NCBI GenBank assembly: GCA_028714475.1
Contig: JAQTNC010000004.1
Location: 31,584 to 83,938, forward strand
DNA: 52,355 bases
Source: Patescibacteria group bacterium
GTDB taxonomy: Bacteria; Patescibacteriota; Patescibacteriia; SG8-24
Direction: 5' to 3'
Of the stretch, positions 1 to 52,355 are shown one piece after another; the stretch's first letter is position 1; each line of letters starts with the position of its first letter. Under the pieces are notes generated by a model that did not search any database, was not told the DNA's origin, and worked only from the letters and a program-made list of their open reading frames with translations. The translations under genes were made by a program, and so were the position numbers.

Positions 1-26
1 GCTGCGCTTCGCTCAGGGTATATATT

Positions 27-54
27 TTATGCCCTGAGCTTGTCGAAGGGCATC
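27..54. repeat. Dispersed palindromic repeat, 'empty' form TTTATGCCCTGAGCTTGTCGAAGGGCATC
   Basis: CCCTGAGCTTGTCGAAGGG core; related copies at 15694-15740, 15757-15797, 29695-29724 and 37827-37902. Confidence 0.7.
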
Positions 55-133
55 CTCGTTCAGGGATAATTTATCTGTTTTTAGCCAAATATTTTTTCAT
101 CTCGCGGCCGCCGCGGAAACCACCCCCACCCCC

Positions 134-162
134 TTGACACTTATCCCCAAACGTGGTAAATT
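134..162 (+). promoter_or_regulatory. Candidate sigma70-type promoter (TTGACA-N17-TAAATT)
   Basis: TTGACA 134-139, 17-nt spacer, TAAATT 157-162, just upstream of structured RNA candidate. Confidence 0.55.
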
Positions 163-167
163 TCCCT

Positions 168-320
168 GTTGCCACCTGAACCGGCCTTTAAAGGCAACTC
201 AACACCCCAGTGATTCGCGCTCACGACAAGCATGGGGATTATTCCGAGGGTAGATCGGGTTCCGACTCGACCATTTCTCGGAAGAATCTTCTTGAGCGCG
301 ACTCATTGGGGTGTTTTTTG
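168..320 (+). ncRNA. Candidate structured small RNA, unassigned family, rod-shaped
   Basis: 5' hairpin GTTGCC(168-173)/GGCAAC(193-198); long stem 201-223 pairs with 293-315; inner stem 238-248 pairs with 277-287; ends in T6 (314-319); no ORF follows on this strand. Confidence 0.55.
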
Positions 321-354
321 TTGACTATCGAATGACTGATGATATATGTGGTTT

Positions 355-480
355 GCCGCGGGTCCTGCCGCTCCGCACCCCGGACGTGCTCCCCCTCACC
401 ATTTCCGTCGGTGAGGAAAACGGAGCGGAAATGGTGAGGGGTGCGCGCGACCGGGGTCCCCGCTCCGCGTCACCCGCGGC
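355..480. repeat. Nested palindromic element, family A copy 1
   Basis: Outer stem GCCGCGGGT/ACCCGCGGC; inner perfect 15-bp stem CCCTCACCATTTCCG/CGGAAATGGTGAGGG; shares long exact blocks with 38394-38599. Confidence 0.7.
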
Positions 481-509
481 GTCATTCTTTGTCGGGGTGG
501 TGGGTGTAT

Positions 510-559
510 GCGCTCGGCCATCAAATCCCTCCGTTCGCGAACGGAGGGATGGCCTCGCG
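510..559 (+). repeat. GCGCTCGGCC-[hairpin]-GGCCTCGCG element
   Basis: Frame shared with 38181-38227 and 38320-38366; internal hairpin CCCTCCGTTCGCGAACGGAGGG. Confidence 0.7.
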
Positions 560-632
560 TAAGGGATATCTTTTTTTTTCGACAGCAATTCAAAAACCAC
601 CGGCGGGGGCCGGTGGCTTTTGTTTTATTCCC

Positions 633-2594
633 TTATTGCGCGGGGGTGCCGGTTGCGCCAGCGGAGTCTGCCGTCGGCAAGTCCGCGCCGGCCGTCGCTG
701 CGTCGGCAGCAGCCTTGGCCGGATCGACTCCGACCAGGCAGACTTCGCCCCACGGCACGTAGTGGCTGTAGAAATCCTTTTTCTCGACTCGGCCGTCGGG
801 GTAGGTGACGGTGTAGGTGAAGACGGCATCCGCGCCGGCGTGGGGGCTTTCGGTGCATTTGGTCTTGCCCGGCTCCAGATCAGTCGTCTCAATCACCTTT
901 TTCTCCGGCGGCGGCGTGATGTTGTAGACGCGGGAGGCGGTCTGTTCAGCCTTGCGCCCGTCGGAAACGCCCCAGAAGGTGAAGGAGAGCTTGTTGCCCT
1001 CGATGGCCGTGAGGAAAAGGATGGGGTGGCCGGTGTCGTTCTTGAACTTGAGGTCCGGCCACGGCTCGTAGATGGTGGCGTCCTTGCCGGCGCCGATGTA
1101 TTTGCCGTTGCCGTCCTTTTCGTAATAGGAAACGCGGTAGGAATGGTTGCGCCGCTCCAGGATGGGCAGGCCGGCGGCGAGGGCGACGCGGAAGGTGGTC
1201 GTGCCGATTTGGCAGAGGCCGCCGCCGTATTCGGGCACGGTCTTGTTTTGCTTGATGACCAGCTCCTTCAGGTAGCCTTTGGTGCCGTCAATGGTGCCGA
1301 GCGCCTGGAGCAACGAGAAGTCGGCGTCCGCGGGGATGATCAGGCCGTCGAGGCTCTTGGCGCCGACGCCGATGTTGATGCGGCGGTTCTTGGGGCTGCC
1401 CGCGAAATTGGATTCACCGGTGCCGAGGGCTTCCTTGAATCCGTAAGGCGCCGAGGCGGTGGCCGTGTCCAGGTTCGGCGGCGTCGTTTTGGCGACGAGG
1501 ACGAGTGGCATGGCGACCGGCGTGGCGCCGAAGACGGCCTCGTCAACGGACGCAACCGCCGCTGTCTCGTCCACCTCCTCGCCGTCAACGCTCGGCACGA
1601 ATTTGGTGACGCGATCGTCCGTCATCTCGAAGACGGCGTCCGTCGGCAGCACGGCCACGGCCGCGGCGCGGGCTTTGATGTCGGCCCCGGCCTTGTCAGG
1701 GCTGATGCCGAGATGGAAGCCATCGCCCTCCACCTTGACGGCGGTGAGCCACGAGGCCAGCTGGCGCTCGGTGACGGTCCAGCGCAGGGTGCGGAACTGC
1801 AATTCCAGAGGGGCACGGTCGAGCGCGGTTGGGACGTCGGAACGCAGGGGCTCCAGGTCCGCTGTCTTGACTTGGGCGGTGTCCTCGAAGAAGCGCAAGG
1901 CAATGGGCGGCGTGGCCGCGAGGTGCCGGATGCGGTTCTCGGCCGCCTTCAGCACCGCCTCCGTGTCCAGTCGGTAACCGGAACGGTCGGGCTCGATGGT
2001 GATGACGGGCTGGCCATTCGCGTCGAGGGTGGCGGAAAAGGCGGCGTCGCGCGGCGGCTCCGGCGGTTGTGGCGCTTTGACGCGGATGGCGTCGGCCAGG
2101 ACCTGTTGGTCAATGGTCACGGGCAAGTCCACGGTCACGCCGAAGACGTATGACTGCAGGCGTTCGGAGGTCGCGGTCACGGTACCGCCGTCACGTCCGA
2201 CGGCCATGGCATCTTGTACGGCCTTGGCGAGGTCGAAGCGAGCGGCTGGTGCCGTGAGGCCTTCTTCCGGGGCGGCTATCGCGACTTGGAAATGCTCATC
2301 GCCGGAAAGGATCTCCAAACGGAAGGATTTGACCGCGGCATCGACGGCCTTGGTCGCCTCGGCGGCGCTCAAGCCCCCGACTTCCACCGGGCCGATGGCG
2401 ACGCCTTGGACAATGCGACCGGATTCGGCCTCTACGGTGAAGCCAGCAAAACCCGCGGCCACTACGAGCGCGATCAGCAAGAAAATTGCCAAGGCATGAA
2501 CGCGCTTGGCCCAGCGACGGCGACCGGTCTTGGAACGGCCGCCGGTCATCTTGGTCGAGAGGAAACTGCCGAATTTTCCGGAGGCGGCGGACAT
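633..2594 (-). CDS. VanW family protein with N-terminal TM and peptidoglycan-binding-like domains
   Basis: 653 aa; TM near N-terminus; GGGLCQIGTTTFRVALAAGLPILERRNHSYRVSYY is VanW-like. Confidence 0.85.
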   Translation of the reverse strand: MSAASGKFGSFLSTKMTGGRSKTGRRRWAKRVHALAIFLLIALVVAAGFAGFTVEAESGRIVQGVAIGPVEVGGLSAAEATKAVDAAVKSFRLEILSGDEHFQVAIAAPEEGLTAPAARFDLAKAVQDAMAVGRDGGTVTATSERLQSYVFGVTVDLPVTIDQQVLADAIRVKAPQPPEPPRDAAFSATLDANGQPVITIEPDRSGYRLDTEAVLKAAENRIRHLAATPPIALRFFEDTAQVKTADLEPLRSDVPTALDRAPLELQFRTLRWTVTERQLASWLTAVKVEGDGFHLGISPDKAGADIKARAAAVAVLPTDAVFEMTDDRVTKFVPSVDGEEVDETAAVASVDEAVFGATPVAMPLVLVAKTTPPNLDTATASAPYGFKEALGTGESNFAGSPKNRRINIGVGAKSLDGLIIPADADFSLLQALGTIDGTKGYLKELVIKQNKTVPEYGGGLCQIGTTTFRVALAAGLPILERRNHSYRVSYYEKDGNGKYIGAGKDATIYEPWPDLKFKNDTGHPILFLTAIEGNKLSFTFWGVSDGRKAEQTASRVYNITPPPEKKVIETTDLEPGKTKCTESPHAGADAVFTYTVTYPDGRVEKKDFYSHYVPWGEVCLVGVDPAKAAADAATAGADLPTADSAGATGTPAQ

Positions 2595-2606
2595 GGTCAG
2601 TAGGTG

Positions 2607-3113
2607 TCAGCGTTCTATCACGTCAATGCGGTGGCTGCGGGTCAGTTTAGGGAGGCGGACGGTCAGGATGCCGTTCTGGAGCGCGGCGGTAATCTGGTCA
2701 GCGACGATTTCCGAAGGCAGGACAAGGGTGCGGGAGAAGGAACCCCAATGGCATTCGCTGACGACGAGGCGACCGGACCGGAAGTCATCGTCGTGGTGGC
2801 GCTCACCGCGGATGGTCAGCAGGTCGTTATGCACGAAAACTTCCAGGTCTTCGGGATTGACGCCAGCGATGGCCGACCGGATGACGATTTCGTCGTCGGT
2901 CTCGTGAACGTCAACCGCCAATTGGCCCTCGACCCCCTCGGCCAGCCAATCGTCGGCGGCCGCGGTTTCCTTGGTCAGGGGTTCGGCGGCCTCCGGGAAG
3001 AGGAGCATATCCTCGTCGGATCCCGAGCCGGGTTGTTGTTTAAGCGATAGGTTTATTCCCATAGACGTGTGTATCTTTAGTCCGAGTATAACACCGCGCC
3101 GAGTTGTCAACAA
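2607..3113 (-). CDS. Hsp20/alpha-crystallin family small heat shock protein
   Basis: ACD features: DEIVIRSAIAGVNPEDLEVFVHNDLLTIRGER...FSRTLVLP...ALQNGILTVRLPK. Confidence 0.85.
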   Translation of the reverse strand: MLTTRRGVILGLKIHTSMGINLSLKQQPGSGSDEDMLLFPEAAEPLTKETAAADDWLAEGVEGQLAVDVHETDDEIVIRSAIAGVNPEDLEVFVHNDLLTIRGERHHDDDFRSGRLVVSECHWGSFSRTLVLPSEIVADQITAALQNGILTVRLPKLTRSHRIDVIER

Positions 3114-3244
3114 GCGAAATTATAGGTCGGGACGGCCATCACGCTGGCCAGCGCGACCAGGCCAGTCTTTCCCTGACATTTCCTAAAAGGTGCTATAATG
3201 GAACAAATATTTTTTTCGCCGAATCCGGCTCAACCAAAAACCGT

Positions 3245-4045
3245 ATGTATATTCCGCTTATAGTCATCGTCCTCCTCCTCCTTTTGGCCTGCTTACGTCA
3301 GGTCAACCAGTACGAGCGCGGCGTCAGGTTCACCATGGGGCGCTTCTCAAGCGTCGCGGAACCGGGTTGGCGCATCGTCATCCCCGTTTTCCAGAGCATG
3401 ACCAAGGTGGATATGCGCCTCAAGGCCGTGGACGTGCCCCCACAGGAAGCCATTACCAAGGACAACGTCTCGGCCAAGGTCAACGCCGTCATCTACTATA
3501 AGGTGGTCGATTCCGCCAAGGCCATCATTGAGGTTGAGTCGGCTTATTACGCGGTGCTCCAGCTCGCCCAGACGACCATGCGCAACATCGTCGGCGAATG
3601 CACGCTCGATGAGCTGTTGTCCCAACGCCAGCAGATTTCCGACAAGATTGAGAGCATCGTGGACAAGGTGACGCTGGATTGGGGCGTCGAGGTCACGTCG
3701 GTCGAGCTCAAGGACATCAACCTGCCGACCGACATGGTCCGCACCATCGCCAAGCAGGCCGAGGCCGAGCGCGAACGGCGGGCCGTCATCATCAATGCCG
3801 AGGGCGAGGTGGCGGCCGCCGAGAATCTGGCCAGGGCCGCGGAAATCCTGGCGCGCCACCCAGGCGCGCTCCATCTGCGTACGCTCAATTCCATCAATGA
3901 CATCTCTTCCGACCAGTCGAACACCGTCATCTTCACCGTGCCGCTCGAGGTCCTGCAGTCGTACATCGGATACAAGAACCTGTCGGCCATCCCGAACCTG
4001 CCGCCGACCGTCCAGAAGGCGCTGGGCGCGGTGCCGCAACAGTAA
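3245..4045 (+). CDS. SPFH/band 7 family protein (slipin/stomatin-like)
   Basis: MYIPLIVIVLLLLLACLRQVNQYERGVRFTMGRF...; start at internal ATG preferred over ORF start 3104. Confidence 0.9.
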   Translation: MYIPLIVIVLLLLLACLRQVNQYERGVRFTMGRFSSVAEPGWRIVIPVFQSMTKVDMRLKAVDVPPQEAITKDNVSAKVNAVIYYKVVDSAKAIIEVESAYYAVLQLAQTTMRNIVGECTLDELLSQRQQISDKIESIVDKVTLDWGVEVTSVELKDINLPTDMVRTIAKQAEAERERRAVIINAEGEVAAAENLARAAEILARHPGALHLRTLNSINDISSDQSNTVIFTVPLEVLQSYIGYKNLSAIPNLPPTVQKALGAVPQQ

Positions 4046-4048
4046 TAA

Positions 4049-4078
4049 AAAAGCCGCTCCGTGAGGGGCGGCTTTTTC
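4049..4078 (+). terminator. Intrinsic terminator
   Basis: AAAAGCCGCTCCGTGAGGGGCGGCTTTTTC hairpin plus T-run. Confidence 0.8.
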
Positions 4079-4091
4079 GGATGGGTTCAAA

Positions 4092-5738
4092 TCACTTTCC
4101 TTTGCCTTCAATCGGCTCGTCCGTCAGTAGGCTGATGAAGAAGGTCGTGCCGTTTGGCGAGGTTTCGAAACGGATGTCGCCGCCCATGAGCTTCACGAAT
4201 TGCTTGGCGAGGTAGAGGCCGAGACCCGCCCCATGCGTCTCCCCGCCCTGGTTGATGTTCTCGGTCTTGATGTCGAAAATGGTGGCCCGTGCCTCCCTGG
4301 GGATGCCACTCCCGCTGTCGCTCACGGCCAACTCAACGATGCCGGGTCGGCCGGGTTGGCTGTAGATTTCGACGTCGGAGCCGTCCGGGCCGTACCTGAT
4401 GGCGTTGTCAACGATGTTCCGCAAGGCCTCTGCGGCTTTGAGGCGGTCGACCCAAACGCCGATGTCCGTCGGCACGTTCACGATGAATTTGATTTTTTTA
4501 TCGGCGGCCACGGAGCGCAGCGGCTTCAGGGCGTCTTCCACGATATCCGAAAGAGGGATCTTGGCGGCGCTGATCTTGAGCACGCCGCGCTCGATGCGGG
4601 ACATGTTGAGGATGTCATCAATCAGCTTGGCGGCATTGCGGACGATGATGTGCATGTCCATCACCGGTTCCTTCATTTCCTGGGGTAAGCGATGCTCGTC
4701 GAAAAAGGCCTCGACAATCCAGGCCATTTCCGTAATGGGCGCCCGTAGCTGATGGGAAATCAGGGAGACCGTGCTTCTCTCGCGCTCATAAGCGGCTTGA
4801 AGGAGTCGGCGTCGACGTTCGAGGGCAATCATGAGGGCACCGAGAATGGCCACCACAAAGAGCGCGAAAAAGGCATAGACAACGGTCTGTTTCAGGTAGA
4901 TGGGTTGTCCGGTGTTGAAGACCCGAATGATCCAGACCTGGTCCGCGACGCTGATTTGCTTCGAGCTTTGAATGGAGCTCGTCGGCACGGTCGGCGGATT
5001 GGTTGTTATCTCGCTGTCGCCGACCGGATTGATGATGTGCCGTCCGTCGGCCGTAAAGATGTCAGTGCCGCCCATCGGCACCGTGATATTGTTCGCTACG
5101 ACATCCCCATCCAGCCCCTTGGCATAGAGAGTCTCGGCGGCACGGGACAGGAAAGATTCCAAGCCGACGACAACCACGGCACTGCCAAGGTAGTCGTTGC
5201 CTTTGTAAACGGGATGGAAAAGCACGAAACCTGGATAGCCTTGGCGCAACATGTGTGGCGGCGTGCTGGTGGAGATGTGCCGCAGCTTGGCGGCCTTGAG
5301 TGCGGTAATTCGTTCGGTGTTGATTTTGACTGACGTGCCAACCGTCTTCAGGTTGGCGTCATTTTCGGGGAAGACGAAGCGGACGGTGTCGTTCGCGTCA
5401 ACCCACTCAAGGGTCACTTGTCGGTCGAGGCCGGTCAGGGCTAGTTCGGAAAACGTCGTGAACCCGTCATGCGTCACTTCTTGTGAAGCGGCTTGCAGGC
5501 CAGCCAGGCTTTGTGCGAAAAGCAGGAGGTGTTGGGCCTCACCGTTGATGATGGCCGCGACATCAGAGGTGTTGTTGGCGGTGAGCTGTTCATCCGCCAG
5601 GCGGTTCAGGCGATAGACTATAAGAACGCTGGCCGCCGTGGTCGCCAAAAGAGCCACTAGGGACAGGCTGATGGACAAGGGCAAGGCCTTCAGGCGCATA
5701 TCACTCGTATTATACAAAATTTTTCGCGGTTGAGCCAT
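4092..5738 (-). CDS. Membrane sensor histidine kinase
   Basis: H-box SLISHQLRAPITEMAW; N/G boxes NIVDNAIRYGPDGS, GAGLGLYLAKQFVKLMGG. Confidence 0.9.
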   Translation of the reverse strand: MAQPRKILYNTSDMRLKALPLSISLSLVALLATTAASVLIVYRLNRLADEQLTANNTSDVAAIINGEAQHLLLFAQSLAGLQAASQEVTHDGFTTFSELALTGLDRQVTLEWVDANDTVRFVFPENDANLKTVGTSVKINTERITALKAAKLRHISTSTPPHMLRQGYPGFVLFHPVYKGNDYLGSAVVVVGLESFLSRAAETLYAKGLDGDVVANNITVPMGGTDIFTADGRHIINPVGDSEITTNPPTVPTSSIQSSKQISVADQVWIIRVFNTGQPIYLKQTVVYAFFALFVVAILGALMIALERRRRLLQAAYERERSTVSLISHQLRAPITEMAWIVEAFFDEHRLPQEMKEPVMDMHIIVRNAAKLIDDILNMSRIERGVLKISAAKIPLSDIVEDALKPLRSVAADKKIKFIVNVPTDIGVWVDRLKAAEALRNIVDNAIRYGPDGSDVEIYSQPGRPGIVELAVSDSGSGIPREARATIFDIKTENINQGGETHGAGLGLYLAKQFVKLMGGDIRFETSPNGTTFFISLLTDEPIEGKGK

Positions 5739-5803
5739 GCCAAGAAGTTCTGTTGTCGTGACGACCGTCGCTTGGTAAAGTAGGTCGAGACATTGGTCAT
5801 CAT

Positions 5804-7522
5804 ATGAAAGGTTTCCTGTTATTCACTTGGAAGCTGCTCAGACCGCACCGGGGCATCTTGTGGCTGTGCGGCGGTTTGGCCGTGGTCGCGGCGGCACTCG
5901 ACACCGCTGGCCCGCTGCTTATGGGGCGGGTGTTGGATGCGGCGGGTCAGCGAACGGCCTTGCCGGGTTTGTTCATGCTGGTGGTGGCGTGGGCCGTCTT
6001 GCGGCTCGTGGCCGAGACGACGCGCAACTACTTGGCCCTGCGCGGGGATTTTCTGGCGAGCGAAGCCAGCATCGCGGTTTTCCGCGATTTCGCGGCCCGC
6101 ATCCTGAACAAGCCGATGGCGTTCCATCACGGCACGAAGATCAGCCAGATGAACGAGCGGCTCGGTCGCCTGCGTTGGGAGATGTTCAACCTGATTTACG
6201 CCGGCCCTTTCGATTTGGCGCCGGCGGTGCTGGCGATGCTGGCCATCCTGGTTTACGTGGCCACGCTCGATTGGCGCATCGCCGTCGGGATATCGTCGGC
6301 GCTCGCGGTTTACATTTGGCTGACAGCCGAACGAACGGCGAAATATACGGAACTGCGGCGCGTCTGGGACGAGAAGGATTCGAAGGCGACCGGCATCGCG
6401 TGGGACGCGCTGCGCAACATTCTCGTGGTGAAATCCACTACCAACGAGCGGCTCATGACCGAACGTCTGGCGAGCGGCATGGCGGAGTCGCATGAGGCAT
6501 ATGCGAAAAGCAGTTGGCACGATTTCTTAACCAACATCGGGCAGACGGCGGCCGTGACCGGGGCCGGCCTGCTGACGTTGGCTTTCGGCGCGGCTGGCGT
6601 GGCGGCCGGGCGCCTCACGGTCGGTCAGCTGGCCGCGCTCATGGCTTACGCCCTGTCGATTTTTGGTTACGTCCGTTACATGAATTGGCAGTTCCGGTCG
6701 GCCCTGCGTTCCTACGCCGGATGGCGGGAGCTGAACGACGGTCTGCTTGATCCGCCGGAGGATTTCCTTTCCGGCGAGGCGGTCGCGTTCAAGGGGCAGG
6801 TCGAGTTCTGCGATGTCCATTTTTCCTATAACGAACGGCGCGCAGTGCTCAAGGATGTTTGCTTCAAGGTTCTGCCGGGAACTTCGGTCGCCGTCGTCGG
6901 CGAGTCGGGGGAGGGCAAGACGACGCTCATGGATTTATTGGGCCGTTATTACGAGCCGGACGCCGGCTCCATCCTGCTCGATGGCCGCGACATCCGCACC
7001 ATCAATCTTCGTTCGCTCCGCGAACAGATGGCTTACGTGCCGCAGGACTTGACCCTGTTTCATGAGAGCCTGGATTTCAACATCCGCTACGGGCGCATGG
7101 ATGCGACGGACGAGGAAGTGCATGAGGCAGCGCGGCTCGCCGGTTTGGGGCCGTTCATCGAATCCCTGCCGGAAAAATATGCGACCGTGGTCGGCGAGCG
7201 CGGGTTGAAGCTGTCGGGCGGAGAACGTCAGCGAGTGGCGCTGGCGCGCGCTTTCCTGCGCGATCCGCGCCTCCTGATTCTCGACGAGCCGACCTCGAAT
7301 CTCGACAGCAAGACCGAGGAAATCATCCGCGCTTCGCTCCGTCAGCTCATGGCTGGGCGAACGACCTTCATCATCGCCCATCGGCTGAAGACCGCCTCGG
7401 AAGCAGACATGATTCTCGTGCTCAAGGACGGCCGGATTGTCGAGGCTGGTCGGCATGAGGAGTTGGCGGCGCGAACTGACGGCGCCTATCGCGCCCTGCT
7501 TGACGCGCAAGGGTTGCGGTGA
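5804..7522 (+). CDS. ABC transporter, fused permease/ATP-binding protein
   Basis: Walker A GESGEGKTT; signature LSGGERQR; Walker B LLILDEPTSNLD. Confidence 0.95.
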   Translation: MKGFLLFTWKLLRPHRGILWLCGGLAVVAAALDTAGPLLMGRVLDAAGQRTALPGLFMLVVAWAVLRLVAETTRNYLALRGDFLASEASIAVFRDFAARILNKPMAFHHGTKISQMNERLGRLRWEMFNLIYAGPFDLAPAVLAMLAILVYVATLDWRIAVGISSALAVYIWLTAERTAKYTELRRVWDEKDSKATGIAWDALRNILVVKSTTNERLMTERLASGMAESHEAYAKSSWHDFLTNIGQTAAVTGAGLLTLAFGAAGVAAGRLTVGQLAALMAYALSIFGYVRYMNWQFRSALRSYAGWRELNDGLLDPPEDFLSGEAVAFKGQVEFCDVHFSYNERRAVLKDVCFKVLPGTSVAVVGESGEGKTTLMDLLGRYYEPDAGSILLDGRDIRTINLRSLREQMAYVPQDLTLFHESLDFNIRYGRMDATDEEVHEAARLAGLGPFIESLPEKYATVVGERGLKLSGGERQRVALARAFLRDPRLLILDEPTSNLDSKTEEIIRASLRQLMAGRTTFIIAHRLKTASEADMILVLKDGRIVEAGRHEELAARTDGAYRALLDAQGLR

Positions 7523-7534
7523 AATAAATAATAC

Positions 7535-8167
7535 ATGGCACCGGTCATCAGCTTTTTCACCGCCGTTATCGCCGGCTGTCTGACGTTTGCCGGTTATTGG
7601 TGGTACAACCGCAACATCGGACGCCACGAAACTCGACCCAACATCGTGGCTTGGTTTATTTGGGCCGTGGACGGCACCCTCGGCTTCCTCACTTTTTTCA
7701 CGTTCACCGGCGACGGCTTGAAGTCATTTAATTCCGGCGTGAGCGCCGCAATTTGCGTCTTGACTTTCTTGTGGGTTTTGCGTTGCGGTTACTGGCTCAA
7801 GCCGACGTCTTTGGAAATATTCAGCGGCGTGACGGCTCTGGTGGTGCTGGCACTTTGGTGGAGCGACCCGGCTGGTCCATGGGCGAACGTCACCCTTAAC
7901 GTCGCGGGCATCATTCCGTACGCCGTCACGGCGAGCGGCGTCTGGCGGGAGCCGCGCGCCGAAATGGCTGGCCCTTGGCTCGTCTGGGCCGCGGCGGGCG
8001 GGTTCTCTGTCGCGACCGTGCTGTTGCGCTGGTCAGGCCGCCCCGTTGAGCTTTTCGGGCCGGTTCTGGTGATGATCTGCAACCTGGGTGTCGGCCTGTT
8101 GGCGACACGACAGCGGTTGACCGGCGTCGGGCACATTGGGGCTGGGGCTGTCCGAGTGGTAAAATAA
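7535..8167 (+). CDS. Hypothetical multi-pass membrane protein
   Basis: 210 aa with about seven hydrophobic segments. Confidence 0.7.
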   Translation: MAPVISFFTAVIAGCLTFAGYWWYNRNIGRHETRPNIVAWFIWAVDGTLGFLTFFTFTGDGLKSFNSGVSAAICVLTFLWVLRCGYWLKPTSLEIFSGVTALVVLALWWSDPAGPWANVTLNVAGIIPYAVTASGVWREPRAEMAGPWLVWAAAGGFSVATVLLRWSGRPVELFGPVLVMICNLGVGLLATRQRLTGVGHIGAGAVRVVK

Positions 8168-8214
8168 TATTGGCTCCACCAACGGACGCCAAGAATCACG
8201 TTAATCGCCTAAAT

Positions 8215-8739
8215 ATGTCACGTTTTCTTTTTGTCATCGTTTTGATTCTTATCGGCGGCATCGTGGTCTTGGGTATTTTGGTTCGGTCCCAGAACCTCAC
8301 CATCGCCGCCTTGAGCGAGTCTGTGGCGTCGCTTTCGACGAACGTTTACGACATCGTTAAGCAGAAGGGCACGGAATTGCGTCGGACCGGCGAAATGGCC
8401 GCCACCAAGATGTCCAATCCTGCTTCACAGAACTGCAGCGGCGTGGGCGGAAAATTGAGCATCGAGAAACGGCCGGATGGCGGCGAATACGGCATCTGCT
8501 CGTTTGGGGCCAACATGGAATGCGAGGAGTGGGCGCTCATGCGCGGCGAATGCGCACAGGGCGGCGCGGACGTCAGCATGACCTCAAACGCGGCCGACCG
8601 CTTCTGCATCATCACGGGCCACGAGTTGATCAAGCCGGGCGACACGGAGAAAGCCGGCCTTTGTCGGATAGACAACAAGGAATGTTCGGCGCAGGAATAT
8701 TTCGATACCGGCGAGTGCAAGTATTCGGTGGTGGAGTAG
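8215..8739 (+). CDS. DUF333-like secreted/anchored protein
   Basis: N-terminal TM; CSGVGGKLSIEKRPDGGEYGICSFGANMECEEWALMRGEC. Confidence 0.65.
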   Translation: MSRFLFVIVLILIGGIVVLGILVRSQNLTIAALSESVASLSTNVYDIVKQKGTELRRTGEMAATKMSNPASQNCSGVGGKLSIEKRPDGGEYGICSFGANMECEEWALMRGECAQGGADVSMTSNAADRFCIITGHELIKPGDTEKAGLCRIDNKECSAQEYFDTGECKYSVVE

Positions 8740-8753
8740 TTATTCTCATCAAC

Positions 8754-8780
8754 AAAGCCGGCCCGTGTTGGGCCGGTTTT
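8754..8780 (+). terminator. Intrinsic terminator
   Basis: AAAGCCGGCCCGTGTTGGGCCGGTTTT. Confidence 0.75.
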
Positions 8781-8933
8781 GATTAATATTTATGGTTCTT
8801 TGTCGTTTGATGTGGAAACTGGGCAGATCAGGGCTGCTATTGAATCGCTTTGCCGCCCGCGCGGACAGCCCTCCGCGCCAGCCCCAGCGGGCGGCTCCGC
8901 TGTCCGCGTGGCGCGTGAGTAACGCTTATTGAA

Positions 8934-10166
8934 TCATGGTGTCGACAGGGAGCGTGGCCGGATGACGATGGCGTTGGGCAAGAGGCGACCGGGGCCGGAT
9001 TTGTAGGAGCCGCGCCAGATGAGCGCGGAACTGCCGCCGCCGTCGAGGTTCATGGCGTCGGTGGCGCCGAGCGTTTGGAAGACGCGGGCGAGGTCGGGTA
9101 CCGTGGCGGCGGACGTGAGGACGAGCCAGACGCTGTTGCCGTTCCAGCCGATTCCGCCACGCGCGCCCTTGTTGTTGCGCTGGCCGTCGTCGAGCGTCGG
9201 CTCGCTGTCAACGACGACCTGGCCGTTCGCCATGAGCGCCGGGTAATTGCCGAGCGCGGCGGTAACGCGCTCGCCGGTCGCGGCTTCATGTTCGGCGAGC
9301 GACCAGCCGAAATCAGTTTTCGCGTTGCGGTAAAGATGCAGGCCGCCGTCCGCGGTCGCGGTCACCAGAGTCCGTTCGTGGTATTTGAGCTGATCCTCGT
9401 TCAGGAACGCCTTGGTCGCGCTATCGAGCACCGGCCAGAGAAAAGAGTAGGCCTTTTCAGCGCAGGCGGGATAATCCGGCGGGCAGAAATACGAACCGTG
9501 GATGGCGGCGACGGCGTCCGGCACGGCATTGAAGTAGTTGAGAAGCGGCTGGGCGGGGCAGTCGGCGACGCAGTCCTGCTGGCCGTCGGTCAGCGTCATG
9601 ATTTCGTAGCGGGAACGGTCAAAGCGGGCGATTTTTGCCGCAAAAGAGCCGCTCGCGGTCACGATGGTTTGTTCCGAATATTCGGCGCCGAGGAGCGGGG
9701 GCAAGGCCATCGGAATCATGGCCAAATCCGCGGACGTAATGCCGAGCCCGAGCCCGCTCATTATCCGCAAGGCGTCAGCTGGCCGACCCAGGTAATAGCG
9801 GCGCAGGTCAACGGGGTTCACGTACCAGGCTTCGCCGTGCGCTTCGACCGCGAGCAGGATGCGTCCGGCGAGCCGCGTCGTCAGGGCCGCGTCGCCGACC
9901 GGCGCACCCAGTTCGGGAATCTTGGCGAGGTCGACGTTGCTGATGCCGAGACCCAACTGGCGCATGACTGCCAGCGCTTCGTCTGGCCGCCCAAGCGAAT
10001 ACCGTTCACGGGTGAGCGGATTCACATACCAGCACGCGCCATAATGCTCGACATCCAACAGCAACCGTCCGGCCAAACGGTCGCGCAAAGCGACGGCTCC
10101 GGCGGGATGGGGGAGAATCCCCACCATCAGCGTGAGCACACAAAGATAGTGGCGTAGTTTGGACAT
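8934..10166 (-). CDS. Secreted phosphodiester glycosidase-like (NAGPA) protein with two N-terminal WYVNP repeats
   Basis: C-terminal GGIGWNGNSVWLVLTSAAT...TDAMNLDGGGSSALIWRG; tandem RLAGRxLLxVExxGxxWYVNPxxxxRYxLGRP. Confidence 0.8.
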   Translation of the reverse strand: MSKLRHYLCVLTLMVGILPHPAGAVALRDRLAGRLLLDVEHYGACWYVNPLTRERYSLGRPDEALAVMRQLGLGISNVDLAKIPELGAPVGDAALTTRLAGRILLAVEAHGEAWYVNPVDLRRYYLGRPADALRIMSGLGLGITSADLAMIPMALPPLLGAEYSEQTIVTASGSFAAKIARFDRSRYEIMTLTDGQQDCVADCPAQPLLNYFNAVPDAVAAIHGSYFCPPDYPACAEKAYSFLWPVLDSATKAFLNEDQLKYHERTLVTATADGGLHLYRNAKTDFGWSLAEHEAATGERVTAALGNYPALMANGQVVVDSEPTLDDGQRNNKGARGGIGWNGNSVWLVLTSAATVPDLARVFQTLGATDAMNLDGGGSSALIWRGSYKSGPGRLLPNAIVIRPRSLSTP

Positions 10167-10320
10167 GACCCAAGCTTATCACATTGGCATAACTTGTCGG
10201 AAACGATTTGCTGAAAGATTTTCGGCTGGCGGCTTCGTCCGGCTGTGCGTGGTTTACTGGGGCTGACAAACATAATCCGGCTCCCGAGAACGGCGAGCCG
10301 GATGGTTGGCGTGACGGAGG

Positions 10321-10794
10321 TCAGTGTTGACCGGAGCTTTCTCGGAGAAAACGGAGCAGGCTGTCCGGCGAGTGGACACCCTTCAGTCGCCCGGATTCGC
10401 GGTCGCTGCGGAGGAACAGGGTCGAAGGCCAGCTGTTAATTCGGTAGCGGTCCACGGCATCGCGATTAATGTCCGTGTCCACGTAAACGAGCTGATAACG
10501 CCGCAGCTGTTCTCGGACTTGCGGGTCGCCCAGCGTGCGCTGTTTGTAGAAACGGCATCCGGAACACCACGTTGCGCCGAAGACCGCTACGGTTTCCCGT
10601 CCGGAGTTCTTGGCTCGCTCCAGGCAGCGGCGCTCTGGAGTCTCGCGGCACCAGATCGCGTCCAGGCCGTCATCGTCGGTGAGCGGCATGCTCGAGGCGA
10701 CGCTGGCCGTCAGGCACAGGCAAACGAACAGAATCTTCGCAAAAGAACGACGGCCGGAAAGAATTCCGGCCAATGACAGGTTTCGAGCTGTCAT
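10321..10794 (-). CDS. Secreted thioredoxin-like protein
   Basis: GATWCSGCRFYKQRTLGDPQV...YVDTDIN...NSWPSTLFL; N-terminal signal. Confidence 0.8.
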   Translation of the reverse strand: MTARNLSLAGILSGRRSFAKILFVCLCLTASVASSMPLTDDDGLDAIWCRETPERRCLERAKNSGRETVAVFGATWCSGCRFYKQRTLGDPQVREQLRRYQLVYVDTDINRDAVDRYRINSWPSTLFLRSDRESGRLKGVHSPDSLLRFLRESSGQH

Positions 10795-10941
10795 GGGGAA
10801 TCCTTTCCGCCCACGAGAGGGCTAATCTCACCGTATCGGTAGCCAGCATAAACGTCAATTGGCCGCCCGACTTTGTCGCATTATTGCCGCTTTTTGGCAA
10901 AATTTAGGGAAGGCCGGGAAAAGAGTATAATCATCATGCGT

Positions 10942-11382
10942 ATGCCCGACAAGTTCTCCAAGGAAGTCAGGAGCCGTATCATGTCCTGTATTCGCGGCAC
11001 CAACACCGGCATCGAGATGACGGTTTTTCGATATTTGCGCAGTCGGCGAATCTATTTTCGCAAGCACTATAAGCTCGCGGCGGGCCGTCCGGACGTGTCT
11101 GTGCCGAGTCGGCGCATTGCCGTTTTCATTGACGGAGATTTTTGGCATGGGTACCGTTTTCCGGCCTGGCGCGCCAAGCTGCCCGAATACTGGCAGAAGA
11201 AGATCGCCGGCAATCGCGCCCGCGACCGGCGCAACTTCGCCAAGCTTCGGCGCGACGGGTGGCTGGTGGTGAGGGTGTGGGAGCATTCTTTGAAGAGGCG
11301 ACCGGAAGAGACACTACGATTTATTGCTACGGTCATGCGAAAGGCACGGGTGCGACAGGTGGTGCGAACAATCAAAAATTGA
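10942..11382 (+). CDS. vsr: Very short patch repair (Vsr) endonuclease
   Basis: MPDKFSKEVRSRIMSCIRGTNTGIE...KHYKLAAGRPDVSVPSRRIAVFIDGDFWHGYRFP. Confidence 0.88.
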   Translation: MPDKFSKEVRSRIMSCIRGTNTGIEMTVFRYLRSRRIYFRKHYKLAAGRPDVSVPSRRIAVFIDGDFWHGYRFPAWRAKLPEYWQKKIAGNRARDRRNFAKLRRDGWLVVRVWEHSLKRRPEETLRFIATVMRKARVRQVVRTIKN

Positions 11383-11384
11383 TG

Positions 11385-11409
11385 AAGCCCCGGCGGTTGG
11401 CCGGGGCTT
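11385..11409 (+). terminator. Intrinsic terminator-like hairpin
   Basis: AAGCCCCGGCGGTTGGCCGGGGCTT. Confidence 0.6.
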
Positions 11410-11480
11410 GGTTGATTGTCAAGAATATATCAGCCTGTGCTTTGGGAATCGTGAATAATAAAGAGGGCCAGCCAAAGGCG

Positions 11481-12584
11481 CTAGCCCTCGATGAGTCGTC
11501 CGTCGTGACCGACGGGCAGGTACTTGCGTTCCCGCATCAGGAAGGAGGCAGCCTCGCGTTGTTCCTCGTCGATGTGCTCGATGTCGAAACGGACAATCGG
11601 AACCGGAATTCCCCAGCACGAGGAGACGATCAGGCCGCCGAAGATTCGGTATTGAAACTGGCACGGCCGCTCTGCCCACGAGTAGCCGCGGCTCTCCGCG
11701 TTTTCCACTTGGAGCTCGACGATTTTTTCGAAGCGACATGCCAATTGATCGGCCGCTCGTCGGTGGTTGCCGTAACCGCTCGTGACGGTCGTTTGTTTTG
11801 TGGCGACCTCGATGGCAAAGCCGCAGACGCCTGGACCCAACTCGTCGCCCCAGGTACGTTGGAACAATTCTTCGGCGAAGTCTACGCGTTCGCTGTCCGG
11901 CATGGCACGGATGCGAGCGGCAGCGGCTTCGTAAATCTCCGCTTCGGCAGGCAGGAATTCGCGCGGCGTGTAGTCAAGGGTGCGGTCGAATTCGTCCGTC
12001 AGGCGGGAAACCGGCAGCAGCTTTATGCGCAAGGCTTCGGCCACGGCGCGGCCATTATGGTCGGGTACGCCGAGAGACTCTTCTTCGTCGGCGTTCTCGT
12101 CGTAGGCTCGATGCAAGGCGGCGAGCAGCCGGGCCTCGGCCAATTCCGAACCGGCGGCTCCGAGCCAATCCGTTTGGCGCCAGTCCTCAATGAGACGCTT
12201 CGCCAGGTTCAGAAAATCCCCGTAGGGATACGAGAAGTTCCGGACGTCGGTGTCTTCAGTGGTTAGCCGTCGGCAGTTAGGATACTTTTCCAAGACGGCT
12301 ATGGGTACGTCCGGCGAGACACACGCTCGAATTTCCTCAACGTTTTCTCGCCAAAGAGCATGACGATCGCGTTGAGTCACGGCTAAAATCAGCGCCCCGG
12401 AGGCCCACAGTCGTCGCAGTCGCCGCCGATTGCATCTGAATTCATGGATCGGGTAGCTGATGATTTCCGCGGCTAGGGTCGTCCCAAGAAAATGGCTCAC
12501 GGCTTCGGCCTGTTGCCATTCGGTTCCGTCGTTCCAAGATAGATCGAACTCGCCAACATGAAGAATGGTTGGTCGTTGGGTCAA
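11481..12584 (-). CDS. Hypothetical protein
   Basis: 367-aa ORF, no recognised family. Confidence 0.6.
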   Translation of the reverse strand: MTQRPTILHVGEFDLSWNDGTEWQQAEAVSHFLGTTLAAEIISYPIHEFRCNRRRLRRLWASGALILAVTQRDRHALWRENVEEIRACVSPDVPIAVLEKYPNCRRLTTEDTDVRNFSYPYGDFLNLAKRLIEDWRQTDWLGAAGSELAEARLLAALHRAYDENADEEESLGVPDHNGRAVAEALRIKLLPVSRLTDEFDRTLDYTPREFLPAEAEIYEAAAARIRAMPDSERVDFAEELFQRTWGDELGPGVCGFAIEVATKQTTVTSGYGNHRRAADQLACRFEKIVELQVENAESRGYSWAERPCQFQYRIFGGLIVSSCWGIPVPIVRFDIEHIDEEQREAASFLMRERKYLPVGHDGRLIEG

Positions 12585-12648
12585 GTTTTTGCCCTCCCTG
12601 ATGAGGTTGTCAAAGACGCGGCCATTTAATCAGTTTGGCGAGGTTGCG

Positions 12649-13164
12649 TCAATCAGGGAGGGACAGCGTTTCCTCTTTTCGTTCGAATGACTGATAGAAC
12701 GCCAGCGCGAGGCCGGCGAAGAACGTCGTGAGCCCGACACCCTTGATGATTCCCGCGATGAGATTGGTGTGGCGGAGCAGGCCGAAGCGCCAGAGCAGGA
12801 AGTTCCAGTCGTGCTCGGCGTACGGCGAGATGAGCGGCAGCTGCATCTTGAGCGCGTCGCCGGCATAGACGCTCACGTTCACGAAGGATTGGCCGGCCCA
12901 CATGAGCAGGACGGCGGCGGTGTAGTTCTGGTCGCGACGCCAGGCGACGACGGCGAGGGCGAGCGGCAGGAACACCTGGAAGATCGAGCCGCCGGCGATG
13001 TTCAGCCACTCCGGCGCCCAGAAGAACAGCGTGTGCCCGGCCTCGTGGAAGATGAGGTCAACGCCGTCAATGAGATGCCAATCAGCCGGCGCGGCCACGG
13101 CGCGCAAAAAATACCCGCCGATGAGGATGACGCCGACGAGTTTGAGCCAGTTGATGTTCATCAT
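12649..13164 (-). CDS. Small membrane protein with HEAGH (HExxH) motif
   Basis: GVDLIFHEAGHTLFFWAPEWLNIAGGSIFQ and multiple TM segments. Confidence 0.6.
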   Translation of the reverse strand: MMNINWLKLVGVILIGGYFLRAVAAPADWHLIDGVDLIFHEAGHTLFFWAPEWLNIAGGSIFQVFLPLALAVVAWRRDQNYTAAVLLMWAGQSFVNVSVYAGDALKMQLPLISPYAEHDWNFLLWRFGLLRHTNLIAGIIKGVGLTTFFAGLALAFYQSFERKEETLSLPD

Positions 13165-15494
13165 TTCTTCACTACTGTCGGCCCGGCGACCGGCAGGGTG
13201 AACCAGAAGGTGGTGCCCTGCCCGACTTCCGATTCGAAGCCGATCTGTCCGCCGTGCGCCTCGACGGCGGATTTGCAGAAATAAAGGCCCAGACCCGTGC
13301 CCTTGATGAGGCTCTGCATGGCGTTCTCGGCTCGGAAGAACTTGTTGAACATCTGGTTGTAGTCGGATTTCGGGATGCCGATGCCGCGGTCGCTGACCGA
13401 GAATTTCAGCATCGGCACGGCGTCAACGGTTGCCGTCGTTACCGCCAGGTTGACGGCGCTGCCTTCAGAGGAATACTTGCTGGCGTTCGAGATGAGGTTC
13501 TTCAGTACTTCGCCGATGACGACCTGATCGAATTTGGCGCGAGGCAACACGGCCGGGACATAGGCCATGGTCTGTTTTTTCTCCAGCAGGATCGGTTCCG
13601 TTTGCTTGATGATTTCCCCGATGAAGGCGGCGGCATCAATTTCGGCCACCTTCATCTTCACGCCAGCCTCAAGCCGCGAGATGTTGAGAAGCTCGCTCAC
13701 CAGATCGGCCAGCATCTGGCTGGCGGTGAACATCTTGTTGGCCCACTCCGTCTGTTTGGCGTTGAGGGCGCCGAGGTCACCCTTGCGCATCAGGTCGGCC
13801 ATCCACTTGAGCGCGGCCACCGGCGAACGGAGCTCGTGCGAGGCGATGGAGACGAATTCCGACTTGCGGCGATCGAATTCCACCTCGTCGGAAATGTCGG
13901 CGAAGACGAGCAGGGCGCCGGCGACCTCGTCGCCCAGGTGAATGGGGGAGATGACCATGCGCAGCGGGAATCGGCTTAAGTCGCGCCGCTTGATGTAGAA
14001 AGGCTTGACCGGTGCTGGTGTGATGACGGTCTGGCCGTCCTTGATGGCGGTCCAGATAGGCCATTCATTTTCGGGGACGAGCTCATCCTTTTCGTTCTCG
14101 AGATGGAAAGCGGCGGCGACGGGCGTGCCGACCACGGAGTCAGCCGACTGCCAGAGTGCCTCCTGGGCCACGCCGTTCGTGAAGGTGATCTTCCCTTCCT
14201 TGTCCGTGGCCACGACACCTTCGCCGATGCTGGCGAGCAGGGCTTCGGTGCGGGCCTTGGCCAAGTCGGTGAATTCCTTGGAGAGCTCCAAGAGGGCCGT
14301 GCGTGATTTGACCTTTTTTTCCAGGGTCAGGCCGGCTTCGGTGACGCGCGTTACCAGGTCTTCGAAGAGGGCGGTCAGCTCGTCGAGTTCGGTGAAGCCG
14401 CGCGGCAGGTTTTCCGGGCCTCTTGAGCCGCTCACGACCTCGCGAATGGCGGCGACCTGTCGGCGGACGCCGGCGGCGATGAGATAGCGGCCCCAAAGCA
14501 GCATCAGCCAGACGATGCCGATGGCGGCGCCGGTGAAGCCGGCTGCGGCCAACACAGCCGTGAGGTTGGTGTCGCGGAAGATTTCGGTGATGGAGGCGCC
14601 GGCATAGAAGTAAAGGCGCCCGCCGCCGTCATCGCTCACGGCATAGAAGGAGTAGAGGCGCACCGTCCCGTCCAGGTCGGATATTTCCGCCCGGCCGGTT
14701 TTCTGCGACAACATCTCCGTGACGAGCGGCAGGGGAAGGTTGCGGCTGTTCGGTTCCCAAACGCCGGCCGTCAGGCGCGCGAGACTGGTGCCGTGGCTGT
14801 CGGCGATGCCGACGACGTGTTGGCCATCGCCGGACAGGTTGTCGGCCAGCATCCGGTCAGTGATGGTGGCGAAGGCGACGAGGGTGGGTTTGGCGGGCGC
14901 GGCTTGGTCACCGGTTTCGTTGTCGCTTTGCGTCGGGGCTGGCATGACGAATACGACGTTGTTCGGCGCATCCGGTGACGCGGCAGAGTCGAATGAGTAT
15001 TTTCCGGTTCGGATGGCGCGACGGAAGGCGGCGGCCGAAGCGAGGTCTGTTTTGGCGCTGTTGTTGCTTTGGCAGATGACGGTGCCGTCGCCCGATGCCA
15101 CGCCGACGGTCGTGACCGAGAGTTTGGCGGCAGCGGCGGCCGTGAGCGCCGGACAGTCCGCACTTCCGCGGTTGGCGTTATTGGCTAGCTCGCCCAGAAC
15201 CGGTCGAATGGCGTTCACGATGTCGGCGATCCGATAGGTGGCGGTTGAGGCGTAACGGCCCTGGGCGGCGATGTCGTCGTTTTGCCAAGCGCGCCAGAAG
15301 AGAGCGGTCACCGAAAAGCTCGCCGCAGTCAGGAGGACAGCGGTGGCGATGACGACCAGCTTGATGCGGTCCGCGAGCGAACCCAAGGTCGGCCGCGGCG
15401 GGCGCGGCGGGCGGAACCTCTTCCAGAAAGAGCGCTTTTTCCCGGGGCGCGGCTCGACGCGGACGTGAAGTTCTTGTTCGTTGTTGGGGGGCAT
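13161..15494 (-). CDS. Membrane sensor histidine kinase with PAS-like domain
   Basis: H-box SIASHELRSPVAALKW; KGTGLGLYFCKSAVEAHGGQI; PAS-like TDKEGKITFTNGVAQEALW. Confidence 0.92.
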   Translation of the reverse strand: MPPNNEQELHVRVEPRPGKKRSFWKRFRPPRPPRPTLGSLADRIKLVVIATAVLLTAASFSVTALFWRAWQNDDIAAQGRYASTATYRIADIVNAIRPVLGELANNANRGSADCPALTAAAAAKLSVTTVGVASGDGTVICQSNNSAKTDLASAAAFRRAIRTGKYSFDSAASPDAPNNVVFVMPAPTQSDNETGDQAAPAKPTLVAFATITDRMLADNLSGDGQHVVGIADSHGTSLARLTAGVWEPNSRNLPLPLVTEMLSQKTGRAEISDLDGTVRLYSFYAVSDDGGGRLYFYAGASITEIFRDTNLTAVLAAAGFTGAAIGIVWLMLLWGRYLIAAGVRRQVAAIREVVSGSRGPENLPRGFTELDELTALFEDLVTRVTEAGLTLEKKVKSRTALLELSKEFTDLAKARTEALLASIGEGVVATDKEGKITFTNGVAQEALWQSADSVVGTPVAAAFHLENEKDELVPENEWPIWTAIKDGQTVITPAPVKPFYIKRRDLSRFPLRMVISPIHLGDEVAGALLVFADISDEVEFDRRKSEFVSIASHELRSPVAALKWMADLMRKGDLGALNAKQTEWANKMFTASQMLADLVSELLNISRLEAGVKMKVAEIDAAAFIGEIIKQTEPILLEKKQTMAYVPAVLPRAKFDQVVIGEVLKNLISNASKYSSEGSAVNLAVTTATVDAVPMLKFSVSDRGIGIPKSDYNQMFNKFFRAENAMQSLIKGTGLGLYFCKSAVEAHGGQIGFESEVGQGTTFWFTLPVAGPTVVKK

Positions 15495-15693
15495 GGAGGA
15501 GGAATCAAGGCGGGGACTGATATAGTAATTATATCAGGTTATTCGCCGGTTTTTTGGGCGTCGGTTTGGCGCCGCGGTTTTATCGAAGAACTGGCGAATT
15601 TGCTCTTTCTGATGGCTTGACAGGTGAGGCAGAAAAGGGTAATTTCTCTTTTGTCCAGCAAGGGTTTAGTCTGGAGTCGGTTTGGGCAGCGAT

Positions 15694-15740
15694 GCCCTTC
15701 GACAAGCCCTGAACCGTAATGGTTCAGGGCAAGCTCAGGG
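15694..15740. repeat. CCCTTCGACAAG-[hairpin]-CTCAGGG: filled form of the repeat at 27-54
   Basis: Insert CCCTGAACCGTAATGGTTCAGGGCAAG relative to CCCTTCGACAAGCTCAGGG. Confidence 0.75.
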
Positions 15741-15756
15741 CATAAAATACAATATT

Positions 15757-15797
15757 CCCTGAGCGACCCCGGGCCGCGAACCGGGGGAGTCGAAGGG
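15757..15797. repeat. CCCTGAGC-[CCCCGG..CCGGGG hairpin]-GTCGAAGGG element
   Basis: Same frame as 27-54 with a different internal hairpin. Confidence 0.7.
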
Positions 15798-15821
15798 TTT
15801 CCGTTTATAGGCGAGGCGGAG

Positions 15822-15839
15822 GGACATCACGCTTTCAAT
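15822..15839 (+). repeat. tRNA-Glu anticodon-arm fragment
   Basis: GGACATCACGCTTTCAAT identical to 16033-16050. Confidence 0.75.
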
Positions 15840-15887
15840 TAAAACAAAGTCGTAGTAGAAAAAACCGACAGGTCAGCGCAGCCATCC

Positions 15888-15905
15888 ACGGCCCGTTCGT
15901 CTAAT
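15888..15905 (+). repeat. tRNA-Glu 5'-end fragment
   Basis: ACGGCCCGTTCGTCTAAT identical to 16010-16027. Confidence 0.75.
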
Positions 15906-16011
15906 CGACCGCCAATTCCCATGTGGCGGTCGCCCCGGAATCGCGAACGGAGAGAGCGATATCCGGGGGCCAGACGCGGATTGAAAAAAGGAGACGCTAA
16001 CAAAATTACAC

Positions 16012-16086
16012 GGCCCGTTCGTCTAATGGTTAGGACATCACGCTTTCAATGTGAGAATAGGGGTTCGATTCCCCTACGGGCTACCA
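16012..16086 (+). tRNA. tRNA-Glu (anticodon UUC), CCA encoded
   Basis: Acceptor GGCCCGT/ACGGGCT, anticodon loop CTTTCAA, T-arm GGGGTTCGATTCCCC, terminal CCA. Confidence 0.92.
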
Positions 16087-16088
16087 AC

Positions 16089-16125
16089 AAAACGACCCCA
16101 CCACGTGGTGGGGTCGTTTTGTTGG
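16089..16125 (+). terminator. Long terminator hairpin directly after tRNA-Glu
   Basis: AACAAAACGACCCCACCAC/GTGGTGGGGTCGTTTTGTT perfect inverted repeat. Confidence 0.75.
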
Positions 16126-16132
16126 TCGGGTA

Positions 16133-16270
16133 CCCGTAGGGGAATCGAACGGGTCGTAAGCGAGCAAGGCGCGGCGTCGACCGCGCCGAAGCGAGCGCGA
16201 GCCCCGCGAGCCGGCGAGCGGGGCCGACGACCCCGGACAAGCCCCGACGTATTCGACGTCGGGGCGCGAC
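16133..16270. repeat. Three-hairpin unit A with inverted tRNA-Glu terminal fusion
   Basis: CCCGTAGGGGAATCGAACGGG plus hairpins 16168-16187, 16201-16224, 16242-16264. Confidence 0.75.
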
Positions 16271-16306
16271 ACGTTTCGGTTTTCACGGACATCGCTATTT
16301 GTATAG

Positions 16307-16440
16307 CCCATAGGGGAATCGAACGGGCAGGAGCGAGACCGAGCGCCGCGTCCACGGCGCGAAGGCCGAGCGTCGGCGAATCCTAGCCAGCGAAGGATTC
16401 GCCGCTGCCCCGGACGAGGAGCGCCGCATTCGGCGGCGCG
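16307..16440. repeat. Three-hairpin unit B, same layout as unit A
   Basis: CCCATAGGGGAATCGAACGGG plus hairpins 16343-16360, 16375-16403, 16421-16439; shared loops and CCCCGGACRAG. Confidence 0.75.
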
Positions 16441-16446
16441 ACGAGA

Positions 16447-16464
16447 ATTCCCCTACGGGCTACC
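16447..16464 (+). repeat. tRNA-Glu 3'-end fragment (ATTCCCCTACGGGCTACC)
   Basis: Identical to the 3' end of tRNA-Glu at 16012-16086. Confidence 0.75.
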
Positions 16465-16465
16465 A

Positions 16466-16500
16466 AGAAAAGCGACCCTCTTCGTGAGGGCCGCTTTTCT
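16466..16500 (+). terminator. Terminator-like hairpin
   Basis: AGAAAAGCGACCCTCTTCGTGAGGGCCGCTTTTCT. Confidence 0.7.
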
Positions 16501-16659
16501 TACATCGCATATTTATGCGAATTTCTATTCACATCCCAAGACTTGACCCCAAAATTCGCGTTTTTCAACTAGTCGCGCCACGGCCCCGCGCGTTTTTCAA
16601 CTAAAAAGCCCCGAGAAGACGACAGGGGTGTCGTTTCGGGGGCTTGTCTTCGTCTACGG

Positions 16660-17160
16660 CTAACCGCCGTAATAGGGTGGTTCGGGAAGGGGGAGCGGCA
16701 GACGCATCGTCGCGTCGTACCTGCGGGGGTGGAGGCGCAGCCTTTTACGCTCTTCGTTCAGTGCCACGCGTCGCGACTCGATTTCGTCCGGCTGCAGGTG
16801 TTCGAGCATCAGGCCCTCTAGTGCGACGCTATTAAGCATCTCGATGACCTGTTCGCCGTCGAAGATTCCCAACCTGGTGGCGTACTCGAGCAGTTTCTCG
16901 GTGGTGGCTACATGCGGGTCTTCGTCGTGGAACTCGCACAGGTCGCCATTAGCGCAGTCCACGGCCAGCGTCGGGCAGACATGCCAGTAGCCGAACTTGT
17001 AGGCACGGTTGATCGTGGCTGACGATTGACCGAGCATGGCGGCGCGGAGGGCGAGCCATGGCACCCGCTGCCAAGTCTGGATTTGATCTCGCACATAGCT
17101 GCGGATGCTTCCGGCGAGAGCGGCGGCCTGCGCGTTGAGATCCACTATCGTTATGGGCAT
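16660..17160 (-). CDS. Hypothetical protein
   Basis: 166-aa ORF; upstream TTGACG-N17-TAACGT on minus strand. Confidence 0.6.
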   Translation of the reverse strand: MPITIVDLNAQAAALAGSIRSYVRDQIQTWQRVPWLALRAAMLGQSSATINRAYKFGYWHVCPTLAVDCANGDLCEFHDEDPHVATTEKLLEYATRLGIFDGEQVIEMLNSVALEGLMLEHLQPDEIESRRVALNEERKRLRLHPRRYDATMRLPLPLPEPPYYGG

Positions 17161-17359
17161 GATTTACCTCTTTCGGTGGTGCCCTCCTCGATCGCTGAGA
17201 GAAGGAGCTGTCTTGCCGCACGTTAGCTCTTTTTGACGCTTGCGTCAAGGGCGTGGACAGGCCCGCCAGCGAGCGTGTTTTGGCGGCCAAGCAGCCGTTT
17301 GACCGTTGCAACTCCACCTATTAATCTTTACCTGCGCACAGCAGTTTCAGGAGGTGCAC

Positions 17360-18337
17360 ATGATCATTGTCAACCACGAAAAGGTTGCCGCCGTGACGCA
17401 AATCGTGAGGGGCTTGCCAGAAACCGAGGGGATGAACTTCTACTCGTTCAAGGCTGGCGGGCGCGAGGTGCCGGCGACGAACATGTACCCACCGCTTCAT
17501 CATCCGGCCGCCGTGGAATTCTTTTTCTTCGCCTGCCTACACAACCACGGCTTCTGGCACGGCGACGCGAACGGGTACCTCGAGCCGATGGTGGGGCAGA
17601 TAGGCGGGAAATCCTGCAAGGGCTCCACCTTGCTCTGGAAATCTATGGCTCGGCAACTGCGGGAGGCGCCGGAGTCTTTCTGTCCAGAACGATTGGCCGG
17701 GGCAGACGAGGCGATGATGGCGAGAATGTTCCGTGACGATGCTGGCCCGCTCCGGTTTCCGGAACCGGAAGTTCGTCTTGATCTCACACGCGACTACGGC
17801 CGATGGTTCCAGCGAACCCGCTTGTCGCCGGCGGCTATCGTTGACGCGGCCAACAAACAACTCGTGCCGTTGGCGGCTTTCGTCAAGTGGGTCGCGGACA
17901 TCGCGGGCTTCAAAGGGGATTCGTGGTTCAAACGGCCGATGCTCCTGGCAATGATTCTTGCGGCGCGGCCGGAGCGGTTTCTCAAGGTGAGCGATGAGGA
18001 AAACTGGCGCCCCATCGTGGACTACCATCTCATGCGCGTCGCGCTTCGGCTCGGAATCGTGGAGATAACCGATGAAGAGGTGGCTCGCGACATTTCCGAA
18101 CGCCGTTGGGTCAGCAGCGACGTCGAGCGCGCGATTCGGAATGCCACGTATCAAGCGGCTCTTCGGGTCATGCGCGCTTCCGGCCGCAGCCTGCCGGTGG
18201 TGGATCTCGCCTTCTGGGATGCCCGCCACTTTTGCCCGGAGATGAGCGAGCCCCAGTGCGACCAGTGCCGTTTCGCCTCGTGTTGCGCGAAACGCACCCT
18301 TCTGTTCCAGCCCGTCTTCCGCACGATCGACTACTAA
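17360..18337 (+). CDS. HhH/iron-sulfur-cluster-loop DNA glycosylase-like protein (divergent)
   Basis: GGAGG RBS before ATG; VDYHLMRVALRLGI and C-terminal CPEMSEPQCDQCRFASCC resembling an Nth/MutY FeS loop. Confidence 0.5.
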   Translation: MIIVNHEKVAAVTQIVRGLPETEGMNFYSFKAGGREVPATNMYPPLHHPAAVEFFFFACLHNHGFWHGDANGYLEPMVGQIGGKSCKGSTLLWKSMARQLREAPESFCPERLAGADEAMMARMFRDDAGPLRFPEPEVRLDLTRDYGRWFQRTRLSPAAIVDAANKQLVPLAAFVKWVADIAGFKGDSWFKRPMLLAMILAARPERFLKVSDEENWRPIVDYHLMRVALRLGIVEITDEEVARDISERRWVSSDVERAIRNATYQAALRVMRASGRSLPVVDLAFWDARHFCPEMSEPQCDQCRFASCCAKRTLLFQPVFRTIDY

Positions 18338-18481
18338 GCGCGCGGATCGCTGCCCGTCCTGTCTTCAGGCGGGCAGTTGTGTTTTCGGAAGCGCGTTCAG
18401 GTTTGAGCCAAGCATCAGGATGAGTAAGCCCGCCCCCGGCCTTTTGGCTAGGGACGGGCTTTTGTCTCGTCGGATGACCTC

Positions 18482-18820
18482 CTATTCCGTGGCAACCCCG
18501 AAATACAGCCATTCGACAGCGGCGTCAGAAATGTTCTCTTGCGAGTGCAGTTCGCCAGTCCCGACGGTCAGGCAGTCGCCGGCACTGACCACGACGTCTT
18601 CGTTGCCCACGTGGAACAGCGCCTGGCCGGACAGGACAAAGAAAACCTCGGCCATGGTTTCGTGCTGATGGGCTTCAATCGATTGGCCCGGCTGAAGCAC
18701 GGCGTAGCTAAACATCATCAGGTGGGGGAGCGCGCCTTTTTCAATCAACACCCGTTCCTTGATTTCCTGATTATGGGAGATGCCGGTTATCGGAATATCT
18801 CCGAGGCGGATCAATTTCAT
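18482..18820 (-). CDS. Cupin domain protein
   Basis: PGQSIEAHQHETMAEVFFVLSGQALFHVGNEDVVVSAGDCLTV. Confidence 0.9.
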   Translation of the reverse strand: MKLIRLGDIPITGISHNQEIKERVLIEKGALPHLMMFSYAVLQPGQSIEAHQHETMAEVFFVLSGQALFHVGNEDVVVSAGDCLTVGTGELHSQENISDAAVEWLYFGVATE

Positions 18821-18840
18821 AGTCGAGAGCGGGGGTACGG

Positions 18841-20507
18841 TTACTTCATTTTCCTTTTGATATCCTCGATTTTCTTTCGGATGGCGGACTTAGCAGCGTC
18901 AAGATTGATTTTTAGCTGCTCCAGAAGACGCTCCTCTTTTTCGGTCAACATTCGCCTGCCCTTCTTCTTCTCGAGCGCCCCGATGCGCCGGCGTATGTCT
19001 TTCTGCAGCGTGTCAAACGCCGGCCGCAGAGCCAGGATGGCCTTTTGGGCCTTTTTTTGAACGCGTCGTTTGAGGTCGGTCGCCTTCCGTCTCGCGAACA
19101 ATACGGCCACGCCGAGCGCGATGAGCGCCGCCAGAAGGACCGCGGCAAGAGACGCCGCCCATGGTGACGCTAGGGCGACAGCGATTCCCGCTTCCGGAAC
19201 GACAGTCACGCCCACTTTCTCCGACGGGCCGCTCTTGGCGCCGCGCGGGTCCGTGACCTTGGCCCATGCTTGGTAAGCTCCCGCCGGCAATCCGCCATCG
19301 GTCGTGAAGGTGAATTTTCCGTCGGCCCCGCTTCGTGTCTCGGCACTCGACAGTTCTTCGCCTCCGTGCTTGATCCAGACCACCACCTGGCTGTCCGGAA
19401 ACGTCGAACCCTGGACGATGATCGGACTCGCGCCCCCTCGCGATGTCCAGACGGAGATTGAAGGCGGTTCGAGCGCCTCGATGACAAACTCCGCGTTCGC
19501 GGAGAGCGAATTGCCCGCTTGGTCGATCGCCGCGGCGGCGAGCGCGTGTTTCCCCGGTGCCAGCACCTTCGTTACGTACCGATGAGACCCATCGTCCTTC
19601 CAGGATTCCGGCACGCCCCCGTCCACGCTGACGTCGTAATGGTCGATGCCGGAGAGGGAATCGAACGCATCCAGCACGAACGTCGCCTTCGGCTCCGTCA
19701 AATCCGGCCTGGGAACCTCGGTCAGTTCGAAACGGCTCGGTTTTTCCGTGTCGATGCGAAGGCGGAAACTCGTTATCGCCCCCCAACCGCTCGTGTTGCC
19801 GAGCTGGGCGTTGAAATACCAGACACCGTTAGCGAGATCCGACATCTCCCATGAGCTGATTGGCGGGGAGTACTCTATTATCGGTGATGCGTCCGGGGTC
19901 TTGTCGATGAGCAGGCGGGCCGCCGTCGAGCCGTTCGGGACGGGCCAGGAGAACTTCGCGTCCGTCGCGGCGTACCATCCGTCGGGGTTGGGGTGGGTGG
20001 AGGAGGATACCCGTGGCGCCTCTGGAGTGCCCGCGGAAGGAGCCGGAACTGCCGCCACGGCGGTGATGCCGTAGGTCGCCCCGATTGTTCCCTTCAGGAT
20101 GTCCGTTCCTTTGCCGTCATTCGCGAGCACTCTCGCCGAAGAAAAATTTACCGCTGCCGTACTGATGGCTTTCGCCTTGAACGTGACGGTAAGAATTTTG
20201 CCGGCCGCGCCCATGTAGCCCGGATTCAGAACGACACCCTTGAAATTAATCACGCCGTCGGCGTTGGAAATCGTCGGTTCCTGGATCCAGAGGGAGAAAA
20301 TAGAGCCTTCTTTCGAAAGCGTTGTCACTTCGAGCTTGTCGGGCGGGAAGGCAATGGTGGCCGAGGTGGCGTTCATGGCCTGGTCCAGACTCGAAGCATA
20401 GACGTTGACCGAAAACGTGCCTTCGAGGCCGTATGAGCCGCTGGCCGGCGAAACGTACAGCGTCGCCGCACTGGCCGCAAAGGGGGCGAGCCACGCGAGC
20501 AGGACCG

Positions 20508-20535
<28 letters not shown>
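18841..20535 (-). CDS. Secreted cohesin-domain-like surface protein with C-terminal TM
   Basis: LYVSPASGSYGLEGTFSVNVYASSLDQAMNATSATIAFPPDKLEV...INFKGVVLNPGYMGAAGKILTVTFKAK. Confidence 0.7.
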
Positions 20536-21458
<923 letters not shown>

Positions 21459-21473
21459 AATTATTATTCTAGA

Positions 21474-21501
21474 TTCTATTTTCTATTTTCTACTTTCTAA
21501 A
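21474..21501. repeat. Heptanucleotide repeat (TTCTATT)n, intergenic
   Basis: TTCTATT TTCTATT TTCTACT TTCTAAA. Confidence 0.8.
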
Positions 21502-22578
21502 CTACCCTGTCCAATAATACGCCATGATGCTGAAATCAACTAGGTCAATTTTTTCGTCGCCGCTTAGGTGCTCTTTTTCTTTTAGAGCGAAAGCCGGGCT
21601 CAATGGTCGTTTGTACCAATAGGCGGCGATGGAGAAATCAACGATGTCTACTCGGCAATCATTGTTCAAGTCAGCCTTGACTGGGCATTTTGTTGGGGGC
21701 GTGACCAAAACAACTTCCGAGCCAACAAGAAAACTTATCGTCTTGCTGAAGGCGCTAACCTCGCCGTTTGATGTGGCTTTTGACTTTAGGAAATTCAGGC
21801 CCGTTTTAAGCACCTTGGTGTCAAAGTTGTATAAATACGCGCCGTCGGTCCCCGTTTTGATTGTCTTGGCAGGATTCTCGTCAGAATTGATATAAATAGC
21901 AACTTCTCCGCCGGGAACTGATTGTCCATAAACCGCGACGCTGTCGTCTCGAGTCACCTCACTTTTATCTGTCGATATGGTTGGAGCAATAAAAATTCCG
22001 CCTACCTTGGTGGTGGCGCCGGAACTTACGCTCATCGGAAAGGTTAGAAGAGAGGAGCGGACGCCTTTGTTATCCTCACCATATACGGAGAAAATGTATA
22101 TTCCTCCGGAGAGTCCAGAAAGGTTCAATTGAAAATTGGCGTCGCCATCGGCAACAGCTGTGGCGGCAATCAGCGCGTCTTTCAAAAGCGTCACCTTGCT
22201 CTTCGGGTAGGCACGGCCTTCAAAAATTACGCTCGTTACTGGCTCGGCATAACCGCCCCCGCCACCGCCCCCGCCACCAGAAGAGCAAGCCGCGGTGTTA
22301 AAGGTACATGAAGCAGTGCATGAAAGCGCGCCGCCGCCAAACCCTACCGAGGAGCACGACGCGCCGCCCAGATCCGAGCCGTCGCACTGCTCTCCTGTTT
22401 CTTTGATGTTGTTCCCGCAAAGATTTAATATTTCAATTTGGAAATTGGAGCTTGAAGCGGCCAAAATGGGTTTAGAAAATAGAAAGTAGAAAATAGAAAA
22501 TAGAATAAAAACAAAGAATACAGAAAACAGAAAGCGGCCAGCAGACTTCGGGGCTTTTTGGACGATACCCGGTTTCAT
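21502..22578 (-). CDS. Secreted dockerin-domain-like protein
   Basis: C-terminal duplicated ADLNNDCRVDIVDFSIAAYWY...KIDLVDFSIMAYYWTG; signal peptide. Confidence 0.72.
   Translation of the reverse strand: MKPGIVQKAPKSAGRFLFSVFFVFILFSIFYFLFSKPILAASSSNFQIEILNLCGNNIKETGEQCDGSDLGGASCSSVGFGGGALSCTASCTFNTAACSSGGGGGGGGGYAEPVTSVIFEGRAYPKSKVTLLKDALIAATAVADGDANFQLNLSGLSGGIYIFSVYGEDNKGVRSSLLTFPMSVSSGATTKVGGIFIAPTISTDKSEVTRDDSVAVYGQSVPGGEVAIYINSDENPAKTIKTGTDGAYLYNFDTKVLKTGLNFLKSKATSNGEVSAFSKTISFLVGSEVVLVTPPTKCPVKADLNNDCRVDIVDFSIAAYWYKRPLSPAFALKEKEHLSGDEKIDLVDFSIMAYYWTG
22474..22501. repeat. Heptanucleotide repeat inside CDS (AGAAAAT)n
   Basis: AGAAAAT AGAAAGT AGAAAAT AGAAAAT. Confidence 0.85.
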
Positions 22579-22606
22579 TTCAGAAATTTATTAAGTATTT
22601 TCATCA

Positions 22607-22648
22607 TTCTACTTTCTATTTTCTTCTTTCTAGATTCTACATTCTAGA
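22607..22648. repeat. Heptanucleotide repeat, intergenic, six degenerate units
   Basis: TTCTACT TTCTATT TTCTTCT TTCTAGA TTCTACA TTCTAGA. Confidence 0.8.
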
Positions 22649-22657
22649 CCCTGCCGC

Positions 22658-23716
22658 TCAAACCGCCGTGACCGTCAGAGTCAGACTGATCGCGTAATCG
22701 CTGGCCGCAGGCTGCTCTTTGGGTATGGTCTGGGAAATGGCAACACCGACGGTGTCCCAATAGCAATTGATGGCGGCGGAAGCCCCCGCGGTCAAGAGGG
22801 TAATGGTATCGGTTGCGGCTTGCGAATAGGAAGCCGATGATCCCAGCGTCACGCCGGTATTGTCGCAGCCCGGTTTCGGGGTAACGGTCGCGCTCAATGG
22901 ATCAACGGCCATTTGGCCACCCAAGCTGTCAGGGTCAGGGCCGTCAACCGCTGCCGTCGTCGGGTCATTAAAGTCGTAGTCAGCGGGCGTGCCGTCCCAG
23001 AAAGAGGTCGGCCCGTTTTCCGCGGCAAGAGTTAAATTCCATCGGGGATTACCGGTGTCATTATTAACTCGTATTTTTTCCGTCGAGACTCCAAAAACGC
23101 CGTTGGCCGTCGAATAAACAAATGAAAAGGCCACCGAGCCCAAGGCGATGGTCGGGCTGGTGACGGGATTGCCGGCGGCGTCCACAATGCCAGCGGTCAG
23201 GCTGCCTGCCCCGACGGCCGTTGCGCATATTTTATTGCTCGGATAAGCGGTGCTGATGCCCACATGCGCGTTCGTGGAGGCGGACATGGAAGCGAGGGTG
23301 GTGTCATACCCGGCACCGGCACAGTCGCTTGAATACCCGACCGAGACGCTTCCGCCGCCCGGCACGGAAAGGCAGGCATTGTTGGCGCCGGCGTAATCCG
23401 CGAGGGAATTTTGTCGGGCGTGGGCATTGTTGGCGCCGGATAATTTCAAGGCTACGGCATAAGTCCCGGAACATGAATTACCTAGCCCCACCACGCCGGT
23501 ACAGCAGACAAGATTGGTATAACTTGAAGCCGGAAGCCCGGCGTGGGAATTGGCCGTGTTCTGCATCTCAAAAACTTCGATCTCGCCGCCGCTACAAGCC
23601 GGAGTCCGTACCAGGCAGGAAAGCGTGCCGGCTTGGGCGGCGCGCATAAAAAACATCCCCGAAACAATCAGGATGATGAATGCCGCCAGCCAATTTTTAT
23701 TTGAAAATTTCCTCAT
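22658..23716 (-). CDS. Secreted WxL-like surface protein
   Basis: Signal peptide; shares ISQTIPKEQPAASDYAISLTLTVTA C-terminus and mid-region with 28263-29003. Confidence 0.55.
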   Translation of the reverse strand: MRKFSNKNWLAAFIILIVSGMFFMRAAQAGTLSCLVRTPACSGGEIEVFEMQNTANSHAGLPASSYTNLVCCTGVVGLGNSCSGTYAVALKLSGANNAHARQNSLADYAGANNACLSVPGGGSVSVGYSSDCAGAGYDTTLASMSASTNAHVGISTAYPSNKICATAVGAGSLTAGIVDAAGNPVTSPTIALGSVAFSFVYSTANGVFGVSTEKIRVNNDTGNPRWNLTLAAENGPTSFWDGTPADYDFNDPTTAAVDGPDPDSLGGQMAVDPLSATVTPKPGCDNTGVTLGSSASYSQAATDTITLLTAGASAAINCYWDTVGVAISQTIPKEQPAASDYAISLTLTVTAV

Positions 23717-23735
23717 TTAATCAATAAATACGCTA

Positions 23736-24260
23736 TTATCTCGGCATCGGCGTGGGAGTGACCGGTTTGATAACGACGCTGTTTGGCTCGACTGAAAAGG
23801 TGATTTCCCCCAAGAAATAGGCGTTGGCGCGGCATTGCTCGACAGTAAGCGTGGTGCAGCCGTCGCTGTCATCGGTGTTGATGACGGTGTAGTTTCCGGG
23901 CTCAAAATAGTAAGCCGGCATTTCCACCGCGTCATCACCCACGCCTATCGCCAAGGAATAGGTCGCGTCACCTTCCTTGTAGAAGCGCAAACTGCTCATG
24001 GGCTCTCCTGAAAACAAATATTTGGTGTCCATTTTGTCGGCAATGGCGACAAGGTTTTCCGCTGATTTTGTTATGGCCGTGGCCCTGTTCCTCATTTCCC
24101 CCGTTCTAACATCCATTTTCAAGCCCGTTTTCATTTTCCTGACCGTCCTAACTTCCTTGGAGCTATCCGCCAGAGGCGACAACAAAACCACCAACAAAAT
24201 CACCAGGAAAACCACGGCGAGGGAAATTACTGGCAGGTTCAAACGAATGTTTTTCCTCAT
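23736..24260 (-). CDS. Hypothetical membrane-anchored protein
   Basis: N-terminal TM; sits in the surface-protein cluster. Confidence 0.6.
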   Translation of the reverse strand: MRKNIRLNLPVISLAVVFLVILLVVLLSPLADSSKEVRTVRKMKTGLKMDVRTGEMRNRATAITKSAENLVAIADKMDTKYLFSGEPMSSLRFYKEGDATYSLAIGVGDDAVEMPAYYFEPGNYTVINTDDSDGCTTLTVEQCRANAYFLGEITFSVEPNSVVIKPVTPTPMPR

Positions 24261-24302
24261 ATAAATCGTAGCGGGCGGGCTGGCCCCGCCACCGCCTTAT
24301 AT

Positions 24303-26933
24303 CTAGTTATCCAAACGAATCACCGGGGCGCTGCTGACCACGCCGGTAATTGCCGGAAGCGTTGTGTCGCAAACCCCATTACTAGACATGGTCGCCGTCC
24401 CTTCATAGACGGTCTTACCCGCCGGCACGGCAGATGTATTAATCCAGGTAGCGGCGGTTGAGGTGAACATGGTGACGGTGTTGTTGCAGTTCGCGTTACA
24501 GCCCATGGCAACGTAATAGTTCCCCGGGGGGAGCGCTACGCCGTCGACGACCACGGAATTCACGCCTGCCGTTGGTGTGTCGGTTACGTCAATGAGTTTT
24601 GACGTTCCGTCTTCCGTGTACACGCAAATCCGGTAGGATCCCGCCGTGGAAACCGATCCCACGTTATAGGTCAACTGGTTTACGGTCATGCTGTAAGGGA
24701 CGTTGAACAGGGCTACTTTATAGACAGTGCGCGAACTCAACGACACTGCGGCAACAGCTCCCGTCGCCATCACTGGCCTTGTCACCACTGTCGTCATGGT
24801 GGTGCCGCCGGCTGTCGCGGCCCAAGTGAGGGTTCCCGAGCCGTTATTCGTCAAAACCGTGCTGGCCACCCCTTGAGAAGCGGGCCAGGAATAGGTGACG
24901 TTGTTCACCTTGATCAGGTTGCCGGTGGAGTTGATCTGGAACTTGTCGCCATCGCCGACGGTGAGGAGCGAGGCCGGAGTGGTGTCGCCGATGCCGATGT
25001 AGCCCGTACCGTAGTCGATCAGCAATTCCACCCTGATTGTTGGTGAGCCCCCTGTAACGCCAGACTGATCCGTTCTGTGTCCAATCCTTATCTGGGCATC
25101 GTTTCCAGCTAAAAGCATGCCCTCAAGCCCAGGGTATTTAACAAGTCCAACCCTACCGCCAGCTGCTGTGCGATTGTCATCGACTACTATGCCATAGCCC
25201 TCACCATTTATAGAAATCACCCCTCCCTCAACCCTTAATTTAGCGTCAGAAGTCATCGTCCCAATGCTGACGTCGCCGTCCGCGGCGATGTACACCCGTT
25301 CGGTGTTATCGGTGAAAAGCGACAGGGGCGCGGCGTTGTAGGTGCCGACGGAGAACTTGGTCATCTGCCCTCCTTGCCCAAGCAGGATGCCGAGGCCGGC
25401 GTCGCTCGTGGCGTCGTTCAGGTAGTTGTCGCTGGCGAAGGATGGCGAGTGCGTCATGAGGGCGAAGAAGTTGTTGGGGTAGGTGCCGCTGGAGACGATG
25501 ACTTGCGAGCGCCCGGCGCTATGGGTGTTGGCGAACATCCCCTGGACGTTGCCCGGGCCAGTCGTGTTGTCGTTCACGCTCATCAGGCCGCCCGAGGTCA
25601 CCTGGAACTTGTCGCCACTGCCGACGGTGAAGAGCGAGGCCGGGGTGGTGTCGCCGATGCCGACGTTGCCCGTATTTTTTAACGTCATCAAAGAACTATA
25701 TCCACCTGAATTTCTATACCCAAATTCGATGGTGCTTGCCGGGCTTACGGTCGCACCGCCGCTAACCATGTAAATATCACCTGGATAATCAGGATTGGTT
25801 TCTCCATAAAATTGCACCGAGGCGCCTTTCGTGAACGCTGTGCCGGCAACCAGGTAAAGGCTGTTGTCATCCCTATTGGTGGAAAGGGTCATACCGGACG
25901 AACCCCCAGAAGATAGGCGCAGGTTCCCATACATGTCTAGTTTCACTGTCGCATCACCCGCCGCTGGATTTGGCGTCCCGATGCCAATGGCGCCGGTAGT
26001 GTCAATAACGAGCTTATCGCTATATGTTGTTCCATCGTATGATGAGATATACAGCTTCGTATTGTCTACTGCAAAATTATATCCGCTTGCCTGCCCTCCT
26101 TTTCGCAAGAAGAAGTTGGCAGTAACACCAGTAGGAGACTCTACGTGCAAGTCAGCCTTTGGCACCGCCGTCCCGATGCTGAGGCGCTTGTCGGTGTTGT
26201 CCCAGTAGAATTTCGTGGCGTCGGCGGAGAGAGCGGAGGACGACGTCCAGAAGGTGACGCCGCCCGTGGCGCCGGAGCCCGTGACCGTGCCGCTGCCACC
26301 GGCGGCCCAAGTGAGGGTGCCAGAGCCGTTGTTTGTCAGAACCGTGCTGGCCGCTCCTTGGGTGGCAGGCCAGGAATAAGTGATGTTGTTCAGCTTTATC
26401 AGATTGCCGGAGGAGTCGACCTGGAAGAGATCGCCGGAGCCGACGGTAAAGAGCGAGGCCGGGGTGGTGTCGCCGATGCCGACGTTGCCGTTCAAAACCG
26501 TATAGCCGATTCCGCTGGGCGTCAGGGTTACGTTTTGATTGGTGCCGCCGGCGGTGAACGTCAACGCCCCCGTGCCGGTAATGGAGCCGGTGGATGTTCC
26601 CGTTCCGCCATTCCCGACCGGGAGGGTCCCCGACACCCCGGTGGCTAAAGCGACTTGAGCCCAAGCTGGGTTGTTGCTCGTGCCGGTGTTGGAGAGATAT
26701 CTCGTCGCCGTGGCGTCTTTCGGCAAGGCCAAAAGGGTATCGGCGGCCGACCCATAAAGAAGGTCGCCCTGAACAACGCCACCCGAAGATTCGGTGAAAT
26801 TGTGTCCGGGGTCTGGGGCCGTTGCCGTGACGATGGTCACGACGGAAAACACGATTCCCGCCAGCAAAAGAACGCCAAGAATGATGTGGCGATAATCCTT
26901 TTGTTTCACTTCCGCTGAGTTTTTCCTCGCCAT
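24303..26933 (-). CDS. Large repetitive secreted fibre/adhesin-like protein
   Basis: Repeats GIGDTTPASLFTVGSGDxFQV and YSWPATQGAASTVLTNNGSGTLTWAA; N-terminal TM after MARKNSAEVKQ. Confidence 0.7.
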   Translation of the reverse strand: MARKNSAEVKQKDYRHIILGVLLLAGIVFSVVTIVTATAPDPGHNFTESSGGVVQGDLLYGSAADTLLALPKDATATRYLSNTGTSNNPAWAQVALATGVSGTLPVGNGGTGTSTGSITGTGALTFTAGGTNQNVTLTPSGIGYTVLNGNVGIGDTTPASLFTVGSGDLFQVDSSGNLIKLNNITYSWPATQGAASTVLTNNGSGTLTWAAGGSGTVTGSGATGGVTFWTSSSALSADATKFYWDNTDKRLSIGTAVPKADLHVESPTGVTANFFLRKGGQASGYNFAVDNTKLYISSYDGTTYSDKLVIDTTGAIGIGTPNPAAGDATVKLDMYGNLRLSSGGSSGMTLSTNRDDNSLYLVAGTAFTKGASVQFYGETNPDYPGDIYMVSGGATVSPASTIEFGYRNSGGYSSLMTLKNTGNVGIGDTTPASLFTVGSGDKFQVTSGGLMSVNDNTTGPGNVQGMFANTHSAGRSQVIVSSGTYPNNFFALMTHSPSFASDNYLNDATSDAGLGILLGQGGQMTKFSVGTYNAAPLSLFTDNTERVYIAADGDVSIGTMTSDAKLRVEGGVISINGEGYGIVVDDNRTAAGGRVGLVKYPGLEGMLLAGNDAQIRIGHRTDQSGVTGGSPTIRVELLIDYGTGYIGIGDTTPASLLTVGDGDKFQINSTGNLIKVNNVTYSWPASQGVASTVLTNNGSGTLTWAATAGGTTMTTVVTRPVMATGAVAAVSLSSRTVYKVALFNVPYSMTVNQLTYNVGSVSTAGSYRICVYTEDGTSKLIDVTDTPTAGVNSVVVDGVALPPGNYYVAMGCNANCNNTVTMFTSTAATWINTSAVPAGKTVYEGTATMSSNGVCDTTLPAITGVVSSAPVIRLDN

Positions 26934-27045
26934 CATAAGAATTGCTCGGTAAAAACCCACGGCGCCCCTTAGCGCCCGTTCGACGCTCGCTGACTCACGT
27001 CGAACCCCCGGACGCGAGTCCGGGGATTCTTCGTTTTTTTCAAAA

Positions 27046-28248
27046 TTATTTCTTTGCCGGCGGAACCTTGATTTTCTGTCCCGGTTGAAGCGCATATGGC
27101 GGCTGCAAATTATTTGCCTTGACCACGAGCTTCCACGACGTGCCAAACCGTTCGGCCAGAGATTTGACGTCCTCGCCGGATTCGCCGGATTTTATTTCAT
27201 ACTCAACCCAGTTTTTCTTGATCCAGTTTTTGCGTCTTCGTGAGAGCCAGCAAAGAACCAAGATAATCGCGATGAGCAGAAGAACGGCGCCCTCTATCGC
27301 CATTCCGGCGGTTGTCGGGGTGCTGAAAAACCAAACCATTGGCCCCTCGAGCAGGGTGAGATTCTTGCCGCTTTTTACCCCAACGCCCGCCTCGGGATTT
27401 CCGTCGTATTCCACGGTAAACACCGAGCGATACCAGCCGCCCCAGAACGGTTTTTTGAGCTCAAAATTCCAGTCCGAGGTGTCGCCTCGCAGAATCGGGT
27501 ACTGTCCGCCGTGCGTGATGAGGGTCGAGCCAAAGAAATATTTCGTCACCACCCGCACATCCGCGTCGATGGAGACGTTGCCGAGATTCTTAACCTTTGG
27601 CTGAAGCAGAAAACCGCCGTCGTTTCGCGGCGTCACGACGAAGCCGGCAATCTCCAGTTTTCTCTCAAGCTCTCCCGGGATGGTGATGGCTACCCGCAGC
27701 CCCGTGCGGAAGGACAGGCTGACGCCGCTTTTGTTGTCGGGTTTCTCCACCTTCTCCTGCGTGATAATACAGCCGTTATGCTCGCCAACGCTGGCATTTC
27801 CAGGAACGGCGATCGTAAAGGGGACGACCTCGTTTGTTCCCGAATCAAGCGTCACCTCCGATTTTGCCAGGGTAATCCACGCGCCGACGTCGTCTTTCGT
27901 TTCAGCAAGCTGTTCGCAGGCGAAAGCGCCGTCCGTGGCCGGAGTTGAATCAACCGCGTACACCAGTATTGTTTTTCGGGCGGTGGAATTATTGACTACC
28001 AGCACCCCTTCTTCTTTGATGTCGCCCGGATTAAGCGTGTGAACGAAGATGGATTCGGTGCGCGGGTTGTCTGCTCGCGGGTAAGCCGGCCTGCCGCCGA
28101 AGTCGCCGTACTCAATGGCGGATGCATAGCTGGCAAAAACCGCAAAAAACAACACGGGTAGGCTGATGCCCAGAAACCGCATCGCCTTAATTTTTCCTGC
28201 CCCGCCGAGCCGCAAAGCGGCTGTATTGGGAGTGCTTTGGTTGCGCAT
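27046..28248 (-). CDS. Secreted DUF916/WxLIP-like protein with C-terminal TM and LysM-like domain
   Basis: EEGVLVVNNSTARKTILVYAVDSTP...EVVPFTIAVPGNASVGEHNGCIITQ; C-terminal EYEIKSGESGEDVKSLAERFGTSWKLVVKANNLQPPYALQPGQKIKVP. Confidence 0.65.
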   Translation of the reverse strand: MRNQSTPNTAALRLGGAGKIKAMRFLGISLPVLFFAVFASYASAIEYGDFGGRPAYPRADNPRTESIFVHTLNPGDIKEEGVLVVNNSTARKTILVYAVDSTPATDGAFACEQLAETKDDVGAWITLAKSEVTLDSGTNEVVPFTIAVPGNASVGEHNGCIITQEKVEKPDNKSGVSLSFRTGLRVAITIPGELERKLEIAGFVVTPRNDGGFLLQPKVKNLGNVSIDADVRVVTKYFFGSTLITHGGQYPILRGDTSDWNFELKKPFWGGWYRSVFTVEYDGNPEAGVGVKSGKNLTLLEGPMVWFFSTPTTAGMAIEGAVLLLIAIILVLCWLSRRRKNWIKKNWVEYEIKSGESGEDVKSLAERFGTSWKLVVKANNLQPPYALQPGQKIKVPPAKK

Positions 28249-28262
28249 AATTTTCGTAAATT

Positions 28263-29003
28263 TTAGATGGCGGCAATGGTGAGCACCATGCTGATGCTGT
28301 AGTCGCTGGCGGCCGGTTGCTCTAACGGAATCGTTTGGCTGATGGTCGCCCCCTGTAACGTCCAGTTGCCGATGTCATTAGACAGCGCGGCGCCCGTAAG
28401 AATGGTGATGGCATTGGTTACGCCTTCACTAAAGGCGGCTGAAGATCCTTTGGAAACGTTGGTGACAACGCATTGGGAGCATGGGCCTACCGCCAAAGTC
28501 CCAGCCGCAGGATTAACCGTCATCTGGCCGCCCACGGCATCGCCGGCGTCCGCGCCGTCGGTGCAGCCGGAACCCGTTGGGTCGTTAAAGTCAAAAGCCG
28601 TGCCCGCGCTCGTCCAGACAGCCGTGGTGGCTGACGCTGCCAAGGAAACTGCCCAGCCGGTGTCTGACGCATCGGGATTTGCCACGTATATTTGCTCGGT
28701 AGCCGTGCCAAAAGAACCGGTGGCGGTCTGGCAGGCAAAGCTGAAAGTTACCGCGCCCATGGCCATGGTGGGGCTGGGAACGACCGCGTAACCGGCGTCC
28801 ACAATGGTCACCGCGAGCGAGCCGGGGTTAATCGTCTGGGTAAAGGTTGACGACGTCGCCGCCAAAACATCGATGGCGCCTCCTAGCCCCAACGTCATTG
28901 TTAACGCCAGCGTTAACGCAAGAATTACGTTAAATTTATCGAGTATTCTGCGAATCATAGGCATATTCGGTTTATTGTGTGGATTTATTTGTACCTTCGT
29001 CAT
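28263..29003 (-). CDS. Secreted WxL-like surface protein
   Basis: Signal peptide; GWAVSLAASA...; ISQTIPLEQPAASDYSISMVLTIAAI. Confidence 0.55.
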   Translation of the reverse strand: MTKVQINPHNKPNMPMIRRILDKFNVILALTLALTMTLGLGGAIDVLAATSSTFTQTINPGSLAVTIVDAGYAVVPSPTMAMGAVTFSFACQTATGSFGTATEQIYVANPDASDTGWAVSLAASATTAVWTSAGTAFDFNDPTGSGCTDGADAGDAVGGQMTVNPAAGTLAVGPCSQCVVTNVSKGSSAAFSEGVTNAITILTGAALSNDIGNWTLQGATISQTIPLEQPAASDYSISMVLTIAAI

Positions 29004-29267
29004 TATATGATAATTTATCAGAACTATAATGTTATTGTATCAGATTAATGTTCGTCCGCAAACAATAGCCTATTTATTGTTCGTTTTTACCGCCAATCAT
29101 AGCGAAATTTTATTTCTATGGAGCGACTTGTCGGCATTCGGCCACGGCGGTTTTTCCGCCAAATCATCGATTGTTCATCATGGCGAGGCCGAGGACCAAT
29201 TTTGTTGCGTAGGTCTCAAAACAAACGATTGACGAGAGCGGCTCCATTGAGCATAATTCAGGCTGAT

Positions 29268-30398
29268 ATGCGCCTGCTCGCCATAGAATCATCCTGCGAC
29301 GATTCGGCCATCGCCTACCTCGACGTTAACCGTCGGGGGATTCGGCGCTTGGAGCACGTTGTCGCGAGCCAGGCCATTCACGCCAAGTACGGCGGGGTGG
29401 TGCCGGAGGTGGCGGCGCGTGAGCACGCGACGACCATGCCGTTTCTGCTCGATGCCATCGCCGAGAAGGTCATTGGTTCTACGGATGGGCGGCGTTTGGG
29501 GCGGGTCGTGGACGTGGTCGCGGCGACGCGCGGGCCGGGGCTCATCACCTCGCTTAAGGTCGGGCTCGACACGGCCAAGGCGCTCACGGCGGCTTGGAAC
29601 AAGAAATTCATCGGCGTCAATCACATCGCGGGGCATATCTACTCGAATTGGTTGCCCGGCGCGGCGCTTGATCGCGCTTATGATAAACAATACCCCCTGA
29701 GCGAAGCGGAGCGGAGTCGAAGGGGTTCCAACGGCGCATCGGTTAAGGGCTTGTTTCCGGCCCTGGTTCTCGTCGTTTCCGGCGGACACACCGAATTGTT
29801 GCTGATGCGCGGCCACGGAAAATTCAAGCTTCTTGGCGCGACGCTCGATGACGCGGCGGGGGAGGCGTTCGATAAGACCGCCAAGCTCATGGGGCTTGGC
29901 TACCCTGGCGGGCCGCAGTTGTCGAAGCTCGCGGCGGCCGGAAATCCCAAGGTTTATGATTTCCCGCGACCGTTGCTCCATGAAAAGAACGACGCATTTT
30001 CGTTCGCTGGTCTGAAGACGTCGGTGCGGTATTTCCTGCGCGAACATGAGGAGCAACTTACGGACGAAAAATTCCGCGCTGACGTTGCCGCCTCGACCGA
30101 ACAGGCCATCGTGGACGTGCTTAAGAAAAAAACTGTCCGCGCCGCCGAGCGGCTGGGCGTGAAGACAATCCTGCTGGCTGGCGGCGTGGCCGCGAATAGC
30201 AAACTACGGACCGAGTTGGGCGAACTGCTGGCTGAGCGTTTGCCGAAGGCGCGTCTCGTCCTGCCGCCGCTCAAGTATTGCACCGACAACGCCGCGATGA
30301 TCGCCGTCGCCGCCTATTTCCGTGCCGAAACCGGCCATTTCGACGACTGGCGACGAGCTGATGCGGATGCGGGGTGGGAGTTGGGGAGGAGTAGTTAG
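29268..30398 (+). CDS. tsaD: tRNA N6-adenosine threonylcarbamoyltransferase TsaD
   Basis: MRLLAIESSCDDSAIAYL; GVVPEVAAREH; GVNHIAGHIYSNW; LVVSGGHTELLL; GGVAANSKLR. Confidence 0.95.
   Translation: MRLLAIESSCDDSAIAYLDVNRRGIRRLEHVVASQAIHAKYGGVVPEVAAREHATTMPFLLDAIAEKVIGSTDGRRLGRVVDVVAATRGPGLITSLKVGLDTAKALTAAWNKKFIGVNHIAGHIYSNWLPGAALDRAYDKQYPLSEAERSRRGSNGASVKGLFPALVLVVSGGHTELLLMRGHGKFKLLGATLDDAAGEAFDKTAKLMGLGYPGGPQLSKLAAAGNPKVYDFPRPLLHEKNDAFSFAGLKTSVRYFLREHEEQLTDEKFRADVAASTEQAIVDVLKKKTVRAAERLGVKTILLAGGVAANSKLRTELGELLAERLPKARLVLPPLKYCTDNAAMIAVAAYFRAETGHFDDWRRADADAGWELGRSS
29695..29724. repeat. CCCTGAGC...GTCGAAGGG repeat inside the tsaD reading frame
   Basis: CCCTGAGCGAAGCGGAGCGGAGTCGAAGGG; encodes PLSEAERSRRG-type peptide. 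Confidence 0.75.
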
Positions 30399-30440
30399 CA
30401 AACTAATCGTTTGAAAATAAAATCTAATACGCAACACCAT

Positions 30441-30516
30441 TCCCGCGAAAGCGGGAATCCAGAAGCCAAAAATAGCACATAATTTCTGGATCCCCCCGCA
30501 GTACTGCGGGGGGATG
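30441..30516. repeat. ATTCCC-N8-GGGAAT hairpin repeat and an inverted relative with a different stem
   Basis: CCATTCCCGCGAAAGCGGGAATCCAGAA followed by TTCTGGATCCCCCCGCAGTACTGCGGGGGGATGG. Confidence 0.75.
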
Positions 30517-30540
30517 GTAAACAAGGGCACCGTTGATTAT

Positions 30541-30984
30541 ATGACCCATGTTACCGTCAAAACCCTAAAAGATCTCGACCGTTTCGCCGCGCTCTTTGCC
30601 AAGACGCTGCGCGGCGGTGATGTTGTTGGTCTCATCGGCGACCTCGGCGCCGGCAAGACGACTTTTGTTCAGCGGTTGTCGGCGGCTCTTGGCATAAAGA
30701 AACCCGTGCGCAGCCCGACTTTCATCTTGATGCAATTGTTCAATCTGCCAGTAGCAACGGCGAAAAAAGTGCGCTTCCGCCAGGTTTGCCATATTGATGC
30801 CTACCGTTTGGAAAAGGAGTCAGAACTCATGGCCATCGGCTTCGCGGATTACGCCGGCGCGCCGGACACGGTGACGCTCGTCGAGTGGGCGGAAAAGATG
30901 CCAGGCGTGAACCGCTTTGGACGGTATAGGGAAATCAGGATTTCGTTCGGCAAGAAAGGGGAGAGGGTTTTTGAGGAGGAGTAG
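30541..30984 (+). CDS. tsaE: tRNA threonylcarbamoyladenosine biosynthesis ATPase TsaE
   Basis: GDLGAGKTTFVQRL; VRSPTFILM; HIDAYRL; VEWAEKMP. Confidence 0.92.
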   Translation: MTHVTVKTLKDLDRFAALFAKTLRGGDVVGLIGDLGAGKTTFVQRLSAALGIKKPVRSPTFILMQLFNLPVATAKKVRFRQVCHIDAYRLEKESELMAIGFADYAGAPDTVTLVEWAEKMPGVNRFGRYREIRISFGKKGERVFEEE

Positions 30985-31005
30985 GGGCGTGTGTGGCCGC
31001 GCCAC

Positions 31006-31338
31006 GCGTATCCCAGCGTTTATCTAGTGGAGGCCCCGTAAAGAAGATTGCTCCGCAATCTTCCACGGGGCACGTAAAAATCCCAGACGAGCTGGGATTT
31101 TTACGTGGCCGCGCCACGTGAAGCCCGTGCGGAGCGAAGTCCCGTAAAGCCGCCTTCGCCTATCGGCATCAGGCGGCCACGGGACACGTAAAAAGCCCGT
31201 GACTGTGCACGGGCTTTTTACGTGGCTGCGCCACGTGGACACCGGCGTTCGTTTTGGGAAAGTCCCGTAAAGGAATCCTGCTTCGCAGGATTCCCACGGG
31301 ACACGTAAAGACACCGGACGAGCCGGTGTCTTTACGTG
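31006..31338 (-). repeat. Tandem array of about three double-hairpin units next to tRNA-Arg
   Basis: CACGTAAA-x-x'-TTTACGTG hairpins at 31073-31109, 31195-31224, 31302-31338 alternating with CCCGTAAA..CACGGG hairpins. Confidence 0.8.
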
Positions 31339-31411
31339 GTGCGGGCAGAGGGAATCGAACCCCCATCACTGGTTCCGAAGACCAGCACTCTATCCGTTGA
31401 GCTATGCCCGC
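31337..31411 (-). tRNA. tRNA-Arg (anticodon UCG), CCA encoded
   Basis: GCGGGCA/TGCCCGC acceptor, CTTCGGA anticodon loop, GGGGGTTCGATTCCCTC T-arm. Confidence 0.92.
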
Positions 31412-31555
31412 GTGATTTTCTGGATTCCGGCCTTCGCCGGAACGACGGCCATTGCCCCTCGACAGGCTCGGGGCAGAACACGCTTTTGATACAACAGCGG
31501 CGGGACTGTCGCCCCGCCGCCTCAAATTATCAGTTTCGTTGGCGTCGCGCAACCG

Positions 31556-32671
31556 TCAGCGGCGACGGCCGCCATTGGGCTTGGCACCCTCGTCGCCGAG
31601 CAGTCGTTCGTTGCCGACGAGATACTGCAGGGCCACGTCGCGCTCGACCTCGCCTTGGGCGATGAGTCGGGTCAAGTCCTGCGCGAGCGTCGTCATGCCT
31701 TCGCCAGCCGATGTCTGCAATACGTTCTTGATCTGCGCCACTTCGTTCTCGCGGATGAGGTTGGCGACCGCGGAATTATTGATGAGAATCTCGCGCGCCG
31801 CGATGCGTCCGCCGCCGACCTGCGGAAGCAGCTGCTGGGAGATGACCGCCCGGAGTGATAGCGCCAACTGCGACCGAACCTGGTTCTGCTGGTGCGGCGG
31901 CATGGCGTCAATGATGCGGTCGATGGTCTGCGAGGCGCTGTAGGTATGCAAGGTGGCGAACACCAAGTGACCGGTCTCGGCGATGGTCAGCGTCGTGGCG
32001 ATGGTTTCCGGGTCGCGCATCTCGCCGACCATGACCACATCCGGGTCTTGGCGCAGGATGTGCTTTAAGCCCTCGGAGAAAAGCAGGAAATCCTGGCCGA
32101 GCTGGCGCTGGCGGATGACCGCCTTGTCCGCATCGAACAGGAACTCGATCGGATCTTCCAAAGTGATGATGTTGACCCGCTCAAGGTTGTTGATGCGACC
32201 AATCATCGCCGCGAGCGTCGTGGACTTGCCGGAACCGGTGGGACCGGTGACGAGCACCAAGCCATGCGGATATTCAGTCATGCCTTGTACCACCGGCGGC
32301 AACATCAGTTCGTCCATCGTCGGGATTTTTGAAGGGATGGTGCGGGCGACCAGGCTGACATTGGTCTTCTCCCAATGCAGGTTGACGCGAAAACGCTGGC
32401 CGGACGGGCTTTGGTGAGCGATGTCGAGCTCCTTGTTGTCGATGAACCGTTGGCGTTCGTTGTCGGAGCAGATGGAGTATGACAAAGCCTCGCAATCCTC
32501 GCGGGTGAGCGGCTGGATGCCCTCGATCGGCTCGATGATGCCGGCGATGCGGAGGAGCGGCGGCTTGCCGACGACCAGGTGGATGTCGGACGCGTGCCGT
32601 TCGACGGCGGTATCGAACAGGTGATCCATGGCCTGCAGGGCCTTTTCCTTGTTGGAGGGGGTGGCGGTCAT
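31556..32671 (-). CDS. pilT: Type IV pilus twitching motility ATPase PilT
   Basis: ASDIHLVVGKPPLLRIAG; TGPTGSGKSTTLAAMI; LEDPIEFL; GEMRDPETI. Confidence 0.95.
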   Translation of the reverse strand: MTATPSNKEKALQAMDHLFDTAVERHASDIHLVVGKPPLLRIAGIIEPIEGIQPLTREDCEALSYSICSDNERQRFIDNKELDIAHQSPSGQRFRVNLHWEKTNVSLVARTIPSKIPTMDELMLPPVVQGMTEYPHGLVLVTGPTGSGKSTTLAAMIGRINNLERVNIITLEDPIEFLFDADKAVIRQRQLGQDFLLFSEGLKHILRQDPDVVMVGEMRDPETIATTLTIAETGHLVFATLHTYSASQTIDRIIDAMPPHQQNQVRSQLALSLRAVISQQLLPQVGGGRIAAREILINNSAVANLIRENEVAQIKNVLQTSAGEGMTTLAQDLTRLIAQGEVERDVALQYLVGNERLLGDEGAKPNGGRRR

Positions 32672-32818
32672 ATAATAATATTTTACCGCATTTTCGCGTC
32701 CTTTGCCACAAGCGACTCAATCGGCCTTAAACGGCCTAACCAAAACCGTCCCCACAGAATTGCTGGGGCGGCTTCGTGTTTTTTTCGGTGGTGCCCGCCC
32801 AAGGCGGGCCGCTACGAT

Positions 32819-33511
32819 TCACCACCCCTTTGCCTCCAGCCCTCTCTGTGCGGCGGCAATCTGCGCTTCCTGCTTGGAAGTGCCGATGCCGGTGGCCACC
32901 AGCTCGTCGCCCAGATAAACGCCGATGGTGAAATCCTTGGCATGGTCCGGCCCCTTCTCTTCCAGGACACGATAGGTCGGCGTGACGCCAGCGAGCTCCT
33001 GGGCGCATTCCTGGAAGCGGCTTTTCGGGTCAACCTGCAGGCGATGCTCCAGCACGTACGGCAGGCGCGACAGGACGTTCTGAAGGATGAATTCCCGCGT
33101 CGGTTCCGTGCCGAGGTCGAGATACATGGCGCCGATGAGTGCCTCGATGGCGTTGGCGAGGATGTATTGCCGGGCCTTGCCTCGGCTGTCCTTGGCCTCG
33201 CCGTGCGACAGGTAAAGGTATTCGCCCAGGTCGAGCCCGCTCGCGATGTCGGAGAGCATCTTGGCATTCACCAAGGCGGCGCGCCAGTTGGTCAGCTCGC
33301 CTTCCGGATTCGGATAATGGTTATAGAGGTATTCGGTCACGACGAGTTCGAGCACGGCGTCGCCGAGGAACTCCAAACGTTCGTTGTGGCCGAAAGGGAA
33401 ACTCGGGTGTTCGTTCAGGTACGACCGGTGGACGAAGGCCTGCGTCAGCAGGGCCTTGTCCCTGAACGATACCCCCAGCTTCTCTTCCAGTTTCGAGAAG
33501 TCTTTCTGCAT
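32819..33511 (-). CDS. rnc: Ribonuclease III
   Basis: HRSYLNEHPSFPFGHNERLEFLGDAVLELV; IEALIGAMYLD; C-terminal dsRBD. Confidence 0.95.
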   Translation of the reverse strand: MQKDFSKLEEKLGVSFRDKALLTQAFVHRSYLNEHPSFPFGHNERLEFLGDAVLELVVTEYLYNHYPNPEGELTNWRAALVNAKMLSDIASGLDLGEYLYLSHGEAKDSRGKARQYILANAIEALIGAMYLDLGTEPTREFILQNVLSRLPYVLEHRLQVDPKSRFQECAQELAGVTPTYRVLEEKGPDHAKDFTIGVYLGDELVATGIGTSKQEAQIAAAQRGLEAKGW

Positions 33512-33534
33512 AGTCTGGGGTTAGGCCGGGCGAT

Positions 33535-34104
33535 TCAAGCGTCCGGCGTTTTTTCTTCTTTTTCAGGCGGGGCGGCGGCGTCCGTATCGGCGGGCGCGGC
33601 CTCGGCTCCGGCCGCTTCGGGCATCGCCGACGCGCCGACGGCATCCTTGCGCGGCTTGTCGATCTTGTCCACTTCCTTGATTTCGCCGCGCGTCAGCATG
33701 TCCTTGTAGATGGCGCCGAGGACGCCGTTCACGAACCGGCCGGACGATTCCCCGCCGAAAGTCTTGGCGAGCTCGATGGCCTCGTTGATGGCGACCTTGG
33801 ACGGCACGGATTCCGAATATTTCAGCTCGTAGAGGCCGAGGCGCAGGATGTTGCGATCCACGTTGGTGATCTGGTCGAGCGGCCATTCGGGAGCGAACTT
33901 GACGATGATCGCGTCGATATCGGCGGCGTTAGTGACGACGCCGCCCACCAATTCCTGAATGAAGCCCTTGTCGTCGAAGTCCGGCGCGAATTCCTGCAGG
34001 TTGCCTTGGATGGTGTCCTCGATGAGTTCGTCCTTCTTGCCGGTGAAGTCCCATTGGTAGAGGGACTGCATGGCGATGGTGCGGGCGAGGTGGCGGTTGG
34101 ACAT
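33535..34104 (-). CDS. nusB: Transcription antitermination factor NusB
   Basis: [20 protein letters not shown]...[32 protein letters not shown]. Confidence 0.93.
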
Positions 34105-34150
34105 AATCTTAGATGAAAGGGTGGAAAAAGACGTGCGAGTCGCGCACGTC

Positions 34151-34170
34151 CCTGCCTGCCGGCAGGCAGG
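34151..34170. repeat. Perfect 20-bp palindrome CCTGCCTGCCGGCAGGCAGG
   Basis: Direct reading; between nusB and rpmF. Confidence 0.85.
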
Positions 34171-34177
34171 CACCGGG

Positions 34178-34417
34178 CTAGCCGGCCTTCTCTTCCTTCT
34201 TCTCTTTCTTCTCGCCCTTGGCGGACTTCTTGGCGAGCGGGTTCGCAAGCTTGATGACCTGACGGCCAGCGTAGGTGCCGCAGTTCGGGCAGGCCCGATG
34301 CGGCAGGATTTGCTCCTGACACTTCGGACAGCTGGTAAGGTTCAGCTTCTTGAGGGCGAAATGCGCGGCGCGGCGGCGCTTGTGCGAACTGGTACGGCGA
34401 TGTCCAGGAAGACCCAT
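34178..34417 (-). CDS. rpmF: 50S ribosomal protein L32
   Basis: [52 protein letters not shown]. Confidence 0.92.
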
Positions 34418-34596
34418 AGTGGTGTATTTGATTAATGGTCCAACGTCTCATGTTTGGACGATTTGAACTATAGACCATCGGCGTTTTTGTGTCAATGGTG
34501 TGCCATTGGAGGCAAGGGCGGGCCAGAACAAGAGCTGGTGAACAAAAAGACCCGGCTCGGAGCGTCAGCGGTGACGGCTCCGGCCGGGCGGTGACT

Positions 34597-35604
34597 TCAG
34601 CAACCGGGGACAATTTTCCTAGGGATGATGATTTCCAGGGGAACGCCGGTTTCGATCCGGTGTTTCATCGTCGGCTCGAGGATTTCGCCGTCCAGGGTGC
34701 TGACTCTCGGTGCGAGATAGAGGATTGAGGCGCCGGATGCGCTGGCATCCAAGGTCTTTGGCAATCCACGGCCAGTATAGAGGAGCGGCAACAACAGGGC
34801 CATCTCGTCTGGTCTTAGTGAGCTCGACCGCAACATGAAGTCCGTGCCCAAGTTGTTGGCGAACGGCAACCCACGACATCGGCAGCCGATCTCTTTCACG
34901 GTTCCGGCCATGATGCTGGTTACCGGCTGATACGGGCCTGTGTCTACATCGTCTTCATCGTCGCCAAGCACCACGGCGGCTTCGAACGGGCCACTGAAGC
35001 CGTCGAGTTCGGACGCGGCGTGACTGATACCTCGCACTGCGCGCCAGGCGATGTCGAAGAGAAATCTCGCGTCTGACCAGACATCGCGTCGGGGTCGGTG
35101 TTCGAAAGCCTGGACGAGTCCAAGCGGCAGACCGACACCGAACAAGAAACCGTGCCGCCCATTGACCGTGAGCGTGTGACAGGTTGTGGTCTGGATCGGC
35201 CGACCCTCGCGGATGGCCTTGGCGAAACGGCTGGCTACTCGGCACGGATGGCCGGTGATGCCGAAGGAGTTCGCGACGGTATTTGTCCGGCCGGCCGGCA
35301 AGGTGAGCAGAAACGGGAAATGCATTTCCGGGCGTTGTCGGTAGGCTTGGATGACGGGGTTGAGCACGAGATTTCGTCCGCCGTCACCACTGGAGAAAAC
35401 CAGGACGTTCGGCCTCTCGTCCCGAATAGCTGCGGCAAGATTAGGCAGCTCGTCGGTCTCACCGCAGTCGTATAGGCGAAACGGTTGGCCTGACTGCTCC
35501 AGGATCAGGGCGGCGTCGCGGGCCATGTTGGCATGCGGAGTGCCGCGGCCAGCCCGAGCGTTGCAGACAGCGACGATCTTGTATTCAGGAAGGCGCAGAA
35601 GCAT
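34597..35604 (-). CDS. Diacylglycerol/lipid kinase catalytic-domain-like protein
   Basis: VFSSGDGGRNLVLNPVIQAY...LLTLPAGRTNTVANSFGI resembles GGDGTxxxVxN...PxGTxNxxA. Confidence 0.65.
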   Translation of the reverse strand: MLLRLPEYKIVAVCNARAGRGTPHANMARDAALILEQSGQPFRLYDCGETDELPNLAAAIRDERPNVLVFSSGDGGRNLVLNPVIQAYRQRPEMHFPFLLTLPAGRTNTVANSFGITGHPCRVASRFAKAIREGRPIQTTTCHTLTVNGRHGFLFGVGLPLGLVQAFEHRPRRDVWSDARFLFDIAWRAVRGISHAASELDGFSGPFEAAVVLGDDEDDVDTGPYQPVTSIMAGTVKEIGCRCRGLPFANNLGTDFMLRSSSLRPDEMALLLPLLYTGRGLPKTLDASASGASILYLAPRVSTLDGEILEPTMKHRIETGVPLEIIIPRKIVPGC

Positions 35605-35735
35605 GGTGTGCTCCTATGCTGGTTGCTGATTTGGTAATGATCAACCGGCGGTTTGGCGCGGCGACAAAATCGTATGACAGGCAACCGATATAGTCCATAG
35701 GCGATATCTCGTTACTTTGTTAACATAAATCCGTT

Positions 35736-36860
35736 ATGGAAAGGGGATACGAGCATTTCGGCGGTCAGCCGGAGGAGGAATTGTCGCCGGAAAAAAAGGA
35801 ACAGGAAGGCAATCGCCGTTTTGCGGATGGATTGGCTGATTTGAGTGGGCAAATGCCGGAGCGCCGGTGGCTTTTTGGCGCCATCCTGCTCGCGTTCAAC
35901 GAGGCCTGCGCGACTGGCTTGCCCGAGCCGAAACGTCCGGTCACCGAAACGGAAATCGCCGTGGAGGCCGATCGCCAGCAGGCCGAAGCGCGGCTCACCG
36001 AGGAGTTAGCGGGCGGAGAGGTGCCGGAAGACGTCGCACCGCGTGTCGCCCGCTGGATGCTGGGCGTTAACGCCATGACCCCGGCCGAATGGGTTGCGGA
36101 AAGGGACCGACGACTTGCCGATGGCGGCCACCAGGAGGTTACCGGGGCGGAATCAGCGGGATTGCCGACGGCATGGGCGGCCAAGGCGGTCGATTTCCTG
36201 CCGCTTACCTGGACGGCACCGGCCACTAACGAGGGGCTGGCATTCTTGGGGCATCAGCAGTTCCGGGCTGAACTAAAAGAGGAGAGTAACGTTGGGACGA
36301 TAACATTGTGTTTCAGCCTGCGCTCGGCGGCGAGCGGCCGGAGCCATATCCGGTGCGACAGCGACGCGCTTAAGGATTTCGGCGCCGCCACGGAATACCG
36401 CACGGATATTTTTCACGAGATGGCTCACAGCGCTTCGCCGCGCCGTTTGCCGCTGCCGGCGGCGGACAAGGCCAAGTTCTGGTCAGCGACAGTGCGCGTT
36501 TTAACGACGGAAAAGGGCAGACAGGAAAGCAGTGTCTTGTCGCGCCTGTCGGAACTGGCGCAATCAGCCGGGACTTGGCGCGCCTACTCGACCTTGTATT
36601 CGGAGACTTGGGCCGAGCACATGGCGACGGCGTTCAAGCCGTCCGAAGCCATGGCCAAGGTTGATTCCTGGGAGGCATGGCAGGAGGCCTATACGAAGGA
36701 CCTCCTCCGGCACGGCCTGACGGCTGGCGCGGCATATGTTTGGAGCGAGACCGCAGCGGAATATTTCCGCGCCATCGATCCAGATTACCGACCTTGGGCC
36801 GTCGCTCCGGCCTTGCGCGAGTGGCATAAGCAGGGGCGAGAGATGGAGAGCAAAAAGTAA
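35736..36860 (+). CDS. Hypothetical protein with zincin-like HExxH motif
   Basis: FHEMAHSASPRRL...YSETWAEHMATAFKPSEAM. Confidence 0.6.
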   Translation: MERGYEHFGGQPEEELSPEKKEQEGNRRFADGLADLSGQMPERRWLFGAILLAFNEACATGLPEPKRPVTETEIAVEADRQQAEARLTEELAGGEVPEDVAPRVARWMLGVNAMTPAEWVAERDRRLADGGHQEVTGAESAGLPTAWAAKAVDFLPLTWTAPATNEGLAFLGHQQFRAELKEESNVGTITLCFSLRSAASGRSHIRCDSDALKDFGAATEYRTDIFHEMAHSASPRRLPLPAADKAKFWSATVRVLTTEKGRQESSVLSRLSELAQSAGTWRAYSTLYSETWAEHMATAFKPSEAMAKVDSWEAWQEAYTKDLLRHGLTAGAAYVWSETAAEYFRAIDPDYRPWAVAPALREWHKQGREMESKK

Positions 36861-36881
36861 CCAGTTTCGCGCGTTCATCAT

Positions 36882-36911
36882 AAAAAAATCCGCCAGCGGC
36901 GGATTCTTTTT
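36882..36911. terminator. Bidirectional terminator between convergent genes
   Basis: AAAAAAATCCGCCAGCGGCGGATTCTTTTT. Confidence 0.8.
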
Positions 36912-36921
36912 GATGTTTCGT

Positions 36922-37812
36922 TTATTTGTCCGCCTTCGGTTCGGCGGGCGGCGTGGCTGGCGATTGAGGAGGCTTTTCCGACGGCGCTTCTTTAGCCTCC
37001 GGCAAGGCCATGATCGGGCGATTGCGTTCATCCATGGAGACGGCCACGATGATCATGAAGAAGACGAGCGGGTAGATGAGCGGCACGTTCAGGCCGAGCA
37101 CGCTGAAGACCGCCTCCGTGAGCATCGGCAAGGTGATGGCGTGAAAGGCGACGGCTAGCCAGCGGCGGTACTCGAGCTGAAGTTTCCAGAGTCGGCCGGC
37201 GAGCAAGGCGACGACCGCGCCGAACACGGCGAACAGGCCGGAGCTCAAGAACGAGCCGACGAAAATTCCGAGCAGGACGATGAGGACGAGGCCGAGGGCA
37301 GCCAGGATTCCCCAGCTTCCCAACCAACCGGTGACCTGGTTGCGCGTCACGGAGAAGTTCGGCAGTTCTTTGAACGGCTGGATCTGGCGGCCGCCGGAAT
37401 CGTTGGTCGCGAAGAAGCCGTCGCGTCCGACCAGGACGGCGTTGGGCTTGTCGAGTTGGGCCGGGAACTCCAGGCCGATGACGGAGGTGTCGATGGTGAA
37501 CGGTGATTTTTCGGAGCCGAGCTGGAGCGGCGTGGGTACGCCCGAGACCTGCAGCTGGCCGCCCTTCATGACCGCGGTGGCTTCGGCGGGAATCCTCTGT
37601 TCGACCTGCTGACGGGCCAAGGACGGCAGCATCAGGATGCCCGGCGCGGTCACGAGCGCGATGATCACGGCGAACAAGGTGCACCAGGAAACGAAGTACC
37701 GGAGCGCTTCCGTCCACGGCGCGAGCCGCACGCCGCGGTAATACTCCATGTCGTAACAGCTGTGTTTGATGGCGCGGAAAAGGTGTTTGAGGTTCTGGGC
37801 GGTGTTTTTCAT
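36922..37812 (-). CDS. DUF1189-like membrane protein
   Basis: N-terminal SCYDMEYYRGVRLAPWTEALRYF, several TMs. Confidence 0.6.
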   Translation of the reverse strand: MKNTAQNLKHLFRAIKHSCYDMEYYRGVRLAPWTEALRYFVSWCTLFAVIIALVTAPGILMLPSLARQQVEQRIPAEATAVMKGGQLQVSGVPTPLQLGSEKSPFTIDTSVIGLEFPAQLDKPNAVLVGRDGFFATNDSGGRQIQPFKELPNFSVTRNQVTGWLGSWGILAALGLVLIVLLGIFVGSFLSSGLFAVFGAVVALLAGRLWKLQLEYRRWLAVAFHAITLPMLTEAVFSVLGLNVPLIYPLVFFMIIVAVSMDERNRPIMALPEAKEAPSEKPPQSPATPPAEPKADK

Positions 37813-37826
37813 AGTGAAAAAATATT

Positions 37827-37902
37827 CCCTGAGCGGAATGCAGTCGGCGCACCGTAATGTAATATTGCGCCGCCGCCCCGGCCCGGGAGCCGGGGCGAAG
37901 GG
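37827..37902. repeat. CCCTGAGC-[two hairpins]-CGAAGGG element
   Basis: Internal GGCGCACCGTAATGTAATATTGCGCC and GCCCCGGCCCGGGAGCCGGGGC. Confidence 0.65.
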
Positions 37903-38051
37903 TTTCTTATTGTGACAGCCACGAGGCCGCGTTTCCTATTATAAACCCTTTCTCGGCGTTCAGCCAAAAAGACCTGTGTGATAACGGTGGATCCTGTGCC
38001 ACTACCAATTACCATCCCCGCGAAAGCGGGAATCCAGAAAAAAGGCAGCTC

Positions 38052-38141
38052 CCGCCGGGCGGACCCGCTTCCGTCGACAGCGCTCGCGCTGGATGCGTAA
38101 TTGCGCGAGCGATTGTCTCCGGAACCGGCTCCGCCCGGCGG
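38052..38141. repeat. Nested palindrome with about 22-bp outer stem
   Basis: CCGCCGGGCGGACCCGCTTCCG / CGGAACCGGCTCCGCCCGGCGG. Confidence 0.7.
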
Positions 38142-38180
38142 TCGCCTCGGAAGCACCTTCCACCAACCAAATAAAAGCAT

Positions 38181-38366
38181 GCGCTCGGCCTGCGGAGGCG
38201 ACACATTAGGCGTCGCCTGGCCTCGCGAAAGGACGACAAGTTGTCCGCAAGGAAGAATAATATGGAGCGGCCAATATAAGACGTGCGAAGCACACTTTGC
38301 GGAATGGATGACCTCATTCCGCGAGGCCCGGCGACAATGCCTTGTCGCCGCCCGCAGGCCGAGCGC
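38181..38366. repeat. Large palindrome with two GCGCTCGGCC-[hairpin]-GGCCTCGCG arms
   Basis: Perfect 15-bp outer stem GCGCTCGGCCTGCGG/CCGCAGGCCGAGCGC; arms 38181-38227 (+) and 38320-38366 (-). Confidence 0.75.
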
Positions 38367-38393
38367 CTACTAATAAAAAGGTTGTAAGTAGAA

Positions 38394-38599
38394 GCCGCGG
38401 GTGACGCGGAGCGGGGACCCCGGTCGCGCGCAGGTACGCCGTTTCGTCCGATATTATTACGCCGCGGAAACGGCGGGCCGAGCACGTCCGGGGGTCGGCT
38501 GCGAACTGGTGAGTAGCCGACGGGTCGCAAGGGCGACCCCGGGTCTGGCGAGCGATTTCCGATTCTTCGCGAGCCAGACGGAGCGGCAGGACCCGCGGC
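38394..38599. repeat. Nested palindromic element, family A copy 2 (inverted relative to copy 1)
   Basis: Shares GCCGCGGGTGACGCGGAGCGGGGACCCCGGTCGCGCGCA and TGCCGCGGGTCCTGCCGCTCCG blocks with 355-480. Confidence 0.75.
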
Positions 38600-38611
38600 A
38601 GGTTGGTTTTG

Positions 38612-38634
38612 GATTCCCGCCTTCGCGGGAATGA
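38612..38634. repeat. ATTCCC-N8-GGGAAT hairpin repeat
   Basis: GGATTCCCGCCTTCGCGGGAATGAC. Confidence 0.75.
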
Positions 38635-38644
38635 CATTAAAAAC

Positions 38645-38678
38645 AAAGAGGGTCATCCCTGATTGATGACCCTCTTTT
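38645..38678. terminator. gyrA terminator
   Basis: AAAGAGGGTCATCCCTGATTGATGACCCTCTTTT. Confidence 0.8.
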
Positions 38679-38690
38679 CCATTTGAATCA

Positions 38691-41204
<2,514 letters not shown>

Positions 41205-41216
41205 CGGGGTCGTCGG

Positions 41217-41651
41217 TTAAGGCGTCGAGGTCGGGTTCGGAGGCGGTTCGTTTGCTGGCGGCGTGGCTTCGGCGGCCTTGAGCTTTTCCTCGAGATTTTG
41301 GCGCAGGGCTTCATCGGTTGTCGGCGGCGCCGGCGTTTCGGCAGGAGCCGCGTTGCGGTTCGCGGACACGGCCTCGCTTTGGGCTTCGAGCTTGGCCTGG
41401 ATGGCGCGCATCTGTTCGCCGAAGTTGCTCGGTTCGTTGCCCGGCGCGGGACTGGTTTGCCAGCGGTCAACGCCCATCGCGCTACGCAACCTTTCGCGTT
41501 TCATCTGGTAGGGGAGGAACAGCGCCCAGACGGCGACCACGAGCGCCATGATGCCGCCCACGACCAGCCACAGCGAAAAATGCCGATGGGCCACTTGGTT
41601 GCGGTCGGCCGGTTGCTTCATCGTTCGGTTGTCGGCGTTCGAGTCCGTCAT
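41217..41651 (-). CDS. Hypothetical single-TM protein
   Basis: 144 aa; LWLVVGGIMALVVAVWALFL. Confidence 0.6.
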   Translation of the reverse strand: MTDSNADNRTMKQPADRNQVAHRHFSLWLVVGGIMALVVAVWALFLPYQMKRERLRSAMGVDRWQTSPAPGNEPSNFGEQMRAIQAKLEAQSEAVSANRNAAPAETPAPPTTDEALRQNLEEKLKAAEATPPANEPPPNPTSTP

Positions 41652-42301
41652 TGTGGTTCAAGCAGGACGATCTTCATCTCATCCTGGGGCAAATCCTTTT
41701 CGCTGAACTTGAATTTGGCGAGCGGCTCGGTTTTGCTCGCGCCCATCGCCTTCAGGAAGGTCTCGACCGGGTCGCATTTCGGGCAGAAACCGGAAGTCTT
41801 GTAGTGCATCGGGATGACCACACGCGGCTCGATTTGCCCGATGACATCCGCGGCTTGTTTGGCGTTCAGGACGTCGCCGCCGCCGACTGGCACGAAGAGC
41901 ACGTCAATGTCATGCATTTCCGTCATGTGCTTCTCGTCGAGCGGATGTTTGAGGTCGCCGAGATGCAGGAGGTGGAGGTCGCCGGCGTTGATGTAGTAAA
42001 GGGTGTTGATGCCTTTTTCCTTGCCGTCCACAAGGTCGTGAAATGTCGGCACGCCGGTGACGAAGATTTCCTTGATTTCGTATTCGCCGGGACCGTCGAT
42101 GATGAACGGTTCGCCGCCGACCGCCTCGACGTTGTTGTGCCGGCTGTGGTCATGGCTCACGGTGACGATGTCCGCCGCCAAATTTCGAGGCGGCTTGTTG
42201 CCGTCTTCCGGCGAGAAGGGATCGGTGACCAACGCCACCTCTTTTTCGTGGGCCGAATGCTGGATGCGGAAGCAGGAATAGCCGTGCCAGGTGATGATCA
42301 T
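41648..42301 (-). CDS. MBL-fold metal-dependent hydrolase (UlaG-like)
   Basis: MIITWHGYSCFRIQ...VTVSHDHSRHNNVEAV...LHLGDLKHPL. Confidence 0.85.
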   Translation of the reverse strand: MIITWHGYSCFRIQHSAHEKEVALVTDPFSPEDGNKPPRNLAADIVTVSHDHSRHNNVEAVGGEPFIIDGPGEYEIKEIFVTGVPTFHDLVDGKEKGINTLYYINAGDLHLLHLGDLKHPLDEKHMTEMHDIDVLFVPVGGGDVLNAKQAADVIGQIEPRVVIPMHYKTSGFCPKCDPVETFLKAMGASKTEPLAKFKFSEKDLPQDEMKIVLLEPQ

Positions 42302-42509
42302 AATTCGTAATGTCCGCCTAAGGCGGACAACACCAAAAACAGATAGAGAGCGGCCTTAAAAGCCGCGTGATTTCGCGTCAAAAGATTACCATGTCCCAGC
42401 GGAATTGTGAAGCGATTGGGGAGGTTGAAGCCGGTGCCCGAAGGGAAGCAAAAAAACCTGATGTTCTTGCGGAAAAACACCAGGTGGCATTTCGTGTTTT
42501 TTGCAGTCG

Positions 42510-43226
42510 TTACGCCTGCAGGAACGCCTCCAGCTGACCTTTCCAGTACTCGACTTCCTTCTCGACCTGACTCTCGTTCACACCACGCTCCACCACTGAC
42601 CAGCCCTCCTCGAACGTCCGAACCTTGTCGAGGATTTCCTGCTCCCATTTGGGGGTGACGCGGGCCAGTCCGCGCAGTTCCTCCAGGCGGGATTCGATGG
42701 TTTTTTGCTGGACGGAGTATTCCTGTGCCAGCGCCAGGAATTCCTCGCGTCGGCCGTCGGCGACCAGGCCGTCGATTTCTTTGTGCGCCGCCTCACGCGC
42801 CTTGAGCAAGGCCTGCTGGATGGCGTATTTTTCCTCGGGCGTGAAATAACGCTCGAAAGGGGACGGCTCACGCATCTGCTCCTCGGTGCGCATCGTCTCG
42901 AGATAATTCAGCTTGCCGCCCTCGTGGATGAACTGTTCGAATTTGGCGCGCACGCCTTCGTCCAGGTTTTCGATCAGGTGGGCTTCCTCTGACGAGCGCC
43001 CATAACGTCGGTACAGTTCCTCGTATGCCTGCCGCTCTGCCCAGGACTCCTTGCCGAGCGCGGCGATGGCATAGACGATCTCGTCGTAGTCCGCTTTCGG
43101 ATCGGCCAGGAATTTTTCGAGCCGCGCCTCGTATTCCTTCTTGCTGACAGCCGAAAAGGTCGGCGGCAGGCGGTCGATGGTCAGCCGGAGCAGATCGAGG
43201 GTGTAGGCGTGGGGGTGGCGAGTCAT
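42510..43226 (-). CDS. Hypothetical protein
   Basis: 238-aa ORF, charged and helical. Confidence 0.65.
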   Translation of the reverse strand: MTRHPHAYTLDLLRLTIDRLPPTFSAVSKKEYEARLEKFLADPKADYDEIVYAIAALGKESWAERQAYEELYRRYGRSSEEAHLIENLDEGVRAKFEQFIHEGGKLNYLETMRTEEQMREPSPFERYFTPEEKYAIQQALLKAREAAHKEIDGLVADGRREEFLALAQEYSVQQKTIESRLEELRGLARVTPKWEQEILDKVRTFEEGWSVVERGVNESQVEKEVEYWKGQLEAFLQA

Positions 43227-43252
43227 ACATTAATATTATAGCATTCGTCAGA

Positions 43253-43301
43253 CATAAGCTATAAGCCGTAAGCCATAAGCCATAAGCTATAAGCCTTAAG
43301 T
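43253..43301. repeat. Heptanucleotide tandem repeat (NATAAGC-type), seven units
   Basis: CATAAGC TATAAGC CGTAAGC CATAAGC CATAAGC TATAAGC CTTAAGT. Confidence 0.85.
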
Positions 43302-43347
43302 CATATGTTTTCCGCATTATAACAGTAACTTAACCGCACAATTTTTT

Positions 43348-43375
43348 CGGCTTACGGCTTACGGCTTACGGCTGA
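43348..43375. repeat. Inverted heptanucleotide repeat (CGGCTTA)x3+
   Basis: CGGCTTA CGGCTTA CGGCTTA CGGCTGA. Confidence 0.85.
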
Positions 43376-43519
43376 TGCCCCCTCTTGCCAACCCTGCCCG
43401 GTTAGGATAAGGTATAGCCGTTCTTCCAAAATCGGAATGAATTCATCCCAGTGGCCGTTTTAGTGCCGCCGGGACTCCGCGACCGACCGGTGGCGGGGTT
43501 AACGTCATTTTTTGTTAGT

Positions 43520-44683
43520 ATGAGTGAAGCCAATCAGGACCTGAAGACCCTTCTCTCGGACAAAACCTACCTCAATATCCCGAAGGTGGGCGACGTCATC
43601 AAGGGCAAGGTCATTTCCGTCACCAAGAACGAGGTCCGCGTTGACATCGAGGGGTTTCGCACCGGCGTCGTGCGCGGCCGCGAGCTCAACGATCCGTCTA
43701 GCGACCTCGAAAGCGTCAAGGCCGGCGACGACGTCGAGGCGACCGTCATCGATCTCGAGAACGAGAACGGCGAAGTCGAGCTGTCGTTCCGCTTTGCCGG
43801 CCACCGGAGGGCCTGGGATACCTTGGCCGAACTGTTCCGTACCAGTGCCATCGTGATCGTGAAGGTGACGGAGGCGTCGAAGGGCGGTCTGCTCGTCCGC
43901 ATCAACAATCTCGCGGCGTTCCTGCCGGTTTCCCAGCTTTCGCCGGACAATTATCCGCGCGTGGCGGGCGGCGATAAGTCCAAGATCCTCGAGAAGCTCA
44001 AGAGCTTTGTCGGCAAGCCGATGGAGGTCAAGGTCATCGACGTGAACGAGGGCGAGGAGAAGGTCATCGTTTCCGAGAAGGCCGTCTGGGAAGACAAGCA
44101 GAAGAGCGTCATCAACAAGTTTCATGTCGGCGACGTCGTCGAGGGCCAGGTTTCGGCCTTGGCGGACTTCGGCGCCTTCGTGAAGTTCGACATCCTTGAG
44201 GGTCTCGTGCACATCTCCGAGATTGCCTGGCAGCGCATTGACCATCCGCGCGACCTGCTGAAGATGGGCGACACCGTGCGCGCCGAGATCATCGGCATCG
44301 AGGGCTCGAAGATTTTCCTCTCCATGAAGAAGCTCGTGAGCGACCCATGGAAGTCCGTCGGCGACCGTTATCGCGTCGGCCAGGTCGTGAAGGGCAAGGT
44401 CATCAAGGCCAACCCGTTCGGTTTCTTCGTCGAGCTCGATCCGGACATCCACGGCCTCGCGCACGTGAGCGAGCTTTCCCGCAAGCCGGTCAAGGACATC
44501 AACGAGATTGCCAAGCCGGGCGACGAGCTGGAGTTCATGGTCGTTTCTGTTGAACCGGAACAGCACCGCCTCGGCCTGTCGCTCAAGGCGATGACCGAGC
44601 CGGAGAAGGCCGAGAAGCCGGAGAAGAAAGAAAAGGCGGAGAAGGAAGAAAAAGAGGACAAGCAAGAAGAGGGGGAGAAATAA
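43520..44683 (+). CDS. rpsA: S1 RNA-binding domain protein (30S ribosomal protein S1-like)
   Basis: Four S1 repeats, e.g. VGDVVEGQVSALADFGAFVKFDILEGLVHISEIAWQRIDHPRD. Confidence 0.9.
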   Translation: MSEANQDLKTLLSDKTYLNIPKVGDVIKGKVISVTKNEVRVDIEGFRTGVVRGRELNDPSSDLESVKAGDDVEATVIDLENENGEVELSFRFAGHRRAWDTLAELFRTSAIVIVKVTEASKGGLLVRINNLAAFLPVSQLSPDNYPRVAGGDKSKILEKLKSFVGKPMEVKVIDVNEGEEKVIVSEKAVWEDKQKSVINKFHVGDVVEGQVSALADFGAFVKFDILEGLVHISEIAWQRIDHPRDLLKMGDTVRAEIIGIEGSKIFLSMKKLVSDPWKSVGDRYRVGQVVKGKVIKANPFGFFVELDPDIHGLAHVSELSRKPVKDINEIAKPGDELEFMVVSVEPEQHRLGLSLKAMTEPEKAEKPEKKEKAEKEEKEDKQEEGEK

Positions 44684-44712
44684 TCCACCCCATCTCGGAT
44701 CGATTCAGAATC

Positions 44713-44747
44713 AAGCCCCGTCCCGCAATACAGCGGGACGGGGTTTT
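44713..44747 (+). terminator. Intrinsic terminator
   Basis: AAGCCCCGTCCCGCAATACAGCGGGACGGGGTTTT. Confidence 0.85.
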
Positions 44748-44831
44748 GGGATAGAAAACATTTGTGTCATCTTAATTGTTCTGCCCCGACCCTGTGGAGG
44801 GGCAGAAAATACCAAGAAATGTCCGGCCGGG

Positions 44832-45085
44832 CGGGGCCGCCCTTACGGCGAAGCCGACCCGCTTGGCGGGGCGGCACTAAAATGCGCGGCTAAGGCCGCA
44901 ACCTATCGGCGAAAGGCACTCTATCGGACGAACCGAGCGGAGCGAGGTTCTGTCCGGTGCCTTACGGCACGCTCGGCCGCTCCAGCGGCGGCCTTCGCTC
45001 ACGTCGCCGTCCCGCGTCGCCCCCGATTTCATCGGGGGACCGAGCCGACGCGGGCGTCGAGTGGCCTTAAAGGGCGACCCCGCCC
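44832..45085. repeat. Large nested palindrome (about 250 nt)
   Basis: Outer GGGCGGGGCCGCCCTTACGGC / GCCTTAAAGGGCGACCCCGCCC with multiple inner hairpins. Confidence 0.7.
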
Positions 45086-45129
45086 GACCTCATCTAGAAA
45101 TAAAACATTCACCCACTTAATAACCGTAT

Positions 45130-45273
45130 ACGCTCGGCCGGTGCGCTCTCGTTTTTGTTGCGACATAAATCGTGCGAAGCACACCTTGCGGAAGACACAT
45201 CATCATTTCGCGAGGCCGAGCGGCGCTTAATGCGCCGCTTACGCAGGAGGTCGCGAAGCGACCGGCCGAGCGC
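45130..45273. repeat. Palindromic element with CGCTCGGCCGG/CCGGCCGAGCG outer stem
   Basis: Shares CGTGCGAAGCACACYTTGCGGA and TTCGCGAGGCCGAGC with the 38.2-38.4 kb element. Confidence 0.7.
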
Positions 45274-45300
45274 ATATAAACTTTAGTTTGGTTAGCGTGA

Positions 45301-45465
45301 GCGCGCAGGCCGCCGCCCCCAGCGGCACCGTAGAGATTCCGTAGGAGCCGCCCGCCGGAAGCGACAGCCGGACGCGCGAGCTCGCGCAGCGGGGCCGGCG
45401 GAGCGAGAGGGCGCAGGCGGCGACACAGGCATCGACCAGGTGACGCGGGGCGGCGGCCGGAGCGC
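45301..45465. repeat. Large nested palindrome
   Basis: GCGCGCAGGCCGCCGCCCC / GGGGCGGCGGCCGGAGCGC outer stem. Confidence 0.65.
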
Positions 45466-45589
45466 GACAGCCAAGCGACACGTACTCAATATTATCCAAA
45501 ACACTGCGCCCTTATTACACGGCAGAGCTTAATTAACCCCGATTTGCCCCTTGACGTAGGCCTCCTATATAATAGACTGGCTTTCATAT

Positions 45590-47422
<1,833 letters not shown>

Positions 47423-47446
47423 AGAAATGAGGTCATGAACGGTAAG

Positions 47447-47469
47447 ACCGCCCTGAAAGAGGCGGTTTT
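47447..47469 (+). terminator. Intrinsic terminator after ftsH
   Basis: ACCGCCCTGAAAGAGGCGGTTTT. Confidence 0.75.
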
Positions 47470-47505
47470 ATCATTTTTGCATATGTTAGCCATAATTTTA
47501 ACCTC

Positions 47506-47531
47506 GAACGTGGCACCTAGGTGCCACGTTC
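47506..47531. repeat. Perfect 26-bp palindrome GAACGTGGCACCTAGGTGCCACGTTC
   Basis: Direct reading; zero-loop inverted repeat in ftsH downstream intergenic region. Confidence 0.9.
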
Positions 47532-47616
47532 CGAGCTGAGGGCAAGGCATGGTATCATTTAATCGTCCAATCAACCGACGACTAGTCTATCGCGGCCGCC
47601 CGGCCTCAATTGTCAT

Positions 47617-48624
47617 ATGTCCATGACCGAAAAACCGACCTTTTACCGCCGCTTGCTCGCCCATGCCTGGCGTGTCGCTTGGGAGCATAAGCACCTTTGG
47701 TTGCTCGGCTTCTTCGCGACGTTCGCCGGTTTCGGCAGCGTTTCGGAAATCTTCTTCCATGCCTTTGACCGCCTGTCGGAAACGGCCCCGCGGCTGGCCT
47801 GGATCGCGTCGCCGTGGTATCTCCTGCCGGGCAGCGACACCATCGTCTCCATCTTTCGGATTTCGCCATATCCGATCCTGACGCTCGCCCTCTTCCTGTT
47901 CGCCGCTACGGTTTTTCTCGCGATTTTCGTGTGGGCGATGGTCGTTTCCGTCGGTGCCATCATCACGAGTGCGGATCGAGTCGGTCACGGTCACGACACC
48001 CATTTTGCTGACAGTGTGAAGCTTGGCGCCATGAAGTTCTGGCGCCTGTTCTGGTTGTTGCTTGCCTGCAAGGCTGTCATCGCCGTCGCCCTGCTCGTGA
48101 CCGGCGGCAACTTGGCCGTCCTGGTCCGCGACAGCTCGCTCGTCAGCAGCCTGTTTTTCCTCCTCTCCTTCATCGTCTTCACCGCCGCCGCCATTGCCGT
48201 CTCCATCGCCGCCGTTTACGCGGCCGTGGAGATCGTCGTCCGCGATGCGGCCTTGCGTCCCGCATGGGAGGCCGGCTGGCGCACCTTCACCCGCAACTGG
48301 CTGCTGTCGCTCGAGACGGTGTTGCTCCTCTTGGGCGTGAACGTGGCCGTCGGTCTCATCGCCATCGCGGCCGTGCTCGTGCTCTCCGTGCCGTACGTGT
48401 TCCTCTTGCTCCTCTCCGCCCTCCTCGGCCTCAAGATTGCAGTCGGCGCGCTCACCGGCATCGGCGCCGTCGTTCTCCTAGTGGTCATCGTCGCCTACGG
48501 CTCGTTCATGACCGTTTTCCAGGTCGCCGCCTGGACGCGCCTTTACGAGGATCTCACGACCCACGGCCCGCGCGCGTGGCTGATGCGGCTCGCGGATTGG
48601 TGGGCAGCGAGAAGTGGGAAGTGA
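47617..48624 (+). CDS. Multi-pass membrane protein, hypothetical
   Basis: 335 aa, multiple hydrophobic helices. Confidence 0.7.
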   Translation: MSMTEKPTFYRRLLAHAWRVAWEHKHLWLLGFFATFAGFGSVSEIFFHAFDRLSETAPRLAWIASPWYLLPGSDTIVSIFRISPYPILTLALFLFAATVFLAIFVWAMVVSVGAIITSADRVGHGHDTHFADSVKLGAMKFWRLFWLLLACKAVIAVALLVTGGNLAVLVRDSSLVSSLFFLLSFIVFTAAAIAVSIAAVYAAVEIVVRDAALRPAWEAGWRTFTRNWLLSLETVLLLLGVNVAVGLIAIAAVLVLSVPYVFLLLLSALLGLKIAVGALTGIGAVVLLVVIVAYGSFMTVFQVAAWTRLYEDLTTHGPRAWLMRLADWWAARSGK

Positions 48625-48643
48625 AAAGTGTAAAGTGGAAAGT
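48609..48643. repeat. Heptanucleotide repeat (NNNAAGT)x5 straddling stop codon
   Basis: GAGAAGT GGGAAGT GAAAAGT GTAAAGT GGAAAGT. Confidence 0.8.
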
Positions 48644-48685
48644 CGATAGATTAGGGCCGCCCCCGCAGTACCGCAGGGGCGGTTT

Positions 48686-48714
48686 TTGACATAATCAACG
48701 TGATTCGGTAAAAA
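48686..48714 (+). promoter_or_regulatory. Promoter TTGACA-N17-TAAAAA
   Basis: Direct reading upstream of 48734 ORF. Confidence 0.65.
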
Positions 48715-48733
48715 GCATGGCAAGGAGGTAGAC

Positions 48734-49165
48734 ATGAAAGTAAAGCCGCGTGACGGGCAAGAGAATAAAGAGTGTCCTTTCAAGCGATGCGCGAGGCTTG
48801 CCAGGAAGGCCGCCGAAGTCAGAGTCGCCGCGGATGAAGCCGGCAAATTGCTCGTCGAATGCCTTTGCGTGCAAGTGGCCAAGGCCGTCAGGGCAGCCGG
48901 GGAACTCGGTTCGTCGCCCTACACGTACATGGAGCACACCATTGAGGTAAACGGGGAGAGCAGGACCGTCCTCATCACTCTTAAGGGGTTGTTTCACAAG
49001 AGCGGGAACCGGCCCGAGGATCACGATGCCATCGACGCCCGCAGTGAGGTTCCATACTGGATTGCCGGGGTCGAGGAGACCATCGCGTCCCGTCTGGACG
49101 GTCCGCAGAGTTGGCGGGTGTCGGTTCAGATTTGCGAACAATACTTTCTTCGCCGAAAGGCCTGA
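48734..49165 (+). CDS. Hypothetical protein, tandem paralogue 1
   Basis: GGAGG RBS; similar to 49281-49703 product. Confidence 0.7.
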   Translation: MKVKPRDGQENKECPFKRCARLARKAAEVRVAADEAGKLLVECLCVQVAKAVRAAGELGSSPYTYMEHTIEVNGESRTVLITLKGLFHKSGNRPEDHDAIDARSEVPYWIAGVEETIASRLDGPQSWRVSVQICEQYFLRRKA

Positions 49166-49233
49166 CAAGTCGTCAGTATCGCGGCCGCCCCTCTAGGCGG
49201 TCGTTTGTTGTTACGGAAAGGACGGAGCGGCTT

Positions 49234-49262
49234 TTGACATTACCCGAAAACGCGGGTAAAAA
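49234..49262 (+). promoter_or_regulatory. Promoter TTGACA-N17-TAAAAA
   Basis: Same architecture as 48686-48714. Confidence 0.65.
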
Positions 49263-49280
49263 GGGCAGCAGGAGGCAAGC

Positions 49281-49703
49281 ATGAGCAAAGAGAAGCCCGC
49301 CAGTCGGGCCAAGACGAATGATCCTTTTCAGCGATACTTGGACGCCACGGCTAGGTCCACCAAGGCCCAGCTCGCGGAGGGGCGTGCCAAGGACCAGCTC
49401 CGCGCCTTTCTGGATGAAGCGGTGGCCAGCGCCATCGCCGAGGCGGGAAACGACAGTGCCTCGCCTTACCGTTTCGATCTGCACAGTATGGCCCTGTTTG
49501 CGGGGAATAAGACGGTTCAGATCACCCTCGAAGGCCTGTTCGACAAGCGCCACAACCGGCGCGAGCAGCGCGATTTTTTCGGCTGTCGCCAGAGCGAACT
49601 TCCTTGGTTCCCCCAAGTCAAGGCAACCATTGTTAGTCACGTGCCGGTTCCGGAAGGCTGGAAGGTATCGGTTTTTATAGGTTCGGACTACTTCCTCGAC
49701 TGA
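49281..49703 (+). CDS. Hypothetical protein, tandem paralogue 2
   Basis: SPYRF...KTVQITLEGLFDKRHNR...LPWFPQVKATIVS...WKVSVFIGSDYFL. Confidence 0.7.
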   Translation: MSKEKPASRAKTNDPFQRYLDATARSTKAQLAEGRAKDQLRAFLDEAVASAIAEAGNDSASPYRFDLHSMALFAGNKTVQITLEGLFDKRHNRREQRDFFGCRQSELPWFPQVKATIVSHVPVPEGWKVSVFIGSDYFLD

Positions 49704-49917
49704 CGGTTCATCTGACCGCCAGCGCTCAGCGGCCACCCTTGGGGCGGCCGCTTTCTGTTTGCACCGCGCGGTTACCACCCCTGTTCTTCCCCGAGCGTAG
49801 TCGAGGGGCAGGCCCTCCACGCGGGTCGGGCCAGAACAATTGAAACCGTCAACCGTCAACTGTCCACTTTCCCCTGCCGCTTCCTGCCAGGTATCCCGCC
49901 TGATATAATGCTAAAGT

Positions 49918-51642
49918 ATGGCTACCATGGGCTCCATCGAGGAATTGCTGGGCAAGAAGAAACCGACGACGGCTCCGAAGGCCGCCGGCGAGAAGTCCGT
50001 CCAGCAGAAGTTCGATGACAAGATGCGGCAAATCAAGCTCAAGGAGAAGGAGGACGAGACCAAGAAAGCCGCGGCCTCGATGGGCTTGGATTACGTCAAT
50101 TTGGTTGGTTTTCCGATTGCGCCGGAAGCCCTGCAGATGATTCCGCGGGCCCAGGCACGAGAGCACAAGGTCATCTGTTTCCTGCAGAGCGGCGACGAGG
50201 TGCGCTTGGCCGCCGTTGACCCCAAGGACCCGGCCATCGAGGAGATTGCCTACCAGGTTCAGGAGCGTACGCACGGCAACCTCAAGACTTACCTAGTCTC
50301 CGAGTACAGCTTCGAGACGGCGGAGAAGATTTATGACGCCTTGCCGGAGGTGAAAGTCATCGTGAAGGGCGTGCAGATCACGGCCGAGGACTTGGAGCGC
50401 TTCCAGCGCGAGGTCAAGACCATCAAGGAATTGAACGAGCACGTGCAGAAGGTTTCCATCACTGATTTCGTGGCACTCATCGTCGCGAGTTCGCTCCGCG
50501 CCAGCGCCTCCGACATCCACATCGAGGCCGAGGAGGAGGAGGTCAAGGTGCGCTACCGCATTGACGGCGTCCTGCATCAGGTGGCGTCGGTCAAGAAGGA
50601 ACTGTGGCCGCGCATCGTCAACCGCTTCAAGCTTTTCTCCGGCCTCAAGCTGAACATCACGAGTTTGCCGCAGGACGGGCGCTTCACCATCTTCCTCTCG
50701 AACGGCGAGAAGGTCGAGGTGCGCGTCTCGACTCTTCCGACCGCTTACGGCGAATCCATCGTCATGCGTCTGCTCAAGTCGTCATCCATCGGGCTGAAGT
50801 TCGACGATCTCGGCGTACGCGGCCGCGCGTGGGAACAGCTCAAGCGCGAGGTGGAACGCCCGAATGGCATGATCATCACGACCGGTCCGACCGGTTCCGG
50901 TAAGACGACGACGCTTTACGCCGTCTTGAGCAAGTTGAATGACGAGGAGACGAAGATCATCACGCTCGAGGATCCGGTCGAATACAAGCTGGCAGGCATC
51001 TCGCAGTCGCAGATCGACAAGAGCAAGGATTACACCTTTGCCAAGGGCTTGAACTCGATTCTCCGTCAGGATCCGGACGTGGTCATGGTCGGCGAGATCC
51101 GCGATTTGGAAACGGCCGAGGTCGCCATCCAGGCGGCACTCACCGGCCACTTGATGATTTCCACCATTCACACCAACTCGGCGGCCGGCGCTATTCCGCG
51201 TTTCCTCTCGATGGGCGTGAAGCCGTTCTTGCTCGCGCCGGCCTTGAATGCCGTCATTGGCCAGCGTCTCGTGCGTCGTATCTGTCCGGACTGCAAGGCA
51301 CCGGACGAGCTCGACGCGGACACGATGAAGCGCGTCCGCGAAACGCTCGCGGCCATCAGCTTGGCGTCGGGCGTGAAGGTGGACCTGGACAAGCTCAAGT
51401 TCTGGAAAGGCAAAGGCTGTGAGACGTGCGCCGGCATCGGACTCAAGGGGCGCATGGGCATCTACGAGATTTTCGCCATGTCGCCGACCATCGAGAAGGT
51501 CATCCTTTCCGGCAATGTTTCGGAATATCAGATGCAGGAAATCGCCGTGAACGAAGGCATGGTGACGATGGCGCAGGACGGGTTGTTGAAGGCGCTCGAC
51601 GGCATTACCACCGTCGAGGAGGTGTTTAGTGTTGCCGAATAG
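49918..51642 (+). CDS. pilB: Type IV pilus assembly / type II secretion ATPase (PilB/GspE)
   Basis: ASDIHIEAEEEEVKVRYRIDG; TGPTGSGKTTTLYAVL; LEDPVEYKL; ICPDCKAP...GCETCAGIGLKGRMGIYEI. Confidence 0.93.
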   Translation: MATMGSIEELLGKKKPTTAPKAAGEKSVQQKFDDKMRQIKLKEKEDETKKAAASMGLDYVNLVGFPIAPEALQMIPRAQAREHKVICFLQSGDEVRLAAVDPKDPAIEEIAYQVQERTHGNLKTYLVSEYSFETAEKIYDALPEVKVIVKGVQITAEDLERFQREVKTIKELNEHVQKVSITDFVALIVASSLRASASDIHIEAEEEEVKVRYRIDGVLHQVASVKKELWPRIVNRFKLFSGLKLNITSLPQDGRFTIFLSNGEKVEVRVSTLPTAYGESIVMRLLKSSSIGLKFDDLGVRGRAWEQLKREVERPNGMIITTGPTGSGKTTTLYAVLSKLNDEETKIITLEDPVEYKLAGISQSQIDKSKDYTFAKGLNSILRQDPDVVMVGEIRDLETAEVAIQAALTGHLMISTIHTNSAAGAIPRFLSMGVKPFLLAPALNAVIGQRLVRRICPDCKAPDELDADTMKRVRETLAAISLASGVKVDLDKLKFWKGKGCETCAGIGLKGRMGIYEIFAMSPTIEKVILSGNVSEYQMQEIAVNEGMVTMAQDGLLKALDGITTVEEVFSVAE

Positions 51643-51842
51643 TTTACGAAAAAGAAGAGTTCTTGCCTTCGACTTTGCTCAGGCAAGAATTTTTTGTATA
51701 ACGGGCGCAAGCTGAATTCTGGCCCGAGCGAAGTCGAGGGTCGGATTTTTGTATTAACAAGAAAACCGTTTCAGCGACTCCGGTGGGATCCGGGTGGCTG
51801 AAACGGTTGTTGGGCGCGGCTGAACCGCGAGGCAAGAGCGCG

Positions 51843-52355
51843 TCACTTGCTTGTGATGGCGGCGAGCTCCGCCTCGGCTTCGCGGTACTGTTCCGTGAAG
51901 GGGTCGGGCAGGTCGAACTCCGCGTGGCTCTTGCGGATGGGCGAAAGGAGCGGGATGCGACGCAGCGTCTCGGCGACCGGCAGCAGCCGGCTGTAGTCGC
52001 GGCCGCGTTCCTTTTGGTAGCGGATGGCCGCCACTGACTGGGCGAAGGCCTGATCGACCCAGACAAATTGGCCCCGCTCATCGAAAATCTTCATGCGCTG
52101 CAGCCAACCGAGCAAGGACAGCTTGCTGGCCTCCGACTCGAGCGGTTCGGGATCCAGCCGGAAGGCTTGGGCAATGGTAGCCAGGTTGTCCGCCCGGACG
52201 TGCTGCCAATGCATGAGGCAGGACAGCTGAACCTCCTTCGACGAGCCGGTGCTGAACTGCCAGCCGTCGGCCACGGTATGGCGTGACACCCGCTGGAACA
52301 TCACCTTGTACCACATCGTCATGAAGGTCGGCTCGTCCCACCCTTCGACCCGTAC
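51843..52355 (-). CDS. Hypothetical protein, 5' end truncated by window edge
   Basis: Frame stays open upstream of 52322 to window end (VRVEGWDEPTF-MTMWYKVMFQRV...). Confidence 0.6.
   Translation of the reverse strand, partial: VRVEGWDEPTFMTMWYKVMFQRVSRHTVADGWQFSTGSSKEVQLSCLMHWQHVRADNLATIAQAFRLDPEPLESEASKLSLLGWLQRMKIFDERGQFVWVDQAFAQSVAAIRYQKERGRDYSRLLPVAETLRRIPLLSPIRKSHAEFDLPDPFTEQYREAEAELAAITSK

Follow-up and report, generated by a model that had tools for sequence, protein, structure and literature searches.

The window, which is the whole stretch of 52,355 nucleotides analysed from a Patescibacteria genome (G000), contained a minus-strand tRNA-Arg(TCG) gene (31337..31411), whose encoded CCA (31339-31337) anchors a tandem array and supplies the first three bases of its left arm. 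The array was made of three minus-strand units of the ~112-117 bp type, all following one plan: CGTAAA-x-loop-x'-TTTACGTG, then YCCCGTGG-y-loop-y'-TTTACGGGR, then a short spacer, x'' and CACGTGGC-GCR-GCCA, with the next unit following the final CCA. The motif of the unit is CACGTAAA/TTTACGTG, and its inverted-repeat ends read CCACGTAAA-x on the left and x''-TTCACGTGG on the right, the core x being variable yet complementary. Unit 1 (31223..31336) begins directly after the tRNA CCA and has its own CCA at its end; it comprises a terminator-like x/x' hairpin (31302..31338, CACGTAAAGACACCGG-CTCGT-CCGGTGTCTTTACGTG), a y/y' hairpin (31263..31301, TCCCGTGG...TTTACGGGA), x'' as right terminal inverted repeat (31238..31246, GCCGGTGTC) and a tail (31223..31237, CACGTGGC-GCA-GCCA) that remakes the CCA site used by unit 2. 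The same order could be found in unit 2 (31106..31222), with the x/x' hairpin at 31185..31224 (core AAGCCCGTG), y/y' at 31140..31184, x'' at 31121..31130 (GCACGGGCTT) and the tail at 31106..31120 (CACGTGGC-GCG-GCCA), and in unit 3 (30994..31105), with x/x' at 31071..31107 (core AATCCCAG), y/y' at 31034..31070, x'' at 31010..31017 (GCTGGGAT) and the tail at 30994..31009 (ACGCGTGGC-GCG-GCCA).

The original prediction of three tandem units with co-varying x, x' and x'' next to tRNA-Arg could be read directly on the minus strand, and the sequences it gave for these arms were correct. Its unit tail, (C)ACGTGGC, was recovered in units 1 and 2 but not in unit 3, whose tail is ACGCGTGGC. Since each unit closes in its own CCA, another unit can follow, and the array ends at 30994 instead of the predicted 31006. 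Against shuffled sequences, the fold of the three-unit array as RNA gave a z of -15.2 and that of unit 3 as DNA a z of -8.1, and in a comparison of the array with Rfam only the tRNA family reached its gathering score. The window also contained, at 30440-30520 and 31420-31460, palindromes of other kinds that end in GGAATCCAGAA or GGATCCAGAA and have no relation to the units.

Altogether 75 units were parsed, in which x'' adjoins the CACGTGG tail and corresponds to the tRNA-proximal arm in reverse complement, indicating that x:x'' could act as a terminal inverted repeat. In the 24 units of G000, x-to-x'' complementarity was 7.7, compared with a mean of 3.6 and a maximum of 5.5 when x'' was re-paired 2000 times among units; the corresponding values were 6.7 vs 3.2 for the 12 distinct left arms of this genome, 8.0 vs 3.0 for all 75 units and 8.2 vs 2.9 for 37 distinct arms, with 0/2000 re-pairings as good in each comparison. 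The arms thus vary together, as predicted, and the source of the co-variation could be either templated copying or selection on pairing. That x might pair with one right arm or the other, as proposed, also held, x:x'' being formed in 69 of the 75 units once x' was blocked in silico. Fourteen units (e.g., L185, L187, and L244) had at most one mismatch in 7 for x:x'' and at least two mismatches in 9 for x:x', and in L163 x'' matches both the stem and the loop. To some degree the two right arms thus vary on their own. That x'' merely duplicates x' was ruled out, because x'' complements the tRNA-proximal arm even where x' is broken and matches the loop side in L163. Target-site duplication of x' through insertion of a y module was rejected as well, since it would give x' = x'' once and not co-variation across divergent copies.

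The x:x' hairpin, with its A-tract, GC stem and T-tract, resembles the core of an intrinsic terminator. The claim that the stems are "not random terminators" held in that the arms co-vary, but as a denial of terminators it was half right, the x:x' core being terminator-like. Several versions of the unit departed from the usual form. The arm order was swapped in L346, L347, L350, and L352, and the simplest copies, L358 and L361, had a single hairpin, with one arm serving as both x' and x''. These versions indicate that the common feature is a CCA-anchored element with terminal inverted repeats, the third arm being an addition present in the usual form. In the L351 lineage the universal part was also changed on both sides (CCAGGT...ACCTGG). 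The x'' of L051 (minus strand), L184, and L209 did not match its own x, so that strict x:x'' pairing is not always kept.

The array is not peculiar to the tRNA-Arg/tsaE region and proved to be one site of a dispersed family located at the CCA of tRNA and tmRNA genes. Within the 1.41 Mb assembly of G000 (43 contigs), a DNA search returned 42 matches, and the x-hairpin pattern CACGTAAAN{8,38}TTTACGTG occurred at 27 places (0 for the reversed control), 25 of which carried CCCG within ten bases after the hairpin. With CGAAAA variants added, 30 x hairpins were classified by position, and all 30 were at a CCA end, none elsewhere in the genome: 17 directly followed a tRNA detected by ARAGORN, 7 another tRNA 3' end or a duplicate of one, 1 the tmRNA and 5 the CCA that closes the unit before. 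Many of the 46-47 tRNA genes in the genome have ordinary terminators; the unit is therefore frequent without being obligatory. A single-genome assembly artefact was ruled out, since the unit recurs at numerous loci and in assemblies unrelated to this one.

A second type of insertion at tRNA 3' ends was observed behind tRNA-Glu at 16087-16250 of the window (plus strand) and also in L056, L065, L092, L253, and L259, consisting of a plain terminator, an inverted copy of the T-arm of the tRNA itself (GGGGAATCGAAC) and then GGGTCGTAAGCGAG...CGACCCCGGACAAG. At one tRNA-Lys locus (L053, ~2011-2520), the tRNA gene, a unit, an insertion of this second type, a copy of the tRNA-Lys 3' end and an identical unit lay in series, the unit and the tRNA 3' end having been duplicated as one block. 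Behind the intact unit of L051 (plus strand), L054, L060, and L064 were older units that had lost the left arm alone and had in its place a short stretch resembling ATTTTGATAC/TTTCGGATCC; x', y, and x'' were still present in most of them. Chimeric units could be found in L184 and L209. Tandem copies, the duplicated block, the older units without a left arm and the chimeras show continuing turnover. In L144 and L148 (G002) and at the tRNA-Gly of L133 (G000), an x or plain terminator hairpin reached into the tRNA, with a 3' arm whose end is complementary to the 3' strand of the tRNA acceptor (e.g., ACCGCACCA...TGGTGCGGT). One genome (JAGOQX; L184, L208, L209, and L223) had a palindrome, GTCGGTCGCGACCGAC, nested within the CACGTG...CGTGGC tail, and a similar nested palindrome was present in G352 (L311).

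Beyond the source genome, the same unit architecture was found at several tRNAs of G002, a member of the same family, with a genome-specific y flank (CCACGTGG...TTTACGTGG) and tail (CACGTGGCAGGCCA). The pattern CCACGTAAAAAN{6,30}TTTTTACGTG retrieved 98 stretches from all GTDB species genomes. The majority came from Patescibacteria, Candidatus Uhrbacteria among them, and within this group most stretches had y and x'' along with a tRNA or tRNA-like end. No viral contig matched the unit pattern. A stricter pattern, which misses the unit variants L351, L354, L355, and L357, was present in 17 of the 381 genomes of the class, in six families, with a patchy distribution that included positive and negative species inside one genus.

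Orthologous loci with stems lacking the matching third arm had been named as evidence against the original prediction. What was found instead is that the pilT-tRNA-Arg(TCG) neighbourhood, recognisable in seven genomes (G003-G009), lacked the entire element and had ordinary sequence or a plain terminator behind the tRNA, which points to insertion. Within one genus, the tRNA-Val(CAC) of G199 carried a unit and that of G352, with the same downstream gene, an ordinary terminator. When G199, G333, and G352 were compared for an exact empty site, the neighbouring genes aligned but the intergenic DNA did not, being too diverged to define one. In L057, L169, L192, L196, and L246, a terminator-like hairpin was left behind the final CCA of the unit. 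Insertion is the simplest reading of this presence and absence at orthologous tRNAs, at the level of both family and genus.

Reading of the flanks revealed open reading frames starting MYYVYLL...WYIG just behind many units, which belong to a clade of stand-alone GIY-YIG nucleases of 85-93 aa made of the catalytic domain alone. A profile of ten of these nucleases was run against all six-frame open reading frames of the fetched sequence, which came to 1.47 Mb with overlapping loci counted. All 13 intact strong clade members (E below 1e-33) were preceded by a unit, with the start 7-90 nt behind the unit tail in loci where the tail motif was matched, and the weaker, other GIY-YIG genes in these loci were not placed behind units. 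Because the fetched loci had been selected around units, a class-wide search of 381 genomes is the fairer test of linkage. There, the best 21 loci (110.9 bits or more), from ~13 families, all had a CCA-anchored inverted-repeat element directly upstream (21/21), and 20 of these 21 lay behind a recognisable tRNA or tmRNA 3' end; the next nine loci read had element debris at most (L363), or nothing. The simplest copies (L358 and L361), which lack the third arm, indicate that three arms are unnecessary for the nuclease linkage. At L346, a unit and a nuclease gene occurred without a recognisable tRNA or tmRNA upstream (TACAATACAGACA followed by CCACGTAAAGG), possibly an off-target copy.

Genomes usually contained one gene of this clade and occasionally two. 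The single gene of G000 (C4:5061-5315, outside the window) was behind a unit at a tRNA end; this tRNA was missed by ARAGORN, and a group I intron match was observed just upstream of the same tRNA end (L052, 5570-5820, minus strand). In about half of the element-bearing genomes defined by the strict pattern (G002, G249, G212, and others), no clade nuclease was found, which could reflect loss, assembly gaps or a different mobiliser. In the nuclease tree, which rests on 83 columns and has many weakly supported forks, the linked proteins clustered (2 label changes vs a shuffled mean of 14.9), with L358/L361 outside the linked group.

PF01541 was matched by 12/12 clade members (56.6 bits for the first member, against a cut-off of 22.6), and Y5, Y16, G18, R26, H30, and E62 were invariant in alignment A1, the catalytic Glu presumably being the one indicated by analogy to SLX1. 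The structure model (pLDDT 89) had UPF0213 and SLX1 as its nearest structures, with E values of 7e-4 to UPF0213 and 8e-3 to 4e-2 to the SLX1 family. SLX1 proteins are branched-DNA nucleases, and by this likeness a structure-guided nuclease is plausible. No nuclease relatives were found in viral contigs or phages, and with no unit match in viral contigs either, a viral or phage origin was rejected.

Given the position and architecture of the units, the co-variation of their arms, their nuclease linkage and their patchy distribution, the array is probably best described as three copies of a nuclease-linked mobile palindromic element specific for tRNA/tmRNA CCA ends. We infer from sequence that the element is mobile, that its nuclease is active and what role x:x'' plays. 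The x:x' hairpin is predicted to serve as transcription terminator of the tRNA, so that an element lying between the tRNA and its own terminator would be harmless. Pairing of x with x'' could convert the element to a hairpin or cruciform with its branch point at the tRNA CCA, on which the small nuclease, as its UPF0213/SLX1-like fold suggests, might act by recognising the folded structure rather than a fixed sequence; a nuclease that reads structure would explain why complementarity is kept and sequence is not. Cutting and repair would then copy elements to other CCA ends, maintaining a population of many copies without open reading frames and one nuclease gene, as in REPIN/RAYT systems.

It is conceivable, though unlikely, that the units instead constitute a cis-acting RNA device, in which the trailer of the tRNA adopts the terminator fold (x:x') or the alternative one (x:x'') to govern 3' processing or read-through to the gene downstream, and which spread by recombination between tRNA genes. 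Such a device would be consistent with the retention of both pairings and the intrinsic-terminator composition of the x core, as well as with the location of the nuclease gene on the tRNA strand behind the terminator, where read-through could express it. Nevertheless, with the usual arm order transcription reaches x' before x'', so that x'' cannot stop termination at x' and has no antiterminator role there; an attenuator-type switch of the tRNA transcript was rejected on this ground. The swapped arm order of L346, L347, L350, and L352 and the one right arm of the simplest copies also speak against an RNA device, as do the many tRNAs of the same genome that use ordinary terminators and the orthologous tRNAs without the element.

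Less probable again is that the GIY-YIG gene is a homing-type passenger settling behind tRNA/tmRNA terminators, with the palindromes spreading by gene conversion between tRNA 3' ends. The several element-rich genomes without the nuclease clade would fit this scenario, the chimeric units and overwritten left arms point to gene conversion, and G278 has a related nuclease behind tRNA-Cys with no element; yet an element lies between the tRNA/tmRNA and the nuclease in 21/21 of the best loci although element-free tRNA ends are far commoner, and the remaining small GIY-YIG genes of these data are placed differently. Template-switch correction of quasi-palindromes is known in bacteria, and the arm match could in principle result from such correction of imperfect inverted repeats at replication, leaving x'' functionless. 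The lower frequency in G000 of perfect matches to x for x'', relative to x', would agree with it, but this origin is very improbable, because the 14 units that keep x:x'' better than the much closer x:x' (L185, L187, and L244 among them) and the match of x'' to loop as well as stem in L163 are the opposite of what distance-dependent correction predicts, and tRNA targeting and the nuclease would be left unexplained.

The proposed mobile palindromic element shares with REPIN/RAYT systems its short palindromic non-autonomous repeats in tens per genome (~30 in G000), its extragenic copies with a genome-specific consensus, and a nuclease gene adjacent to a copy, with one or occasionally two such genes in each genome. 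However, the partner of the palindrome here is a GIY-YIG nuclease, the copies are confined to tRNA/tmRNA CCA ends, and the palindrome core varies among copies, each with a terminator-like hairpin. Y1_Tnp (PF01797), the defining partner of REPIN/RAYT, had 0 matches in the 43 contigs of G000 with positive controls, and a Y1 transposase was discarded as the partner. The nearest published relatives found are the intron-less GIY-YIG insertion sequences contained in CPR rRNA genes, whose proteins are described as sparse and outside spread by homing, in a paper that mentions neither tRNA nor hairpins (PMC11270868) and describes no repeat population for them. These insertions and GIY-YIG homing endonuclease genes have the PF01541 domain and stable RNA gene targets in common with our element, in the same radiation, whereas the element is behind, not inside, tRNA/tmRNA genes and forms a structured population without open reading frames at one site class across many tRNAs.

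Integrative elements with tyrosine integrases likewise target tRNA/tmRNA 3' ends, and tRNA 3'-end direct repeats occur at some of the loci here. In contrast to them, the unit of ~112-117 bp has no integrase gene, shares the CCA alone with its target and starts exactly after it, with no long tRNA 3' segment rebuilt. The x:x' hairpin with its A-tract, GC stem and T-tract directly behind the tRNA is like an intrinsic (Rho-independent) tRNA terminator, but the homologous flanks at many tRNAs, the co-varying second right arm, the y hairpin, the tandem copies and the nuclease linkage are different.

A search of open-licence papers turned up no account of palindromes that follow Patescibacteria tRNA genes, nor of GIY-YIG genes located behind tRNA/tmRNA genes. 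We tentatively raise the possibility, which we hold as less than even, of a new class of bacterial mobile DNA, in which a GIY-YIG nuclease recognises the folded element and copies it behind tRNA/tmRNA CCA ends, the element bringing a terminator, which makes insertion neutral, and a CCA, which allows stacking. The matched but freely varying arms offer a clean test of structure- versus sequence-guided DNA mobility, for which nature already provides mutants in the many arm combinations, chimeras and swapped orders. If this proposal is true, GIY-YIG enzymes would join the short list of enzymes maintaining bacterial palindromic repeat populations, and the repetitive tRNA 3' flanks in these bacteria would be accounted for. 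The terminator carried along would make landing at tRNA/tmRNA 3' ends harmless, giving selfish DNA a safe and always available place to settle in bacteria with some of the smallest genomes.
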